Shown here in pieces: positions 1 to 64,000 of a stretch of DNA of 64,000 bases. The first letter of the stretch is position 1, and every line of letters starts with the position of its first letter. The position numbers and the translations under genes were made by a program. Below the pieces are notes generated by a model. That model was not told the DNA's origin and ran no database searches. It saw only the letters and a list, made by a program, of their open reading frames with translations. Location: contig CADCGB010000010.1 of NCBI GenBank assembly GCA_902800815.1, forward strand, positions 1 through 64,000, written 5' to 3'. Source of the DNA: Fibrobacter succinogenes (GTDB lineage Bacteria > Fibrobacterota > Fibrobacteria > Fibrobacterales > Fibrobacteraceae).

Positions 1-26
1 CTCGTGAAGGCGGACTCAAATTCTAG
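1..26 (+). CDS. rplR: 50S ribosomal protein L18, C-terminal end only
   Basis: Only the last seven codons lie in the window. They read REGGLKF followed by TAG, the usual L18 C-terminus. L18 binds 5S rRNA in the large subunit. The gene directly precedes rpsE, as in the spc operon of most bacteria. Identification rests on this short tail plus the gene order. Confidence 0.8.
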
Positions 27-37
27 TGAGGTACACT

Positions 38-520
38 TTGGAACGCGAAGCTCAAGTTTCTGAATTTGAAGACAAGGTTGTACACATCAACCGTTGCGCA
101 AAGACCGTCAAGGGCGGTCGCCGCATGTCCTTCTCCGCTCTCGTTGTCGTTGGCAACAAGAACGGCAAGGTCGGCGTTGGTCTCGGCAAGGCTAAGGAAG
201 TTTCCGAAGCCATCCGTAAGGGTACCGAAGCCGCTCAGCGCAATATCGTCGAAGTCCAGCTCCTCGACGGCACCATCCCGCACGACATCGAAGTGAAGAG
301 CGGTTCTACCCGCATCCTCCTCATGCCGGCTGCTCCGGGTACTGGCGTTATCGCCGGTGCTGCCGCCCGTGCTGTTCTCGAACTCGCCGGTGTGCGCAAC
401 ATCCTCACCAAGATTCATGGTTCTTCCAACCCGAGCACTGTCGTCAGCGCTTGCCTGGAAGGCCTGATGTCCCAGAAGAACAAGCAGGACTGCGCCAAGC
501 TGCGCGGTTTTGAAGCCTAA
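38..520 (+). CDS. rpsE: 30S ribosomal protein S5
   Basis: S5 is a primary component of the small subunit and takes part in decoding accuracy. The protein shows the S5 N-terminal double-stranded RNA-binding region ([16 protein letters not shown], about residues 23-40) and the C-terminal [16 protein letters not shown] segment. Two starts are possible. GTG at 26 overlaps the rplR stop but has no well-placed ribosome-binding site. TTG at 38 has GAGG at 28-31 six bases upstream and begins with [12 protein letters not shown], so 38 is chosen (160 residues). It sits in the spc operon between rplR and rpmD. Identity is certain; the start is probable. Confidence 0.95.
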
Positions 521-533
521 GGAGTAATACACC

Positions 534-713
534 ATGAAGAAAGTTCGTATTACTTTGATCAAGGGCACTGTTCGCCGCCTGCCGGTGCACCGTGCCAATG
601 TGAAGGCCCTCGGCCTCCGCAAGATCGGACAGTCTGTTGAACACGTTTTGACCCCCAGCATCCAGGGCATGATCAATGCCGTGGCTGACATGGTGAAGGT
701 CGAGGAGATCTAA
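534..713 (+). CDS. rpmD: 50S ribosomal protein L30
   Basis: This is a 59-residue L30, a large-subunit protein near 5S rRNA. The start MKKVRITLIKG and the later LGLRKIGQSVEH are typical of the family. A ribosome-binding site (AAGGAG) lies just before the ATG, 13 bases after the rpsE stop. The order rpsE-rpmD-rplO is the canonical spc-operon order and supports the call despite the small size. Confidence 0.96.
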   Translation: MKKVRITLIKGTVRRLPVHRANVKALGLRKIGQSVEHVLTPSIQGMINAVADMVKVEEI

Positions 714-715
714 TA

Positions 716-1156
716 ATGGAACTCAATACTCTCAATCCTGGCAAGGCTGCCAAGGGCAAGAGCCGCAAGCGCATCGGTCGCGGTCCGGGTTCCGGTTGGG
801 GCACCACCGCTGGCCGTGGTCAGAAGGGTGCCGGCGCTCGTAAGAGTGCTAAGGCCGGCCGTGTCGCCTTCGAAGGCGGCCAGATGCCGATCCACCGTCG
901 CATCCCGAAGCGTGGCTTCAAGCACGCTGGTGTTGAATTCCAGATCGTGAACCTGAAGAAGTTCGCTGCCTGCAGCGTTACGGACTTCGACGCTCAGGTG
1001 ATGTTCGACCAGGGTTTCATCAAGGATGTTGACAAACCGATCAAGGTCCTTGCTTTTGGAACCATCGACAAGGCAATCAACGTAAAGGTTAACGCCATCA
1101 GCGAAAGTGCAAAGTCTGCAATCGAAGCTGCCGGCGGCAAAGTCGAGATCGTCTAA
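716..1156 (+). CDS. rplO: 50S ribosomal protein L15
   Basis: L15 is a late-assembly large-subunit protein (146 residues, normal length). The Gly/Arg/Lys-rich N-terminal extension (RIGRGPGSGWGTTAGRGQKG, about residues 19-38) and the following GGQMPIHRRIPKRGF block are hallmarks. It starts two bases after the rpmD stop and its TAA overlaps the secY ATG by one base, so translational coupling of rplO and secY is likely. Confidence 0.97.
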   Translation: MELNTLNPGKAAKGKSRKRIGRGPGSGWGTTAGRGQKGAGARKSAKAGRVAFEGGQMPIHRRIPKRGFKHAGVEFQIVNLKKFAACSVTDFDAQVMFDQGFIKDVDKPIKVLAFGTIDKAINVKVNAISESAKSAIEAAGGKVEIV

Positions 1157-2514
1157 TGGAAGCTCTCAAGAAAGCCATAGATGCGTTCGTCAACGCGTTC
1201 AAGATAGCCGACCTGCGTAAGAAGATCCTCTTCACGCTCGCCGTGCTCATCGTGTACCGCGTGGGCGCCCACATCACCATCCCCGGAGTAAACGCTGCCG
1301 TGCTGGCAGAATACTTCAAGAACTCGAACAACTTGTTCGGCTTGTACGACTCCTTCACGGGCGGTGCATTCGCGAAAGCGACTGTGTTCGCCCTGGGTAT
1401 CATGCCCTACATTAGCGCGAGCATTATCATTCAGTTGATGGGCTCCGTTATTCCGGCAATCCAGATGCTCCAGAAGGAAGGCCAGGAAGGCCGCGCCAAG
1501 CTGAACCAGTACACCCGTTACTTCACGGTGGCTCTCGCCGCCTTGCAGGGCTGGGGCATTTCTGTGTGGCTTTCCTCCCTCAAGGTGTCCATCTCCGGTG
1601 TGACCGTCTCTGCACTCGCAGACGACTTCGCAACCGGCGCTGGTAACATCGGTTTCCGCTTACTTGCTACCCTGACCTTCACCGCAGGTACCATCTTCGT
1701 GATGTACCTTGGCGAACAGATTACTTCGCACGGTGTGGGCAACGGTATTTCTCTTATCATCTTCGCCGGTATCGTCGGGGGCCTTCCGCGGGCCTTCCTC
1801 GCCCAATTGGAAATGTTCAAGGAAGATATTCAGCCGCTCGCTAGCGAAATCATCATTCTCGCTATCGTGGTCCTGATTATCGGATTTATCGTTTTCGTAG
1901 AGCAGGCGAACCGTCGCATTCCACTCCAAAGTCCTCGCAGGACTGTCGGCAACAAGGTCATGGGCGGCCAGTCCAGCTATTTGCCCTTCAAGGTGAATAC
2001 CGCTGGCGTGATCCCCGTGATTTTCGCAAGCTGCATCATGTTCATTCCGGCCATGATCGCATCTTGGTTCCCGAACGTTTCTGCGATGCAGTCGTTCGCC
2101 ATCGCGTTCGTCCCCGGTCACCTGTCCTACAGCGTGATCGATGCACTCCTTATCATATTCTTCACCTTCTTCTACACGGCAATCCAGTACAACCCTAACG
2201 ACATTGCCGAAAACCTGAAGAAGTCTGGGGGATTCATTCCGGGTGTGCGTCCGGGCAAGCAGACGGCCGAATATATTGACCACGTTCTAACCCGAATTTC
2301 TCTTCCCGGGTCGCTTTACCTCGCTTTTATTAGCGTTGCGCCCTGGTATCTGAAAGACGCCTTCGATATGAGTTTCTATATTGGGGGCACCTCGGTACTC
2401 ATCGTGGTCGGTGTGGCTCTGGATACGCTTCGTCAACTCGAAGCCCAGTTGCATACCAAGAATTATGAAGGTTTCTTGAAGCATGGCCGCATCCGCGGCA
2501 GGATGGCATCTTAG
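1156..2514 (+). CDS. secY: Protein translocase subunit SecY
   Basis: SecY is the ten-helix channel of the Sec translocon in the inner membrane and works with SecE, SecG and the SecA motor (secA is at 36107). At 452 residues it has the usual length. The first helix and plug region ([15 protein letters not shown]), the conserved loop [13 protein letters not shown] (about residues 195-207) and the cytoplasmic [19 protein letters not shown] region (about 257-275) are visible. The ATG overlaps the rplO stop (TAATG), and the secY TAG overlaps the infA GTG, so rplO-secY-infA form a tightly coupled group. Confidence 0.98.
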
Positions 2515-2732
2515 TGGCTAAAGAAGAAGGCATTCAAGTAGAAGGCGTTGTGTTGGAAGCACTCCCCAACGCGTTCTTCCGTGTCCAACTCGGAAATGGT
2601 CACGAGATCCTCGCACATGTTTCAGGAAAGATGCGTCGGCATTTCATCCGAATTTTGCCGGACGATAAAGTGTTGGTTGAGATTTCTCCCTACGACCTCA
2701 ATCGTGGGAGAATCACTTACCGTTACAAGTAA
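2514..2732 (+). CDS. infA: Translation initiation factor IF-1
   Basis: IF-1 is a 72-residue OB-fold protein that occupies the ribosomal A site during initiation. The sequence shows the family pattern [16 protein letters not shown]...[19 protein letters not shown] and ends RGRITYRYK. The start is GTG at 2514, overlapping the secY stop by one base. Placement between secY and rpmJ is a common arrangement. Confidence 0.97.
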
Positions 2733-2759
2733 TAGGTATTTTCAAAGAAGGTCAAACCT

Positions 2760-2876
2760 ATGAAAATCAAAGCCTCCATCAAACCCAGATGTGAAAACTG
2801 CAAGATCATCCGTCGCAAGGGTGTATTGCGTATCATCTGTTCGAAGAACCCCCGTCACAAGCAGAAGCAGGGATAA
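2760..2876 (+). CDS. rpmJ: 50S ribosomal protein L36
   Basis: This is a 38-residue L36 of the zinc-binding type: the cysteines and histidine in CENC (residues 11-14), C27 and H32 form the expected C-x2-C-x12-C-x4-H pattern. It begins [11 protein letters not shown] and ends HKQKQG. A ribosome-binding site (GAAGG) lies upstream. It is only 9 bases before rpsM, bridging the spc and alpha operons. Confidence 0.96.
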
Positions 2877-2885
2877 GGAGATCGT

Positions 2886-3254
2886 ATGGCACGTATAGCT
2901 GGTGTCGATTTGCCGAAAAACAAGACCGTCGAGTACGGCCTCACGGCAATCTATGGTGTCGGTCTGTTCACCGCAAACAAGGTCTGTGCTCAGCTGGGCA
3001 TCGACAAGAACAAGAAGTGCGATGACCTCACCGAAGAAGAACAAGGTAAGATTCGTCATCTCCTCGAAGACGAATACTCCGTGGAAGGTCAGCTCCGCGC
3101 GGAAGTTACCCTGAACATCAAGCGTCTCTTGGATATCGGTTGCTACCGTGGTATCCGCCACCGCAAGGGCCTCCCGGTCCGCGGTCAGCGTTCCCGTACC
3201 AACGCCCGTACCCGCAAGGGCCCCAAGAAGACTGTGGCTAACAAGAAGAAGTAA
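2886..3254 (+). CDS. rpsM: 30S ribosomal protein S13
   Basis: S13 sits in the head of the small subunit and contacts the P-site tRNA and the 50S bridge. The 122-residue protein starts [13 protein letters not shown], has the helix-turn-helix [14 protein letters not shown], and ends in the basic tail [24 protein letters not shown] precedes the ATG. It opens the alpha operon, 9 bases after rpmJ. Confidence 0.97.
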
Positions 3255-3265
3255 GGAGATTCGTC

Positions 3266-3709
3266 GTGGCTGAAGAAGAAATCAAGGAAACCGCTGCCGC
3301 TGCTGAAGCTCCGGCCGCAGCCGCTACTGAAGAAGTTAAGGTCAAGAAGGGCAAGAAGCGTATTGACATCCAGGGCATCGCCTGCGTCAACGCCACCTTC
3401 AACAACACAATCGTCTCTATCACCGACGCTCGTGGCAACGTCGTCGCTTGGGGTTCCCCCGGTAACTCCGGCTTCAAGGGCTCCCGCAAGAGCACTCCGT
3501 TTGCCGCCCAGCTCGCTGCCGAAACTGCCGCTCACAAGGCTTTCGACCTCGGCATGCGCAAGGTGGATGTCCGCGTGAAGGGTGCCGGTGGTGGCCGTGA
3601 GTCTGCCGTCCGCGCTCTCAAGAATGCGGGCCTCGAAGTTCTCTCCATTCGAGACGTGACGGGTATCCCGCACAACGGTTGCCGTCCTAAAAAGAAGAGA
3701 AGGGTCTAA
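3266..3709 (+). CDS. rpsK: 30S ribosomal protein S11
   Basis: S11 lies on the platform of the small subunit near the Shine-Dalgarno helix. The conserved core [15 protein letters not shown], the [14 protein letters not shown] segment and the C-terminal [14 protein letters not shown] are all present. The 147-residue chain has an alanine/glutamate-rich N-terminal extension of about 25 residues, longer than E. coli S11. The start is GTG at 3266 behind AAGGAG. The next gene is rpoA, with no rpsD between them. Confidence 0.97.
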
Positions 3710-3727
3710 TCCAAAGAGGTATCGCCT

Positions 3728-4702
3728 ATGATGTGGAAATCACTTCAGATGCCGCGTAGCTTCCAGAAGGTGGAATCTAGCGAAGACGGTCGCAAGGCCA
3801 AGTTTGTTGTCGAAGCTCTCGAAAGAGGCTGGGGCATCACTCTCGGTAACGCTCTCCGTCGTGTGCTTCTTTCCTCCCTGCAGGGTGCGGCAATCGTCTC
3901 CGTGAAAATCGAAGGCGTTGAAAAGGAAATGTCTACGATTCCGGGTGTCAAGGAAGATGTCACGGATATCATCCTGAACTTGAAGAGCATCCGCGTGAAG
4001 CTCCTTTCCGACCATGACGAAACTTTGCACCTGGATATGTCCGGTGATGGCGAAGTCACGGCCAAGGATTTCATGGACAATCCGAACGTCACTATCCTGA
4101 CTCCGGATGTTCATATCGCGACATTGAACGGGAACGCTTCGCTCTCCATGGATGTGAAGATCTCCTGTGGCCGCGGTTTTGTCCGTGCCGACGAATTGAA
4201 GGACAAGGACGCTCCGATCGGCGTTATCGCCACGGACGCTAACTTCAACCCGGTGCAGCAGGTCGCGATGCACATCAGCGATACCCGCGTTGGACAGCGT
4301 ACCGATTTTAACCGCCTGGAACTCGAAATCACGACCGACGGCTCCATCGATCCCGAAGACGCTCTCGCATACGCTGCGAAGCTCCTCGTCGATCACCTGG
4401 AAATCTTCATCAACTTCGAAGGCGACCTCGAGAGCCCCGAAGAAATCGAAATGGATGAAGAACGTCAGCGTATTGCGACGCTCCTGCGCACTCGCGTGGA
4501 AGAACTCGAACTCTCCGTTCGTTCCAGCAACTGCCTGCGTATGGCCAACATCCATACCGTCGGCGAACTTGTGCGCAACAAGGAAAACGATATGCTCAAA
4601 TACAAGAACTTCGGAAGGAAGTCCTTGGTGGAACTTAACGAGGTATTGACCTCCATGGGCCTTTCTTTTGGCATGGACGTCGATGACTACTTGAAGGATT
4701 AA
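3728..4702 (+). CDS. rpoA: DNA-directed RNA polymerase subunit alpha
   Basis: The alpha subunit dimerises to start RNA polymerase assembly and its C-terminal domain contacts promoter UP elements and activators. The 324 residues show the N-terminal domain motif GWGITLGNALRRVLLSSL (about 37-54) and the C-terminal domain LELSVRSSNCLRMANIHTVG followed by KNFGRKSLVELNEVL. Two adjacent ATGs occur at 3728 and 3731, both served by AGAGG upstream; the first is annotated. It lies between rpsK and rplQ; rpsD, often found here, is absent. Confidence 0.98.
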   Translation: MMWKSLQMPRSFQKVESSEDGRKAKFVVEALERGWGITLGNALRRVLLSSLQGAAIVSVKIEGVEKEMSTIPGVKEDVTDIILNLKSIRVKLLSDHDETLHLDMSGDGEVTAKDFMDNPNVTILTPDVHIATLNGNASLSMDVKISCGRGFVRADELKDKDAPIGVIATDANFNPVQQVAMHISDTRVGQRTDFNRLELEITTDGSIDPEDALAYAAKLLVDHLEIFINFEGDLESPEEIEMDEERQRIATLLRTRVEELELSVRSSNCLRMANIHTVGELVRNKENDMLKYKNFGRKSLVELNEVLTSMGLSFGMDVDDYLKD

Positions 4703-4704
4703 CA

Positions 4705-5172
4705 ATGAGACACGGTGTAAAGAACAAGAAACTGGGCGTGAACGCCCAACACAAGCGTGCCATCCTCCGCGCCCTTGCTACCTCCATTATCGGTAAGGGT
4801 ATGGAAGCCGAACAGTCTGCCCGCTACGTGCGCACTACGCTCCACAAGGCCAAGATTGTCCGCTCCAACGTGGACCGCATGATTACCTACGCGAAGAAGG
4901 GCGACCTTTCTGCCCGTCGCGAAGCTGCCCGCTTCATCACGAGCCCGAAGGTGCTGCAGGACCTGTTTGCTACCATCGGCCCGCGCTACGCGACCCGCAA
5001 CGGTGGCTATACTCGCATCATCAAGCTCGGCCCGAACCGCGCTGGTGACGCTGCCGAAATGGCCCTCATCGGCCTCGTCGAAGACGAGATCGTCGTGAAG
5101 GAAAAGAAGGCTGCTGAACCCGCCAAGTCCGATGCCGTGAGCATGGTCGAAGGCGAAGGCAAGTCCGCCTAA
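4705..5172 (+). CDS. rplQ: 50S ribosomal protein L17
   Basis: L17 is a large-subunit protein near the exit tunnel. The start MRHGVKNKKLGVNAQHKRA and the segment GGYTRIIKLGPNRAGDAAEMALIGLVE are diagnostic. At 155 residues it carries an approximately 30-residue charged C-terminal tail absent from the shorter E. coli protein, as is common in other phyla. It begins two bases after the rpoA stop and is followed by a strong terminator at 5196, marking the end of the operon. Confidence 0.97.
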   Translation: MRHGVKNKKLGVNAQHKRAILRALATSIIGKGMEAEQSARYVRTTLHKAKIVRSNVDRMITYAKKGDLSARREAARFITSPKVLQDLFATIGPRYATRNGGYTRIIKLGPNRAGDAAEMALIGLVEDEIVVKEKKAAEPAKSDAVSMVEGEGKSA

Positions 5173-5195
5173 TCCTAGCGAAAAACTTAGAAAAG

Positions 5196-5218
5196 CCCGG
5201 TCTTTAGACCGGGTTTTT
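5196..5218 (+). terminator. Rho-independent terminator after rplQ
   Basis: A perfect 7-bp stem (CCCGGTC at 5196-5202, GACCGGG at 5207-5213) with a four-base loop is followed by five T. It ends the ribosomal protein/rpoA operon and separates it from the polysaccharide locus. Confidence 0.95.
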
Positions 5219-5283
5219 CTATATCTAGAAAAAAAAGTCGGAAATCTTTGTCTATCAATGACATCTGCGAGTTTACGATTTTG

Positions 5284-5291
5284 TATATTTT
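5284..5291 (+). promoter_or_regulatory. Putative -10/-7 box of the polysaccharide export locus
   Basis: TATATTTT lies 5 bases before the ATG at 5297 and downstream of the rplQ terminator. There is no Shine-Dalgarno motif in between, so the transcript would have almost no leader. This is the only recognisable promoter for the five-gene locus that follows. Confidence 0.5.
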
Positions 5292-5296
5292 TTGAT

Positions 5297-6457
5297 ATGT
5301 ACCGATTTTTGCTATTGATTTTTGCGTTGTCCGTCTCTGCGGTATGGGCTGCTGAATCGTCTTTTGCGGCGAGCATGCCCCAGTTCCAGAGCCAGGAAGC
5401 GAAGTACCAGAGGGCAAGTACTGTCCAGGAACCTATCGATATTGAAGGTCCTATTGACTCCACGTACCTGGTTGGCCCGGGCGATTATTTCGAGGTCCTT
5501 TTGCCTAAGGGTGTGGATGTCGTCCAGGTTTCCCCCGAAGGCAATGTGTCTGTTGTCGGTTGCGGTATCGTGAAGGTGGATTCCCTGCCGCTTTACCAGG
5601 CGAAGGCTGCCATCATGAGCCTGCTCCTCACGAAGTACGAAGAGAAGTTCGTGCAGGTGCAGATTGTAAAGATAAAGAAGATCCATGCCTCTGTTCTCGG
5701 CGCAGTTAACGCTCCGGGTTTCCGTTCTATCGATGCGAAGACCCGCCTGAGCACGATGATTGGCTACGTGAAGGGATTCAAGCCGCTTGCCGACAAGAAG
5801 AACATGAAGCTTATCCGCAACAAGGATACGCTGGATATCGACTTTACGCGCTACGAGATCGATGGTATCGACAGCATCAACGTGATACTCGAAAACAACG
5901 ACATTATCTTTGTCCCCTATGCGAAATCGGAGCAGACGATTACTATCGGCACCATGAGGAAGTCCGAGACCGTTTCGTATGTGGAAGGTAGGACGCTTGG
6001 CGAATATTTTGATGAAATGAAGACTGTCGCTGTTGGCGAGAACAGGTGGGCCAAGGTGACGACTCCCGACGGCAAGGTGGAAACCTACGAGATCGACAAG
6101 ATTCGTGACAGGGTCTTTGAACCCCGTACCAAGATAGAGCTGTGGCAGAAGGAGCCCCTGGTGTATGTGGGCGGTGCCGTTGCTGCCGTAGGCCGTGCGC
6201 AGTACAATCCGGAATTCCATGCCATCGACTATATCGCCGCATCGGGCGTAACGATTATTACGGGCTCGTGGAGCCGTGTTACCGTAATCCGCGACGGGAA
6301 GAATTTCTCCATCGACCCGTACCACGATGCGATTATGCCGGGCGACTATATCGAGATTCCGCGTTCCCTCTACGAATCTATCAAGGATGTCACGTTATTC
6401 CTTGCGTCCCTGTTGAGCGTTGTCGCTACAGCCATCATTATCACCCAGAGCAAGTAA
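5297..6457 (+). CDS. Polysaccharide export protein (Wza/SLBB type)
   Basis: Likely the envelope export component of a capsule or exopolysaccharide system. A signal peptide (MYRFLLLIFALSVSAVWA) is followed by a Poly_export domain beginning at about residue 43 (STYLVGPGDYFEVLLPKG) and SLBB-like folds (for example ASVLGAVNAPGFRSID, then VYVGGAVAAVGRAQYN). The last 25 residues form one hydrophobic helix (TLFLASLLSVVATAIIIT), comparable to the C-terminal membrane helix of Wza. An upstream in-frame ATG at 5258 would place 13 residues before the signal peptide; the ATG at 5297 is preferred. No lipobox is seen, unlike E. coli Wza, so it may not be lipidated. First gene of a five-gene operon. Confidence 0.85.
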   Translation: MYRFLLLIFALSVSAVWAAESSFAASMPQFQSQEAKYQRASTVQEPIDIEGPIDSTYLVGPGDYFEVLLPKGVDVVQVSPEGNVSVVGCGIVKVDSLPLYQAKAAIMSLLLTKYEEKFVQVQIVKIKKIHASVLGAVNAPGFRSIDAKTRLSTMIGYVKGFKPLADKKNMKLIRNKDTLDIDFTRYEIDGIDSINVILENNDIIFVPYAKSEQTITIGTMRKSETVSYVEGRTLGEYFDEMKTVAVGENRWAKVTTPDGKVETYEIDKIRDRVFEPRTKIELWQKEPLVYVGGAVAAVGRAQYNPEFHAIDYIAASGVTIITGSWSRVTVIRDGKNFSIDPYHDAIMPGDYIEIPRSLYESIKDVTLFLASLLSVVATAIIITQSK

Positions 6458-6463
6458 TTCCCT

Positions 6464-7639
6464 ATGTCGTACTTTGACGTCTTTTGCTACTGCCTGAAGA
6501 AGAAGAAATTCTTTGCGATACCTGTCGCTGTCGCATTGGTTTGCTTCGTTCTTGCGTGGGTCCTGCCTCCGATTTTCAAGACGGAAATCCGCCTGAAGAT
6601 TGATGCCTCCAGTGACAGTTCTCCATTGAGCACTCTTTCGACGGCATACAAGTCCCTGACTTCTTCCGGTGCATCGGGGCTTTCCTCGTTCCTTTCGAGT
6701 TCCAAGGCAATGAAGCCTTCGGACCTGTACCTGGAAATCCTTTCCGGGCGTGAAATCGCGCTGAGCACGATTCACCATTTTCACCTGGACACGATGTACA
6801 AGAAGAAGGCGAACGAGCTTCTCCTGAAAAAGTTCTACAAGGATATCACGATTGACGAGGACCAGGCAGGCGTGATTTCTTGCGCCATGGAATCCAAGCA
6901 CAAGGTGCTTGCTCAGTCCGTAATCCGTTACATGGTGGCGCAGTCCAACGAGAAGTACCTGAGGCTCCAGAAGGAAAATCTCCAGTATTCCCTGGACTAC
7001 TTGAAAAAGTCCCAGAAGGAACTGACCGACTCCGTGAAAAATATCGGCGAGGAACTGGTACAGTTCTACAGGGAAAACAACTTGGTGGACTTGAAGAGCC
7101 AGGTGGAGTTGACCTTGGCCGCCCTGGGCGGTTACGAGGCGCAGATCAACAACTACAAGCTTTCGGAAAGGATGTCGGGCCGGGATAACGCCGATGCCCA
7201 CGAAATGCGCAAGAAGCGCCAGCTGCTGGAACAGAAGTTCAAGGAGTTGCGTGGCTCGTACAGCGAGGACTACACGCCTTCCAATAAGTCGATGTACGTC
7301 AATTCCGGCTGGGCTGTGTCCAAGGTCCTGTACGAACAGCAGCGCCAGGCGGACCTGAAGCTTTATGCGACCATGCTGGAAGCGGCCTCTATCGAGATTA
7401 TGGAAACAGAGGCCATGATTCTGAAGACCCAGCCGATAATTCAGATTATCCAGGATGCCTACCTGCCTGACTGGAAGGAAAGGCCCAAGAGGGCGAAGTG
7501 GGCTATCGCCGGCTTTGCGGCTTCATTGTCCATAACGCTTCTGTTCCTCGTTTTGAGTGGTATCATGTCCGGGGAAATACCTAACTCGGAATCTGTTAGA
7601 GAAAAGCTGATCCAGGTCAAGACTTCTTTATTCAAATGA
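6464..7639 (+). CDS. Wzz-like polysaccharide chain-length/co-polymerase protein
   Basis: A 391-residue inner-membrane protein with the two-helix layout of polysaccharide co-polymerases: helix one at about residues 17-38 (FFAIPVAVALVCFVLAWVLP) and helix two at about 345-368 (WAIAGFAASLSITLLFLVLS), with a long charged, helix-rich periplasmic region in between. The proline-containing approach to helix two (AYLPDWKERPKRAKW) is typical of Wzz/GNVR proteins. No cytoplasmic tyrosine-kinase domain follows. Its ATG is 6 bases after the export gene stop, and its TGA overlaps the next ATG. Role inferred: controls chain length together with the neighbouring polymerase. Confidence 0.8.
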   Translation: MSYFDVFCYCLKKKKFFAIPVAVALVCFVLAWVLPPIFKTEIRLKIDASSDSSPLSTLSTAYKSLTSSGASGLSSFLSSSKAMKPSDLYLEILSGREIALSTIHHFHLDTMYKKKANELLLKKFYKDITIDEDQAGVISCAMESKHKVLAQSVIRYMVAQSNEKYLRLQKENLQYSLDYLKKSQKELTDSVKNIGEELVQFYRENNLVDLKSQVELTLAALGGYEAQINNYKLSERMSGRDNADAHEMRKKRQLLEQKFKELRGSYSEDYTPSNKSMYVNSGWAVSKVLYEQQRQADLKLYATMLEAASIEIMETEAMILKTQPIIQIIQDAYLPDWKERPKRAKWAIAGFAASLSITLLFLVLSGIMSGEIPNSESVREKLIQVKTSLFK

Positions 7640-8973
7640 AGCAGCTAATAAAGGCTCTTGTTTTTCTTATCCCTCTGTTGGTTGCATTTGTCTACATGTC
7701 TGCCAACGACTCCAACTATACGGGATTGATAACATTATGCCTTTTGTTGTGGTCGCTTGTTTTCGCGTTTGTGATGAACAAGCCCCTGGTCTGCGTGCTG
7801 CTCATGATTGTCTCGCTGCATTGGTTCCAGCTGGACGGAATGACCCTCACGCTTTATTTTATCCCGGTTGCGGTCATTCTCTTTTTGCTGTATGCGATGA
7901 GCCGGCGGGAATTGCGGATGGGTTGGCCCATCAAGGCGGCGATTGCCATTATCTTCGGGCATATGGGTTTCGTGCTGTTGGTAAAGCCGTTCCCGATTGA
8001 ATACATCTTCTTCTATATCAATGCGGTCTGCTTCGTTTTTTTCTGGGGATCGTCCCTGCTGAAATGGGATTCCGCAAAGGTGCAGACGATTCTCAATGCG
8101 CACCTCGCGTTTATGATTACGTGGGGCTTTATCGAACGCGTTATTTCTTCCGAGCCCCGTATCGAGGGGCCGGCCCTGAGTTCCACCAACTTTGCCGTGA
8201 TGCTTGTCGTGGCATGGACTATATGGCTCATTAACGGCTTGATTGAACGAAAGTACAAGTGGCAGACCTTGTCGATAGTTTCTGTCCTCGTACTTGTGGT
8301 TGTCCTGTTTAGCGGAACCCGTATGGGCATGCTGGGCATGGGGCTTTGTGGCGTACTGATGATTATCTCGAAGCTCTACCTGAAATATGAACGTCAGGTG
8401 ATGCGGTTCCTGATGTATTTCGCTATCTCGTTTGTGGTGTTCTGCGGCTTTGCCTATGTACTGTGGCAGCTCTTGCCCGATGACCTTTTCCTGAAGCAGG
8501 GCATGTCTACCTTCCTGAGCGGTAACCTGGATATAAGCTCGCTGGGGCGCCTGGGTGCCTGGGCGACGGCCCTGAACATTATCCATACGGACCCCATATG
8601 GGGTGTTGGCCCAGGGAACTTCCTGGTACGGAACAAGATGTTCCTGGATACGTATTCCATGATTCCCATCGTGGAAATCGTACCGCGCCTGGGGCATGCG
8701 CATAACGTGTTCCTGCTCGTGCTTTCGGAACAGGGCTTTGTCGGCTTTACGGTACTGGGCTCGTTCTGCATGATCGGCCTGTATTTTCTGCTCCGTTTTA
8801 TCAGGCGTACCAAGAGCGGGTTAGGGCTTGCACTTTTGAGTGGCGGTATTGTCACGCTGTTCCTGGGTATGTTCGACGTGTTCCCGCTTTTCCCGTCGTC
8901 ACTGGTGTGGGGCGCCTGGTACATGTCCATACTCTACTCGCTCCGAAGTTATGAGGGGGAACCGCAGAAATGA
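7636..8973 (+). CDS. O-antigen ligase/polymerase family membrane protein (Wzy-like)
   Basis: A 445-residue polytopic membrane protein with roughly eleven hydrophobic segments. The large periplasmic loop near residues 290-360 contains SSLGRLGAWATALNII, then DPIWGVGPGNF and RLGHAHNVFLLVLSEQG, the signature of the Wzy_C/O-antigen ligase superfamily (conserved Arg, Gly-x-Gly-x-Asn and His-Asn). The gene overlaps both neighbours by ATGA. In this context polymerisation of flippase-delivered repeat units is the most likely role; a ligase role cannot be excluded from sequence. Confidence 0.8.
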   Translation: MKQLIKALVFLIPLLVAFVYMSANDSNYTGLITLCLLLWSLVFAFVMNKPLVCVLLMIVSLHWFQLDGMTLTLYFIPVAVILFLLYAMSRRELRMGWPIKAAIAIIFGHMGFVLLVKPFPIEYIFFYINAVCFVFFWGSSLLKWDSAKVQTILNAHLAFMITWGFIERVISSEPRIEGPALSSTNFAVMLVVAWTIWLINGLIERKYKWQTLSIVSVLVLVVVLFSGTRMGMLGMGLCGVLMIISKLYLKYERQVMRFLMYFAISFVVFCGFAYVLWQLLPDDLFLKQGMSTFLSGNLDISSLGRLGAWATALNIIHTDPIWGVGPGNFLVRNKMFLDTYSMIPIVEIVPRLGHAHNVFLLVLSEQGFVGFTVLGSFCMIGLYFLLRFIRRTKSGLGLALLSGGIVTLFLGMFDVFPLFPSSLVWGAWYMSILYSLRSYEGEPQK

Positions 8974-10196
8974 GAATCGCGTTCCTCAGCACGTTCTTTG
9001 TGGGCGAATACGGAGTGACCCGCGTTATCGCGGCCCAGATGCCCATGCTTGTCTCTGCGGGGCACCAGGTTGACCTGTACGCCTGCTTTTTGGACAAGTC
9101 GCTTGTGGATAAGGACGTGCATGCCGTCCGCGTTCCGACGCATTTCAGGGGCCTGAGGGAATGCCTGCAGCGTGGCGCCTATGATGTGGTCATTGCCTGC
9201 ACGGAGCAGTTCTTTGAGCTTGTTGCGGGCTGGAAACTGGATGCGGTTACGGTTGCCTACGAGCACGGCTACATTCCCGTGGAGCTGACGGTTCCCGAGG
9301 AACGCGAGCAGCACCGTAAGATGATTGAGGAAAGGGTCAGTCGCATTTACCCTGCGTTCAACTATGTGGTGACCATCAGCAGGTATGCGGTGGATTACAT
9401 CCGCTGGCCCGAGGCGTTCGTGCTGTATAACGGTGCGGACCATTTCGCGAAGGCGCTTGCGCCGAGTCGCTGTTCTTCGGGTTGCGGGTCCGAACCGTCC
9501 GCCGCCTCGGCGGCTTTAAACGGTGCGCCTGCCGGCAAGGAATGTGTTGCCGGTGAAAAATGTGCCGCCCCTGTCCGCATCCTGGCCATTTGCCGGTATC
9601 GCGAGGTCGAGTGGGAAGGCAAGGGCATGGATGACTTCTGCCGCCTGAAAAGGGACTTGGGTGACCGCGTGGATATCACCGTCATCGGCGGCGGGGATGC
9701 CGGCACCAGCAAGAAGCTTGCCGATGCGGGAATACGCGGATTGGGCGTCGTGAAGGACCCGGTCGAGATGGCGCGCTTTTATGAGGGTTGTGACCTGCTG
9801 GTGAGTTTCTCCCGGTGCGAGATGTTCAACTTGCCGCTTGCCGAGGCGGGTTTTGCACACAGGCCTGCGCTTGCCCTGAACGTATGCGCGCATCCGGAGG
9901 TGACGCCCTTCGTGTTCGATACCTACGAGGGGATTCGCGACTATATTGCGGGTGCCACTGCGGAATCCCTGCATGCAGATGGCGAAAGGATGTTTGCGTT
10001 TGTCGACGCGAAGTTCCGCTGGGAGATGAACGCGAAGAACCTCCTTCAGTTTCTGGAGCGCATCTCGAAACCAGAAAATGCCCCGCACTCCGCAAGAAAA
10101 TCGCGCAGGCCGTCTCCGCTCTTCCACATGCGCTGGCTATTCTGGCAGGGTCGTGAACTTGTCCGTAATGTGGCCCACAAGGTTTTGGGGAGGTAG
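8970..10196 (+). CDS. Glycosyltransferase, GT4-like
   Basis: A 408-residue GT-B type glycosyltransferase. The N-terminal half starts MRIAFLSTFFVGEYGVTRV. The C-terminal half contains ILAICRYREVEWEGKGMDD, IGGGDAG, then the donor-site pattern EMFNLPLAEAGF (about residue 288 on), matching the E-x7-E motif of GT4 enzymes. Between the domains (about residues 166-195) is a low-complexity Cys/Ala/Ser/Gly-rich stretch (SRCSSGCGSEPSAASAAL) not expected in the fold, probably a linker insertion. It overlaps the polymerase gene by ATGA and precedes the flippase. Substrates cannot be told. Confidence 0.82.
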   Translation: MRIAFLSTFFVGEYGVTRVIAAQMPMLVSAGHQVDLYACFLDKSLVDKDVHAVRVPTHFRGLRECLQRGAYDVVIACTEQFFELVAGWKLDAVTVAYEHGYIPVELTVPEEREQHRKMIEERVSRIYPAFNYVVTISRYAVDYIRWPEAFVLYNGADHFAKALAPSRCSSGCGSEPSAASAALNGAPAGKECVAGEKCAAPVRILAICRYREVEWEGKGMDDFCRLKRDLGDRVDITVIGGGDAGTSKKLADAGIRGLGVVKDPVEMARFYEGCDLLVSFSRCEMFNLPLAEAGFAHRPALALNVCAHPEVTPFVFDTYEGIRDYIAGATAESLHADGERMFAFVDAKFRWEMNAKNLLQFLERISKPENAPHSARKSRRPSPLFHMRWLFWQGRELVRNVAHKVLGR

Positions 10197-10199
10197 CCC

Positions 10200-11594
10200 A
10201 TGCGGATGAATTCCCTATTGCTGAATGCGGGCATGAACAGCGTCGCCCAGGGCGTAAGCAAGCTTATCCGCTTTGCCATTACGAGTATCGCGCTGGTACG
10301 CTATGGTGCGGCCTCCTGGGGCGAAATCGCTTTCGCGCTGACCCTGCTCACCTACCTGAATTTTGTCCTGGATTTCGGGCTCTCCTCGCTTGCGCTTATC
10401 GAGCGCCCCGATGACAAGACGCTGGACCGCAAGTTCTATATCGCGCTTTCGTATATCCGCGGGTTCCTTATCCTTGCGATGTTTGTCCTTGCGGCCGGTG
10501 CCACCTGCCTGTTCGACATCTCGAGCAGTTTCATATTGAAGGCGTACCTGCTGCAGTTGTTCCTGAAGCCTTTCAACTTTGACTGGTTCCTTTCGCGCAA
10601 GGGCTATACCGCATACTCGCCGCTGGTCCAGACCGTACGGCAGGTTGCAATTCTTGCCGTGCTTGTCGCCGTGAGCATGCCTTCTATCGAGAACTTCGTG
10701 ATTCTTGACGTGGGTACGGAAATTCTTGCCACGTTCGTCCTCTGGGTAATCGGGCCCAAGAAGGAATTCCGTTTCGGGCCGCCCTCGAGGCAGGAACTGC
10801 GCGGTGCGATGAGTTGCTACCGCGGCTCCCTTATCCTGTTCGTTTCTTCGTCCCTGTTGCTGTTCCACCAGAATTTTGACATATTCGTGCTTAAATACTT
10901 TGTCGGTAATGCTGCCGTGGGTATTTACGACTACTGCTTCCGTTATGCCATGTTCATTTTTGTGCTGGGGAGTAGCCTGAGTATTCCGCTACGTCGTCAA
11001 CTGGCGCGCCTTAAGGAGGCGAACGCGACGGATGCCCGCAGCGAACTGGTGTTCTGTTCGCACAAGGTGCTGGGGCTGCTCAGTGCGGCATTCCTGTTCG
11101 GGACCATGTGCTTTTCGGAACTCTTCTTTTCTGTAGTGGTTCCCGTAGACATGGAGTTTGACCCGCCGAAGGTCATTATCCTGTTTGCGTGCTGGCTCGT
11201 ACTTTCGTTCTATTCGGTCCCGTGGAGCGAATGGCTCATATCGCAGTCCCGCAAGAGGTACCTGGCGCTTGCCATTGTGGCGGGTGTCGTGAATATTGCT
11301 TCCAACCTGCTTCTGGTACCCGCGTTCCAGGTTTCTGGTGCGGCGGTGGCCAAGATTCTTTCGGAGGTGGGGATATTCGTGTTCCTGTTCCTGTGCGTGC
11401 CTCCCGAAATGCGCCGCCATATTTTCAAGACGGCGGGTATCCATGTATTGCTGCTGCCGGCGGTTGTCTGGTTCTTTAGGGAGGGGACTCTCCCGCTATG
11501 GCTCATAGGTGCCACTGCTGTGGTGGAATTGGTGTATATCGTAGCTGCCAAATATATTACGCGCGAAGATATCCGCGTACTTTCGCGTAACTAG
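10200..11594 (+). CDS. Wzx-type polysaccharide flippase (MATE/PST family)
   Basis: A 464-residue polytopic protein with about twelve to fourteen hydrophobic helices and the Wzx/PST layout, e.g. LSSLALIERPDDKTLDRKFY near residue 61 and the later NFDIFVLKYFVGNAAVGIYDY (starting near residue 226), which resembles the conserved region of Polysacc_synt proteins. It would flip lipid-linked repeat units for the upstream polymerase. ATG at 10200 is served by GGGGAGG six bases upstream; a second ATG at 10206 is possible. It is the last gene of the locus; no clear terminator follows. No priming glycosyltransferase is encoded nearby. Confidence 0.82.
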   Translation: MRMNSLLLNAGMNSVAQGVSKLIRFAITSIALVRYGAASWGEIAFALTLLTYLNFVLDFGLSSLALIERPDDKTLDRKFYIALSYIRGFLILAMFVLAAGATCLFDISSSFILKAYLLQLFLKPFNFDWFLSRKGYTAYSPLVQTVRQVAILAVLVAVSMPSIENFVILDVGTEILATFVLWVIGPKKEFRFGPPSRQELRGAMSCYRGSLILFVSSSLLLFHQNFDIFVLKYFVGNAAVGIYDYCFRYAMFIFVLGSSLSIPLRRQLARLKEANATDARSELVFCSHKVLGLLSAAFLFGTMCFSELFFSVVVPVDMEFDPPKVIILFACWLVLSFYSVPWSEWLISQSRKRYLALAIVAGVVNIASNLLLVPAFQVSGAAVAKILSEVGIFVFLFLCVPPEMRRHIFKTAGIHVLLLPAVVWFFREGTLPLWLIGATAVVELVYIVAAKYITREDIRVLSRN

Positions 11595-11695
11595 GCGCTT
11601 TTTAGTGCTCAAAAAAACTCGCTGATTTCATTTGACAAAATCGCCTTTAGTGGCGATATATGAGTAGAATGAATAATTTGGTTAAGGTTTTTTTC

Positions 11696-11703
11696 TAAAT
11701 TTG
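11696..11703 (+). promoter_or_regulatory. Bacteroidetes-type -7 box (TAAATTTG) of tRNA-Leu/tig
   Basis: TAAATTTG matches TAnnTTTG and lies 11 bases upstream of the tRNA 5' end. TTTG occurs at 11677-11680. It is the best candidate promoter for the tRNA gene and possibly for tig-clpPX. Confidence 0.5.
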
Positions 11704-11711
11704 GGGGCTGA

Positions 11712-11794
<83 letters not shown>

Positions 11795-11830
11795 GAGAAT
11801 TTCAAATCAAACCGCATATCGGAGTCCATA

Positions 11831-13090
11831 ATGTCCGTTGAAATCAAAGAAACAAGCGCAACCGTGCGCACCCTCGAAGTCGCAATTCCGCAGGCAGACC
11901 TTGAAGCCCCCTTCGAAAAGAAGCTTTCCCAGTACAAGAAGCAGGTGGCCCTGAAGGGTTTCCGCCAGGGCATGGTCCCGAAGGCGATGATCCTCAAGCA
12001 GTTTGGTGACGCCATCCGTCACGAGGCCGTGAACGAGACTGTCGACAAGGTGGTGGGCGAGGCGCTCAAGAATGCGAACATTATCCCTGTGGGCCAGCTC
12101 AAGGTCACCAAGTTCGACGACAACAAGGAATCCGGCGTCGCACTGACCCTCGAAGTCGAAGTTGACCCCGAAATCGATATCAAGGGCTACGACAACACGG
12201 GCATCACCGTTCCCGATACCGCCGTGCACGAAGAAGAAGTCAAGGAAGAATTTGACCGCCTGGTGAAGATGTGGAGCAAGGACGAACACGTGGACCGCGC
12301 TGCGGGCAAGGGCGATGTCGTCGTGGGCAACTACATCGAGGTCGTTATCAACGGCGAAAAGCAGGAACTCCCCGAGAACAAGGAATTCCGTAGCCTGCTC
12401 GGCGAATCCGCCTCTCCGGGATTCGACGAGGGCCTCATGGGCGTCAAGGCGGGCGACAAGAAGGAAATCAACTTCAAGTACCCGGACGACCACAAGGACG
12501 AACGCTACCGCGGTAAGACTGCTCAGTTCAACGTGGAAATCACCGACGTGCGCGAAATCGTGCCGCCGACCTTCGACGAGGCCTTCTGCAAGCAGGTGGG
12601 CATCAAGGACGTCGATGAACTGAAGGCAAACCTCGCCGAGGGCCTTGCCAACCAGAAGCAGGACGCCGCCAAGACGAAGGCCGTGAACGAGGCCATCGAC
12701 AAGCTTATCGAAAGCAACCCGTTCGAGGTTCCGAACGCCCGCGTGCACGACCTCATCAGGTGGTCGCTGAACCGCAACGTGCAGGACGAGAAGGACGCCG
12801 TCGAGCCGACCGAAGAACAGCTGAAGGCCCTTTCTCCCGAGGCTATCCGCGAAATCAAGAAGCACCGCATTCTCGAATTCGTCGCCACGAAGGAAAAGAT
12901 CAAGCCGACGCAGGCCCAGGTGGACGAACGTCTGAAGCAGATGGCCGACAGCTACCACGTGGATTTCGAGACCCTGAAGGGACATTTCCGCCAGAGTGGC
13001 AGAATCAATCAGCTGCGTGATGAACTCCGCGTCCAGATGGCTGCGGACTTCATCGTGGGCATCCGCCCCGCGGCCGAAGAAAACAAGTAA
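11831..13090 (+). CDS. tig: Trigger factor
   Basis: Trigger factor is the ribosome-bound chaperone that meets nascent chains. The 419-residue protein has the ribosome-binding tail with GFRQGMVPKAMI (about residues 45-56, the G-F-R-x-G-x-x-P signature), a central FKBP-like domain (GDVVVGNYIEVVINGEK) and a helical C-terminal domain. The reading frame is open back into the tRNA, but the ATG at 11831 gives the usual MSVEIKETSATVRTLEV start, with GGAG upstream at 11821-11824. It is 11 bases before clpP, a widely conserved tig-clpP-clpX order. Confidence 0.96.
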   Translation: MSVEIKETSATVRTLEVAIPQADLEAPFEKKLSQYKKQVALKGFRQGMVPKAMILKQFGDAIRHEAVNETVDKVVGEALKNANIIPVGQLKVTKFDDNKESGVALTLEVEVDPEIDIKGYDNTGITVPDTAVHEEEVKEEFDRLVKMWSKDEHVDRAAGKGDVVVGNYIEVVINGEKQELPENKEFRSLLGESASPGFDEGLMGVKAGDKKEINFKYPDDHKDERYRGKTAQFNVEITDVREIVPPTFDEAFCKQVGIKDVDELKANLAEGLANQKQDAAKTKAVNEAIDKLIESNPFEVPNARVHDLIRWSLNRNVQDEKDAVEPTEEQLKALSPEAIREIKKHRILEFVATKEKIKPTQAQVDERLKQMADSYHVDFETLKGHFRQSGRINQLRDELRVQMAADFIVGIRPAAEENK

Positions 13091-13101
13091 GAGGTAAATG
13101 A

Positions 13102-13692
13102 ATGATAATTCCTACCGTCATTGAGACCACCGGGCGTGGTGAACGCGCCTACGACATCTACTCCCGACTCCTCAAGGAGCGCATCATCTTCTTGGGTACG
13201 CCCATCAACGATGAAGTGGCGAACAACGTCATGGCGCAGCTGATTTTCCTTGAGTACGAGAACCCGGAGAAGGATATCACGCTGTATATCAACAGCCCCG
13301 GTGGATACGTGTCGGCAGGTCTTGCCATTTACGACACCATGCAGCATGTTCGCCCGAATATCGCGACCATCTGCATTGGCAGTTGCGCCTCGATGGCCGC
13401 CGTGCTCCTTGCCGCGGGTACCAAGGGCAAGCGCTATGCGCTCCCGCACTCCCGCATCATGCTGCACCAGCCGTCGGGCGCTGCTACCGGCCAGTCTACC
13501 GATATCCAGATTACCGCGAAGGAAATCGTCCGCACCAAGGATACCCTCACCGAGATCGTCGCGAAGCATACGGGCAAGTCGATTGATGAAGTCCGCGCGA
13601 AGACCGACCGTGACTTCTACATGGGTCCCGAGGAAGCGAAGGCCTTCGGCGTAATCGACGAAATTTTTATTCCGCGTAAAGAGGGAGTGTAG
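13102..13692 (+). CDS. clpP: ATP-dependent Clp protease proteolytic subunit
   Basis: A 196-residue ClpP of normal length. The catalytic triad is visible: Ser97 in GSCASMAAV, His122 in [13 protein letters not shown], and Asp171 in [12 protein letters not shown]. It forms the tetradecameric proteolytic chamber that works with ClpX, encoded 5 bases downstream. The ATG at 13102 follows AGAGGT. Identity is certain. Confidence 0.98.
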
Positions 13693-13697
13693 CGCTA

Positions 13698-15053
13698 ATG
13701 TACCGTAGCGGGAAAAACCACCCGACAGTAGTTTGCAGTTTCTGCGGAAAGCCCGCAGAACGCGTCGAGAAGATGATTACTGGTGCGGGTGTCCAGATTT
13801 GTAGTGACTGCGTGGCGATGTGCCACCGCATTATCGAAGAGGACAAGTCCCGCTCGATGCAGGAAAAGGCGAAGGCGGATGCTGCAATGCAGAAGCCGCT
13901 CCCGCTCCCGACCGAAATCAAGGCTCACCTCGATGAGTTCGTGATCGGCCAGGACCAGGCGAAGATTGCGCTCTCCGTTGCCGTCTACAACCACTACAAG
14001 CGCCTGCGCTACAGGCAGGCACATGCCGACGCACCGGGCGTCGAGGTGGAAAAGTCCAACCTGCTGCTGGTGGGCCCCACCGGTAGCGGCAAGACGCTCC
14101 TCGCGCAGACCATGGCGCGCTTTTTGGACGTGCCCTTTACCATTGCCGACGCTACGGTGCTTACCGAGGCGGGCTACGTGGGCGAGGACGTGGACAGCAT
14201 CATCGTGCGCCTGCTGCAGGCTGCCGACTACGATGTGGCCCGCGCCGAGCGTGGTATCATCTTTATCGACGAAATAGACAAGATTGCGCGCAAGACCGCG
14301 AACCCCTCCATCACTCGCGACGTGAGTGGCGAAGGCGTTCAGCAGGGCCTCCTCAAACTCTTGGAAGGTACCGTTGCCGCTGTGCCGCCGAAGGGTGGCC
14401 GCAAGCACCCCGAACAGCCGCTTGTGCAGGTGAACACCAAGAACATCCTGTTCATTTGCGGTGGCGCCTTCGAGACGCTCGACAAGATTATCGCCCAGCG
14501 CGTGAACAAGGGCGGTATGGGCTTCGGTGCCGATATCCGCAGCGAGAAGGATAACACGCTGAGCGAACTGTTCCAGCAGTTGGAACCCGATGACCTTATC
14601 CGTTTCGGGCTCATTCCCGAAATTGTGGGCCGCTTGCCGATTGCGGTGGCGCTCGAGGAACTCGACGAGTCTGCACTCCTCAACATCTTGACGCAGCCGA
14701 AGAACGCGCTGGTGAAGCAGTTCAAGAGCCTGTTCGAGATGGACGGTATTGAACTTACGTTTACCGACGATGCCCTCAAGGAAATCGTTCACGAGACGAT
14801 GAGCCGCAAGACCGGTGCCCGCGGGCTCCGTTCCGTAATGGAACGCACCCTGCAGAAGGCGATGTTCGAGATGCCGGGTTCCGATGTGAAGAAACTCGTG
14901 GTGACTGCCGATACGGTGAAGAGCGGGCTTGCCGTTTCTTCCGAGGAAGGCGCTCCCGAGGACAACTCGGTGGAATTCGGTGGCGTGGCCGACCTATCGG
15001 AATCGGATCTCATGAAGGAGATGCCGCGCCGCGGTCGCAAGAAGGCTTCGTAG
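13698..15053 (+). CDS. clpX: ATP-dependent Clp protease ATP-binding subunit ClpX
   Basis: ClpX is the AAA+ unfoldase partner of ClpP. The 451-residue protein has the N-terminal zinc-binding domain with C13, C16, C35 and C38, Walker A GPTGSGKT (about 117-124), Walker [12 protein letters not shown] and the ClpX loop with [13 protein letters not shown]. The C-terminal small domain contains [15 protein letters not shown]. The tail is longer and more acidic than in E. coli. The clpP-clpX pair ends at the terminator at 15081. Confidence 0.98.
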
Positions 15054-15080
15054 GGCAAGACCTTTTAACCCGTTTTGGCG

Positions 15081-15112
15081 GTTGTCGCATTTTTTGCGAC
15101 AACTGCTTTTTT
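15081..15112 (+). terminator. Rho-independent terminator after clpX
   Basis: A 9-bp stem (GTTGTCGCA at 15081-15089, TGCGACAAC at 15095-15103) with a five-T loop is followed by TGC and six T. It separates clpX from lon. Confidence 0.93.
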
Positions 15113-15132
15113 ATCGCCCTGATTTAAGATAC

Positions 15133-15140
15133 TATCTTTG
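15133..15140 (+). promoter_or_regulatory. Bacteroidetes-type -7 box (TATCTTTG) of lon
   Basis: An exact TAnnTTTG match, 7 bases before the lon ATG. The intervening TTTTTGT has no Shine-Dalgarno motif, so the lon mRNA is predicted to have a leader of only about three bases. Confidence 0.6.
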
Positions 15141-15147
15141 TTTTTGT

Positions 15148-17484
15148 ATGAACTTTGACTTTTCGAAAACGTACCCGCTGCTCCCGCTTAGGGATGCCGT
15201 GGTGTTCCCGCACACGACCCGCCGCATTCTGGTGGGCCGCGACATGTCGTTACGCGCGCTTGAATTTGCCGAGAGCCACAACAATGAAATTATCCTTGTG
15301 GCCCAGAAGGACGTGACCCTCGAAGAAATCCAGAACCCGATGCTTGACCTGTACTCGGTGGGCGTGATTGCGAACGTGAGTTCCGTGATGCCCTTCCCGA
15401 ACGGCTGCGTGAAGGTGGTGCTCGAGGGCCTGCAGGTTGTAGACCTCCGTTCCGTAATCCTGCGTGACGGGTTCCTGAACGTTACCGTTTCCCCGCGCAA
15501 GACCCCCATCAAGGAGAACGCGAAGACGGATTCCTTTGACGAGGTGCTGACCCGCTTCCGCGAATATGCGACCAAGCGCAACATTGCCGAGGGCATGGTG
15601 GATGCCTTCTTCGGCATGGAAAGCCAGTTGAATGCCTACTACGGCATTGTGCCCTTCTTGCAGGTTTCGCTTGCTGAAAAGCAGAGTTTTCTGGAAGTGA
15701 AGTCGCTTGACGAGATGTCGGCGAAACTCCTCGCGCTCATGGACGTTACCGACGACAACGAGAACGTTCTGGTGCGTATCCAGCAGAGCGTGCGCCAGAA
15801 GATGGCGCAGCAGCAGAAGGAATGGTTTATCTCCGAACAGATCCGCCAGTTGCAGGATGAACTGGACGGTGATGGCGATGGCGCCTCGGAACCGGAACAG
15901 CTGCTGAAGAAGATCAAGGCGAAGAATTTTAGCCCGACAATCGTGGAAAAGCTCGAGGACGAGATCGCGCGCATGAAGCTGATGCAGCCGACGTCCCCGG
16001 AATACGCGGTGAGCCGCAACTATATCGACTGGTTCCTCGCGATGCCCTACGGCGTGTACACCGACACCGTGCTCAACATGAAGAAGGTGAAGAGCGAACT
16101 CGATTCCAAGCATTTTGGGCTCGACAAGGTGAAGGAACGCATCATGGAATACATTGCGGTTCTGAAACTCACCGGAACCGAACGCCGCTCCCCGATACTC
16201 TGCCTCGTTGGGCCTCCCGGCGTGGGCAAGACGACCCTCGTGGAATCGATTGCGAACGCGATGCAGCGTAACTTTGTGCGCATTACGCTTGGTGGCGTGC
16301 GTGACGAGGCCGAAATCCGCGGTCACCGCCGTACCTACATTGGAGCGATGCCCGGCCGCTTTATCCAGGCGCTGCGCCGTGCCAAGTGCATGAACCCGAT
16401 TGTCCTCCTGGACGAAATCGACAAGATGGCGAGCGACTTCCGTGGCGACCCCGCGAGCGCGATGCTCGAGGTGCTTGACCCGGAACAGAACCACGACTTT
16501 ACCGACCACTTCATGGAAGTGGGCCTCGACCTGAGCCGTGTACTGTTTATCGCGACGGCGAACAGCGAGGGCGAAATCCCCGAGGCGCTGCGCGACAGGC
16601 TCGAGATTGTGCGCCTGCCCGGCTACTACCCGCACGAAAAGTTGCAGATTGCCGCCAAGTACCTGGTGCCGCGCATTTGCGAACGCACCGGCGTAAAGAT
16701 GGGCGAGCAGGTTTCCTTTGACGAGGGCATCATCAACCAGGTGATGCGCGGATGGACCCGCGAGGCGGGCGTGCGCGAACTGGAACGCACCCTCGAGAGT
16801 GCGGTGCGCCACCGTGCCAAGGAAATCGTGATGGGCAAGAAGATCAAGCCCGCCGTTACCGAGAAGCAGTTGCAGGAATACCTCGGTGCCCCGAGATTCC
16901 TCGATAGTCAATTGCCCGAACCGGGCCGCCCCGGCGTGGTTACAGGCCTTGCCTGGACGAGCGTGGGCGGCGAGATTCTGCCCATCGAGTGCATGCTCCT
17001 GAGCGGCAAGGGCCAGATTATCATGACGGGAAAGCTCGGCGACGTGATGAAGGAATCCGCCCAGATTGCAGTGAGTCTGGTGCGCGAACGCCTGCACCGT
17101 TTCGGCATCGATCCCGCGATTGTCAAGAAGACGGACATCCACATCCACGTGCCCGAAGGCGCCGTGCCGAAGGACGGGCCCTCCGCGGGTATCGCCCTCA
17201 CGTTGTGCCTGCTTTCTGCGTTCACCAGGATTCCCGTGCCGCCTGACGTCGCGTTTACCGGCGAGGTGAGCCTCACGGGCGCATGCCTTGCGATTGGCGG
17301 GCTCAACGAGAAGGCGCTTGCCGCTCTCCAGGCCGGCGTGAAGACGCTTCGCCTGCCTGCGCAGAACAAGAAGGACGTGGACGAACTTCCGGCACCCGCG
17401 AAGAAGGGCCTCAAGATCTATACGCACAAGCATATCGACGAAATCGTGAAGATTCTGTTCGTGCAGAAGAAGGCGAAGAAGTAG
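15148..17484 (+). CDS. lon: Lon protease
   Basis: A 778-residue LonA. The N-terminal LAN domain begins YPLLPLRDAVVFPHTTRRIL; Walker A is GPPGVGKTT with Walker B NPIVLLDEIDKM; the proteolytic domain has Ser679 in PKDGPSAGIAL and Lys722 in GGLNEKALAAL, the same numbers as in E. coli Lon. The frame is open upstream to 15082 within the clpX terminator, so the ATG at 15148 is used; it is 7 bases behind a TATCTTTG box and lacks a Shine-Dalgarno site. It acts in the cytoplasm on misfolded and regulatory proteins. Confidence 0.97.
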   Translation: MNFDFSKTYPLLPLRDAVVFPHTTRRILVGRDMSLRALEFAESHNNEIILVAQKDVTLEEIQNPMLDLYSVGVIANVSSVMPFPNGCVKVVLEGLQVVDLRSVILRDGFLNVTVSPRKTPIKENAKTDSFDEVLTRFREYATKRNIAEGMVDAFFGMESQLNAYYGIVPFLQVSLAEKQSFLEVKSLDEMSAKLLALMDVTDDNENVLVRIQQSVRQKMAQQQKEWFISEQIRQLQDELDGDGDGASEPEQLLKKIKAKNFSPTIVEKLEDEIARMKLMQPTSPEYAVSRNYIDWFLAMPYGVYTDTVLNMKKVKSELDSKHFGLDKVKERIMEYIAVLKLTGTERRSPILCLVGPPGVGKTTLVESIANAMQRNFVRITLGGVRDEAEIRGHRRTYIGAMPGRFIQALRRAKCMNPIVLLDEIDKMASDFRGDPASAMLEVLDPEQNHDFTDHFMEVGLDLSRVLFIATANSEGEIPEALRDRLEIVRLPGYYPHEKLQIAAKYLVPRICERTGVKMGEQVSFDEGIINQVMRGWTREAGVRELERTLESAVRHRAKEIVMGKKIKPAVTEKQLQEYLGAPRFLDSQLPEPGRPGVVTGLAWTSVGGEILPIECMLLSGKGQIIMTGKLGDVMKESAQIAVSLVRERLHRFGIDPAIVKKTDIHIHVPEGAVPKDGPSAGIALTLCLLSAFTRIPVPPDVAFTGEVSLTGACLAIGGLNEKALAALQAGVKTLRLPAQNKKDVDELPAPAKKGLKIYTHKHIDEIVKILFVQKKAKK

Positions 17485-17494
17485 GTAGCCTGAG

Positions 17495-17528
17495 TGTCAC
17501 CCTGGAGCGCGAAGCGCGATAGGGTCCA
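17495..17528 (+). repeat. Dispersed palindromic repeat (TGTCAyCCT family), copy 1
   Basis: Begins TGTCACCCTGGAGCGC, then GAA, then GCGC and AGGGTCCA. It folds with an inner GCGC/GCGC stem around GAA and an outer ACCCT/AGGGT stem. It shares layout with the copy at 49393-49427, with compensating changes in both stems. It lies just after lon. Confidence 0.75.
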
Positions 17529-17544
17529 TGTTACATTTATTGTT

Positions 17545-17568
17545 CCCGGTGCGCTCCGGGGATTTTTT
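17545..17568 (+). terminator. Rho-independent terminator after lon
   Basis: Stem CCCGG (17545-17549) with CCGGG (17556-17560), six-base loop, then GA and six T. It follows the palindromic repeat and ends the lon transcript. Confidence 0.8.
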
Positions 17569-17603
17569 GTATTTTGAATAAAGAAATTTGACGGACAAAT
17601 TAT

Positions 17604-18044
17604 ATGTCGAAAGATAAGCCACTATATACGCTTGAAAAAAGAGATGTTCTCTTTTTTGTGATTGCAGAAACTGTTCTTTTTCTTTTGCCGACAATTTTAA
17701 CTGTGGCAGCGATTGCTTTGGGTTTTTATGTAGATTATGGTACGGGTCCGGATAAACGGGCGTGGATTCTTTCTGCAGTGTTTTGGCCTTTTATTCCATT
17801 CGCTTTGTGCGCCCCTTTTGTGTGCGTCTATAGAAAACTTTGGCGCACGCCGCATGATTTCTTTACCATTGCCAAGATTTCGTTTGTTCCGTTTATTCCA
17901 GGATGGCTGTATATATTGGGCTGCGCTATTTGGTTGTCTATCAAGTGGGAATGGGAAATGGTGGGGATTCTTGGTTTACCGTCCTTTATTTTCTTGGCTT
18001 GCTATCTCATTGTTTTACTGGGCCTTTTTCTTGCTAGACGATAA
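17604..18044 (+). CDS. Small four-helix membrane protein, unknown function
   Basis: A 146-residue protein not recognised as a known family. It has about four hydrophobic segments: VLFFVIAETVLFLLPTIL, AWILSAVFWPFIPFALCAPF, ISFVPFIPGWLYILGCAIWL and LPSFIFLACYLIVLLGLFLA. The N-terminus MSKDKPLYTLEKRD is charged and probably cytoplasmic. A TATTTTG box about 30 bases upstream (17569-17575) may be its promoter; there is no strong ribosome-binding site. Codon use is more AT-rich than in lon and yggS next to it, suggesting a lineage-specific gene. It stands alone between the lon terminator and the promoter of the next gene. Confidence 0.7.
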   Translation: MSKDKPLYTLEKRDVLFFVIAETVLFLLPTILTVAAIALGFYVDYGTGPDKRAWILSAVFWPFIPFALCAPFVCVYRKLWRTPHDFFTIAKISFVPFIPGWLYILGCAIWLSIKWEWEMVGILGLPSFIFLACYLIVLLGLFLARR

Positions 18045-18053
18045 CTCGTTTTA

Positions 18054-18061
18054 TATATTTG
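18054..18061 (+). promoter_or_regulatory. Bacteroidetes-type -7 box (TATATTTG)
   Basis: An exact TAnnTTTG match in the 42-base gap upstream of the PLP-homeostasis gene. It would give a leader of roughly 20 bases carrying GAGG before the ATG at 18087. Confidence 0.55.
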
Positions 18062-18086
18062 AGCGTTGGAAAATTAGAGGCGTAAA

Positions 18087-18875
18087 ATGGAATTCACTCT
18101 CGAAGAAATGCGTGGGCACCTTGATGCTCTCGAAGCAAGGATTGCGGAAGCCTGCAAGATTGCGGGCCGTAGCCGCGAATCGGTTAAGCTCGTTTGGGTG
18201 AGCAAGTTCCACCCGGCAGAAGCTGTGGAAAATGCAATTAGTTTGGGTGCGACCGACTTCGGCGAGAACCGCGTGCAGGAAGCCGAACTCAAGTTCAGTG
18301 CACCGCGCATGGCGAAGGACGGGAGCCGCGTGCGTTGCCACGTGATTGGCCCCGTGCAGAGCAACAAGCTCAAGAAGGCGGCGATTGTCGCCGACTGCAT
18401 CCATTCCATCGCGAGCATCGAGGCGGTCGAGAAATTGGAGCGCGTCTGCGCGGCACTCCCCGGAGAGAATGGCGCAGGCAAAATTCTCGATATTCTTTTC
18501 CAGGTGAACGCCGGCGAAGAAGAGACGAAGAGCGGGCTCGACGTGCACGAGGCCGAGGCATTCCTGAACGGGCTTGCAGAAAAGGCGGGTGTCGCGACTG
18601 AAGACGGCAAGAGCGAAAACTTCCCGCATTTGCGCTTCCGCGGGCTCATGACCATCGGGAAGAACACGGGTGTCGCCGAAGACAGCCGTGAATGCTTCGC
18701 ATTCCTACGCACCCTCCAGCAGAAGTTCCTCGCGAAAGGCGGTGCGTTTGCCCACTTCGACCAGCTTTCGATGGGTATGACGGGCGACCTGGAGGTCGCT
18801 ATCGAGGAAGGTTCCACGATGATTCGCGTGGGCACGGCTCTCTTCGGCGAACGCGACTACAGTAAACAGTTATAA
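18087..18875 (+). CDS. Pyridoxal phosphate homeostasis protein (YggS/PLPBP family)
   Basis: A PLP-binding fold-III protein of the YggS/PROSC family that buffers free PLP. The PLP lysine lies in VKLVWVSKFHPAEAV (about residues 29-43), followed by FGENRVQEAELKF, where E. coli YggS has FGENYVQE, and the C-terminal LSMGMTGDLEVAIEEGSTMIRVGTALFG is diagnostic (GST-MIRVGTA/G-FG). Length is 262, slightly above the usual 230 because of an insertion around VATEDGKSENFPH. GAGG precedes the ATG. It is a single-gene unit with its own TATATTTG box. Confidence 0.93.
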   Translation: MEFTLEEMRGHLDALEARIAEACKIAGRSRESVKLVWVSKFHPAEAVENAISLGATDFGENRVQEAELKFSAPRMAKDGSRVRCHVIGPVQSNKLKKAAIVADCIHSIASIEAVEKLERVCAALPGENGAGKILDILFQVNAGEEETKSGLDVHEAEAFLNGLAEKAGVATEDGKSENFPHLRFRGLMTIGKNTGVAEDSRECFAFLRTLQQKFLAKGGAFAHFDQLSMGMTGDLEVAIEEGSTMIRVGTALFGERDYSKQL

Positions 18876-18983
18876 GACCGTTCGCGCTAGAGGCAAAAGT
18901 GAAATGTAATATGCGCTCACTCTCGCAACCACGCCTCGTTAATACAAGGCGTTTGTTGCTCACAAACGACCCGGTATAGCGCT

Positions 18984-19859
18984 ATGAACTCCACGCTCCT
19001 CGCAGTTATCCTGGTGGCAATAATCCTGCTGCTCGTCTTGACGCGGCGGAAGAGTGGGCGTGGTGGCACGCGGCCAGGCAGGCATGCCCCCCGCGGGTTT
19101 GGCAGGCGGGGGAGCGCTCGCTCCGGCAAGTCGCCCGCAGGTAGCGGATTCGACGGCGCGGGTTACTGGAATGCGCGCGACGTGCAGTTCCGTCAGGAGG
19201 ACCGCCCTCCGGTCGATGCGCGCAAGGCCCGCGGGCTCGAGGCCGCCCTGGCCGATGACGTTCACGGAAAGTTCGGCGAGGCGGCCACGTCGGCGCTCGT
19301 AGCGCGGGCGGCGTTCGGGGACAAGCGAAAGCATTACATATTGCAGAACGTTTTTATCCCGACGCATACGGGTTATACCGAAATCGATACGGTGCTGTTG
19401 CACGTTACGGGCATCTATGTTTTCGAGACGAAGAACATTTCCGGCGAAATCGAGGGAGGCCTCGATGTGGAACGCTGGAACCAGGAATTGGGCCCGCGGG
19501 TACACCACACGCTGTACAACCCTATCCGGCAGAATACGGGCCACATGGGGGCGTTGCTCCGGCAACTGAAAGTCCGTCTGGAAAGCGCGCACATATATTC
19601 CTTCGTGGTGTTCAGCGACAGGTGCGCGCTCAGGAACGTGCCTGCCTGCGGGCAGTTTGGTAGCAACGGGAATGGATGGCAGGTGTTACACCTGTGTGAA
19701 CTGCGCGATGCCCTCGATGAGGCATTCCGCACGCGCCCCCAGGTTTACGATGCCCGCATTCTAGAATCGTGGTGGCAGGCGTTGCAGCCCTGCGTGAACG
19801 TTCCCGAAAGTGTTCGGCAGAATCACGTGAAGTCTGTTCAAAAATTGCACACAACATAA
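18984..19859 (+). CDS. NERD domain-containing membrane-anchored protein
   Basis: The NERD (nuclease-related) domain is predicted to be a PD-(D/E)xK-like fold. The 291-residue protein starts with a transmembrane anchor (LLAVILVAIILLLVL), then a basic Gly/Arg-rich linker (residues about 24-55), then NERD motifs: KHYILQNVFIPTHTGYTEID, VLLHVTGIYVFETKNISGEI (E-T-K in the catalytic-like strand) and LYNPIRQNTGHMGALL, whose NP-x-Q-N-x3-H pattern is characteristic. The basic linker is unusually long. Function is unknown; an envelope-tethered nucleic-acid role is only an inference. Confidence 0.85.
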   Translation: MNSTLLAVILVAIILLLVLTRRKSGRGGTRPGRHAPRGFGRRGSARSGKSPAGSGFDGAGYWNARDVQFRQEDRPPVDARKARGLEAALADDVHGKFGEAATSALVARAAFGDKRKHYILQNVFIPTHTGYTEIDTVLLHVTGIYVFETKNISGEIEGGLDVERWNQELGPRVHHTLYNPIRQNTGHMGALLRQLKVRLESAHIYSFVVFSDRCALRNVPACGQFGSNGNGWQVLHLCELRDALDEAFRTRPQVYDARILESWWQALQPCVNVPESVRQNHVKSVQKLHTT

Positions 19860-20139
19860 CGCGCACATTTTGTCCCCTCGAAAAACTTTTTTACTCGCGC
19901 ATCTAACTTCCACAAAAAAACATTCTATCCCCGCAAACACATCTTGCACCCGTAATCATCATACATTTTTCTTACAAGATAACATATTCTGCCCAAAGTA
20001 ATAAAAAAATATGTTAACTTGTTGTAATTACCTACAACAAAACTGTTAAAAAAGCGTGACAAGAATCAAATAATTTGCTAATTTACGTTTCGGGTTAAGA
20101 CGAGAACAAAGGTTCTTTATAATAAAGAAGGAGAAAATA
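19860..20139 (+). other. AT-rich intergenic region, 280 bp
   Basis: No gene is seen. The stretch is AT-rich and holds a TATAAT at 20118-20123 with a ribosome-binding site (AAGGAG, 20127-20132) serving the lipoprotein gene at 20140. No convincing terminator for the NERD gene was found here. Confidence 0.6.
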
Positions 20140-20982
20140 ATGAGAAAGTTTATAGCCCTGTGCTCTTTTGTGTTTTTGCTGTGCTCTTGCGCCGGCGTGA
20201 ACGTGAAAAAGCCCGATGTCGACAACGTGAAGAAACTCGCTATTCTGAGTGTTGTGGGGAGCGAGGAATACAAGGACATCGAAACCGTGAAGGGTGAGAA
20301 GGAGAACCTTCTTACGGTTGTGGGCAACATCATCAAGGACAACGTGGAAATGTTCACCGAGGGCCAGGTGACCGTCGTTACGCACGGTGCGAACGCCCTT
20401 TTCCAGGTGCTTAACGGCATCGAGGGCTGGAGCGTTATCCCGTTCGAGCAGGTCATCGATAACGAGGACGTGAACAAGTTCTTCGAGGCGAGCGATACCT
20501 GGGGCAAGATCGAGCAGGTCGCAGAAAGGCTCGCTCCCGAAAACGGCGTGCGTTACGTGATGCCGAAGGGTATGCACGAACTGCAGTACTCCAAGGTGAA
20601 CCCGGACGGCGTGCACTACGTGAATGGTGAACGCGAGGAGGCACCGCTGCTCCGTGGTATCGGCAAACTCTGCGAATCTCTCGGTGTCGATGCCATCGCT
20701 GTTGCCGAATTCAACTTCTTTTACGAAACCGGCATGATGACTAAGCTTACGAGCAACGTAACGCCGATTGTCTACGTGGATGTCGCCATCATCGACAAGA
20801 ACGGCGAGAAGGTGCTTTACACCGATCGCGGCTGGAAGCAGTTCGAGGGCTCCGAATCCGCACGCATCAACCACAGCTATGTTGACATGCATACCGACAA
20901 GTCGGTTGCTGCCTACAAGAATGCGGTGGACGTCGCCATGGAAGGCTTCAGGAAGGAAGCCGTGAAGAAACTCGGCAAGTAA
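20140..20982 (+). CDS. Predicted envelope lipoprotein, unknown function
   Basis: A 280-residue secreted lipoprotein: signal peptide with lipobox FLLCSCAG, Cys at residue 18. The mature part begins AGVNVKKPDVDNVKKLAIL, with no acidic residues right after the cysteine. It contains alternating beta/alpha segments (VKKLAILSVVGSEEYKDI, VYVDVAIIDKNGEKVLYTDR) resembling periplasmic proteins of the TolB-N/CsgG-like type, but I do not recognise a family. AAGGAG and TATAAT lie upstream. A terminator at 21017 follows, so it is probably monocistronic. Confidence 0.8.
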   Translation: MRKFIALCSFVFLLCSCAGVNVKKPDVDNVKKLAILSVVGSEEYKDIETVKGEKENLLTVVGNIIKDNVEMFTEGQVTVVTHGANALFQVLNGIEGWSVIPFEQVIDNEDVNKFFEASDTWGKIEQVAERLAPENGVRYVMPKGMHELQYSKVNPDGVHYVNGEREEAPLLRGIGKLCESLGVDAIAVAEFNFFYETGMMTKLTSNVTPIVYVDVAIIDKNGEKVLYTDRGWKQFEGSESARINHSYVDMHTDKSVAAYKNAVDVAMEGFRKEAVKKLGK

Positions 20983-21016
20983 CCGAAAAGAATTGTATTA
21001 CTCCCTGGAAACGAGA

Positions 21017-21044
21017 GGCTGCGCTTTAACGGGCGCAGCCTTTT
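21017..21044 (+). terminator. Rho-independent terminator
   Basis: Stem GGCTGCGC (21017-21024) with GCGCAGCC (21033-21040), eight-base loop, then TTTT. It ends the lipoprotein transcript that starts at 20140. Confidence 0.88.
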
Positions 21045-21160
21045 CCATTTTTTGCAAAAAAGCCCGTTTTCCCGATAAGCGGCATTTTTCGCTGATTGGC
21101 GATGCTCATTTTTGCCCCCAAAAACATATATTTTCGGAACAAGAGCAATGTGAGTTTATT

Positions 21161-21949
21161 ATGAAACCGTTTAGTGTGAAACTGCCTATATTTGTCCTTT
21201 TTGCTTGTGTGCTGAACTTTACCGGCTGTGCCGTTACCTCTTCGGGTAACATGGTGGGCGAGGCGGCCTCGCTTCGGTATTCCACGGCAGAAAAGACATT
21301 CCGCTTTATGGAGGTGGGCACGACCTTCGCGGGTACGGACCACACTATAGAAGCCCCGCATAGCGACATGCACGTGTATGGCTTTACGGAGAACTTTAAG
21401 GTGAGCCTTGCCTCGATGGACTATTCCGTGCTGGGCCAGAAGGGCGGCCTTTTCCTCTCGCTCCCGGTTTCTATCCCGATGGATGTCGGCATCCGACCTG
21501 TTTTTGTGCAGTGGCTGGGCCCGCTCTACCTGGGTGCGGGCGCGTCGTTTGTCGGGGGTTTCTACCCCAACCGCCAGGATAGCGATTTGGAACCCGAGCC
21601 GGACAATTCCCTTGGCCGTTTTGATTTTTTCATCCTGTACAACTTTGGCGGTGGCGTCATGTTCGATGTCGGGGAAAAGTTCACCCTCGGCGCCTACATG
21701 AATTACGAGAGGATGGCCTTGAATGACGGTGGCTCGTCGGAAGGCACCATCGAGTTTATGGACATTCTCTCTTTCAATGAAGAGAACATGCCCGCGTATG
21801 CCATTCGCAAGAACGTGACGACGCTTGGCGTAAACATCTTCGTGAAACTGAAGAGCCCCGTCGGCTTCTATGCTGAATACACGCCCGAGGACTTTCTGGG
21901 CAATGGCGGCTGGCAGAAGCTCCGCTTCGGCGTGATCGCGCTGTACTAA
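21161..21949 (+). CDS. Lipoprotein with outer-membrane beta-barrel-like features
   Basis: 262 residues with a lipoprotein signal (LPIFVLFACVLNFTGCAV; Cys at residue 22). The body has many alternating aromatic/glycine strands (GPLYLGAGASFVGGFYP, FFILYNFGGGVMFDVGEKFT, LGVNIFVKLKSPVGFYAEYT) and ends KLRFGVIALY, with an aromatic last residue as in outer-membrane barrels. The frame is open upstream to 20993, across the preceding terminator, so the ATG at 21161 directly before the signal peptide is chosen. A TATATTTT box lies at 21127. Function unknown; a barrel carrying a lipid anchor is unusual. Confidence 0.7.
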   Translation: MKPFSVKLPIFVLFACVLNFTGCAVTSSGNMVGEAASLRYSTAEKTFRFMEVGTTFAGTDHTIEAPHSDMHVYGFTENFKVSLASMDYSVLGQKGGLFLSLPVSIPMDVGIRPVFVQWLGPLYLGAGASFVGGFYPNRQDSDLEPEPDNSLGRFDFFILYNFGGGVMFDVGEKFTLGAYMNYERMALNDGGSSEGTIEFMDILSFNEENMPAYAIRKNVTTLGVNIFVKLKSPVGFYAEYTPEDFLGNGGWQKLRFGVIALY

Positions 21950-21978
21950 GCACTTGCCATCATTCAGTCTATCATTCG

Positions 21979-23343
21979 CTAAATACACCAGGCCATATAC
22001 GACGGGACCTTCATTACCCCGTCATCAACCGCAAATTGTTTCGGATGGATTATAATGGACTCGCCTATGCGTTTCTTGAATTTATCCTTGAACTTGCCGA
22101 GTGATGTTGTCGTATAATTTTTCGAAGACTTCACCTCTACCGGGAACACCTTGAAATTGACCTTGCTTTCATTAGAAATCAAGAAGTCAATCTCCATGGA
22201 ATTGCGATGCTTTGCGGCATCGTATTCCGTATAGAAGAACAGTTTCCGCCCTTTGGCTCGAATCATCTGCGCAATCATGTTTTCATGGAGCATCCCCTCG
22301 TTCAGCGAGATTTTGCCGTCCATGATGGCCTTATATAACTGGTTCGACGCAATCTCGTTTTCGCTAAAAGCAAGGCTCACCAAAAGGCCCGTATCGCACA
22401 GATAGCACTTGACCAACGAATCGTTCTTGTTCAAAGCGAAGCCGACATTGGGATCATCGCATTTATAACAAAGGTTACAAATCATTGAGTCGTCAAGCCA
22501 AAAGAGCGGCTCGTCATATTTGGAGAATGTCGCCGCATTAGACTTGTCAATCTCGGTAAGGACAATTTTTTTCTCGTGGGTTGAAAGGTAACCCGGAATG
22601 TTTTCAAAAATTGCGGAGACCTTGGAATTGTAACGCTTAGATGCCTTCCTGATATCGTCGCGATAGAGGTCCAGAATTTTCCGTTTTTCCTTGTCGCTCT
22701 TCGAAAAGTCCCGGTTGTTCTCTACATACGCAACAATGCTTTGTGGCATGCCGCCCACCAGCATATACTCCCTGAAAAGGCGCGTCGCACGCTTATGAAA
22801 ATGATCTTCTAAAGGTTTCTTTTCGGCAAAGCACTTGCCAATATACTCAAGCAAGACATCTTCGCCCAAGGCCCTGGCGAACTCCTCGAAATCGCAAGGG
22901 AACATTTTAAGTTTTTCTTCTTCGGAGGGGATTGTTATGTCATCGACATTTTCCTTTATAGAAATCAGTGACCCCGTCTCGATGAAATCGTAGCGGCCAT
23001 CCGCCACAAGGTACTTTATCGATTCCCGCGCCTTCGGGAATTTCTGGATTTCGTCAAAGATGATCAGCGACTCTCTCTTGAACAGCGGCTTATTGTATTC
23101 CAGAGACAGGACCTGGAAGAAAATGTCCAGGTTGTTCAGGTTCGTCTCGAAATTATCGCGAACCTTTTTGGAGGCCTTGTTGAAATCAACAAGAATATAC
23201 GACTTGTATTCACGTTCACCGAACCGCTCGGCCACGGTGGATTTGCCAATTCGACGAGCCCCTTCTATCAGCAGAGCGCTCTTCCCGTTGGATTCTTTTT
23301 TCCATTTCACAAGACGGTTGTAGGCTTTTCTCTGAATTTCCAC
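21979..23343 (-). CDS. AAA (AAA_14) ATPase with DUF4143 / PD-(D/E)xK-like C-terminus
   Basis: A 454-residue protein of the abundant AAA_14-DUF4143 family. Walker A EGARRIGKST lies near residue 27, Walker B SLIIFDEIQKFPKARES near residue 92, and sensor-like FIETGSLIS near 117. The C-terminal DUF4143 part contains NSMEIDFLISNE and VFPVEVKSSKNYTT, an (E/D)-x-D...E-x-K arrangement like PD-(D/E)xK nucleases. It also has two CxxC pairs (CNLCYKC and CYLC). GTG at 23343 is chosen because GGAG lies six bases upstream; the frame is open to a TTG at 23394 inside the operator repeats. Function of the family is unsettled; its upstream three-copy repeat suggests tight control. Confidence 0.85.
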   Translation of the reverse strand: MEIQRKAYNRLVKWKKESNGKSALLIEGARRIGKSTVAERFGEREYKSYILVDFNKASKKVRDNFETNLNNLDIFFQVLSLEYNKPLFKRESLIIFDEIQKFPKARESIKYLVADGRYDFIETGSLISIKENVDDITIPSEEEKLKMFPCDFEEFARALGEDVLLEYIGKCFAEKKPLEDHFHKRATRLFREYMLVGGMPQSIVAYVENNRDFSKSDKEKRKILDLYRDDIRKASKRYNSKVSAIFENIPGYLSTHEKKIVLTEIDKSNAATFSKYDEPLFWLDDSMICNLCYKCDDPNVGFALNKNDSLVKCYLCDTGLLVSLAFSENEIASNQLYKAIMDGKISLNEGMLHENMIAQMIRAKGRKLFFYTEYDAAKHRNSMEIDFLISNESKVNFKVFPVEVKSSKNYTTTSLGKFKDKFKKRIGESIIIHPKQFAVDDGVMKVPSYMAWCI

Positions 23344-23357
23344 AGGTTTCTCCGTTT

Positions 23358-23437
23358 CAATAGTGCGCAAAGTAAAATATATACTATTTACCAATAGTGC
23401 GCAAGGTGATTTTTATAAGAAACGCCAATAGTGCGCA
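23358..23437 (-). promoter_or_regulatory. Three-copy 12-bp operator-like array upstream of the ATPase
   Basis: CAATAGTGCGCA occurs exactly three times, at 23358-23369, 23392-23403 and 23426-23437, with a constant period of 34 bp. On the minus strand a TATATATTTTAC promoter-like box lies between copies one and two, and the ATPase GTG is 14 bases below the first copy. The arrangement fits a repressor array. Confidence 0.7.
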
Positions 23438-23595
23438 TAATTTCAACATTTTTGGGGCTCTGCCAGGCTGTTCTTTGATAGGGGCGCCCTGCCCCTTTCC
23501 TGTATCCAAAGCGTATCCAAATTTTTGAAATTTGCGAAAAATTGTGAAAAATTCAACAATTTTGAATAAAAACGGCACTTTTGTATTAAAAAATG

Positions 23596-23624
23596 TTGAC
23601 AAAACGGGGCTTGGAACCTAGATT
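23596..23624 (+). promoter_or_regulatory. Promoter of the TIGR02147 gene
   Basis: TTGACA at 23596-23601 and TAGATT at 23619-23624 are separated by 17 bases. The start codon at 23634 is 9 bases after the -10 box, leaving a leader of about three bases. Confidence 0.6.
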
Positions 23625-23633
23625 CATAGGTAT

Positions 23634-24488
23634 ATGGCCCCATTGCTGCAGTATCAAGACTATAGGTGCTACCTGCAAAACTTCTATGACTGGAAAAAGC
23701 GGACGTCCGCTTTCTCCTGGCGCGACTTTTCCAGGATGGCGGGGTTTGCCTCGCCCGTGTTCCTGAAGCAGGTTTGTGAGGGCAAGGCGAACCTCGGGAA
23801 AAAGGCGACCGTCAAGGTGGCGGACGCGTTCGGGTTTGTCGGTGCCGAGCGCGAATATTTTTTCAACATGGTCCAGTACGCCCAGGCCAAGACCGACGAG
23901 AAGCGGCGCTACGCCTTTGCCGAGATGGAGAGCATCGCGAGCGCGAACAGGGTGGCGCATGTCGGCACCGATGCCTACAAGTATTATGATTCCTGGGTAC
24001 ACCCGGTGGTGCGTGAACTCGCGCCGGCCATGCCGGGGGCTATGCCCAAGGAAATCGCGCAGAAGAGCCTCCACGAGGTCTCGGCGAAGGAGGTGAAGGA
24101 TTCCATCGATTTCCAGGTGGAGGCGGGGCTCCTCAAGAAGACGGGGCCGGGGGCATACGAGCAGACGGACAAGTTGCTGGCCGGCGATACGCAGTCGATG
24201 GCGCTGGCGGTCCGTTCCATGAACAGGCAGATGGCGCAGTTTGCCGCCGAAACCCTTGACAGCGTCCCGGCAGACGAGCGCTTTGTCTCGGGCATTACCA
24301 TGGGCGTTTCGGACGATGCCTTCGGCAAGATTGTCGAGGCGCTGCGCAAGTGCCGCGAACAGGTGCAGAGCATAATCTTTAACGACGACAAGGTGGAGCG
24401 TGTATTGCGGCTCAACCTGCAACTATTCCCGCTGACCGAAAGGATCGGGGACACTGAAGATACTAAAACTAAAAGGAACACGCCATGA
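23634..24488 (+). CDS. TIGR02147 family protein (DUF4423), probable transcriptional regulator
   Basis: A 284-residue member of the Fibrobacter paralogous family TIGR02147. It starts MAPLLQYQDYRCYLQNFYDW, has a helix-turn-helix-like region (FSWRDFSRMAGFASPVFLKQ, about 22-41), and a C-terminal DUF4423 part with ITMGVSDDAFGKIVEALRKC. The family is known mainly by phylogenetic occurrence; a DNA-binding role is inferred from the N-terminal helices. Its TGA overlaps the ATG of the downstream lipoprotein, so the two are translated as a pair. The promoter at 23596 leaves almost no leader. Confidence 0.88.
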   Translation: MAPLLQYQDYRCYLQNFYDWKKRTSAFSWRDFSRMAGFASPVFLKQVCEGKANLGKKATVKVADAFGFVGAEREYFFNMVQYAQAKTDEKRRYAFAEMESIASANRVAHVGTDAYKYYDSWVHPVVRELAPAMPGAMPKEIAQKSLHEVSAKEVKDSIDFQVEAGLLKKTGPGAYEQTDKLLAGDTQSMALAVRSMNRQMAQFAAETLDSVPADERFVSGITMGVSDDAFGKIVEALRKCREQVQSIIFNDDKVERVLRLNLQLFPLTERIGDTEDTKTKRNTP

Positions 24489-25189
24489 AAAGAACACTTT
24501 TGCCGCTTTTAACTGTTGCCGCAAGCATGACGATAATCGCATGCGGTAGTGACTCAGGTGCCAACGCAGTCCCCTCGCCAGGGAATACATCGGCAATCCT
24601 CCAGCCGAGCGACTGCGAAAAAATCATGAAGGCATTGCCCGTGCAGCCGGAAATGGCCTACACCATCACCTACGACATCGAAGAAGATGAGTGCGTCGTG
24701 GTTATTCCAGGCGCAGTAGACGCAACGGCACGTTCTAATTTCTTATACAACCTAGAAGCCTATAGCAAAGCACTTGTAGAAGAGGGCACAGAATATCATT
24801 ATCAAGCCAATATGGGGATTCTATTCCATAGGTCCATCGAACCCAACCAGTTTACTTTTAATTTGCAATTAGACTGTAAAAACGCGGCCTACGTAGCAAA
24901 CATTCCCGAAAAGGATTCTACCTGGGAAGCCTATGACCGATGTGACTTGTTCACAAAATCAGACGAAGAAAGCTACATCTACATGACACAGCCGCAATGG
25001 AGCGAACGCCAGGCTGCCCTTGCCGCAGACGGCTGGATGCCTATAGCCAAATGCAATGTGTCATCATTCACTGGTACAATCTGCTTCCAAAAACAGATAA
25101 ATGACTACATCTTCGAATTAGGATATAGACCCAAGGAAAAAGATTTAATGGTGAGGCTAGATGTCATGTTCGAATACCAGAAAATCTGA
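24485..25189 (+). CDS. Predicted surface lipoprotein coupled to the TIGR02147 regulator
   Basis: 234 residues, lipoprotein signal MKRTLLPLLTVAASMTIIAC with Cys20 followed by GSDSGANAV, one acidic residue at +3. The mature domain has several cysteines (DCEKIM, DECVVV, LDCKNAAYV, RCDLFT, KCNVSS, ICFQKQ), suggesting disulfides. No known family recognised. Its ATG overlaps the regulator stop (ATGA), so production depends on the regulator message. Composition is more AT-rich than the regulator. It may be the regulator's target, sensor partner or simply co-transferred cargo. Confidence 0.75.
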   Translation: MKRTLLPLLTVAASMTIIACGSDSGANAVPSPGNTSAILQPSDCEKIMKALPVQPEMAYTITYDIEEDECVVVIPGAVDATARSNFLYNLEAYSKALVEEGTEYHYQANMGILFHRSIEPNQFTFNLQLDCKNAAYVANIPEKDSTWEAYDRCDLFTKSDEESYIYMTQPQWSERQAALAADGWMPIAKCNVSSFTGTICFQKQINDYIFELGYRPKEKDLMVRLDVMFEYQKI

Positions 25190-25200
25190 CACAAGCAAAG

Positions 25201-25347
25201 GCGTAATACTTAAATAGTTCTATTCAAGATGAAGAATCGAATCCCTTGCTACGTTCTGGCCTTGCTGTGTCCCCTGCTTTGGGGGCTTTTCGCCTGTTCC
25301 GAAGACCGCACCGCAGGCGGAACGGTAGACGGGAACTCAATTGCGGA
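25201..25347 (+). repeat. 147-bp direct repeat, copy 1
   Basis: Matches 29239-29385 with three substitutions, offset 4038 bp. It contains the last codons of a lost T9SS-type domain (encoding VILK and a stop at 25203-25217) plus the first 40 codons of the lipoprotein at 25229. Confidence 0.92.
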
Positions 25348-25858
25348 GGTTCATATTGATTCTGTCAAGGTGTTCGCAGATGCGTTGCCTGCAGGTATGG
25401 ACGAATCCGAAATAGATTCAACTATTTTCTGGTATAAAATAAATTTCAATGGTGTAGGGGAAGAAGTTTTCTCCTATGAAGAAACGGAGCCACTCTTTTA
25501 TTGCAGTATTAATGTTTATCGTTCTGAATATGGCGTTCGTACTGTTGAATCGTTTTCAAGGGGAGGTCTTTCCTTACGCACGTTCTTCGTTACCTTAAGT
25601 GATGAAGGGGTTGTCTTTCATGAGAAACTAGACAACTCATATGCGCCGGAAGAAAATCGCTGGGAGGGCGACCTTTCCGCTTTTGAAAAATCCTGCGAGA
25701 ACAAGGGATGGAATTTGTATCGCCATTATGTCGATTTCCCGGAAAAGGAATTTCATTTGACCTGTTCCCTGTCCAAGGACCATTTGACAGAAACCATAGA
25801 TGAAGTCCTAGATGGCTATGTAGAAAAGATGAAACAACAATGTATGGAGGATAAGTAA
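25229..25858 (+). CDS. Lipoprotein, first of two paralogues
   Basis: 209 residues; signal peptide CYVLALLCPLLWGLFAC, the lipid-attachment cysteine at residue 23 followed by SEDRTAGGTVDGNS with acidic residues at +3 and +4 (counting Cys as +1). The first 40 residues are identical to the paralogue at 29267, and later parts remain similar (DALPAGMDESEIDSTIFWYK versus DALPASNDHGKLDTTIYWYE). No family recognised. It directly precedes the 1131-residue exoprotein; the next ATG is one base after its stop and GGAGG lies in its last codons, so coupling is likely. Confidence 0.75.
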   Translation: MKNRIPCYVLALLCPLLWGLFACSEDRTAGGTVDGNSIAEVHIDSVKVFADALPAGMDESEIDSTIFWYKINFNGVGEEVFSYEETEPLFYCSINVYRSEYGVRTVESFSRGGLSLRTFFVTLSDEGVVFHEKLDNSYAPEENRWEGDLSAFEKSCENKGWNLYRHYVDFPEKEFHLTCSLSKDHLTETIDEVLDGYVEKMKQQCMEDK

Positions 25859-25859
25859 G

Positions 25860-28800
25860 ATGACTACCCAGATCCGCCTCTCCCGTTCGAGCCGATTTTC
25901 GGCTTTCAAGGCAATCATTCTCTGCCTGCTGGCAGGGCTTTCTTTACCAACCATGCTATATGCAGATTGGGATGGTGGTGTTAAAAAGCCTTCAACCATT
26001 GAAAAAAATGGCAGGACATTTTATGAAATTGAGTCTGCCGAAAATCTTGCATGGTTTATGATGCAGGTAAACAAGGGCAATACCGGTTATAATGCAGTCT
26101 TGAAAAAAGACATTTCAATTGTTGATTCTGCCGTAACAGGAAAATCAGTCAAATGGACACCGATTGGGGATGCGGATAGTGTTAGTTACAAGGGCGTGTT
26201 TGACGGTGATGGGCATACGATTTCGGGAGTTTATTCAAATGCAAGGTATGCAGGTTTCTTCGGGTTTATTGGACCTGGCGCAGTTATTAAAAATCTAAAT
26301 CTTCAAAATGCATTGGTTCAAAGTTATTTTGAAGGAACATCTAGAGCAGGCTTACTGTCGAGTATGTTCTCTGGAGATTCCGTTATTAATGTTTCTGTTG
26401 CAGGAACTGTTTCGGATACCACATATGCAGGAGGTCTTGCCGCTATTATCAAGAGCAAGGCTTATATTAACGGCTTTAGGGGCGATGTTTACTTTGTAGG
26501 AAAAGCAAAAAAATATAACGAGTATATTGTATATTCCGAAAAACAAGTTGCTGGTGGTGTTGCTGCGTTGGTAATGGATTCTGTAAAAATTTTAAACAGT
26601 CATGTTTCGGGATTCGCAGATAGTTCTGAAATAAGGGGCATGGTGGGTGGTTTTATTGGTATAGATTCTGCTTATGCATATTTTGAAAATGACACTAATA
26701 ATGTTAATATACGATTGAATGATTCTCCGAGTTATTTAGGGGGCTTTGTGATGCGTGTCGCACCTGGTGCTGCTGCGGATTTTGTAAGTTGTCTTAATAG
26801 GGGGAATATCCAGGGTAGTCAAAGTTATGTTGGTGGCTTTGTGGGGTATAGCAAAGGCAATCTATCGTTTTATAATTCTGTGAATGAAGGAGAGATTAAG
26901 CATCCTGGAAGCATTACTTCTTCACAATTCGCAGGTGGATTTATAGGATGCATGTCTGCAAATGGTCAGGTTTCCATAGATCATAGTTTTAATATGGGCA
27001 ACGTATATTCGGCTTACGAGGCGGGTGGATTTGTGGGATTTGCTATCACAAGATTAACTATCACAGATTCTGAAAATGCAGGTACAATTGATGGAAAGAC
27101 TGCTGCTGGTGGTTTTGTTGGGCATGCATCGGCAGATAGTTCGCTCATTATTGATTATAGCAGAAATGTGGGGACAATTGTTGGTCGCTATACGGGAGGA
27201 TTTATTGGAGAAGCGTGGGACACGATTATAATTGATCATAGTGTGAATGCGGGTGAAATCGCAGGAACTGGAGAACATATTGCAGGTTTCATAGCACAAG
27301 TATCTGGAAAAACCGCAAAGGTTGATGTTAGGAATTCTACCAATATGGGTAAAATTATAACTGACGGGGGAGCTGATGTTGGTGGTATTTTTGGAACTTG
27401 TTCCAATTGTACTGCGACAAATTGCGAAAATTATGGTGAAATTATTCTTGATGGTAAGGACAATAGCAAGACTGCTAATGTTGGCGGAATTCTTGGAAAC
27501 TGGGGTTCTGCGATAAATTGCAGAAATTATGGAAACATTACAATTGATTCGGTAGTTTCTCCCACTGTTGGCGGTATTGCAGGTTTAGGCACTGTTCAGG
27601 GGTGTGTCAACAAGGGCGCAATTACCGTAAATACGCGGTCTACAAGTAAGGTTGGTGGAATCGGTGGTCAAACAAGTGCGTATTATTCGTTGAATGAAGG
27701 GCGCGTTGTTGTGAACTTGGCAGGTATAGGCGAGGAATGCTATGCCGCAGGTATCACGGCGACGATTTCGTCAACAACAAGACTTGGAGGAAATGTAAAT
27801 AAGGGGACTATTATTGTGAATGGGGGTAACGGTGATGCTCACGTATATCCGCTACATGGAGTTTCTGCTGATGGAAAATCTACGAGGGCAAAGGCTGTGG
27901 CAGGAAGCATTTCCTTATCTGATTCAATTGTAAATAATGGGCGTTTGACTGCAGGTTCTACATTGAAAAATAATAAGGATACGGTTGCCCAGTGTGCTTT
28001 TTTTGATAAGGATATTTACCGTGTTGATGACGACTCACTTGGTTTCGGTATATCAACTGCTGAAATGGAGACGATAGAATTTGCGTATCGCCTAAATACT
28101 TGTAATGGCTTGGTCAAAAATTCTGGTTATTGGAGCCAGCATGGAGACAACTATCCTGTAATGTCTGATCAAGACAATCATGCAATCTACAAAGTTATAT
28201 TCAAGGATTCTTCTAGGGTTATTAATATCAAGACTTATAAGATTGGTGAAAGCCTTACCAACTATAAGGGAGTAATTATAGACATGCCTGAAGCTCCTGA
28301 TCCTAGCGATGCCGATGAAGACTTGAAGTTTGGCTATTGGGCTTATGAAAACCAGGTGATAGACGAAAATACGATTATTAATGGTGATTATACCGTTTAT
28401 GCGACATATGTGCCAAAAAATTCTGTGGTTGAAACTTTGGCCTTTAAAACGGAGACCGGCGATGTTTTTGCAAAATATGTGATTTCAGATAAAATGGTAG
28501 AAATTACTTTGCCAAATGCTCCTTCCAAGAATGGTTATGAATTTCTTGGCTGGTACAACGGAAATCAATTTGTCGGTGCCGCGGGTGCAAAAATTGTTCC
28601 GAACGGATTGTCAGTCTTGAACGCAAAATATGAGACTATTTTGTATAAGATTTCGTTCATCTCTAGAACGGATACTCTACAGACGGGTTCTTTTGCTTAT
28701 GGAGATATGCCGGAATATAAAGGCGAAAAGCCTACGTGTGCTGAGTTAGGGTATGAGTTTGATGGCTGGATGCCTATTGTTGCTGCTGTTAGTGCGGATA

Positions 28801-29255
28801 AGTCTTATTATGCTCGGTGTTCAAAGAATGGGGCTGGAATTTCCTCCAGTTCTTCTGAACAACCTTCTAGCAGTTCTGAGATTGCTTCTAACTCTTCGAG
28901 TTCTCTGGGCGACGAGGAAAGTTCTTCGAGCATGATAGCGTCCTCGTCATCGGATGCGGAAAGCAGTTCTTCTGCAAAGCCGGAATCGTCTTCGTCGTCG
29001 AAGGCGAATAGTAGTTCCTCGAAGGGGACGGATATTGCGTGGAATGCTGTGCGGCCTATGTTCAACCTCACGGTAAACGGCATGACGCTCACGCTTTCTA
29101 ATACGCAGGGTGGCGTTGTCCGCATCTTTGATGCGCTTGGTCACATGGTTGCCGCCAAGTCAATTGCCAGCGCAACGACGAGCATCACCCTGCAAACCCC
29201 GGGCAACTACATCGTCCGAGTGAACGGAATGAGCCGTAGCGTAATACTTAAATAG
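25860..29255 (+). CDS. Large secreted GLUG/InlB-repeat protein with T9SS-type sorting domain
   Basis: 1131 residues. Signal peptide (AIILCLLAGLSLPTMLYA, about 19-36), then roughly ten GLUG-like beta-helix repeats between about residues 230 and 650, each with a GGFVG-type turn (GGFVGYSKG, GGFIGCMSA, GGFVGFAIT, GGFVGHASA, GGFIGEAWD, GGIFGTCSN, GGILGNWGS, GGIAGLGTV). Next are InlB B-type repeats (about 860-990; NGYEFLGWYNG, GYEFDGWMP), a polyserine linker (about 993-1055) and a C-terminal sorting-like domain (VRIFDALGHMVAAKSIA, then GNYIVRVNGMSRSVILK). Probably an exported adhesin or fibre-like protein. Codons are clearly AT-richer than core genes. Tightly coupled to the lipoprotein upstream. 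Confidence 0.85.
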   Translation: MTTQIRLSRSSRFSAFKAIILCLLAGLSLPTMLYADWDGGVKKPSTIEKNGRTFYEIESAENLAWFMMQVNKGNTGYNAVLKKDISIVDSAVTGKSVKWTPIGDADSVSYKGVFDGDGHTISGVYSNARYAGFFGFIGPGAVIKNLNLQNALVQSYFEGTSRAGLLSSMFSGDSVINVSVAGTVSDTTYAGGLAAIIKSKAYINGFRGDVYFVGKAKKYNEYIVYSEKQVAGGVAALVMDSVKILNSHVSGFADSSEIRGMVGGFIGIDSAYAYFENDTNNVNIRLNDSPSYLGGFVMRVAPGAAADFVSCLNRGNIQGSQSYVGGFVGYSKGNLSFYNSVNEGEIKHPGSITSSQFAGGFIGCMSANGQVSIDHSFNMGNVYSAYEAGGFVGFAITRLTITDSENAGTIDGKTAAGGFVGHASADSSLIIDYSRNVGTIVGRYTGGFIGEAWDTIIIDHSVNAGEIAGTGEHIAGFIAQVSGKTAKVDVRNSTNMGKIITDGGADVGGIFGTCSNCTATNCENYGEIILDGKDNSKTANVGGILGNWGSAINCRNYGNITIDSVVSPTVGGIAGLGTVQGCVNKGAITVNTRSTSKVGGIGGQTSAYYSLNEGRVVVNLAGIGEECYAAGITATISSTTRLGGNVNKGTIIVNGGNGDAHVYPLHGVSADGKSTRAKAVAGSISLSDSIVNNGRLTAGSTLKNNKDTVAQCAFFDKDIYRVDDDSLGFGISTAEMETIEFAYRLNTCNGLVKNSGYWSQHGDNYPVMSDQDNHAIYKVIFKDSSRVINIKTYKIGESLTNYKGVIIDMPEAPDPSDADEDLKFGYWAYENQVIDENTIINGDYTVYATYVPKNSVVETLAFKTETGDVFAKYVISDKMVEITLPNAPSKNGYEFLGWYNGNQFVGAAGAKIVPNGLSVLNAKYETILYKISFISRTDTLQTGSFAYGDMPEYKGEKPTCAELGYEFDGWMPIVAAVSADKSYYARCSKNGAGISSSSSEQPSSSSEIASNSSSSLGDEESSSSMIASSSSDAESSSSAKPESSSSSKANSSSSKGTDIAWNAVRPMFNLTVNGMTLTLSNTQGGVVRIFDALGHMVAAKSIASATTSITLQTPGNYIVRVNGMSRSVILK

Positions 29256-29385
29256 TTCTATTCAAGATGAAGAATCGAATCCCTTGCTACGTTCTAGCCT
29301 TGCTGTGTCCCCTGCTTTGGGGGCTTTTCGCCTGTTCCGAAGACCGCACCGCAGGCGGAACGGTGGACGGGAACTCGATTGCGGA
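29239..29385 (+). repeat. 147-bp direct repeat, copy 2
   Basis: Second copy of 25201-25347. It covers the last codons of the exoprotein and the first 40 codons of the lipoprotein at 29267, with three substitutions. Confidence 0.92.
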
Positions 29386-29902
29386 ATACACCATTCCGGA
29401 ACATCCGCTGGATTCTTCGAAAGTATTTAAGGATGCCCTTCCTGCGTCTAATGATCATGGCAAACTTGATACAACCATTTACTGGTATGAGATCCAATTC
29501 AGGGGTGAATGGGAGCAGTATCTTACTACTGTTGACGGCACATGCTTCATCAATATCTATCGTCCGGAATATGGAGTGCAGATGGCAGGGAGTGCTTGGA
29601 GTGACCAAACGTATTATGATTATATATTCTTCCTTACCGCAAGTAATGATGGAGTTGTCTATCATGAAAAAATCGACATCCTTTATGGAAACAAGGACTT
29701 GTGCGAAAAGGACCTTGCCGATATAGAGAAGTCCTGCGAAGCGAAGGGATGGGACTTGTATCGCCACTATGTAAATTGTCAGGAGGTTGAACAGTTGCAC
29801 TTGACTTGTTCCTCTCCCGAAGAGCCGTTGACAGAAAACCCCGATGATATTTTGGAACGCTATGCTGAAGACATGAAGCAGAAGTGCCAGGACTATAAGT
29901 GA
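29267..29902 (+). CDS. Lipoprotein, second of two paralogues
   Basis: 211 residues, paralogue of the gene at 25229: the signal peptide and residues 1-40 are identical (lipid-attachment cysteine, then SEDRTAGGTV), the remainder diverged but collinear (CEKDLADIEKSCEAKGWDLY versus CEGD-type segment EGDLSAFEKSCENKGWNLY). It follows the exoprotein by 11 bases and is one base from the next gene, forming an operon-like chain 25229-30713. No function can be assigned. Sharp conservation of the 5' end against a diverged body suggests recent gene conversion or duplication of the 5' part only. Confidence 0.75.
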   Translation: MKNRIPCYVLALLCPLLWGLFACSEDRTAGGTVDGNSIAEYTIPEHPLDSSKVFKDALPASNDHGKLDTTIYWYEIQFRGEWEQYLTTVDGTCFINIYRPEYGVQMAGSAWSDQTYYDYIFFLTASNDGVVYHEKIDILYGNKDLCEKDLADIEKSCEAKGWDLYRHYVNCQEVEQLHLTCSSPEEPLTENPDDILERYAEDMKQKCQDYK

Positions 29903-29903
29903 T

Positions 29904-30713
29904 ATGCGGAAGATTGCTTGTTTGATTCTGCTCTTGGCTGATATTGCGTTGTCATGTGAGGTTGTCGCAATGTCAAGTCATGATTACCCTATTGTAGAAA
30001 TCAATCTGTTTGATGAGAATAAGGTTGATATGGGTAAGGTGAAATCGGTTGACTATGGAAATGGTCTGCTTAAAGAAGAAAAGACCTTCCTGGCGTATCG
30101 TGCGGATTTGGATACATCGGTGTATGTTTACTTGAATGGCAAGCAAATGAAATTTTATAAGATGTGTCATTTGGCCCAGGAGTGCGATAGTTTATACGAA
30201 GACTACGATTTTGCGAAGGTCATATCCGACGAAATGCACAAAATGGGGTCAAGGGGATTGTTTGTGCGCAAGTTTGACGCTGATTCCTTGTCTAGACATA
30301 TCCTTGATGTGATGCTGTCGGAATCGTATAATGACTTTACCCTTTCCGGTATCTCTTATAATTACGATAGATCCTATAGTGACGAAGATGACCATGATGC
30401 CGATGTCGCGGCAGAGGCGCTGACGGCGGGAATGTTCTGCGAAGGTTTTTGCGATTTTATGGACACCTTGAGCCAGTGCCCGGAATTGGTTACGGCTAGT
30501 ATTCCTGAAACCCGTCTTATGAATAGTGTGACTATTCACAAAATTTCGGGTAATGCCTACTTAGTAGAGAAAGATTGGCGCAATGAACTATATAGAATGT
30601 ATGGCTTGAATGGTGTTGTGTTAGACCAGGGATATATACATGGTGGAATACTTTGGGTAAGGCAAACGCCTGTAATCCTGGAAATTTCGAATCAAAGGTT
30701 TTTGTTGAAATAG
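29904..30713 (+). CDS. Predicted secreted protein, unknown function
   Basis: 269 residues with an N-terminal signal (KIACLILLLADIALSCEVV); ALSC could be a lipobox with Cys18, but the fit is moderate. The mature part (NLFDENKVDMGKVKSVDYG, VYVYLNGKQMKFYKMC) contains repeated VYLNGK-type beta strands similar in style to the gene at 32195 (VQFYLNGEQVC). No family recognised. It starts one base after the preceding stop and ends the operon-like run of + strand genes. AT-rich, like its neighbours. Confidence 0.68.
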   Translation: MRKIACLILLLADIALSCEVVAMSSHDYPIVEINLFDENKVDMGKVKSVDYGNGLLKEEKTFLAYRADLDTSVYVYLNGKQMKFYKMCHLAQECDSLYEDYDFAKVISDEMHKMGSRGLFVRKFDADSLSRHILDVMLSESYNDFTLSGISYNYDRSYSDEDDHDADVAAEALTAGMFCEGFCDFMDTLSQCPELVTASIPETRLMNSVTIHKISGNAYLVEKDWRNELYRMYGLNGVVLDQGYIHGGILWVRQTPVILEISNQRFLLK

Positions 30714-30777
30714 CGGACTATTCTATTCCCATTCTCGGCATATTTCATAAAAAGATTGAAAAACGGGAATCAATTCA

Positions 30778-31386
30778 TCACATGTGTTGCTCGTTCCAAT
30801 CCTTACACAATTCATAGAAAAACCTTAGATTAGCAATCTGTTCTTCACATGTTGTCGCTTTTTCGAACAATTCAATAGGATCCGGTGTAAAAAAAGTACT
30901 CGGGATTGTATCTATAACATCATTCACGACAACTCTCTTACCGTCATCTCTTTCATAATCAACTATACGGCATCTAATGGGATTTAAGAAATAATCTTCA
31001 CTTGACAAGAAAAGCCCAACTTTATCAAATGCATAGATATTTCCCCGTTTAAATTCAAAAAAAATTTTTTCTGAAGACATCATATAATGGAAATATCCCG
31101 TAATTGTATTATAATCCAAGTAATGGGATTGTTTTATTGAATCTAAACATTCCGTTTTATGATAAAATTGAGCTATATATTTGTTTTCTTTTATTAAGGA
31201 GTCGTATATTTGGATTCCTTCTGAATTACAGTAAAAATCATATTCTGACCAACTATCAAACGACACATTGTTTAATTCACAGTAATACCAATCATGAAAA
31301 GGTCCAGTTTCAATCGGCTCCGTCGAGCACGAATAAACAAATAACAAAAACAATAAAGAAATGAAATAGTTTACGTAATATATCAT
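30778..31386 (-). CDS. Lipoprotein, tandem paralogue A
   Basis: About 202 residues from the ATG at 31386, chosen because it starts the signal peptide (MIYYVNYFISLLFLLFVYSC). The longer frame from 31449 would put 21 residues in front. Lipobox VYSC is followed by STEPIETGPFHDWYYCE. The next minus-strand gene upstream (31487-32035) has the same mature start (STEPVETGPFHDSYYCE), so these are tandem paralogues that diverged strongly downstream. AT-rich, function unknown. Confidence 0.7.
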   Translation of the reverse strand: MIYYVNYFISLLFLLFVYSCSTEPIETGPFHDWYYCELNNVSFDSWSEYDFYCNSEGIQIYDSLIKENKYIAQFYHKTECLDSIKQSHYLDYNTITGYFHYMMSSEKIFFEFKRGNIYAFDKVGLFLSSEDYFLNPIRCRIVDYERDDGKRVVVNDVIDTIPSTFFTPDPIELFEKATTCEEQIANLRFFYELCKDWNEQHM

Positions 31387-31486
31387 TAGAAATTTCTCAG
31401 CAAAAGATAGGATGGAAGATAATTGCTTTTTTACGGTAGTGTAAATCAAACTGTGTCATATTTCCATTTGACGGGAATTAGCAAAA

Positions 31487-32035
31487 CTAGTTGTTAATCC
31501 GTTCTTCACACAACGAGTCAGGAAAGTTTTCAAAAACGTTAATTAAAGACCGGATGCCAAGCGTATCGGCGCAACTGGAATCAGCAAAAACACTATCGAT
31601 ATTTGGAGGGAATAGGTTTGAGCAAACATACTCATTCCGCTGTGCTGCACCTTGATGGTAATCAACATCATATTCGTTTAAATCAACATATCCTGCTAAA
31701 AAGAACATTCTCATATTGGAATCATCTTGCATAAAACTGAATTGTAAACTGACAAGCCTACTGTCTGTGTAAAGTTTGCTTGTATACCAGACTTCGTCTA
31801 TCAAGCAATCATTTGATATTTTCTTTTCCGCGCGATGCACCCTCATTATAGAGTCGAGTTTTCGATGCTCTTCAGCAAACTCTTCCTTACAATCTTGGTA
31901 ATAAGTAGATAGGTTAGGATAATAACGTTCATCAAATTCACAGTAATACGAATCATGAAAAGGCCCGGTTTCTACAGGCTCCGTTGAGCATGAATAGACA
32001 AGTAGCAACAGCAAAAAAGAAATAAAATATTTCAT
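31487..32035 (-). CDS. Lipoprotein, tandem paralogue B
   Basis: 182 residues, signal MKYFISFLLLLLVYSC and mature start STEPVETGPFHD, closely matching the gene at 30778. The DNA upstream of the start is also similar between the two (TTGAGAGCTTTCTAATG here), consistent with tandem duplication. Cysteine-containing segments (DCKEEFAEE, DSSCADTLG) suggest disulfides. No known domain. Lies in the AT-rich accessory region; likely transcribed with its downstream paralogue. Confidence 0.7.
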   Translation of the reverse strand: MKYFISFLLLLLVYSCSTEPVETGPFHDSYYCEFDERYYPNLSTYYQDCKEEFAEEHRKLDSIMRVHRAEKKISNDCLIDEVWYTSKLYTDSRLVSLQFSFMQDDSNMRMFFLAGYVDLNEYDVDYHQGAAQRNEYVCSNLFPPNIDSVFADSSCADTLGIRSLINVFENFPDSLCEERINN

Positions 32036-32194
32036 TAGAAAGCTCTCAACAAAAGATTTGATGGAAGGTAATTGTTTTTTACGGTAAGTTTAGTCATCTC
32101 CATTGCTGCCTTATGTTAATATATATATTTTTGTGCTGAAGCGTATTTTTCCATACGGTATTTGTTCACCCTGTTTCCTTTTTTAGGCAGCGCA

Positions 32195-32869
32195 ATGAAT
32201 TTGATAACACGATATCACACTCATGTAAAACCCTACCAGTCCACAAAAGTGCTTGGACTCCTTTATTGTATGCTGGTCGCTATCCTTTTGGGATGCGATT
32301 ACGATGGTACGGAATGCTTCCCGAACCTTAGGATAAACTTCAAGTCCATCTATGATGTTGATAGTGTCCAGTTCTATCTGAACGGTGAGCAGGTGTGTCT
32401 TGAGGATATTGAAGAAGTGCATGATGGTATCGTTGAGGCGACAAAGGGACTATCTATATACGCAATATCATGCAGGACATCTGAGGAAGAATCTTTTGAC
32501 TACTTGCTTAGTAATGATGCAATAGAAAAATGTATCCCATCAGAGGAATTCCCTATATGGCGCGAGTTTGAATGCGAGGTGTCGGAAAAGTATAAGAAAG
32601 ATATAGACTCATCCAAATTAGCGTTATATGTCTATTTGAATAATGATGTTGAGATTGTGGAACCGGTTATAAGCTTCTACACGGGGAATCACTATAATGT
32701 GATTGCAGAGCGTGATACCGCGCGGTGGTATAGTTATACGAGTTCTACAAGAGGGAGGTATTTTGAATTTTATGGTCCTCCGGAAAGATGGGAAAGACTG
32801 GGTTGCGCTGGTGGGTATTGTACGGCGTCTTTGCCCATGGTGGAGAAAGTGGCTTGTTACGACAGATAG
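32195..32869 (+). CDS. Predicted lipoprotein, unknown function
   Basis: 224 residues from ATG 32195 (AGG seven bases upstream); an upstream in-frame TTG at 32162 is less likely. The lipobox is AILLGC with Cys34, after an unusually long positively charged n-region (ITRYHTHVKPYQSTK). The mature protein begins DYDGTECFPNL, acidic at +2 and +4. Beta-rich text such as VQFYLNGEQVCLEDI resembles the protein at 29904. A TATATTTTTG box lies near 32120. Function unknown. Confidence 0.65.
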   Translation: MNLITRYHTHVKPYQSTKVLGLLYCMLVAILLGCDYDGTECFPNLRINFKSIYDVDSVQFYLNGEQVCLEDIEEVHDGIVEATKGLSIYAISCRTSEEESFDYLLSNDAIEKCIPSEEFPIWREFECEVSEKYKKDIDSSKLALYVYLNNDVEIVEPVISFYTGNHYNVIAERDTARWYSYTSSTRGRYFEFYGPPERWERLGCAGGYCTASLPMVEKVACYDR

Positions 32870-32894
32870 AAGCACGCCAATAAGGGCCATCAAA

Positions 32895-33083
32895 ATGGCT
32901 AAAAATGCTTTACTGCATTACAACCGGGAGCGGAGCGATATTGACTTGGCTGTTTTCGGTGGCGGCGTGAGCGCCTATACGGAGGAGCCACTTTCGGGCG
33001 ATGCTCACATAGATCATTTCCGTAAGAGGGATATGTTCCCTAACTTGACCTTTGATTGGAATAATCTGTTCGTAGATGTTTAG
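32895..33083 (+). pseudogene. Fragment of MntA-type nucleotidyltransferase
   Basis: A 62-codon open frame whose centre (NRERSDIDLAVFGGGV) is the core motif of minimal nucleotidyltransferases but without the GSRARG loop before it. The stretch 32921-32969 repeats 35472-35520 with one mismatch. After it the reading is unrelated to the family (SAYTEEPLSGDAHIDHF). It overlaps the end of the minus-strand gene at 33080 by four bases. It is a captured fragment rather than a working gene. Confidence 0.7.
32921..32969 (+). repeat. 49-bp direct repeat (nucleotidyltransferase core), copy 1
   Basis: 49 bases identical to 35472-35520 except one position. Together the two copies bracket the minus-strand lipoprotein gene 33080-35245, starting 111 bp below its 3' end. 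Confidence 0.9.
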
Positions 33084-35245
33084 TTTTTCACGCAGCGGAC
33101 AGAGAACCCGCGGTCTTTTTCGTTGTATTGTGATGAGTAGAATCCCAATGCTGTTTTGCGGTAATCGAGGTAGGCATAGATTGCACCTGTAACCTTCTTG
33201 GCTTCGGATGATGTCCAGAAGTTTGCGAAGTAGCCGTCATCGTCAAATGTCGTCTGGCTGAAATCCCCGCTGGGAGTGGTATGCGTCCCGTAATAGGCGC
33301 CCGTCGGTATAGCCGAGAAACCGTATGGGTCATTGGAGACGGTCGATGTCGAATAGGTCTGCCATCCCTTTGCCGACTTCAACAGGCCCGAAGCGCCATC
33401 AACCTTATAGACATAGTTTGCCACCTGGTACCATTCGGTGGAATCGGGAAGGTGCCAGCCATCGGGGCAGATGCCTTGATGTGGGGACTCGATTTCTTCG
33501 GCTGCCGATGCGGTCAGATAGCCCGAGGGCAGATTCATCGCGGCGGTCCACGTGTAGAGCCTTCCGCCAAGGTTGCAGTTCTTCTCCACGTTCTTGTAGC
33601 ACCAGGCATTGGCGACCAGGTTGGTGTTATCCTTGTCGTAGTAGTTCAGGTTTTCGGCCATCCATGTCTGTAGCCCGATAGTGACGGTTTTGTATTCCTG
33701 GCCGTCGCGGCTATCCTTGAACGAACCGTATTCGACCTCGCTGTTCCGGAAATGTTCTTTTGGGAGGTCATAAAGCGATACGGGACGCCAGCTGCCATGA
33801 CCGCCATCGCAGATATAGGTGTCCTTCGATGTCTCGGGCGACATGAATGTGCCTGATTTCTTGACGGTGCAGGCGTTCTCGTAAAGGGCTTCGGTGGAAT
33901 ACATGATTCTCCAGGCCCCTTCTTCGCAGACATACTGTTTTCCGAGATTGCTGCTGTATCCGTTTTTCACCTTGAGGAATTCCGCGTCGTTTTCGTCGGT
34001 GCAAGCACCAAAGCCATAAGCGTCGCCAACAAACAGCCCGATATACTTTTCGAACGGGGGAACCTGCGGATTGATTTCTTCAAGCATCTGGCGAATGCCC
34101 TGTGTCCCGTACGAATACGCCATTATCCAGTCGGCCATTTTTACGCGAGTTTCTTCGTCATCGTCCCAGGTGCCGTCTTTTTCGAGGTTTTCCGCGATGC
34201 TCGTAAGGCGGCTGAGGAGTTCGGATTCCGTGAGGTCGCCCTGCAATAGGACAGATGCGGCCAGCAATTTGGCGTCATCCTCTGTCTTGCCGAAAATGCT
34301 CAGGTCTTCGAAAGAGTGGTTCGCTCCACCGAAGTTGAATGCCTTCATTATTTCCTGTTCTGCAGCAGCCTTTGCGGCGGGAACGTTCTTGTATTTCTCG
34401 CTTTCCGTATACAGATACACTACGCGCTTGTGGATCAAGTGGATCAGGACATTCATATTCACGCTTTCGCGGTCCTTTAGGTCAACAATGCCTCTCAAGG
34501 TCAGGGTGCCCGTAGAGGGTTTGAAGAAGTTTTCGTTGTAGTAGGAGCCGCTCACCTGCAATTGCGCGTATTGTGTAGATAACGTAATTTTCGGTGACGT
34601 GAAATCTCCCTGCGAGCCGGTCACTTCCCATTCGAAATTGGTTCCGGTAAGGTCTAGCGCTTCGTCAAGTTCGGAAAGCCTCAGGATGCTGCCTGCGGCA
34701 TACGGCCCCTTCTCGGCGACACCATTGAAAACCTGCTTGCTGATGGCGACAGTCTTGACGGTTTCGTCGGCGCCCTGCACGCTCGAACTGGATTCGGGAA
34801 CGCTGCTTGAACTGGAAACCTTGCTGCTGGACGACTTGTCATGGCTATCGTTTCCGCTAGACTTGTTTTCGCTGGATGAACTCTTGTCGGATGAATCTCC
34901 CTTGGAGGAACTTGATGACTTGCTCGAGCTGGAGGAGTCATTCTTGCTTGAACTAGAAGACCCCTTCTTGCCGGAGCTCGATGACTTCTTTTCGTCGGAG
35001 GAACTTTCTGGTTTTCCAATATTTTCCCAGTCGCTTCTCACGCATTTATAGTTAGCGTTTTCCTTTTCGACAAAGACAACCTCGCCCTCGCGTTTGTCGT
35101 TGCACTTTCCCAGGTCGTAGATGGTTTCTACTGAGGAGTTATCAGATGGGTCGGAGATGAATGTATTGCTGGAATCGTCGCCACACGACGCCAACATCAT
35201 CGCCATGGCAGAAAGGCCTAGAAAGCTGATTCTTTCCTTTTTCAT
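33080..35245 (-). CDS. Lipoprotein with polyserine linker and C-terminal Fib_succ_major domain
   Basis: 721 residues. Signal peptide with lipobox MMLASC at Cys21, then GDDSSNTF, acidic at +3/+4. A polyserine/lysine linker spans about residues 80-155. A central region of unknown family follows (about 165-400). The C-terminal about 200 residues are the Fibrobacter paralogous domain TIGR02145: DSRDGQEYKTVTIGLQTWMA, ENLNYYDKD, NLGGRLYTWTAAM, CPDGWHLPDSTEWYQ and FSVRCVKN. GGAG precedes the ATG. The gene is bracketed by two 49-bp direct repeats from a nucleotidyltransferase. Likely an exported surface protein; the domain's biochemical role is not established. Confidence 0.88.
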   Translation of the reverse strand: MKKERISFLGLSAMAMMLASCGDDSSNTFISDPSDNSSVETIYDLGKCNDKREGEVVFVEKENANYKCVRSDWENIGKPESSSDEKKSSSSGKKGSSSSSKNDSSSSSKSSSSSKGDSSDKSSSSENKSSGNDSHDKSSSSKVSSSSSVPESSSSVQGADETVKTVAISKQVFNGVAEKGPYAAGSILRLSELDEALDLTGTNFEWEVTGSQGDFTSPKITLSTQYAQLQVSGSYYNENFFKPSTGTLTLRGIVDLKDRESVNMNVLIHLIHKRVVYLYTESEKYKNVPAAKAAAEQEIMKAFNFGGANHSFEDLSIFGKTEDDAKLLAASVLLQGDLTESELLSRLTSIAENLEKDGTWDDDEETRVKMADWIMAYSYGTQGIRQMLEEINPQVPPFEKYIGLFVGDAYGFGACTDENDAEFLKVKNGYSSNLGKQYVCEEGAWRIMYSTEALYENACTVKKSGTFMSPETSKDTYICDGGHGSWRPVSLYDLPKEHFRNSEVEYGSFKDSRDGQEYKTVTIGLQTWMAENLNYYDKDNTNLVANAWCYKNVEKNCNLGGRLYTWTAAMNLPSGYLTASAAEEIESPHQGICPDGWHLPDSTEWYQVANYVYKVDGASGLLKSAKGWQTYSTSTVSNDPYGFSAIPTGAYYGTHTTPSGDFSQTTFDDDGYFANFWTSSEAKKVTGAIYAYLDYRKTALGFYSSQYNEKDRGFSVRCVKN

Positions 35246-35373
35246 ATTGATCTCCTTTGTGAGGGCGGGTCCTGTTTTGGTAATATATAATTTTTAGGAG
35301 GGGATATATAACTTGCTATTTTGAAAATTTATTATTTTAAATTATATTTAAGGGTATAGCAGTCCGAGGAACC

Positions 35374-35595
35374 ATGAACTTGCCGCTGAACATACAACGC
35401 CAGATAGAGGAGTTTGCGAAAACTTGCAAACTCGAGAAGGTCGTTTTGTTTGGTTCTCGGGCAAGGGGGACCAACCGGGAACGGAGCGATATTGACTTGG
35501 CTGTTTTCGGTGGCGGCGTGGATCGCTTCGAAGAGTTGCTCGAGAGGGGAGGCTGCTGTATGCAAAAGTTTGAGAACTTCGTTAACTGCTTTTAG
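35374..35595 (+). pseudogene. Truncated MntA-type nucleotidyltransferase
   Basis: 73 codons. The N-terminus shows the antitoxin-type minimal nucleotidyltransferase: KLEKVVLFGSRARGTNRERS then DIDLAVFGGGV, i.e. the G-S-x10-D-x-D signature. Full members run to 95-130 residues with a third catalytic Asp in a later strand; here the chain changes to DRFEELLERGGCCMQKF and stops, so that Asp is missing. No HEPN partner is adjacent. Probably a decayed remnant of an MntA/HepT-like module. Confidence 0.75.
35472..35520 (+). repeat. 49-bp direct repeat (nucleotidyltransferase core), copy 2
   Basis: Second copy of 32921-32969, here in its natural setting inside the truncated nucleotidyltransferase frame. 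Confidence 0.9.
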
Positions 35596-35692
35596 TCCTC
35601 ACTACGTACAAATTTCTTTACTTTGTGCGTATCGTAAGTTTTTTGAAAGAAACGAATAGGGTTTTTGTCGCAATGCCCTAGCGAGATGAATC

Positions 35693-35700
35693 TATATTTG
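35693..35700 (+). promoter_or_regulatory. Bacteroidetes-type -7 box (TATATTTG)
   Basis: An exact TAnnTTTG match 49 bases upstream of the small membrane-protein gene at 35750. Confidence 0.5.
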
Positions 35701-35749
35701 GCCCCGGTTTTGGATGTTTGTCTGTTGATTGGAGACAAAAGGGGTTTAG

Positions 35750-35962
35750 ATGGCCTTGCTGTTTGGAGATTGCGAATTCACGGTTCTCGTGATTAAGTTC
35801 GTCTGTGTTGTCGGCCTTGCCGCCGTGCTGTTCATATATGCCTGCTGGAAACTCTACCGCCATGAGGGGCGGTTTGTGCCGGTGCGCGAGAAGGAGAAGT
35901 GGGAAATCGCCTTCGAGAACTGGCTCCGTGAACACGGGAACCGCGGGCTGCACCGCCTGTAG
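35750..35962 (+). CDS. Small single-helix membrane protein
   Basis: 70 residues: one transmembrane helix (VLVIKFVCVVGLAAVLFIYA, about 12-31) followed by a charged cytoplasmic tail (YRHEGRFVPVREKEKWEIAF). Not a recognised family. A TATATTTG box lies upstream and a good hairpin at 35995 downstream, so the gene has its own transcription unit; this and coding-like GC-rich codons support it being real. The ribosome-binding site is weak (AAAAGGGG about 14 bases upstream). Confidence 0.6.
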   Translation: MALLFGDCEFTVLVIKFVCVVGLAAVLFIYACWKLYRHEGRFVPVREKEKWEIAFENWLREHGNRGLHRL

Positions 35963-35994
35963 TGCGCCCTGCTCCTTAAAATCGCGTGTTTTGG

Positions 35995-36020
35995 GGCTCC
36001 CGCTGCCTGCGGGGGCCTTT
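35995..36020 (+). terminator. Probable terminator between the small gene and secA
   Basis: Stem GGCTCCCGC (35995-36003) with GCGGGGGCC (36009-36017), nine pairs including one G-T, five-base loop, then only TTT. The T tract is short, so termination may be partial. Confidence 0.65.
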
Positions 36021-36037
36021 ATGGCGGGCGTTTTTTC

Positions 36038-36045
36038 TAAATTTG
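36038..36045 (+). promoter_or_regulatory. Bacteroidetes-type -7 box (TAAATTTG) of secA
   Basis: TAAATTTG after a T-rich run, 61 bases upstream of the secA ATG. The leader carries a Shine-Dalgarno motif (AAAGGA) near 36097. Confidence 0.55.
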
Positions 36046-36106
36046 CAGACGTTAAAATTTTAATCTGTGGCCGCGGGTACGCCTTCGGCCGTTATAAAGG
36101 AACGTT

Positions 36107-39064
<2,958 letters not shown>

Positions 39065-39085
39065 CTGAAATTGTCATTGCGAAGT

Positions 39086-39715
39086 ATGCAGACGGCGAAA
39101 AGGTTTTTTAGCCTGGAAGGCATCGACGGGTCGGGAAAGACGACCCAGATCGACATGCTTATCGCGGCCCTCACGAAGGAAGGCTATTCCGTCGTGAAGT
39201 TGCGCGAGCCGGGTGGCGCGAAGATTTCGGAACGTATCCGCGAGATACTGCTTGACCCCGCTTTCAAGGGAGTCATGAGCGACAAGACCGAACTCCTGTT
39301 GTACAATGCCGCCCGCGCGCAGGTGATTCACGAGATTATCCAGCCGGCACTCGATGCGGGCAAGGTCGTGATTGCCGACCGCTTTGCGTGGAGCACTTTC
39401 GCCTACCAAGGGTATGCCCGTGGGCTTGGCGCCGACAAGGTGCAGCGCCTTACGGAACTGACCTGCGAGGGGTGCTTCCCGGAACTTACGGTAGTGCTCG
39501 ATATCGACGTGCAGCGCGGCCGCGCACGCACCGCGAAGCGGGGCGAGGCGCCCGACAGGCTCGAGCAGGAGAAGGCCGACTTTTTCGAACGGGTGCGCCA
39601 GGGGTACCTGGCCGCGGCCCGCGAATACCCGGACTGTGTTGCCGCAATCGATGCGGACCGCACTCCCGACGAAGTCTTTGCGGATTTGTACGCGCTCGTG
39701 AAGGCGAGACTCTGA
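39086..39715 (+). CDS. tmk: Thymidylate kinase
   Basis: dTMP kinase makes dTDP for DNA synthesis. The 209-residue chain has the P-loop FFSLEGIDGSGKTTQID (about 7-23), the REPGG motif (KLREPGGAKIS), the DR motif ADRFAWSTFAYQGYARG and LDIDVQRGRARTAKR in the LID region. The ATG at 39086 is chosen; the frame extends to a TTG at 39071 with a weak upstream sequence. Short spacing to secA suggests co-transcription. Confidence 0.95.
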   Translation: MQTAKRFFSLEGIDGSGKTTQIDMLIAALTKEGYSVVKLREPGGAKISERIREILLDPAFKGVMSDKTELLLYNAARAQVIHEIIQPALDAGKVVIADRFAWSTFAYQGYARGLGADKVQRLTELTCEGCFPELTVVLDIDVQRGRARTAKRGEAPDRLEQEKADFFERVRQGYLAAAREYPDCVAAIDADRTPDEVFADLYALVKARL

Positions 39716-39724
39716 TTAAAAAAC

Positions 39725-39732
39725 TATATTTG
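39725..39732 (+). promoter_or_regulatory. Bacteroidetes-type -7 box (TATATTTG)
   Basis: An exact TAnnTTTG match 39 bases upstream of the PRPP-synthetase-like gene. Confidence 0.55.
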
Positions 39733-39771
39733 TGCCTACCCAAAGGTTCAACCTCAAGCCAAGGCTAAAAA

Positions 39772-40938
39772 ATGTCAGATCGTTTTATCGTGACTGGTAA
39801 CTTCACCGATGATCCGTTCGCCATCGACATGGCACAGTACATCGGGCTTCGTGAAGATATTTCCGACGTGGTCTCCCTGAAGACCTTCGCCAACTCCGAA
39901 TTCTGCCCCCGCTACATGCTGGATGTGGACGACATGGAACACATCGGCAAGCGTCTGGAAGGCAAGATCGTCCTGATTTGCTCGGTCTCGAACCACGAAC
40001 GCAGCCGTAACGACTACGCCATGCGCAACTGCATCCTGGCCCGCGCCGCAAAGGACAACGGTGCCGAGCAGGTGGTGCTCGTTGAACCCGACCTGTTCTA
40101 CAGCGCACAGGACCGTGGCCCGCACCGCGTTGGCCCGCTCGAGAAGGACCGCCCGGATGTCGACCTCAAGAAGTTTGACGGCCAGGCATTCACGAGCCAC
40201 CTCTATGCAGAACTTTTGAAGACCTCCGGCGTGGATGCGGTCGTTACCTGCCACAACCACAGCGTGAAGGTTCAGAACCTCTTTACCGAAATTTTCGAGG
40301 GCAACTTTCACAACCTCATCCCGACGGATGTGTATGCCCACTACATCAAGAGCAGCAACTTTGTGCAGACCGGCAAGGACGGCAACAACCTCGTTATCGT
40401 CTCCCCGGACAAGGGCGCCCGCCCGTTCATGAACGCGGTGTTCGATGCACTGCAGTTGCCCGAGTGCAAGCGCGTGGTGATGGACAAGGTCCGTACCGGC
40501 GAACGCGAGATCAGCATGACCTTCAACCCGGAACTTTCCGACATCAGCATCGAGGAAATCGAGGGCAAGGACGTGATCGTGTTCGACGACATGGTGCGTA
40601 CGGGTACCACCATCGTGCAGTGCTGCGAACATATCAAGAAGGGCAAGCCGAACCGCGTGTGCTTCGGCGTTACGCACTTCCACACCAGTGCGGAAGCTCG
40701 CGAAAAGTTGAACAGCCCGGCTATTGACGAGATCCTCACGACCTCGACGCTCCCGGATATCATGAACCGTGACTGCCAGGGCCGCCTGCGCAAGAAGCTC
40801 ACCGTGCTCAAGCTCGGCAAGTGGATTGCTCGCCACGTGATGCAGATGTACGGCATGGACGATGGCCGATTCGAGAAGGACTTCTACAAGATCGACATGA
40901 GTTCCAAGAACCCGCGTTGGCCGCCTGTGTTCTTCTAG
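39772..40938 (+). CDS. Ribose-phosphate pyrophosphokinase-like protein, divergent
   Basis: 388 residues (classical Prs is about 315). The fold is Prs-like: N-terminal half with LVEPDLFYSAQDRGPHRVG in place of the usual ARQDRK loop; the C-terminal phosphoribosyl site reads VIVFDDMVRTGTTIVQCCEH where class I enzymes have DDxxDTGGT. The catalytic-loop region (KVRTGEREISMTFN) carries Lys and Arg. About 70 extra residues at the C-terminus (KKLTVLKLGKWIARHVMQMY onward) have no match that I recognise. It may be the cell's PRPP synthetase in a lineage-specific form or a paralogue. A terminator follows. Confidence 0.8.
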   Translation: MSDRFIVTGNFTDDPFAIDMAQYIGLREDISDVVSLKTFANSEFCPRYMLDVDDMEHIGKRLEGKIVLICSVSNHERSRNDYAMRNCILARAAKDNGAEQVVLVEPDLFYSAQDRGPHRVGPLEKDRPDVDLKKFDGQAFTSHLYAELLKTSGVDAVVTCHNHSVKVQNLFTEIFEGNFHNLIPTDVYAHYIKSSNFVQTGKDGNNLVIVSPDKGARPFMNAVFDALQLPECKRVVMDKVRTGEREISMTFNPELSDISIEEIEGKDVIVFDDMVRTGTTIVQCCEHIKKGKPNRVCFGVTHFHTSAEAREKLNSPAIDEILTTSTLPDIMNRDCQGRLRKKLTVLKLGKWIARHVMQMYGMDDGRFEKDFYKIDMSSKNPRWPPVFF

Positions 40939-40945
40939 TTTGTTT

Positions 40946-40972
40946 GCGTCCCGTTCGGCGGGACGCTTTTTT
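40946..40972 (+). terminator. Rho-independent terminator
   Basis: Stem GCGTCCC (40946-40952) with GGGACGC (40960-40966), seven-base loop, then six T. It ends the PRPP-synthetase-like transcript. Confidence 0.95.
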
Positions 40973-40986
40973 AGATTGAGGTTACT

Positions 40987-42555
40987 ATGACCGTTTCAAT
41001 GCAAGATGTAATGAAACAGTCCGGCGTGGCGTTCGGTACGAGCGGTGCGCGTGGGCTTGTATCTGCCATGACTGACCGCGTGTGCTACGTGTATGCGCGC
41101 TCGTTTATCAAGTACTGCGAGGCAAGTTACCAGTGCGACCACACGATTGCGATTGCGGGTGACCTGCGCCCGAGTACGGAACGCATTCTGAAGGCGCTCG
41201 TGAAGGCGGGCGAGGACAGTGCATGGAAGGTTATCTACTGCGGCCGCATCCCGAGCCCGGCGATTGCACTGTACGGCCTCGACAAGGCGCTCCCGACCAT
41301 CATGGTGACGGGCAGCCATATCCCGGCCGACCGAAACGGCATCAAGTTCAACCACCCGAAGGGCGAGATTTCCAAGAAGGACGAGCAGGGAATCGTTTCG
41401 CAGTCCGTCGACTTCGATGAGGCGATTTTTGATGCAAGTGGTATGCTGAAGGCTTCCCCGGAACTCCCCGCTATTGAGATGGAAGCCGAGGCGAACTACC
41501 TGAAGCGCTACCCGGAATTCTTTGGCACCAGGGCGCTTGCCGGCCTTACCATCGGCGTGTACCAGCATTCCGCCGTGGGCCGCGACATCGTGGTGAAGGT
41601 TCTCGAGAGCCTGGGCGCCACCGTGAAGCCCTTTGCAAGGAGCGAGACGTTTATCCCGGTCGATACCGAGGCTATCCGCAAGGAAGACGAGGAACTTGCC
41701 CGCGAGTTTGCGCACAAGGACTTTGTGGATGCGATTTTCAGTACCGACGGTGATAGCGACCGCCCGCTCTTGGCAGACGATACCGGCATGTGGCTGCGTG
41801 GCGACGTGCTGGGCATCCTCGCTGCCCAGGCGCTTGGCGTCAAGCGCATTGCAACTCCGGTGAGTTGCAACACGTCGCTCGAGAAGTCCAAGTCCTTCGA
41901 GAAGATTTGCCGCACCCGCATCGGGAGCCCGTACGTGATTGCCGGCATGGAAAGCCTTGTGGACGCCGCGGACAAGACCGCGTCCGTCGCCGGTTACGAG
42001 GCGAACGGTGGGTTCTTGCTGCAGACCGACCTCACGCGTGAATTTGTCGATACCGATGGCCGCGGCGGCGAGACGCGCGCGACCCGCACGCTGCCTGCAC
42101 TCCCGACCCGCGATGCGCTCCTCCCGATGATTGCAGTGATGGTGCGCGTGCGCGAGGAACGCATGTGCGTTGTCGACCTGCTCAAGCGACTCCCGAAGCG
42201 CTTTACGCTCAGCGACCGCCTGAAGGAATTCCCGACCGAAATCTCGAAGGCAAAACTTGCCGAGATTCGCGAGCAGAAACTGGGCGAAAAACTGTTCGGC
42301 GCGTTCACCGCGGTGCCTTCCAAGTTCGCGAAGCCCGATGCCGCCGGCAATATGCCTGCCCCCTTCCAGGGCAAGATTGTCGCAATCGACGAGACGGACG
42401 GCTACCGCATGGAATTTGATTCCGGCGATATCGTGCACCTGCGCCCGAGTGGCAATGCTCCCGAGTTCCGCTGCTACGTGGAAACCGAGGCGAAGGACAG
42501 GAGCGAGGCGCTCCTTGCCGCATGCATGAAGGTCATGGAAGGCTGGCGCAAGTAA
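40987..42555 (+). CDS. Phosphomannomutase/phosphoglucomutase family protein
   Basis: An alpha-D-phosphohexomutase of 522 residues that interconverts hexose 1- and 6-phosphates, feeding sugar-nucleotide synthesis. The active-site serine loop is VTGSHIPADRNGIKF (about 101-115), the metal loop is STDGDSDRPLLADD, the sugar loop lies in YEANGGFLL, and the phosphate-binding loop is RPSGNAPEFRCYVETE. Mannose versus glucose preference cannot be read from the sequence. A weak AGG lies before the ATG. It may supply precursors for the polysaccharide locus at 5297. Confidence 0.9.
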   Translation: MTVSMQDVMKQSGVAFGTSGARGLVSAMTDRVCYVYARSFIKYCEASYQCDHTIAIAGDLRPSTERILKALVKAGEDSAWKVIYCGRIPSPAIALYGLDKALPTIMVTGSHIPADRNGIKFNHPKGEISKKDEQGIVSQSVDFDEAIFDASGMLKASPELPAIEMEAEANYLKRYPEFFGTRALAGLTIGVYQHSAVGRDIVVKVLESLGATVKPFARSETFIPVDTEAIRKEDEELAREFAHKDFVDAIFSTDGDSDRPLLADDTGMWLRGDVLGILAAQALGVKRIATPVSCNTSLEKSKSFEKICRTRIGSPYVIAGMESLVDAADKTASVAGYEANGGFLLQTDLTREFVDTDGRGGETRATRTLPALPTRDALLPMIAVMVRVREERMCVVDLLKRLPKRFTLSDRLKEFPTEISKAKLAEIREQKLGEKLFGAFTAVPSKFAKPDAAGNMPAPFQGKIVAIDETDGYRMEFDSGDIVHLRPSGNAPEFRCYVETEAKDRSEALLAACMKVMEGWRK

Positions 42556-42561
42556 TTTTTG

Positions 42562-42569
42562 TATCTTAT
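42562..42569 (+). promoter_or_regulatory. TATCTTAT promoter box of the PorQ-like gene
   Basis: TATCTTAT lies 7 bases before the ATG at 42577, the same spacing as in lon. No Shine-Dalgarno motif is present. Confidence 0.45.
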
Positions 42570-42576
42570 AACTTGT

Positions 42577-43524
42577 ATGTTGAAGAAACTGCTGATCCTC
42601 CTCCTGTTGCCGGGCGTCGCTGCATTCGCTGCTAGCGGGCGTTACTGGAATACGGGCCTTGGCGGGGTTACGCTGCAGTTCCTTTCGATGCAGGTATCGC
42701 CCCGCAGCGCCGCCCTCTCGGGTGCCGGCGTTGCCGATGCGGGCCGCATTTCCGAGGTGACCCGCAACCCGCTGGCACTTACGAACCTGCGCGGTTCCGA
42801 ATTCGGGGTGAACCAGATTATTTTCGGGGACGCAGGCGCAGACAACTTTGTCTCCGTTTATTACGGGCTCCCGCTGTTTGAATCGTTCGCGCTTTCCTTC
42901 GGGCTCGAGTACCTCGGGTACGATAACCTGGAGGGCCGTGACGAGGAAGGCATGCTTACCGGGGAATACGGTGCGTATGCCTGGGCGTTGCAGGCAGGTG
43001 CCGGCAATTACGGCAAGGCCTTTGGCTGGTCTGTTTCTGCGCGCTTTGCCTACCAGGCGATTGACGACGAGGAGACGTTTGCCATACTGGGCGATGCGGG
43101 TGCCGTTTACCGCGTGATGAAGTACCTTTCGTTCGGTGCGACCATCACGAACTTCGGCTATGCGACCGATAGCGAGTACAGCGGCGAGCACGAGGCCGCT
43201 CCGATGGCCTTGCAGGCTGGCGTTACGGGCATCGTTCCCGTGAGCCTCCTCTTCGGGCTCGAGAGCCTCTGGGAAGTTCATGTTTCTGCCGACGCCTACC
43301 GCCGTGCCGACATGGACGACCCCGAATGGCGCTTCGGCATGGAAGTCGCCTACCAGGAATTCCTGCTGCTCCGTGCGGGCTATGCGGCGCGCCCGCATAC
43401 CGAGGACGGTTTCAGCGCGGGTCTCGGATTTACCTTCGGGCGCATCGTGTTTGATTACGGCTACTCGCCGCGCCCGGCTCTCGGCGACGGCAACCACTAC
43501 CTCGGTTTGGGCGTAAGGTTCTAG
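42577..43524 (+). CDS. PorQ/PorV-family outer-membrane protein (type IX secretion-associated)
   Basis: 315 residues with a signal peptide (KKLLILLLLPGVAAFAAS). The mature N-terminus GGVTLQFLSMQVSPRSAALS followed by GAGVAD and a V-T-R-N-P-L segment matches the PorQ/PorV pattern (SARxAALGGA ... NPA), and the rest is a FadL-like beta-barrel of alternating glycine/aromatic strands ending LGLGVRF with C-terminal Phe. PorV/PorQ proteins act at the outer membrane in T9SS cargo release or attachment; whether this is PorQ or a general paralogue is unclear. The ATG at 42577 is used, not the upstream 42559. No ribosome-binding site is present. Confidence 0.78.
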   Translation: MLKKLLILLLLPGVAAFAASGRYWNTGLGGVTLQFLSMQVSPRSAALSGAGVADAGRISEVTRNPLALTNLRGSEFGVNQIIFGDAGADNFVSVYYGLPLFESFALSFGLEYLGYDNLEGRDEEGMLTGEYGAYAWALQAGAGNYGKAFGWSVSARFAYQAIDDEETFAILGDAGAVYRVMKYLSFGATITNFGYATDSEYSGEHEAAPMALQAGVTGIVPVSLLFGLESLWEVHVSADAYRRADMDDPEWRFGMEVAYQEFLLLRAGYAARPHTEDGFSAGLGFTFGRIVFDYGYSPRPALGDGNHYLGLGVRF

Positions 43525-43532
43525 TCCCGATT

Positions 43533-44483
43533 CTAGCCCGCTTCCGCCATGCTCCCCGCGTGCTTGCGCACCTGGTAGCATAGGCTCCCCCTGCTTATCC
43601 CCAGTTTGCTCGATGCTACGCTCTTGTTCCATTCGCACATGTCGAGCACGTTCTTGATTATTTCCCACTTCGGTGCGGCTGTGCGCCGTTTTGACCACAG
43701 TGCATTCTGCTCGTCTTTTTGCCTTGATTCGTTCTCGTGGACCGATGTCGTCGCGAATTCGTCGCACAGGAGTTCCTCGAGCCTTACCCCGTGCGATTCC
43801 AGCAGGGCGTAGCGCTGCAGCACGTTCTTCAGTTGCCTCACGTTTCCGGGCCACTTGAATTGCTTGAGGGCGGTAATCTCGCTTAGCGAGAGTTTTGTCT
43901 TGGGGACCTCGAAATGCGTGCGCCTCGCGTGCTCGCATATCCTGTGCCACAGGTCGCGTGCAAGTTCCTCGAAGTCGTCACGCGAGCGCAGGGGAGGGAT
44001 GACTATCGGGAATACGTTCAGCCGGAAGAACAGGTCTTCGCGGAAACGCTTTTCGAGAACCTCCTTCTTGAGGTTCCTATTTGTAGCGCAGATGAGCCGG
44101 AAGTCGACGTGGATGCAGTGCGAGCCGCCTACGGGCAGTACCGTGCGTTCCTGCAGAATGCGCAGTAGCTTGCTCTGCGCGTCGAGCGGGAGTTCGCCTA
44201 TCTCGTCAAGGAATAGCGTGCCCCCGTGTGCCGCCCGCACGATCCCTTTCTGGTCGGCGTACGCCCCGGTGTAGGCACCCTTTACGGAGCCCTCGAGCGT
44301 GCTCTCGATGAGGTTCTGCGCGAGCGCCCCGCAGTTGAGCGCGACGAACGGCTCGTTGCACCGCGGGCCGTGTTCGTGTATGTAGCGTGCGGCTACCTCC
44401 TTGCCCGCGCCCGACTCCCCTTGGATGAGGACGGGTACGGAGGAGTTCGCCGCGATATTCAAGAGTTCCTTAGGTTGTTTCAT
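43533..44483 (-). CDS. Sigma-54-dependent transcriptional activator without receiver domain
   Basis: 316 residues, PspF-like architecture: the AAA+ sigma-54 domain begins at once (Walker A GESGAGKE, 22-29; the sigma-54 contact loop GAYTGA, 69-74, with Tyr instead of Phe; Walker B GGTLFLDEIG, 87-96; LFFRLNVFPIVIPPLRSR). A Fis-type helix-turn-helix is at the C-terminus (NKSVASSKLGISRGSLCYQV). No N-terminal sensor domain is present, so control must come from expression or a partner. GGAG precedes the ATG. It is divergent from the GLUG protein at 44619. Confidence 0.9.
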   Translation of the reverse strand: MKQPKELLNIAANSSVPVLIQGESGAGKEVAARYIHEHGPRCNEPFVALNCGALAQNLIESTLEGSVKGAYTGAYADQKGIVRAAHGGTLFLDEIGELPLDAQSKLLRILQERTVLPVGGSHCIHVDFRLICATNRNLKKEVLEKRFREDLFFRLNVFPIVIPPLRSRDDFEELARDLWHRICEHARRTHFEVPKTKLSLSEITALKQFKWPGNVRQLKNVLQRYALLESHGVRLEELLCDEFATTSVHENESRQKDEQNALWSKRRTAAPKWEIIKNVLDMCEWNKSVASSKLGISRGSLCYQVRKHAGSMAEAG

Positions 44484-44532
44484 GGTGGTCTCCTAACCAT
44501 AAAACGGATGAAACAACATTTTATGCCATAAG

Positions 44533-44572
44533 GCACCCATTTTTTTACATTAGCACCTGTTTTTTTACAATT
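44533..44572 (+). repeat. Tandem 20-bp repeat in the divergent promoter region
   Basis: Two adjacent copies, GCACCCATTTTTTTACATTA and GCACCTGTTTTTTTACAATT, differ at five positions. They lie between the divergent sigma-54 activator and the GLUG protein and are candidate binding sites for a regulator. Confidence 0.7.
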
Positions 44573-44618
44573 TTATTTATGATGTTGCTATCTTTATGGA
44601 ATAAAAAATGAGGATAGG

Positions 44619-46598
44619 ATGAACAAAGTTTGGATTTTATTGTTCGCTTTGGCTGTGGCGGTGAATGCGGCCGATACCCTGTCATTCGTTTTGCATGCCG
44701 ACCAGAACGGTGGTTCTGGAATGAGAAATGAATACCGGGAATGTACTACGGCAAAGTGCTATTTATTCGGGCAAGATTCCATGAAACGCGAAGGCTTTAT
44801 TTTCCGGGGCTGGACTTTGGAAAAAGATGCCGTCGATACATTTTATGTTCCGAGGGCAAAGCTGGAATTGCCGTTTGTTGCAGAAGGCGACACGGTGACC
44901 GTTTACGCCAAGTGGTTCGAAGTCAAGAGACCGAAAAAGGTGAATAGCTGCTACCAGATTGGCAATGCCAGCGAACTTTACGGATTGGCCTATATTGTAA
45001 ATGGAACCGACAACTTTGAGCAAGAAACAAACATATGCGCCGAGCTGACGGCAGACATCGTGGTGAACAAGAATGTCCTTGGTTCAAACGATTCCTTGCG
45101 AGAAGACAGAAGCTATTTGAAATGGGTTCCGGTAGGCGAGTTCCGTAGAGAATTTTCCGGCAAGATTAACGGCAAGGGCCATACCATTAGTGGCTTGTAT
45201 TCTGACACTTCCCAGAGCGTAGCGCTTTTAGGTTGGGTTCAGGATAGCGTTGCCGTTGACAGTCTTGGCATTGTTGGTTCTTATTTTAAGGGTGGGTATC
45301 CGGTTGCAGGTATTGTTGCCGGAGCGAATAGGCGTTCGGTCATTAGCATCAGCAATTCCTATGTCGACATGACTCTTGTAGGAGAGGAAGTTGGCGGCCT
45401 TGTCGGCCGAGTTTCTGATTCGTCTTATGTTTCGGTAAGAAATTCCCATCATTCTGGCTTAATAACGCACTATAGGGATGTTGCGCTACTTGGCGGGTTG
45501 ATTGAATGTGTCGGGCCGAGATCTGTCGTAAAGATTTATGGCTCCTACAACGAAGGGATAATCCATACGTTTAATTATGGTTCCCAGGAAGATTCCGTTT
45601 CTGTGGGCGGCCTTGTCGGAAGATTGGGAAAATATTATGAAGTGTTTGCAGCCAATGAAAAATACGTAGACACGTTGATTATCGAGAACAGCTACAATGT
45701 GGCAACAATGGATAGTCGTGGTGAAATGGGCGGCCTTGTCGGTAGGCTCTTTGGCAAATATAGCGTTATCAGGAATTCGTACAATACGGGCAAATTGAAT
45801 GGATTGACTTATGTGGGCGGCCTTGTCGCTTGGTTAAGCGGCACGCAAATGAACATGTCGAATTCCTATAATAGCGGTGCGCTCCGGGGTGAAATGGTTG
45901 CGGGCTTGATATCCCGTATAGAGGATGCTGACTTGAATATTTCTGCTTCGTATAATACTGGTGATGCAGTTGCTTTCGATAGGGGCGGCTACAATATTAC
46001 TTACGCGAGCGGTTTTATCGGGTCGCCGAGTACAAGCGAAGTGAAGATTGTCAATTCGTATAATCTGGGTACGGTACAAAAAGAGTATAAAGATTATACG
46101 GCCAAGGGCGCGGGATTGATAATGACTCAGAATGAAGGGGTTTTTATCAAGAATTCTTATACCGTTGGTAACGCCATGAATTACGATGCCCTGAAACACT
46201 GTCTGAATTGCGAGTATCCTGGCATGTTCGAGAATGTCTTTTACGAAACGCTGACGGCTGGCGATTCTGTTATTGCGCACACCCCTGAGGAATTTGCGAA
46301 CGGGGCTATTGCGTACTTGTTGAATGGTTTCCATGGCGACGACGTAGACGGGCACGTGTGGGGGCAGAAGGTTGGCACGGATCCGTATCCGGTCTTGAAC
46401 GGTGCCGGTGTTGAAGGCTACAACGGCGAAGGGACCACTCCCGTTATTGCTTCCCCGAAGGCAGTCAAGACCACGATTATGGCGGTTCCGCGTAAAAACG
46501 GCCGCATTTTCGACATCCAGGGCAGGACGGTCTCCCGCGCCCGGCACACTAGCCAGCACCCCTACATTTTTCTATCTTTGCCCCCCGCGCGGCGGTAA
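44619..46598 (+). CDS. Secreted GLUG-repeat protein with broken C-terminal sorting domain
   Basis: 659 residues. Signal peptide MNKVWILLFALAVAVNA, an InlB-like beta-grasp region (SFVLHADQNGGSGMRNEYRE, then GFIFRGWTLEKDAVDTFYVP), then GLUG-type beta-helix repeats with GGLVG turns (VGGLVGRVSD, VGGLVGRLGK, MGGLVGRLFG, VGGLVAWLSG) up to about residue 460. The C-terminus begins like a T9SS domain (GRIFDIQGRTVSRA) but then becomes RHTSQHPYIFLSLPPARR and stops inside a 49-bp repeat. The usual GxYIVR strand is missing, so sorting may fail. GAGG precedes the ATG and TATCTTTA lies at 44589. Confidence 0.82.
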   Translation: MNKVWILLFALAVAVNAADTLSFVLHADQNGGSGMRNEYRECTTAKCYLFGQDSMKREGFIFRGWTLEKDAVDTFYVPRAKLELPFVAEGDTVTVYAKWFEVKRPKKVNSCYQIGNASELYGLAYIVNGTDNFEQETNICAELTADIVVNKNVLGSNDSLREDRSYLKWVPVGEFRREFSGKINGKGHTISGLYSDTSQSVALLGWVQDSVAVDSLGIVGSYFKGGYPVAGIVAGANRRSVISISNSYVDMTLVGEEVGGLVGRVSDSSYVSVRNSHHSGLITHYRDVALLGGLIECVGPRSVVKIYGSYNEGIIHTFNYGSQEDSVSVGGLVGRLGKYYEVFAANEKYVDTLIIENSYNVATMDSRGEMGGLVGRLFGKYSVIRNSYNTGKLNGLTYVGGLVAWLSGTQMNMSNSYNSGALRGEMVAGLISRIEDADLNISASYNTGDAVAFDRGGYNITYASGFIGSPSTSEVKIVNSYNLGTVQKEYKDYTAKGAGLIMTQNEGVFIKNSYTVGNAMNYDALKHCLNCEYPGMFENVFYETLTAGDSVIAHTPEEFANGAIAYLLNGFHGDDVDGHVWGQKVGTDPYPVLNGAGVEGYNGEGTTPVIASPKAVKTTIMAVPRKNGRIFDIQGRTVSRARHTSQHPYIFLSLPPARR

Positions 46599-46633
46599 AA
46601 TGCCGTCGCAGACATAGACACAAAAACCAAGTG
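46585..46633 (+). repeat. 49-bp direct repeat of the lysC leader, copy 1
   Basis: Exactly identical to 48004-48052 (offset 1419). It overlaps the last codons of the GLUG protein. It is preceded by TTTTTCTATCTTTG, a promoter-like run similar to that before copy 2. No gene follows it. Confidence 0.95.
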
Positions 46634-46643
46634 TTCGCAGCGC

Positions 46644-46669
46644 AAAAAAAAGGAGGCCCGGAGGCCTCC
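46644..46669 (-). terminator. Rho-independent terminator for the minus-strand lipoprotein
   Basis: Read on the minus strand: GGAGGCC, loop TCCG, GGCCTCC (46652-46669) followed by eight T (46644-46651). It terminates the lipoprotein gene ending at 46705. Confidence 0.93.
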
Positions 46670-46704
46670 TTCGTTAGGGTATGCTGCTTCTCGTTTGATA
46701 ATGC

Positions 46705-47841
46705 TTATCTCGCGTATTTCGCCCACTTGCGGAGAGACTTTTCGCGGCGGGATTCGCGGTCGCTTGCGTTGTAGCCTTTTTTCGCGAGAGTCTTTGCGGC
46801 TTTGGCGTAGGTGTATCCGTCAAGGGGATCGTACTTCTTGTATGCGATACCCGTGATGCACTGCTCGAAATCATCTTCGTTGTTGCTGCTGTACTTTTCT
46901 GCCGCGATAAACGTCCCGTAGTTGGAGTCTTCCCATTCATCCATGCGGAGGTTGTCCTTGTATTCTGCCTTGCAGTAGTCGGCGTTCATGTAGTGGGAGA
47001 TGTACTCGCCCGTACAGGTTGTTATGCCGTCGCTCACTTCCACCTGGATTTCCTTGTTCTCGCTTGCGATAAAATAGCCTTCGCGGTTCAGGCTCATGTC
47101 CATATGTTTTACGTTGACGGTATATGTCTTGCCGCCCAGTTCGAAGGTGGCGTTCGACTTGGTCTTCGATGTAAATACTGCGCCGATTTTTTGTGCTGTG
47201 GCTTGCACGCTCGAGGCTTCCATGTACCAGATTTCATCTAGGTAGATTTCGGGATAGTTGCCGCCGAGGGTGTTGAAGAGTTGGCTCATGAAGTAGGAAT
47301 TCATGAAGTCGCTGTGGTCTTCTACGTAACGATCGAAGTATACCTTGTAGTTGATTTCGGCCTTCCCCTTGGAGAAGGTTATTGTGCGGAGGAAGTACTG
47401 CAGGTTCTTTTCATAGCATTCGGTTTCGTCTTCTTCCTTGTCATATTCGCATCCGGTGTAGGTCCACGTGCCGTAGAGGCTGCCCGCGGTGCCGCCGACC
47501 AGCATCTCGCCGTAATCCGTATCGGGAAGGCCATGGTAAATGTCGTAGAGCAGCAGCGTGTCGCCACGGAATTCGTACATCATGGAATCCGGTTCGTTGT
47601 TGATGTGTACGGTTTTCCAGGTGTAGTTGTCCTCTTCTACGACACACATTTGGGTTTCGTAGTTCTCGAGTGCTATCGCCAGGATATGTTCCGACTCGTT
47701 GACGTATAGCGTGCCGGCTCTTGAAAAGACGTCGTCCCCTGTGGGCCTGCTGGACCCGTTACCTGCGTTGGAGGATGTGTCGTCGCCGCAGGCAGTCAGG
47801 AGCATCGCGGAAACCGCGGCGGTGGTCAGGAAGCGTTTCAT
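46705..47841 (-). CDS. Predicted surface lipoprotein, unknown function
   Basis: 378 residues, signal MKRFLTTAAVSAMLLTAC with Cys18 followed by GDDTSSNAGNGSS, acidic at +3/+4. The mature part is rich in beta-strand patterns (TYTVNVKHMDMSLNREGYFI) and ends with a basic, alanine/lysine-rich tail (KAAKTLAKKGYNASDRESRR). No family recognised. GGAG lies 6 bases before the ATG. The gene, with its terminator, is bracketed by two exact 49-bp direct repeats and sits divergent to lysC. Confidence 0.78.
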   Translation of the reverse strand: MKRFLTTAAVSAMLLTACGDDTSSNAGNGSSRPTGDDVFSRAGTLYVNESEHILAIALENYETQMCVVEEDNYTWKTVHINNEPDSMMYEFRGDTLLLYDIYHGLPDTDYGEMLVGGTAGSLYGTWTYTGCEYDKEEDETECYEKNLQYFLRTITFSKGKAEINYKVYFDRYVEDHSDFMNSYFMSQLFNTLGGNYPEIYLDEIWYMEASSVQATAQKIGAVFTSKTKSNATFELGGKTYTVNVKHMDMSLNREGYFIASENKEIQVEVSDGITTCTGEYISHYMNADYCKAEYKDNLRMDEWEDSNYGTFIAAEKYSSNNEDDFEQCITGIAYKKYDPLDGYTYAKAAKTLAKKGYNASDRESRREKSLRKWAKYAR

Positions 47842-48003
47842 TTTTTCTCCTTTTTAGGAACCTTCTTAATTTGTTTGTACGGGAATATATCTTTTTTTGG
47901 GGGTGTGCGGTGTGCAAATGTGCGTTTTTGCGACGAAATGCCAATTTGGGGCCTTGAATGGACCAAAACCTAGACATTAGGGGCATATTTTTCTATATAT
48001 GTG

Positions 48004-48052
48004 CCGCGCGGCGGTAAAATGCCGTCGCAGACATAGACACAAAAACCAAGTG
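48004..48052 (+). repeat. 49-bp direct repeat of the lysC leader, copy 2
   Basis: Identical to 46585-46633. It starts with a self-complementary CCGCGCGG, includes a CGGC/GCCG hairpin, and lies downstream of TTTTTCTATATATG. It probably is the 5' end of the lysC mRNA. Confidence 0.9.
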
Positions 48053-48061
48053 GCTGGCCAG

Positions 48062-48145
48062 ATGGGTAGGCTTGGGCACGACGACCGTGAGGAAAGCGGT
48101 TGCGCTCGAAGCCGAGAGGTTTGGTGGCCCGAAAGGAAAAAATGA
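48062..48145 (+). CDS. Possible lysC leader peptide (27 residues)
   Basis: A short frame, MGRLGHDDREESGCARSR followed by EVWWPERKK, ends TGA at 48143-48145 overlapping the lysC ATG as ATGA. It lies entirely in the leader downstream of the 49-bp repeat. Its end has two adjacent Lys codons. No strong ribosome-binding site is visible upstream, and the overlap could be coincidence, so this is only a candidate upstream frame for translational coupling. Confidence 0.35.
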   Translation: MGRLGHDDREESGCARSREVWWPERKK

Positions 48146-49383
48146 GTCAAAGAATCGTATGCAAGTTCGGCGGCAGCTCTGTCGCCGAGCGCAATCCCAA
48201 AGAGACGAAGCTTACCGACCTCCTCTACAGCACCTACGACCTCGCCTCCAAGGGCCTCGACTTTTCGACCCCGTGGAACCTGATCCGTCAGCGCTATGAC
48301 GAAATCTGCAAGGACCTCGGTCTCGAAGACAAGCTGACCGAAGATCTCGACAGCCTCGAGGACAAGCTGAAGAACCAGCCCGAATCCGTGAGCACGGACT
48401 TCCTCGTGAGCCGTGGCGAATTCCTCTGCGCACGCCTCATGGCCAAGTACCTGGGCGCAAACTTCGTCGACACCTTCCCGCTGATCACCTTCGACGACAA
48501 GTACCGCATTGTCCCGAAGACCTACGAAGACATCGCGAAGACCTTGTCTGACGAAAACCAGCTTTACGTGCTGCCGGGCTTCTATGGTGCAAACCTCCGT
48601 GGTGAAGTCAAGACCTTCAGCCGTGGCGGTTCCGACATTACGGGCGCCATCCTCGCTAACGGCATCGATGCCGCCAAGTACGAGAACTGGACCGACGTCT
48701 CGGGCATGCTCATGGCTGACCCGCGCATCGTCGAAAATCCGTTGCCGATCGAATACGTGAGCTACCGCGAAATCCGCGAACTCGCTTACTCTGGCGCTTC
48801 TGTGCTTCACGACGAATCCATCGCCCCGTGCCGCGCGAAGAAGATTCCTATCAACATCCGCAACACGAACCGCCCCGAAGACGCTGGCACCATCATCGGC
48901 CCCACTCCGGAAGAAGCGAAGCTCCCGATTACGGGTGTCGCCGGCCGTAAGGGCTTCTCCATGATCTACATCGAGAAGTCCATGATGAACAAGGAAGTCG
49001 GTTTCGGCCGCCGCGTGCTCGCCGTGCTCGAAAGCGAAGGCCTCTCCTACGAACTGTGCCCGAGCGCTATCGACTCCATGAGCATTGTCGTGGATAGCAA
49101 GGCTCTCGACGCCGTGCAGGACGTGGTTCTCGAAGACATCACGCAGCAGATGCGCCCCGACCGTATCAAGGTGTTCCCGGGTATCGCGCTCATCGCTACC
49201 GTGGGTCACGGCATGACGAACAAGATCGGTGTTGCCGCGAAGCTGTTTACCGCTCTCGCCGAGAATAAGGTGAACGTCCGCATCATCGACCAGGGTTCTT
49301 CGCAGATCAACATCATCACCGGTGTTGACGAAGCCGATACCGAGAAGGCCATCAAGGCCATCTACGGCGCGTTCGTGAAGTGA
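48142..49383 (+). CDS. lysC: Aspartate kinase
   Basis: Aspartokinase commits aspartate to lysine, threonine, methionine and diaminopimelate synthesis. The 413-residue protein begins MSQRIVCKFGGSSVAE (the KFGGSS signature), has FSRGGSDITGAILA in the nucleotide/aspartate site, TDVSGMLMADPRIVENPLPI, and tandem C-terminal ACT regions (GRKGFSMIYIEKSMMN; IALIATVGHGMTNKIGVAAK) typical of feedback-inhibited enzymes. The ATG at 48142 follows AAAGGAAAAA. It has a GC-rich leader of about 138 bases (48004-48141) with potential hairpins and a short upstream frame. A palindromic repeat and a terminator follow. Confidence 0.94.
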   Translation: MSQRIVCKFGGSSVAERNPKETKLTDLLYSTYDLASKGLDFSTPWNLIRQRYDEICKDLGLEDKLTEDLDSLEDKLKNQPESVSTDFLVSRGEFLCARLMAKYLGANFVDTFPLITFDDKYRIVPKTYEDIAKTLSDENQLYVLPGFYGANLRGEVKTFSRGGSDITGAILANGIDAAKYENWTDVSGMLMADPRIVENPLPIEYVSYREIRELAYSGASVLHDESIAPCRAKKIPINIRNTNRPEDAGTIIGPTPEEAKLPITGVAGRKGFSMIYIEKSMMNKEVGFGRRVLAVLESEGLSYELCPSAIDSMSIVVDSKALDAVQDVVLEDITQQMRPDRIKVFPGIALIATVGHGMTNKIGVAAKLFTALAENKVNVRIIDQGSSQINIITGVDEADTEKAIKAIYGAFVK

Positions 49384-49392
49384 CACCTCCGG

Positions 49393-49427
49393 TGTCATCC
49401 TGAGTGGCGAAGCCACGAAGGATCTCA
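49393..49427 (+). repeat. Dispersed palindromic repeat (TGTCAyCCT family), copy 2
   Basis: Begins TGTCATCCTGAGTGGC, then GAA, then GCCACGAAGGATCTCA. An inner GTGGC/GCCAC stem around GAA and an outer TCCT/AGGA stem mirror the copy at 17495 with covarying bases. It lies after lysC. Confidence 0.8.
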
Positions 49428-49447
49428 AACCCGAATATAAACTGCGA

Positions 49448-49475
49448 CCCGGAATAAAATCCGGGCCGTTTTTTT
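49448..49475 (+). terminator. Rho-independent terminator after lysC
   Basis: Stem CCCGGA (49448-49453) with TCCGGG (49460-49465), loop ATAAAA, then CCG and seven T. Confidence 0.9.
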
Positions 49476-49550
49476 AATGTGTTTAATCTTCATTTTTTGC
49501 CAGATTATCGGAATTTGTTTTTTTGACCATTCACTTATAAAATATCAGTG

Positions 49551-49556
49551 TATATT
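49551..49556 (+). promoter_or_regulatory. TATATT box placed for leaderless transcription
   Basis: TATATT ends six bases (ATAGGT) before the ATG at 49563, so transcription would start at the A of the start codon. Confidence 0.55.
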
Positions 49557-49562
49557 ATAGGT

Positions 49563-49958
49563 ATGCGTTTGTTGAGATCCTTCATTTGTATGTTGCTCAT
49601 GCTTAGCCTTGTCGGCTGTGCCGTGAGCAGGAACCCGAATCCCATGATTCGTTATGGGGTCAATACGGGTACTGCTTTGGCGGTGCCGGGCATTGCGGCA
49701 TTTTGCTTAGCCGGAGCGATTGGGGGGCTCGCGGATAGTGAAAAAATAGAGGAGAAGGATAGGAGCGACGACGATGATCTTGGCTCGATGGCCTTGATTG
49801 GTGTTGGAGCTGCGGCCGCAGGCTTTGCGGTGGGGGCTGTTCTTGGCGGAACCGTTGGATTCTTCAAGTGGATGCTTAATGGATTTGAAGACGATAATGT
49901 CGGGACAGGGGAGCACTTGCCGGAGGAAATTTTACCGCCAGCAAGGCCTGACGACTGA
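49563..49958 (+). CDS. Small glycine/alanine-rich lipoprotein
   Basis: 131 residues from ATG 49563; the frame extends to 49548 but that start would lie inside the promoter box. Lipobox LSLVGC (Cys19) then AVSRNPNP, with no acidic signal. Two hydrophobic Gly/Ala-rich helices follow (ALAVPGIAAFCLAGAIGGLA; ALIGVGAAAAGFAVGAVLGG), of glycine-zipper type, separated by an acidic KDRSDDDD loop. Tail is acidic. A glycine-zipper outer-membrane lipoprotein is the best description. It ends one base before the convergent GH11 gene. Confidence 0.72.
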   Translation: MRLLRSFICMLLMLSLVGCAVSRNPNPMIRYGVNTGTALAVPGIAAFCLAGAIGGLADSEKIEEKDRSDDDDLGSMALIGVGAAAAGFAVGAVLGGTVGFFKWMLNGFEDDNVGTGEHLPEEILPPARPDD

Positions 49959-49959
49959 T

Positions 49960-50841
49960 TTATCTTTTCTTCACGGTCCTGACGGCAGGGCTTATTTTCT
50001 TTTCGCCGGTGCCGAGGTAGCGGCCCTGCATATCAAACATGCGGGTATTACCCTTTAGGAGCGGAAGGCTTGCGCGCCTTGAAATGGCTGTCGTTTCGCC
50101 GGTAGTGTCTGCCGATTCGGTGATGTTGAAGTAGTCAATTTGAAAAAAGTTGATGCTGCTTTCCCCTTTGCTCGCTTCTACAAGCGCCATGACATCGGTT
50201 ATCTTGCCCACCTTCAGGCCGAGCTCTTCCCACTTCTTGAAGTGTGCGGTAATGTCGATGTGGCCGCTGTCGCGTACGGTGCGGCGAATGCTGAAATACC
50301 GCTTGTACGATATGTCGCCCTGGGCGCTCAAGTAGTTGTTGGCGGTGTTCTGCCAGATGTCGTAGGTGTCGCCATCGACGGTGAATTCGCCGAGCCTGGT
50401 TCCGAAAGCTGATGTGTCGGCTGTATCTCTGATTATCCAGTAGTCTATGATATAGAATTCGGTTTTCGGCTCGGTGGTATTGCCCTGGATGCCGACCAGG
50501 AAAAAGGGGGTGCCGAAGCCGCCGCCTTTTGTGCGAAACTTGTAGTCCGCCGCAAAGTTGCCGTGCTGGTCGAAGGTCTTTGGCTCGTCGAACTTGGGAC
50601 CAAAGCGCACGATAGCGTCCGCGACCTTGGAGTAAACTAAGTAGCCGCCATCATCGTAGCACTCCAAATAAGCATTGTAGCCATCGCGCCAGACTTCGTA
50701 ACTGTAGTTTGTACCGTCTATCGTGCCGGAGGCGTAGTTTTCGCCCTCCGCGGGCCATGCGTTAGGACACCTTTCCGCATAGATAGTCGTAGCCAAGCCC
50801 ATGGTGAGGGCGATTCCTAAACCCACTAGATTCTTCTTCAT
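49960..50841 (-). CDS. Glycoside hydrolase family 11 (xylanase) homologue
   Basis: 293 residues. Signal peptide (LVGLGIALTMGLATTIYA), then a GH11 beta-jelly-roll: YSYEVWRDGYNAYLECYDDG, TEFYIIDYWIIRDTADTSAF (Glu128 at the nucleophile position), YDIWQNTANN, YFSIRRTVRDSGHIDITAHF and ALVEASKGESSINFFQID (Glu222 near the acid/base position). The typical PL(V/E)EYY and ATEGY motifs are altered, so substrate preference may differ from classical xylanases. A short C-terminal tail with MFDMQGRYLG resembles Fibrobacter sorting tails. A TATATT box six bases before the ATG predicts leaderless mRNA. It acts outside the cell on xylan-like polymers, by family inference. Confidence 0.82.
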   Translation of the reverse strand: MKKNLVGLGIALTMGLATTIYAERCPNAWPAEGENYASGTIDGTNYSYEVWRDGYNAYLECYDDGGYLVYSKVADAIVRFGPKFDEPKTFDQHGNFAADYKFRTKGGGFGTPFFLVGIQGNTTEPKTEFYIIDYWIIRDTADTSAFGTRLGEFTVDGDTYDIWQNTANNYLSAQGDISYKRYFSIRRTVRDSGHIDITAHFKKWEELGLKVGKITDVMALVEASKGESSINFFQIDYFNITESADTTGETTAISRRASLPLLKGNTRMFDMQGRYLGTGEKKISPAVRTVKKR

Positions 50842-50847
50842 GTTGTT

Positions 50848-50853
50848 AATATA
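50848..50853 (-). promoter_or_regulatory. TATATT box of the GH11 gene
   Basis: On the minus strand TATATT is followed by AACAAC and then the ATG at 50841, six bases apart. No Shine-Dalgarno motif is present. Confidence 0.55.
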
Positions 50854-50877
50854 AGTTTTTTTGTAGCCCAGCGGGCG

Positions 50878-52062
50878 TTAATTCTGCTTAACTTTCACGC
50901 CGTTCGCCTTGAAATACTGCGAATTTTCGTTTAGGGGACGGCTGTTCTGTAAACGCCCGTTCAGGAACAGTTCGCGTCTCTGCGATTTTTCGTCGCGGGC
51001 ATGGGATGCGCGGCGATTTTCGCGGGGCTCGTAGATGCGGGTCGGCGGCTCCACGCTTGATTCCAGCTTCCACTTCTCGAGGGAATCGAGGCCCGCGTTC
51101 CCGAGAACGGCCAGGTCGTAGCCGATGACTTTCACGGCACCCGCGGCGTATGCGGTATCGAGTTGCGCCGAGATTCTTGCACTGTCTGCGAGTGCGTGCG
51201 AATCATCGGTGCGGAACAGCTCCATGTCCACCCAGAACTCAATCCCGTATTGATTGCAGCCTTCAGCTACCGCGCGTTCGTAGTTGCCCACGTTCGTAGT
51301 TTCGGCGTGGTGTTTGCCTGCATCGCTTGCGCCTACGCCATCCTGCACGGCGATAATGTCGGGCTTGAATCCTGCGGCAAAGAGGTTCTCGAAGAACGTT
51401 CGCAGTTTCTCGGGAGTTTCCAGGTTCTGGTTGTAGAACGGGGCCGCCATCACCTTCCAGCCTTTCGCCTGCGCGGCTTCGGTAACGGGCTTCAAGAAAT
51501 GTTCCGTGAGCATTTCCGGAGTTGCATCATCGCGCAGGCCGTCCCAGTAGTAGCGCGCAATTTCTTGCGGGATGTACACGCCTTCGACAACGCTCTCGCT
51601 CCCGTATAGCGAATGGACTTCTTCGAGTACCTTCAGGTTCCGTGATGCGAGCGTATCGAGTTGCTCGGCGGTCGGCGGGGTGTACCAGTTTTCGCCGTTG
51701 TAGTATAGCCCGAGCCAGATTTTTGTACCGACGGTTTTTGCCGCCTCGATGCTCTTGGGGAAAAGTTCATTGTTCTTGTATTGCGTGTTCTGCAGAAAGT
51801 CCAGTTGCGAAGGGTAGTACAGGTGTGTCGCCTCGACCGCGGCGTACTGCAACACGACTTCGTCCATCCCGAGTGCGTGCAGCCTCTGGTGCATGTGCGT
51901 GATGGAATCCTGCGGGTAGTAGGCGGTTGACCAGCCCGCGTCGAAAACACCCGCGAACCCCGCCGCATGAACTGCGCCGGCAAACGGCCCCGCTACAAGC
52001 GAAAACGCTCCGCACAGGAGCGCGGGGAGTGCATGCCGGAATGTGTGCCGCGAGATGGACAT
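50878..52062 (-). CDS. DUF4434 (TIM-barrel, glycosidase-like) secreted protein
   Basis: 394 residues with a signal peptide (ALPALLCGAFSLVAGPFAGAVHA). The body matches DUF4434 proteins: FAGVFDAGWSTAYYPQDSI, LGMDEVVLQYAAVEATHLYY, KIWLGLYYNGENWY, GVYIPQEIARYYWDG, KVMAAPFYNQN, IIAVQDGVG, and EFWVDMELFR, a set of beta-strand ends consistent with a TIM barrel carrying acidic residues. The last about 60 residues are Arg-rich and low complexity. Catalytic activity is unproven. A TATATT box lies six bases before the ATG. Lies 36 bases upstream of the GH11 gene, on the same strand, suggesting a related polysaccharide role. Confidence 0.78.
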   Translation of the reverse strand: MSISRHTFRHALPALLCGAFSLVAGPFAGAVHAAGFAGVFDAGWSTAYYPQDSITHMHQRLHALGMDEVVLQYAAVEATHLYYPSQLDFLQNTQYKNNELFPKSIEAAKTVGTKIWLGLYYNGENWYTPPTAEQLDTLASRNLKVLEEVHSLYGSESVVEGVYIPQEIARYYWDGLRDDATPEMLTEHFLKPVTEAAQAKGWKVMAAPFYNQNLETPEKLRTFFENLFAAGFKPDIIAVQDGVGASDAGKHHAETTNVGNYERAVAEGCNQYGIEFWVDMELFRTDDSHALADSARISAQLDTAYAAGAVKVIGYDLAVLGNAGLDSLEKWKLESSVEPPTRIYEPRENRRASHARDEKSQRRELFLNGRLQNSRPLNENSQYFKANGVKVKQN

Positions 52063-52068
52063 ACCTGT

Positions 52069-52074
52069 AATATA
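52069..52074 (-). promoter_or_regulatory. TATATT box of the DUF4434 gene
   Basis: On the minus strand TATATT, then ACAGGT, then the ATG at 52062: six bases, the leaderless spacing. Confidence 0.5.
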
Positions 52075-52115
52075 TATTCTTTTAAATCAAAAATCTAGAT
52101 GCTGAAAAATAGGGT

Positions 52116-52141
52116 AAAAAAAATCCGGCCTTGCGGCCGGA
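52116..52141 (-). terminator. Rho-independent terminator for the lipoprotein at 52151
   Basis: On the minus strand: TCCGGCC, loop GCAA, GGCCGGA (52124-52141) followed by eight T (52116-52123). Confidence 0.93.
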
Positions 52142-52150
52142 CTTCAGTTA

Positions 52151-52774
52151 CTATTCTTCGCACATTGCGGTTTTTATCTTTTTGCAGGTGCCATCCTTTT
52201 CTTCATTCAGGGCATCGTCTAGAGAACTCATGCTGGATTCTTCGTCAACCATCGGCGGGTTGCCATCATTATAGTCCGTGGTCTTTATAACCTTTCCGCC
52301 ATCAACGGTCCATGTCCTGGTAATCACACCGACGGCTGTTACTTCGAACTCGGTCACGGACGTTGCATCAGAGGTGTACCAGCAACCCTGATATGATGTT
52401 TGATTCGGTTCCGGCAAAGTGAAGCAATCGCCGCCAGAAGGGGTGTCATCCTTAGAGGGGCCAGCGTCCTTGCCGCTTATGGCGTCCTTCATGAATTCTT
52501 CGCATATACCTTCAGCCATGGTGCCAATGTCATCGAGCGTCATGCCATCTGCCGAAGTAGTTTCGACCTCGCCATCCGTGGTGATGATGAGATTGTCCCC
52601 ATCAAGGGCGTATTCAATTTGACCCGTCTTGCCATCCTGGGACATGGTTATCGTAACTTTGCTGCCCTTGTTGACGGAACAGGTCGGTGAATTGGAAGCC
52701 GAAGAGGAATCATCGCCACATGCGGTGAAGAGAGCGCTTGCGCCGATAACGGCCGCGAGGAACATTTTTTTCAT
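52151..52774 (-). CDS. Predicted surface lipoprotein with CGDDSS start
   Basis: 207 residues. Signal MKKMFLAAVIGASALFTAC with Cys19, then GDDSSSASNSPTCSVNKGSK. The region KVTITMSQDGKTGQIEYALD and ICEEFMKDA parallels the N-terminal part of the next gene (VVVKVSADGSVSTTVYVFDG, ICDEMNVED), so the two adjacent lipoproteins share a small domain that I cannot name. A central Thr/Glu-rich part includes SGKDAGPSKDDTPSGGD. GGAG precedes the ATG. Terminator at 52116. Confidence 0.78.
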   Translation of the reverse strand: MKKMFLAAVIGASALFTACGDDSSSASNSPTCSVNKGSKVTITMSQDGKTGQIEYALDGDNLIITTDGEVETTSADGMTLDDIGTMAEGICEEFMKDAISGKDAGPSKDDTPSGGDCFTLPEPNQTSYQGCWYTSDATSVTEFEVTAVGVITRTWTVDGGKVIKTTDYNDGNPPMVDEESSMSSLDDALNEEKDGTCKKIKTAMCEE

Positions 52775-52944
52775 TATAGTACTCCTTGGATTTTTTAGAC
52801 ATCAGTAATATATGTCCTGAAAACCATGCGGGAACATGTTTTTTCAATTGCCAAGTGCGAAAGTGATTTGATTCACGGGATTTTGGCGCAGGGGAGTGCT
52901 TATGGCAGCATGTCGGTATGTGCCGGTTACATTGCCGGTGCTAT

Positions 52945-54723
52945 TTACAGCGTCGTTGCTGTGCTATTGTTGCACGTTCCGTACTTTCCGATTTTGTAAA
53001 TCTTGATGGTATTCCAAGCTATGTAGTCCATCTCGTCGCATTCCATAGCCGTATCGCGACCATACTTGCAAACTGTCCCTGTCCCAGATTCGTCGTTTGT
53101 GTACTTAAAGTGAATACCCGAAGCCTCTTTCAGCGCCTCAGCCCTAGAAAGTGGGTATTCCGCATACTTGGACCGAGTCAAGGAAGAGAAAGCGACATTT
53201 AGGGTCGTTGCAGTAGTAGCCTTCGAAGCCAATTTGTACCAAGAGAGGCCGTCATCGTACGGGGACTTGACGGCAATCTCAAACTTTCCGGTGCTTTCGT
53301 AGGTCACACAAATACCTTCCCATCCGGAAATATCAACAGTAGCATCTTCTCCGCCTGGGGAGAAACTGAATCCAAAACCGACATACGGGTACGGGTCCGG
53401 AGCATAGTAATAATCTCCGCCCGAAGTTTCAAGATACCAGTTGGAGTATTTCAAGGTGATGTCGAGATTCAGGTAAGTATCCGTAAACGTCGCACTTGCA
53501 ATGGAATATCCTCCGTCAATATCGTCCGTATATTTGAACCACCATCCAGACTCATCACCCGATTCCTCGTCAAAGAAGGATGATTCGTCGTCCGTGTTGA
53601 AGAATGTCCTAACGCGCTTGCCATAGGAGGGTTCCCACATAAGCCCATCAACAAATGTCACCACGCTCTCGCCAGGGTTTGAGTTGGACGACTTGGGAAT
53701 AGAGGAGGATGTGTTTGGGGGTATAGAACTTGAAGACTTTGCATTTACTGAACTGGAAGAGGACTTGGATTCATTCTGTGCACCCTTTCCGTCTATCTTG
53801 CAAGTCCCATACTTTTTCCAAATATACTCAGCCGAATCAAAATCGTAAGGATCCTTGATATCAAGAATGCAGCCATAAACACCATAGTCACTTTCAGCAA
53901 CAAACATGGTCTTGTTTCCCGTCCCCGTCTTGAATTTCTCATTACAGGTGGGGGCATTCTTTATATTGTCGATTACAGGAAGCCAAACATAGTACGATGT
54001 CTCATACACTATGCATGCATAGTCACTATTCTCCGCCAGCACAGGAACCCTCATTCCAAGAAACTCTTCTTTACACTTGTACCCCCGTAATTCTTCCAAC
54101 GTATTTGCAACTGAAGGGGGCTGCGTCTCGGAAGACGAACTGCCCTGACTAAAAATACCCGAACTGCTGGACGACTTACCATCATCAAAATGAGTCAATT
54201 CGCTGCTTGAAGTCTTGCCTTCGTTACTCGAAGATTTGCCATCACTACTCAACGGTTTGCTTTCGTCACTTGCGGGTATGTCTTCCACGTTCATCTCATC
54301 GCAAATGGCACTCTGTTCCTCATAAATTCGGTCAAGTGTGCCTCCGACAAGTCCCACAGTCTGCGTTATCGTACATAATCCATTTTCGTAACTGGCAGAA
54401 AAGCCTTCTCCAGCCGCACTCGCGTTACATACAGACTTTGCGGTAGCGTCATCGCCCATGCCTGAGTAGTCAAAGGTCGTAACCAGGGACGTCATGTTCC
54501 CGCTGCCATCGAATACATAGACCGTTGTGGAAACGGAACCGTCAGCCGAGACTTTGACCACAACATTGTTCGCTGTCTTGGAAACGGAACACTGGTCTGC
54601 ACTAGCACCTGGTGCTGCAGTTCCGCTGGAGTCGTCGCCACAGCCAAGCAGACTTGAACCGGCAAGGCAGAAACACAAAAGCGCTATTTTCTTGCGAAGA
54701 CATGTACCACGAAAAATGGGCAT
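52945..54723 (-). CDS. Lipoprotein with Ser-rich linkers and carbohydrate-binding-like C-terminus
   Basis: 592 residues from ATG 54723, chosen because GGAGG lies five bases upstream; the ATG at 54735 overlaps that site. Lipobox SSLLGC then GDDSSGTAA. The N-terminal domain resembles the preceding paralogue at 52151. Serine-rich segments are near 155-200 and 305-345. The C-terminal about 230 residues (SGWWFKYTDDIDGGYSIASA, WEGICVTYESTGKFEIAVKS, SGIHFKYTNDESGTGTVC) look like the CBM11-type jelly roll often found in Fibrobacter proteins, an inference from strand pattern. Probably a surface carbohydrate-binding lipoprotein. Confidence 0.75.
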   Translation of the reverse strand: MPIFRGTCLRKKIALLCFCLAGSSLLGCGDDSSGTAAPGASADQCSVSKTANNVVVKVSADGSVSTTVYVFDGSGNMTSLVTTFDYSGMGDDATAKSVCNASAAGEGFSASYENGLCTITQTVGLVGGTLDRIYEEQSAICDEMNVEDIPASDESKPLSSDGKSSSNEGKTSSSELTHFDDGKSSSSSGIFSQGSSSSETQPPSVANTLEELRGYKCKEEFLGMRVPVLAENSDYACIVYETSYYVWLPVIDNIKNAPTCNEKFKTGTGNKTMFVAESDYGVYGCILDIKDPYDFDSAEYIWKKYGTCKIDGKGAQNESKSSSSSVNAKSSSSIPPNTSSSIPKSSNSNPGESVVTFVDGLMWEPSYGKRVRTFFNTDDESSFFDEESGDESGWWFKYTDDIDGGYSIASATFTDTYLNLDITLKYSNWYLETSGGDYYYAPDPYPYVGFGFSFSPGGEDATVDISGWEGICVTYESTGKFEIAVKSPYDDGLSWYKLASKATTATTLNVAFSSLTRSKYAEYPLSRAEALKEASGIHFKYTNDESGTGTVCKYGRDTAMECDEMDYIAWNTIKIYKIGKYGTCNNSTATTL

Positions 54724-55011
54724 AGGAACCTCCATACACGGTATTTTAACATAAATTTACATACTAGAAATTCAAAAGTCAAGGTGTAATGAGTGGCCAT
54801 ATGAATTTTGCTCAAAAGCAAAACTAATCTAGTGAAATTCATCACACATCGACAGTGCGTTGGGGTGTTCAAAAATGTGCGTCTCGGCATATTTATGGGC
54901 TAAACTTATAGTTTTTTGCTACTTTTAGCCCACTAATAGATTGTTTGTGGGCTAAAATTCTGATTTTTTGTTGACTTTAGCCCGGTAACAAACCGGAGTT
55001 CATCGCACTGT
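54724..55011 (+). other. Intergenic region, 288 bp, with orphan palindromes
   Basis: No gene is seen between the lipoprotein start and the truncated zinc-ribbon frame. The right part holds four alternating copies of TGGGCTAAA/TTTAGCCCA (listed separately). The left part is AT-rich without further signals. Confidence 0.6.
54896..54983 (+). promoter_or_regulatory. Orphan operator-like array (TGGGCTAAA / TTTAGCCCA)
   Basis: Direct copies at 54896-54904 and 54948-54956, inverted copies at 54924-54932 and 54976-54983 (last base differs). Both orientations recur with a 52-bp period. TTGAC at 54970-54974 lies inside the second unit. The layout is that of a two-unit operator, but the gene behind it is only a truncated zinc ribbon. 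Confidence 0.65.
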
Positions 55012-55230
55012 ATGGTCGACGGCAGCAAGAACGAGGAATACTGCATCTACTGCTACAAGGACGGCGCGTTCACCAGCGACTGCACGATGGACGAGATGAT
55101 TGAATTCTGCACCAAGTTCGTGGACGAGTTCAACAAGAACACGGGCAAGAGCCTGACTCGTGAGGAATACAAGGCGGAACTCCGCAAGTACTTCCCGATG
55201 CTCAAGCGCTGGAAATTGAGCGACGTGTAA
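55012..55230 (+). pseudogene. N-terminally truncated zinc-ribbon (zf-ribbon_2) protein
   Basis: 72 codons. The start MVDGSKNEEYCIYCYKDGAF and the end LRKYFPMLKRWK match the second part of PF12674-type proteins, which normally begin with a CxxCGMP knuckle about 20 residues earlier. Here only the CIYC knuckle remains; the frame runs back to a stop at 54961 without any CxxC. A zinc site of four cysteines therefore cannot form. Either a decayed gene or one cut by the rearrangement that left the upstream palindromes. Codons are typical of core genes. Confidence 0.65.
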
Positions 55231-55285
55231 TTGGTGTGCAGAATAGGCGATTGACGCCTTTTGCAAAAAGAAGTATTTTCAGAGC

Positions 55286-56221
55286 ATGAAGTTGCGCCTT
55301 CTTCTCGTACCCTTCCTTGCGATGCTCCTGCTGTGCTGTGCCGGCAGCGAGCCTGCTCCGGTCAAGAAAGGAGAAACTACGCAGCCGCCCCCGAAGGGCC
55401 CGCCAGATTCCGTGTTGGTTATTGCAAGTTTCGAGAACCTGTTGCACATCATCCCGAATTATTCAAGGCCCCAGTCGTCAGATAAGGACAGGTTTATCCG
55501 CGAAGCGGTCACGACCATGTGCAAGGGCGGTGACTTTATCGAGTATTCCATGGAGGGTAGCGGGTTTGGCAAGACGGAATTCTCCGTAAGGCTAGAGCGT
55601 GTTGCGCGCGATTCGACGTGGTTTGTGCAACGCACAATCGGCTATTGGAAGGATTACATGAAAATGGGTGCAGACCCCTACAATCATGCCATGCGGTGGC
55701 AAAAGATGGTGGTGGATTCCGTTGCGGATACGGCGATGTTCCTGAAAATGATTGACAAGATGGAGGCCTTCACTCCCGAGACGACGAAGGTGGAAAAAGC
55801 CAATTACGTGTTGGTGGATTCGAACATAGAACACCTGTTCTATAAGAAGGATGGAAGATGCAGGAGCGAGAGTGTCATGGGCGGCTACTTCTTTGATTCT
55901 CCGGGGATGTACGCACTTTTTAAGGAAATGACAAAGTGGACCCGCGATGACTACTTTACGCTCGAGTTTATGCCGGATAGCAACCTGGTGCGTTCGAACG
56001 TGAAACTGCCCGAGCCCGTAGAATGCGAGGTGCTTTACTCTCCGGAGCCCGGCAGGTATGAACGTGTTGAAGGACTTGATAAGCCGATTCAGTTGAAGCC
56101 CGGCGAGCAGAGAACACCATTCGATTTTTCGAAACTGATAAAGGGCAGCATGATGCTGTGTGGCGAGAATGCCGGCATGATCAGGAATCTCTGGGAACTG
56201 GATGAATTCGTGAAGGAGTAG
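55286..56221 (+). CDS. Predicted lipoprotein, unknown function
   Basis: 311 residues, signal MKLRLLLVPFLAMLLLCC with lipid-attachment Cys18 followed by AGSEPAPVKKGE. Proline-rich linker near residues 30-40, then a mixed alpha/beta domain (SVLVIASFENLLHIIPNYSR, FVQRTIGYWKDYMKMGADPY). No family recognised. TATTTT ends six bases before the ATG (CAGAGC between), so leaderless transcription is likely. It is followed after one base by the Fib_succ_major lipoprotein, indicating an operon. Confidence 0.72.
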   Translation: MKLRLLLVPFLAMLLLCCAGSEPAPVKKGETTQPPPKGPPDSVLVIASFENLLHIIPNYSRPQSSDKDRFIREAVTTMCKGGDFIEYSMEGSGFGKTEFSVRLERVARDSTWFVQRTIGYWKDYMKMGADPYNHAMRWQKMVVDSVADTAMFLKMIDKMEAFTPETTKVEKANYVLVDSNIEHLFYKKDGRCRSESVMGGYFFDSPGMYALFKEMTKWTRDDYFTLEFMPDSNLVRSNVKLPEPVECEVLYSPEPGRYERVEGLDKPIQLKPGEQRTPFDFSKLIKGSMMLCGENAGMIRNLWELDEFVKE

Positions 56222-56222
56222 C

Positions 56223-56843
56223 ATGCATCGATTTTTATTTCTGTCTTGTATTCTCGTGTCGGCGCTGTTTATCGCCTGCTCCGAGTCGTTCACCGACCCG
56301 CGCGATGGCCAGAGCTATGACATTGTGAAAATCGGGGAACGGACCTGGTTTGCGGAGAACCTGAATTTTGCAACCGAGGGGAGCGTGTGCCCCGAGGGCG
56401 ATACCCGCAAGTGTTCCGAATACGGAAGGCTTTACACCTGGGACGATGCGCGCACATCATGCCCCGAAGGCTGGAGGCTACCCGATAGTGCCGATTTCGC
56501 GGCCCTCGTAGAACAGGCGGGCAGTGCAGCAGAGGCTGGCGAAAAACTCAAGTCCACCAGCGGGTGGTTCAAGAAGGGGGGCGGTTCCGATGCATTCGGC
56601 TTTAACGCATTACCCGCAGGCTACCGCGGCGCCGTTTATGAAGGCGATGGCGGCGCGCTTGCTGGCGGTACATACGACGGTATCGGCGGCTACGCATACT
56701 TCTGGAGCGTGACTACGACGCCCGACGATCTCGCGTATTATTTGTTTCTTGATTTCAGCAGCAAGGCTACGAGCATGAATGCCTTCCCCAAGGGGGACTT
56801 CCGTTCCGTGCGCTGTATCAAGGCCGCGCAAGCCGCGCAGTAA
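56223..56843 (+). CDS. Fib_succ_major (TIGR02145) domain lipoprotein
   Basis: 206 residues, almost only one TIGR02145 domain behind a lipoprotein signal (FLSCILVSALFIAC, then SESFTD). Domain landmarks: FTDPRDGQSYDIVKIGERTW, FAENLNF, EYGRLYTWDDAR, CPEGWRLPDSADFAAL, GFNALPAGYRG, YFWSVTTT and FRSVRCIKAA. It is a short stand-alone version of the domain at the C-terminus of the 721-residue protein at 33080. It directly follows the lipoprotein at 55286. The domain is known as a Fibrobacter paralogous family; its function is not established. Confidence 0.9.
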   Translation: MHRFLFLSCILVSALFIACSESFTDPRDGQSYDIVKIGERTWFAENLNFATEGSVCPEGDTRKCSEYGRLYTWDDARTSCPEGWRLPDSADFAALVEQAGSAAEAGEKLKSTSGWFKKGGGSDAFGFNALPAGYRGAVYEGDGGALAGGTYDGIGGYAYFWSVTTTPDDLAYYLFLDFSSKATSMNAFPKGDFRSVRCIKAAQAAQ

Positions 56844-56875
56844 AAGGCCTGCGGTTGAATAAACTCCGCGAGCGC

Positions 56876-57598
56876 CTATAGCAAGTAGTCCATGCGAATA
56901 TGCCGCATGCTTTCGAACAGGTTTGCCTTCAGGGTAGAATTGCCCTTGGTGAGGCTCTTGATTTCTTCGCGTATGGTCTTGCGGTGTGATGCCTTCGAGA
57001 ACTCGCAGGTGCAGGTGAACTTGCGGATGTCCGCGTCCTCTGCATATTCGATAATCTCGCTCTCTTCGCAGTAGCAAAGCGGGCGTATAATGCTGCACGG
57101 GTACTTTTCGTAGGGTACCATCGGGGGCATGCCGCTGAATTCGCCCTTGTACAGCATGTTCATCAGGAGCGTTTCCACGATGTCGTCCATGTGGTGGCCG
57201 AGCGCAATCTTGTTGTAGCCGTTTTCGCGGGCGAACTTGATGAGCTCGGTGCGACGCTGCGTGCTGCACCAGTAGCAGTTGAGGTTGCGCCCTTCCTTGA
57301 GGCGGCCTTCTACCGCCACGTCCTTGAAGTAGAACGGTATCTGCGGGTACTGCGCTGCCATCCGTTGCAAAAATTCCCGCGGGGCCTTGTCCGCAAAGTC
57401 ACTCTGGATGTGTATCGCCCCGATTTCGCAGTTGGGCAGGAACTTTCCCATGCGGCTTGCAAGTTCCATCAGCAGCACGCTGGAATCCTTGCCCCCGCTT
57501 ACGGCAATAAGCACCTTATCGCCGTCTTCAATCAGATTGAAGTCGTGCAGCGCCTTGGTAATCTTCTTGCTGATGCGTTTGCGGATTGCGTTTGCCAT
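56876..57598 (-). CDS. ttcA: tRNA 2-thiocytidine biosynthesis protein TtcA-like
   Basis: An ATP-dependent tRNA thiolase of the TtcA/TtuA class. The PP-loop is SGGKDS (34-39), the CxxC pair is C108-C111 in CYWC, HHMDD (GHHMDDIVETLLMNML) is present, and a third cysteine region is FTCTCEF (196-198). TtcA binds an Fe-S cluster through three cysteines and makes 2-thiocytidine at tRNA position 32. At 240 residues it is shorter than E. coli TtcA (311). A TATATT box nine bases before the ATG and no ribosome-binding site suggest a very short leader. Distinction from TtuA-like enzymes is not certain. Confidence 0.82.
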   Translation of the reverse strand: MANAIRKRISKKITKALHDFNLIEDGDKVLIAVSGGKDSSVLLMELASRMGKFLPNCEIGAIHIQSDFADKAPREFLQRMAAQYPQIPFYFKDVAVEGRLKEGRNLNCYWCSTQRRTELIKFARENGYNKIALGHHMDDIVETLLMNMLYKGEFSGMPPMVPYEKYPCSIIRPLCYCEESEIIEYAEDADIRKFTCTCEFSKASHRKTIREEIKSLTKGNSTLKANLFESMRHIRMDYLL

Positions 57599-57637
57599 TT
57601 CATCTATAATATAAAATTATAGGTGGTAGGGCGCATT

Positions 57638-59008
57638 CTAGTAGAACAACTTCACGAGCAGTGTACCCACGATTGTCGAGACGACGACGCTCACGAGGCC
57701 CGGCCGCATAAAGCTGTGGTTCAGCAGGTACTTGCCGATGACGGTTGTGCCCGAGCGGTCGAAGTTCACGGTCGCAATGTCCGAGGGATAGTTCGGGATG
57801 AAGAAATACCCGTACACGCTCGGGAGTACGCCCAGGAGTACCGGGCCCGGAATGCCGAGGCTGTAGGCGAGCGGGAGCATGGCGACCACCACAGCACCTT
57901 GCGAGTTGATGAGCACGCTCACCGCGAAGAACGCGAACGCGATGGCCCACGGGTAATGCTGCACGATATCCTTGAGGCCGCCCTGCATCACGTCCAGGTA
58001 GTTCGCGAAGTAGGTATCGGCGAGCCACGCGATTCCGTAGATGGCGACAACGGCCACCATGCCGCTCTGCCACACGGCGCCTGCCACGGCCTTCTTGGGG
58101 CTTGCCTTGCAACAGATAATCATGAACGCGGCAGCGGCAATCATCACGATCTGGATGATGATGTTCATGGCGAGTGGCTTGACCTGGGCAATACCGTCGA
58201 TTACTTTACCTGTAGGGAACTTGGGGCGAATGTCGTGGCCTGCAATCTGCATGATGGAGAAGAACACGATGACGGCGAGGGCGCCGAGGAAAATGAACAC
58301 GGCGCGCTTCGCTTCCTTGGAAACTTCCTTGTCGAGCACGGAGGCGGTGCTTCCGTACATGTATTCCTTCATCTGCGGGTCCTTGAGGCGCGCCTGGAAA
58401 GCGGGGTCCTTGTCGAGGTCGAGCCCGCGCCTGTACGAAACGAGCGCTGCTGCCATGAGCCCGCAGAGGCACGCGGGGATAGTGATCGCGATGACCTGCA
58501 GGTTGTTGATGTTGAACCCGTTCGCGTTCGAGATAATCACGAACGATGCGACCGCGGCTGCAATCGGCGAGCAGGTAATGCCGACCTGCGATGCAATCGA
58601 GGCCACGCCGCAGGGGCGTTCCGGTCGGATTCCCTTCTTGAGCGAGATGTCGCAGATAATCGGCATGAGGGTGTAAACCACGTGGCCGGTACCCACGAGC
58701 ACCGTGAGGAAGAACGTGCAGAGCGGGGCCAAAATGGTGATGTGGTTCGGGTGCTTGCGCAACAGCCGCTCCGCAATCTGGATTAGCCAATCCATGCCGC
58801 CCGATGCCTGCAATATGCCCGCGCAGGTCACCGCCGCGATAATGATGTAGATAACGTCGGTAGGCGGCTTGCCCGGCTGTAGGCCGAAGCCGAGTACGAG
58901 GATGGCAAGGCCGATTCCCGAAATGGCGCCGAGGGCGAGGCTCCCGTAACGGGAACCCACGTAGAGGGCGAGGAGCACAATCAAGAGCTGGATAATCATC
59001 AATGTCAT
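57638..59008 (-). CDS. Anaerobic C4-dicarboxylate transporter (DcuA/DcuB family)
   Basis: 456 residues with about twelve hydrophobic segments. Family landmarks: GAISGIGLAILVLGFGLQPG, ASGGMDWLIQIAERLLRKHP, VLVGTGHVVYTLMPIICDIS, IRPERPCGVASIASQVGITC-type segment and FIPNYPSDIATVNFDRSGTT (the Dcu signature). It exchanges or exports succinate, fumarate and malate across the inner membrane. In a succinate-producing fermenter efflux is the likely job. TATTTT ends six bases (AAAACC) before the ATG, with no ribosome-binding site: predicted leaderless. DcuA and DcuB cannot be separated here. Confidence 0.93.
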   Translation of the reverse strand: MTLMIIQLLIVLLALYVGSRYGSLALGAISGIGLAILVLGFGLQPGKPPTDVIYIIIAAVTCAGILQASGGMDWLIQIAERLLRKHPNHITILAPLCTFFLTVLVGTGHVVYTLMPIICDISLKKGIRPERPCGVASIASQVGITCSPIAAAVASFVIISNANGFNINNLQVIAITIPACLCGLMAAALVSYRRGLDLDKDPAFQARLKDPQMKEYMYGSTASVLDKEVSKEAKRAVFIFLGALAVIVFFSIMQIAGHDIRPKFPTGKVIDGIAQVKPLAMNIIIQIVMIAAAAFMIICCKASPKKAVAGAVWQSGMVAVVAIYGIAWLADTYFANYLDVMQGGLKDIVQHYPWAIAFAFFAVSVLINSQGAVVVAMLPLAYSLGIPGPVLLGVLPSVYGYFFIPNYPSDIATVNFDRSGTTVIGKYLLNHSFMRPGLVSVVVSTIVGTLLVKLFY

Positions 59009-59014
59009 GGTTTT

Positions 59015-59020
59015 AAAATA
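59015..59020 (-). promoter_or_regulatory. TATTTT box of the dcu gene
   Basis: On the minus strand TATTTT, then AAAACC, then the ATG at 59008. Six-base spacing matches the other leaderless candidates. Confidence 0.5.
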
Positions 59021-59096
59021 ATCTTTTTTCCCGGAAAAGGGTTTGGCTTTTTTGATAATTCTCCGTAAAATTACGCCGGCAGTGAAGCCGCCGGTG

Positions 59097-59123
59097 AAAA
59101 AAAAGACCCCGCCGGGCGGAGTC
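59097..59123 (-). terminator. Rho-independent terminator after dnaN
   Basis: On the minus strand GACTCCGC pairs with GCGGGGTC (59105-59123, one U-G pair), loop of three, followed by eight T (59097-59104). Confidence 0.9.
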
Positions 59124-59162
59124 TTTTAATTTGTTTGTAACGCGTAGCTCAAAGCGCGATTA

Positions 59163-60284
59163 TTAGTCGTCGTTCAGGTGCGTCGGCATCAGGAGGAAGC
59201 TGAACCCGAGATTGTCGCCTACCGGTTCAATGATGCAGGCGCCGATGGGGTTGTTCATCTTCATGATGGTCTCTTCGCTCTTGCACATGCTGAAGATTTC
59301 GGAGAGGTAGCGGCCATCGAACCCGATGCTGAAGTTGCCTTCGCCGTTGTGCGTCACTGCGAGTGCTTCGCGGGAATCGCCTCCGACATCCGGGTCGCTT
59401 GCGCTGAGTTCCATGTTGTTGCCATCGATCTGCAGGCGCACCTTGTGGGTACGGACGTTCGCCATGGCAATCACGCTGCGCATCTTGTTCTGGAATTCGA
59501 CCGTGTTCATCTGGACGGTACGTTCGAAGTTCTGCGGAATCACCGCACGGTAGTTGGGGTACGGTCCTTCGAAGAGCTTCGAGATCACCTGGGTGGAACC
59601 GGTGTTGAAGAGGATGTGCGTTGCAGACGTACGGACCTCGACGGTTGCATCGGGCTTCACCATGTGGAGGATAAGCTGGAGGGCCTTCTTCGGGATGATA
59701 GCGCCGTTCGTGAGGTTTGCGCCTTCCTGTTCGATGGAGGCGCGGCCCAGACGGTGACCGTCGGTCGCAATCATGGAAATCACGCCGTCCTTGGCTTCAA
59801 GATAGACGCCGTTCAGGTTCAGGCGGATAGTGTCGGTCGAGCAGGCGAAGGTCGTCTTTTCGGCGAGGAAAGCGAGTTCGCTTGCGGCAAAGTTGAGGGA
59901 TTCGCCTTCGGAGACTTCGGGGAACGGCGGGAAGTCGCTCGCGTCGATACCGCTAATAGAGGCCTTGCCCTTTGCGCTCCACTGGATGGTGGCGAGGAAG
60001 TCCTGCACGTCGAAGGTGACATTCGTGATGCTCGGGTCCACGAGGCTCTTCACGAGGTCAAGCAGCTTGCGTGCGTTGATGACCACGGAACCGTCGCGTT
60101 CACCCTGAACTTCGACCTTGACCCTGATACCGAGGTTCAAGTCGGTCGCGCTCACTTCGAGGAAGTTGCCTTCCAGGCGCAGAGCGAAGTTGTTGAGAAT
60201 CTGGATAGTGGACTTGTTGGGGACGGCGTTGATGGCTGCCTGCAGTACATCCAGGAAAGCGTTCTTTTCAATCACGAACTTCAT
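59163..60284 (-). CDS. dnaN: DNA polymerase III subunit beta (sliding clamp)
   Basis: 373 residues, three clamp domains. It begins MKFVIEKNAFLDVLQAAINA, contains LSGIDASDFPPFPEVSEGE-type and MIATDGHRLGRASIE segments, and ends PVGDNLGFSFLLMPTHLND, equivalent to the usual MPMR/L tail. It encircles DNA and tethers polymerase III. Unusually dnaA and recF are not next to it in this window; instead a 50-codon membrane-protein gene lies 3 bases upstream, its end carrying AGAGG that may serve as the dnaN ribosome-binding site. Confidence 0.97.
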   Translation of the reverse strand: MKFVIEKNAFLDVLQAAINAVPNKSTIQILNNFALRLEGNFLEVSATDLNLGIRVKVEVQGERDGSVVINARKLLDLVKSLVDPSITNVTFDVQDFLATIQWSAKGKASISGIDASDFPPFPEVSEGESLNFAASELAFLAEKTTFACSTDTIRLNLNGVYLEAKDGVISMIATDGHRLGRASIEQEGANLTNGAIIPKKALQLILHMVKPDATVEVRTSATHILFNTGSTQVISKLFEGPYPNYRAVIPQNFERTVQMNTVEFQNKMRSVIAMANVRTHKVRLQIDGNNMELSASDPDVGGDSREALAVTHNGEGNFSIGFDGRYLSEIFSMCKSEETIMKMNNPIGACIIEPVGDNLGFSFLLMPTHLNDD

Positions 60285-60287
60285 TGT

Positions 60288-60440
60288 TTAGGCACCTCTC
60301 TGAATAAGCATCGTACCCACGAAGAATACGACAGCGATAGTTCCAATAGCCACGATAACCCATTTATTCAGGGTGTTCTTTTTCTTTGGCGTAAAATTTT
60401 TGACGTTCTGCTTAGCGCGTCTGCGTTCGCTTCGGCTCAT
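60288..60440 (-). CDS. 50-residue single-helix membrane protein upstream of dnaN
   Basis: A small gene: MSRSERRRAKQNVKNFTPKK, a basic cytoplasmic stretch, then one helix WVIVAIGTIAVVFFVGTMLI and a short end QRGA. GGAG is placed six bases before the ATG at 60440, and the stop is 3 bases before the dnaN ATG. The good ribosome-binding site and tight spacing to dnaN support it as a real gene. No family recognised; co-expression with the clamp may be incidental. Confidence 0.7.
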   Translation of the reverse strand: MSRSERRRAKQNVKNFTPKKKNTLNKWVIVAIGTIAVVFFVGTMLIQRGA

Positions 60441-60449
60441 GTTATGTCT

Positions 60450-60468
60450 CCATTGTTTTTTACAATGG
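60450..60468. promoter_or_regulatory. Palindrome in the divergent promoter region
   Basis: CCATTG, seven-base TTTTTTA loop, CAATGG between the divergent dnaN unit and the + strand unit at 60508. It could be a shared operator; six pairs is short, so this is tentative. Confidence 0.3.
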
Positions 60469-60507
60469 AAAAACTACTATTTTTTAAGGCCGAGCGAGGT
60501 AAGATTT

Positions 60508-60774
60508 ATGAACGGAACGGCTCTAAACAAGATAAAAAGCAAGGCGCTGGGGGTTGCCGGCACCGCACTGAGCAGGGTTGAACTGGCAACGGAAGAAAGT
60601 AGGCTCAAAACCAAGTTCCAGGCCCTCGGCCAAAAGCTCTACAAGGCGGTCCAGGGCGACCTCCTGAACACCATCAAGGACGACCCGTCCGTCGTGGAAC
60701 TCATCGGCGATATCGAGGAGACCAAACGGCGTATCGAAGACCTCGAGGCAAAGATTGCCGGAGGGGACCGCTAG
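60508..60774 (+). CDS. Small coiled-coil protein, unknown function
   Basis: 88 residues from ATG 60508 (GAGG eight bases upstream); the frame is open to 60373 but that part is antisense to the small dnaN-linked gene. It is almost wholly helical: TKFQALGQKLYKAVQGDLLN, then DIEETKRRIEDLEAKIAG, a heptad-like C-terminus. No signal peptide. It ends 3 bases before the M23-like gene, so they are likely co-transcribed, perhaps linked in envelope or division work. No family recognised. Confidence 0.72.
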   Translation: MNGTALNKIKSKALGVAGTALSRVELATEESRLKTKFQALGQKLYKAVQGDLLNTIKDDPSVVELIGDIEETKRRIEDLEAKIAGGDR

Positions 60775-60777
60775 CCC

Positions 60778-61608
60778 GTGCGCAAGCTCGAAGTACACGT
60801 TTTTACCGAAAGGACGTCCGGCAGCAAGAACTTCCGGCTGTCCTTCTGGCGCATACTTCTGGTGCCCGTGGCCATACTGCTCGCGGCAGTCGGATTTATC
60901 CTTTTCTCACCGACGCAGATTGTAGACAACTTAACAACAGACGACATCGTTTCGGTATACCGGCAGAACAAGGCCATCAAGGAAGAGATCAAGGGTATCC
61001 GCGAGACGGTGGACGAATCTATCCTCAAGGCAGAGGAGACAAAACTCCTGCGCGACAGCACCATGAAACTGAGCGGGCTCGGGTTTGCGCTGGACGACGC
61101 CTTTGGCGAGGAATCGGTGCCGTTTTCTTCCCGTAAGAGCCTGCGCGAGATCGAGGGTAGTTTCAAGAGGCTCCTGAAGGGCATCGAGGGTGACTCTGCG
61201 CTCGCGGCGTCGCTGCCCGTGATTCACCCGCTCAAGAACGGGCACGCGGTCAGGAACCGTTTCGAGATGATCCGCGATCCGTTTACCGAGATTGAACTGC
61301 CGCATAGGGGCATCGACTACGTCGCCGACGTGGACGACACGGTTTATGCGACAGGTGCGGGCGTGGTGATGGAGGTGCGTTCGCACCGCGGTTTCGGGCT
61401 TTCGGTGAAGATTAGCCACCTGCCGCGCATCCGCACGTTCTATGCGCACCTGGGGCATTCCCTGGTGCACGAGGGCGACGTGGTACGGCGTGGCGACCCG
61501 ATTGCGACTGTGAACGAGAGCGGGCGAGAATCCGGCGTGGGCCTGCATTACGAGATCCGCGTTGACGGCGTGCCTGTGAATCCCGAGGACTACTTTATAA
61601 CCCGATAG
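60778..61608 (+). CDS. M23 (LytM) peptidase-like protein with an altered active site
   Basis: 276 residues: one N-terminal membrane anchor (RILLVPVAILLAAVGFILF, about 25-43), a coiled-coil stretch (about 60-95), and a LytM domain (about 145-276). Zinc ligands His176 and Asp180 (HRGID) and His257 are present, as is His224 (YAHLGH). The usual HxH motif reads GLHYE: the first, catalytic His is Gly255. The protein may therefore be an inactive LytM factor like EnvC or NlpD that activates an amidase, not a working endopeptidase. Start is GTG at 60778, 3 bases after the previous stop. Confidence 0.85.
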   Translation: MRKLEVHVFTERTSGSKNFRLSFWRILLVPVAILLAAVGFILFSPTQIVDNLTTDDIVSVYRQNKAIKEEIKGIRETVDESILKAEETKLLRDSTMKLSGLGFALDDAFGEESVPFSSRKSLREIEGSFKRLLKGIEGDSALAASLPVIHPLKNGHAVRNRFEMIRDPFTEIELPHRGIDYVADVDDTVYATGAGVVMEVRSHRGFGLSVKISHLPRIRTFYAHLGHSLVHEGDVVRRGDPIATVNESGRESGVGLHYEIRVDGVPVNPEDYFITR

Positions 61609-61621
61609 CGGAGGTGCCGCC

Positions 61622-62623
61622 ATGCAGCAAGCGCCCTTTGAACAGAATATCATCGCGATGGTCTGGGACTGCGACAAGACCCTCATCAGTTCGTACATGC
61701 AGGAACCCCTCTTCCGCCACTTTGGCGTGGACGGCCGTACCTTCTGGGCCGAAGTGAATGCGCTCAAGGCCCGCTATGCGGCACAGGGCATTTCGGTGAA
61801 TTCCGATACCAGCTACCTGAACCATATCCTGACCTACGTGAAGGCAGGGCTCTTCAAGGGGCTTTCGAACAAACTATTGCGCGAGTTCGGCAAGGAACTC
61901 GTGTTCTATCCGGGCTTGCCGCAGTTCTTTGGCGAGATCAAGAAGCTTATCGATGAGAACCCGAAGTACAAGGCGTTCGATATCCGGCTGGAACATTACG
62001 TTGTCAGTACTGGGTTTGCGGAGACGATTCGCGGGAGCGCCATCGCGCCCTACGTGGACGGTATTTTCGGGTGCGAGTTTATCGAGGACGTGCTGCAGCC
62101 CGGTTTTTTGGATACGCCCGATGGTGATGCCGGCCTGAAGTCCTCTTCTGCGGCGGCGGAACTCGGGCTTGCCGCGGGCCCCGAGATTTCCCAGGTCGCC
62201 TGCGCCCTCGACAACACGAGCAAGACCCGCTACCTCTTCGAGATCAACAAGGGGAGCAACAAGTACCCCGATACGATTGACGTGAATTCCACGATTGCGC
62301 GCGAGAGCCGCCGGGTACCCTTCGAGAACATGGTCTACATTGCCGATGGCCCGAGTGACGTGCCCGCATTCAGCATTTTGAACTACAACGGCGGCTCGAC
62401 CTTTGCGGTGTACCCGAAGGGCGACGTGAAGGCTTTCCGCCAGGTGGAAGCGCTCCGGCATGCCCATCGCGTGCAGATGTTCGGCGAGGCGGATTACGAG
62501 CCGGCGAGCCAGTCCTGGCTGTGGCTGACCGAGAAGGCCCGCGCCATCGCCGACCAGATTGTGGAAAGGAAGCAGGCCGCCATTCGCAACAGCGCCGGCG
62601 CCCCGCCGGCCCACTTGTCGTGA
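61622..62623 (+). CDS. HAD-superfamily hydrolase
   Basis: 333 residues. Motif I is WDCDKTLIS (nucleophile Asp16, Asp18), a Ser/Thr of motif II lies in VVSTGFAETIRG, and motif IV is VYIADGPSDVPAFSI. A large alpha-helical cap lies between residues 30 and 110. The layout suggests a phosphatase of the phosphoserine phosphatase-like branch, but the substrate is unknown. GGAGG (AGCGGAGGTG) precedes the ATG, 13 bases after the M23-like gene, so it is probably the third gene of that unit. Three hairpins follow. Confidence 0.85.
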   Translation: MQQAPFEQNIIAMVWDCDKTLISSYMQEPLFRHFGVDGRTFWAEVNALKARYAAQGISVNSDTSYLNHILTYVKAGLFKGLSNKLLREFGKELVFYPGLPQFFGEIKKLIDENPKYKAFDIRLEHYVVSTGFAETIRGSAIAPYVDGIFGCEFIEDVLQPGFLDTPDGDAGLKSSSAAAELGLAAGPEISQVACALDNTSKTRYLFEINKGSNKYPDTIDVNSTIARESRRVPFENMVYIADGPSDVPAFSILNYNGGSTFAVYPKGDVKAFRQVEALRHAHRVQMFGEADYEPASQSWLWLTEKARAIADQIVERKQAAIRNSAGAPPAHLS

Positions 62624-62629
62624 GCACTC

Positions 62630-62710
62630 CCACCTAAAGGTGGCCATGTACACTAAGGCCTAACGGCCAAGTGTCCAAAGGTCGCCTACACGACCGATTG
62701 ATATCGGTCG
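62630..62710 (+). terminator. Three consecutive hairpins after the HAD gene
   Basis: CCACC/GGTGG (62630-62643), a longer imperfect ACACT...GGCC/GGCC...AGTGT (62650-62674), and an 8-bp CGACCGAT/ATCGGTCG with loop TGAT (62691-62710) followed by TTTCGTC. The last could act as a weak terminator; the group may also be a structured leader for the next gene. Confidence 0.5.
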
Positions 62711-62838
62711 TTTCGTCTCACCTTACCTGCATTTTTTTGACATTTATTATATTTATGTTACCTTTTACGGCGCTCCGGACCCGGATTGCCGTTTTGGGTG
62801 TATTTCTATAAAGTTTTACCATACTTTTAGGATTGTTA

Positions 62839-64000
62839 ATGACGTATAAGTGCAAACGTGGAATTTTGATTAGTAAGACTCCCTACGAAACGCGCTATGC
62901 CATCATGGAAGATGGCGAACTGGCGGAACTCGTAGTCGAGGGGAGCTCTTCGAGTCAAGTCCAGGGTAATATTTATAAGGGTGTCGTACAAAAGGTGGTT
63001 CCGGCGGCAGCGCTAGCCTATGTGGATATAGGGCTGGGCCAGGACGGCATTTTGCGGCAAGAAGATATCGTCGATACCAAGGCCGCGCTTGAACGCAGGT
63101 TCGATGATGACGATACGGATGCTTACGGTGATTCTGCCATAGCCGACGTGCTCCACGAGGGCGACGAGATTATGGTGCAGGTCTCGAAGGATGCTGCGGG
63201 CGGCAAGGGCGTGGGGCTCACCATGCGCGTGACGTTCGCGGGCAGCCTGCTGGTTTGCATGCCGGGTACCAATTTCATCGGCGTGTCGAAGCGTGAACGT
63301 GACATTGCCCGCCGCCGTGAGGTCAAGGGGATGATCAATCGCCTCAAGGCCGGCGACGTGGGTTACATCGTGCGTACCTCGGGCATGGAAGCGACGGAGG
63401 AGGCCCTCCAGCAGCAGATGCAGGAACTCGAGGCCCTCTGGAACCGCACCAAAGAAAACTATGCGGGTGCTACTACTGGTACCTGCGTGTACGAGCAGTC
63501 CAATTCCGCGGGTCGCGCCATCGGTGAATACTTCAACGAGAATACCGACTACGTGTACGTGGACAACCGCGACGAGTACTTCTCGCTCCGTGACTACCTG
63601 CGCAGCGCCGCCCCCGAGATGCTCGACAAGGTCAAGCTCTGGAGCAGCAGCGAGAGCCTTTTCGAGTACTTCAAGATTGAGAACGACTACGCCCGCTCCC
63701 TGCAGCGTCAGGTACCGCTCCCGCGCGGTGGAAACCTCGTGATCGAGCAGACCGAGGCCCTCATGTCCATCGACGTGAACACGGGCCCCAAGGTGCACGG
63801 CAAGGACCAGGGCAAGATTATCCTCGAGACTAACATCGATGCTTGCCGCGAGATTGCGAAGCAGCTTAGACTCAGGGACGTGGACGGCATGGTCATTGTC
63901 GACTTTATCGACATGGAGACCGACAACGACCGCGAGATTATCTACCAGGAATTCGTGAAGGCTGCACGCCGCGACAAGGCGATCGTGAAGCCGTCCCCGA
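62839..64000 (+). CDS. rng: Ribonuclease G/E family, 5' part (runs off the window)
   Basis: 387 codons visible, no stop in the window. It starts MTYKCKRGILISKTPYETRY, has an S1-like domain (GNIYKGVVQKVVPAALAYVD, GLGQDGIL, with an acidic insert ERRFDDDDTDAYGD), then RNase E/G core motifs: GVGLTMRVTFAGSLLVCMPG, GVSKRERD, and catalytic metal sites ALMSIDVNTGPKVHGKD and GMVIVDFIDMETDNDRE. The absence of a long arginine-rich tail cannot be judged. The size so far and start fit RNase G (cafA), which processes rRNA and mRNA. No clear ribosome-binding site (AGGATTG) is seen. Confidence 0.9.
   Translation, partial: MTYKCKRGILISKTPYETRYAIMEDGELAELVVEGSSSSQVQGNIYKGVVQKVVPAAALAYVDIGLGQDGILRQEDIVDTKAALERRFDDDDTDAYGDSAIADVLHEGDEIMVQVSKDAAGGKGVGLTMRVTFAGSLLVCMPGTNFIGVSKRERDIARRREVKGMINRLKAGDVGYIVRTSGMEATEEALQQQMQELEALWNRTKENYAGATTGTCVYEQSNSAGRAIGEYFNENTDYVYVDNRDEYFSLRDYLRSAAPEMLDKVKLWSSSESLFEYFKIENDYARSLQRQVPLPRGGNLVIEQTEALMSIDVNTGPKVHGKDQGKIILETNIDACREIAKQLRLRDVDGMVIVDFIDMETDNDREIIYQEFVKAARRDKAIVKPSP

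Follow-up and report, generated by a model that had tools for sequence, protein, structure and literature searches.

The lysC locus of Fibrobacter succinogenes raises the question of why an exact copy of the start of the lysC leader lies a short distance upstream, beyond a lipoprotein gene and across the end of another open reading frame (ORF). The DNA analysed here, referred to as the window, is a stretch of 64,000 nucleotides (contig CADCGB010000010.1, positions 1 to 64,000). On re-checking, the plus-strand segments 46585–46633 (copy 1) and 48004–48052 (copy 2) are identical over 49 bases, an exact and maximal repeat in the same orientation, 1419 bp apart, just as a preliminary description of the sequence had stated. 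The content given there for the interval was also correct, namely a minus-strand lipoprotein ORF (46705–47841), termed here the CGDDTSS lipoprotein gene, and its minus-strand terminator (46672–46649). When a 32-base part of the 49-mer was searched with up to three mismatches, the real sequence gave two matches and 100 dinucleotide shuffles gave none. By length, the repeat ranks third among the exact direct repeats of the window, behind those of 68 and 57 bp at 25.2/29.2 kb; these two adjoin each other (25201–25326 and 29239–29364) at a distance of 4038 bp. A further exact direct repeat, of 39 bp, occupies 32931–32969 and 35482–35520.

The preliminary description had suggested that the 49-mer might be a dispersed element or a recombination site, and neither idea found support. 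In its own genome (3.15 Mb), the 49-mer is present twice and no more at up to three mismatches, and a 36-base part of it occurs once per contig in nine named Fibrobacter contigs; a dispersed repeat or mobile element was rejected on these counts. Of 57 other loci, 4 carry the exact 49-mer, each a single time and as an ordinary allele of the leader, and the sameness of the two copies therefore requires no special cause: it would reflect a common allele of the leader's first hairpin, P1, rather than a dispersed element. A spare P1 or core word, searched as exact words up to about 4 kb upstream, is absent from every other slot read between lysC and the regulator gene upstream of it, and a proven recombination site was rejected as well.

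Similarity between the copies extends upstream of the 49-mer (91% over 46566–46633 versus 47987–48052), and the −10 region is therefore common to both. The earlier suggestion of a partly duplicated promoter is borne out by the promoter-like sequences CTAGCC-18-TATCTT before copy 1 (46549–46578, plus strand, within the ORF of a GLUG-motif protein) and CTAGAC-18-TATATA before lysC (47970–47999, plus strand). Upstream of P1, 30 of 31 leaders, and copy 1 as well, have a hexamer of the CTAG-, CTTG-, ATTG-, or TTTG-type, a spacer of 18 (17 in two), and a TA-type box. The count is descriptive, given that the pattern was written after inspecting the leaders; the same pattern occurred in 11 of 5000 random windows of the fetched upstream DNA. 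Only this comparative layout was used, since a strict sigma-70 scan found no site (0 versus 1.2 expected by chance). From its putative promoter, copy 1 may start a short transcript toward the 3′ end of the lipoprotein gene.

To place the repeat within the leader, we read the lysC leaders of another 54 genomes from the genus, along with three stretches from outside it. They begin with P1, which in most is followed by GCAGACATAGAC; a variable linker comes next, and then a core that extends into the ribosome-binding site and the ATG of lysC. This comparison supports the earlier assignment of copy 2 to the 5′ end of the lysC leader: copy 2 consists of the P1 hairpin (48008–48028) and linker of an intact leader, and copy 1 of an orphan P1 hairpin (46589–46609) and linker. 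Folded alone, P1 has a free energy of −14.6 kcal/mol. The P1 region takes 20 different 38-base forms among the 31 leaders, several of them with a different yet paired stem, and the P1 of the window is common to 12 of the 31. The core (48046–48141, plus strand) comprises three stacked helices, P2 to P4, and ends at the ribosome-binding site; covariance model R1 matches the window at 48046–48147 with 116.6 bits. In alignment A1, which holds 37 of 49 prepared sequences after near-identical ones were thinned (L057 and L086 having been excluded earlier), RNAalifold gave 27 consensus pairs, 13 of them with two-sided change. Over 32 distinct rows of the core, 99.6% of cells are paired and two-sided changes fall in 12 pairs; none of 500 shuffles reached the real core alignment in pairing and two-sided changes, and slid versions of the pairing fall to 23–53% paired. 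Another alignment, A2, retains one badly aligned row (L069). The proposal that the 49-mer is part of a structured RNA is thus supported by the covariation of the core and the comparison of P1.

In a search of 61 genomes of the genus and 39 others, the core model matched once per genome in 52 of the former and in none of the latter. A wider search, covering 167 genomes from across the phylum, found the core in 74, comprising 71 of the 80 genus genomes and three from a sister genus within the same family; the remaining 84 gave no match. Of the nine genus genomes that gave no match, two (G016 and G017) have leader DNA interrupted by the end of a contig. In the wider search, a second, partial core match appeared in G117, again at a contig end. 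Two of the three sister-genus leaders lie before lysC; in the third, the pattern script did not find lysC. The core thus has a fixed place before one gene, with one match per genome at lysC positions, and by its covariation and this fixed position the lysC leader is a structured cis-acting RNA.

Known RNA families do not account for it. The covariance models of Rfam 15 gave no match at E ≤ 1 in window positions 45000–50500, and in the lysC loci of seven relatives the Rfam matches were weak, all below the gathering scores of their families, and were taken for chance; the lysine riboswitch and any other Rfam family were rejected because no covariance-model match qualified in the window or in the relatives' leaders. 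The natural comparison is with the lysine riboswitch (Rfam RF00168), a cis-regulatory leader of lysC. Like it, the Fibrobacter leader is structured, conserved, and placed in the 5′ UTR of the gene for an aspartokinase; it is present once per genome and ends at the coding start. Unlike it, the leader has no Rfam match at E ≤ 1, its core model is a stack of three helices with no branch points and no multibranch junction, and its type is restricted to two genera. Literature searches combining Fibrobacter with riboswitch, RNA motif, candidate structured RNAs, and lysC or aspartokinase returned no description of this leader, a statement limited to these searches; in the accessible part of PMC2864571, Fibrobacter appears in a reference title only. 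We regard the leader RNA as a probable gene-control element of an undescribed kind.

P2, the closing helix, stops a few bases short of the AAAGGA ribosome-binding site, and the window sequence contains no U-run terminator between P2 and the lysC ATG, which together favour translation control over termination; the leader probably regulates lysC translation. A leader peptide was also considered, as a 27-codon frame lies within the core (48062–48145) with its stop overlapping the lysC ATG. This frame was set aside because changes in core length break it (104 in L034 versus 90) while the helices covary, and it is not kept in leaders with an extra core hairpin. As a tentative extension that we regard as possible but less than even in probability, the leader of Fibrobacter and its sister genus would form an undescribed class of riboswitch responding to lysine or another aspartate-family metabolite and acting on translation; P1 would be a separable and exchangeable 5′ module, with copy 1 as a spare, and the site after P1 would tolerate a second structured RNA. 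A long-hairpin RNA element of about 160 nt lies between P1 and P2 in seven lysC leaders (L035, L037, L050, L062, L067, L070, and L071). It also stands alone at dispersed sites (L091 and L096–L118), often 14–31 nt before the start codons of other genes. The element has 52 consensus pairs, 21 with two-sided changes, and no Rfam match of note; its model matches in 33 of 100 genomes, with none in the window or its own genome.

The repeat lies in a region of variable gene content. From the NtrC-like gene to the lysC leader (44484–48003), the window corresponds to a slot in which zero to two lipoprotein genes lie on the minus strand and a GLUG gene is present in some cases. Its left border is a gene for an NtrC-like regulator of the sigma-54 activator type (43533–44483, minus strand; PF00158, E = 2.2e-62), which adjoins the slot in 46 of 50 classified loci. 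Classed by simple sequence rules (L057 being too short to class), these 50 loci, the window included, comprise 29 empty slots, 10 with one lipoprotein gene, five with two, and four with no regulator in the stretch; the slot of G010 has a lipoprotein gene plus a GLUG gene, and that of the window a GLUG gene plus a lipoprotein gene. Presence or absence of the lipoprotein interval, which the preliminary description had proposed to check, does differ among relatives. In the window, the GLUG-motif gene (44619–46598, plus strand; PF07581, E = 4.2e-05) ends within copy 1. The CGDDTSS lipoprotein gene, one of the slot's variable genes, has no Pfam family over its cut-off. The last gene is lysC itself (48142–49383, plus strand), encoding aspartokinase (PF00696, E = 2.8e-33).

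Comparison with three relatives bears on how the spare copy arose. The sister genome G103 (97–98% identity over two stretches inside window 36–42 kb) has the order regulator, 76 bp, lipoprotein, leader, and lysC. Its matches to the window end at 44507 and restart at 46631; the stretch missing from G103 (44508–46630, plus strand) thus holds the GLUG gene, the lysC-type promoter, and P1 copy 1. On the left, similarity ends in the homologous promoter region of the regulator gene. On the right, only GTG is common to the two sequences before the shared flank (TATGTG followed by TTCGCAGC in G103 versus CCAAGTG followed by TTCGCAGC in the window). Among 80 genomes of the genus, a full-length homolog of the GLUG gene was found only in G010 (73% identity in DNA), where it lies directly upstream of the lysC leader; its ORF crosses the lysC promoter and stops in the P1 loop, as the GLUG ORF of the window does in copy 1. 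Because the two layouts are the same, copy 1 appears to mark a place where a lysC leader once came after GLUG. The P1 of G010 differs from copy 1, and none of the 80 genomes searched for GLUG turned out to combine that gene with the exact P1 allele of copy 1.

On this sequence comparison, the account we lean towards, at somewhat better than even, is that copy 1 is an orphan piece of leader left by a transfer in which one end joined by homology and the other illegitimately, copy 2 being the P1 that opens the intact lysC leader. The donor chromosome would have carried the GLUG gene directly upstream of its lysC leader. The donated segment would have run from the regulator promoter region and GLUG through the lysC promoter to P1 and linker. 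Homology close to the regulator gene would have anchored it on one side; on the other, next to the terminator of the lipoprotein gene already in residence, the join at GTG would have been illegitimate. Copy 1 retains the promoter layout of 30 of the 31 leaders, in favour of a transfer; against it, the junction is known from a single assembly and the start of its own lysC looks damaged. Homology-facilitated illegitimate recombination has been proposed for effector-immunity slots of the Vibrio type VI secretion system (T6SS) (PMC5361080). Under the favoured account, the two cases would have in common a join that is homologous on one side and illegitimate on the other, with leftovers of the earlier arrangement beside a new gene in a variable slot. 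They differ in that the remnant here is a promoter and leader hairpin rather than an immunity gene, in a single case.

The order of events could also have been the reverse, with a segment like that of G034 (lipoprotein, leader, and lysC) entering a resident GLUG-leader-lysC arrangement, cutting the old leader after P1, and bringing a complete leader with it. The lipoprotein-leader part of the window is in fact nearest to G034 (93–100% per 200-bp bin, a range that holds from 46642 through most of lysC) and not to G103 (83–96%), which speaks against the favoured account as it stands and calls for a further exchange or a different order. Immediately upstream of that part, the identity to G034 is only about 88%, and in the regulator it is 80%. 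However, the outermost lipoprotein flank, TTCGCAGC, is common to the window and G103 and missing in G034, and G103 already carries the lipoprotein gene at this place, so that we consider the reverse order unlikely. An assembly error that joined contigs of two strains with different slots, the spare P1 being the end of one, is to our judgement rather improbable. Contigs end in the lysC leader or lysC start at L073, L074, L084, L085, L162, L163, and L200 (which is G117), the first six being examples of how often assemblies break there, and it may be that assemblers have difficulty with so strongly conserved a leader. In addition, lysC in this genome, the only copy found, lacks 81 bp at window position 48188, whereas each of the 47 further lysC starts that were read has the 27 codons concerned. 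At this same place in G117, a repeat of about 30 bases breaks the frame. The 81-bp gap is compatible with either a real deletion or an assembly error. On the other hand, only three bases are shared at the junction, so that the repeat itself cannot mislead a k-mer assembler, and both junction flanks are otherwise intact.

A direct repeat in the same orientation and at short distance would also be expected of an old tandem duplication of the leader 5′ end with the lipoprotein gene between the copies, but G103 and G034 have that gene without a spare copy, and the sequences preceding the two copies diverge in the manner of distinct leader alleles, which makes this origin very improbable. The preliminary description had named, as a sign of such a duplication, a 49-mer pair confined to this locus together with a lipoprotein interval conserved in all relatives; the pair was indeed found only here, but the interval is not conserved throughout. 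We likewise see little prospect that copy 1 is functional, as a second promoter or short RNA or as a recombination point for slot genes. Its promoter layout and hairpin are complete and the gene content of the slot is variable, but it is seen in one genome only, no plus-strand gene lies downstream before the lipoprotein terminator, and leader pieces stand at the borders of no other slot.

Under the favoured account of a transfer, the repeat would be a local scar that explains how one gene comes to end inside another gene's promoter. The locus also reveals a variable lipoprotein slot beside lysC. Its wider meaning lies in the leader RNA, which belongs to a key amino-acid gene, is conserved across a genus of cellulose-degrading rumen bacteria, and is absent from Rfam, with covariation sufficient for immediate testing.
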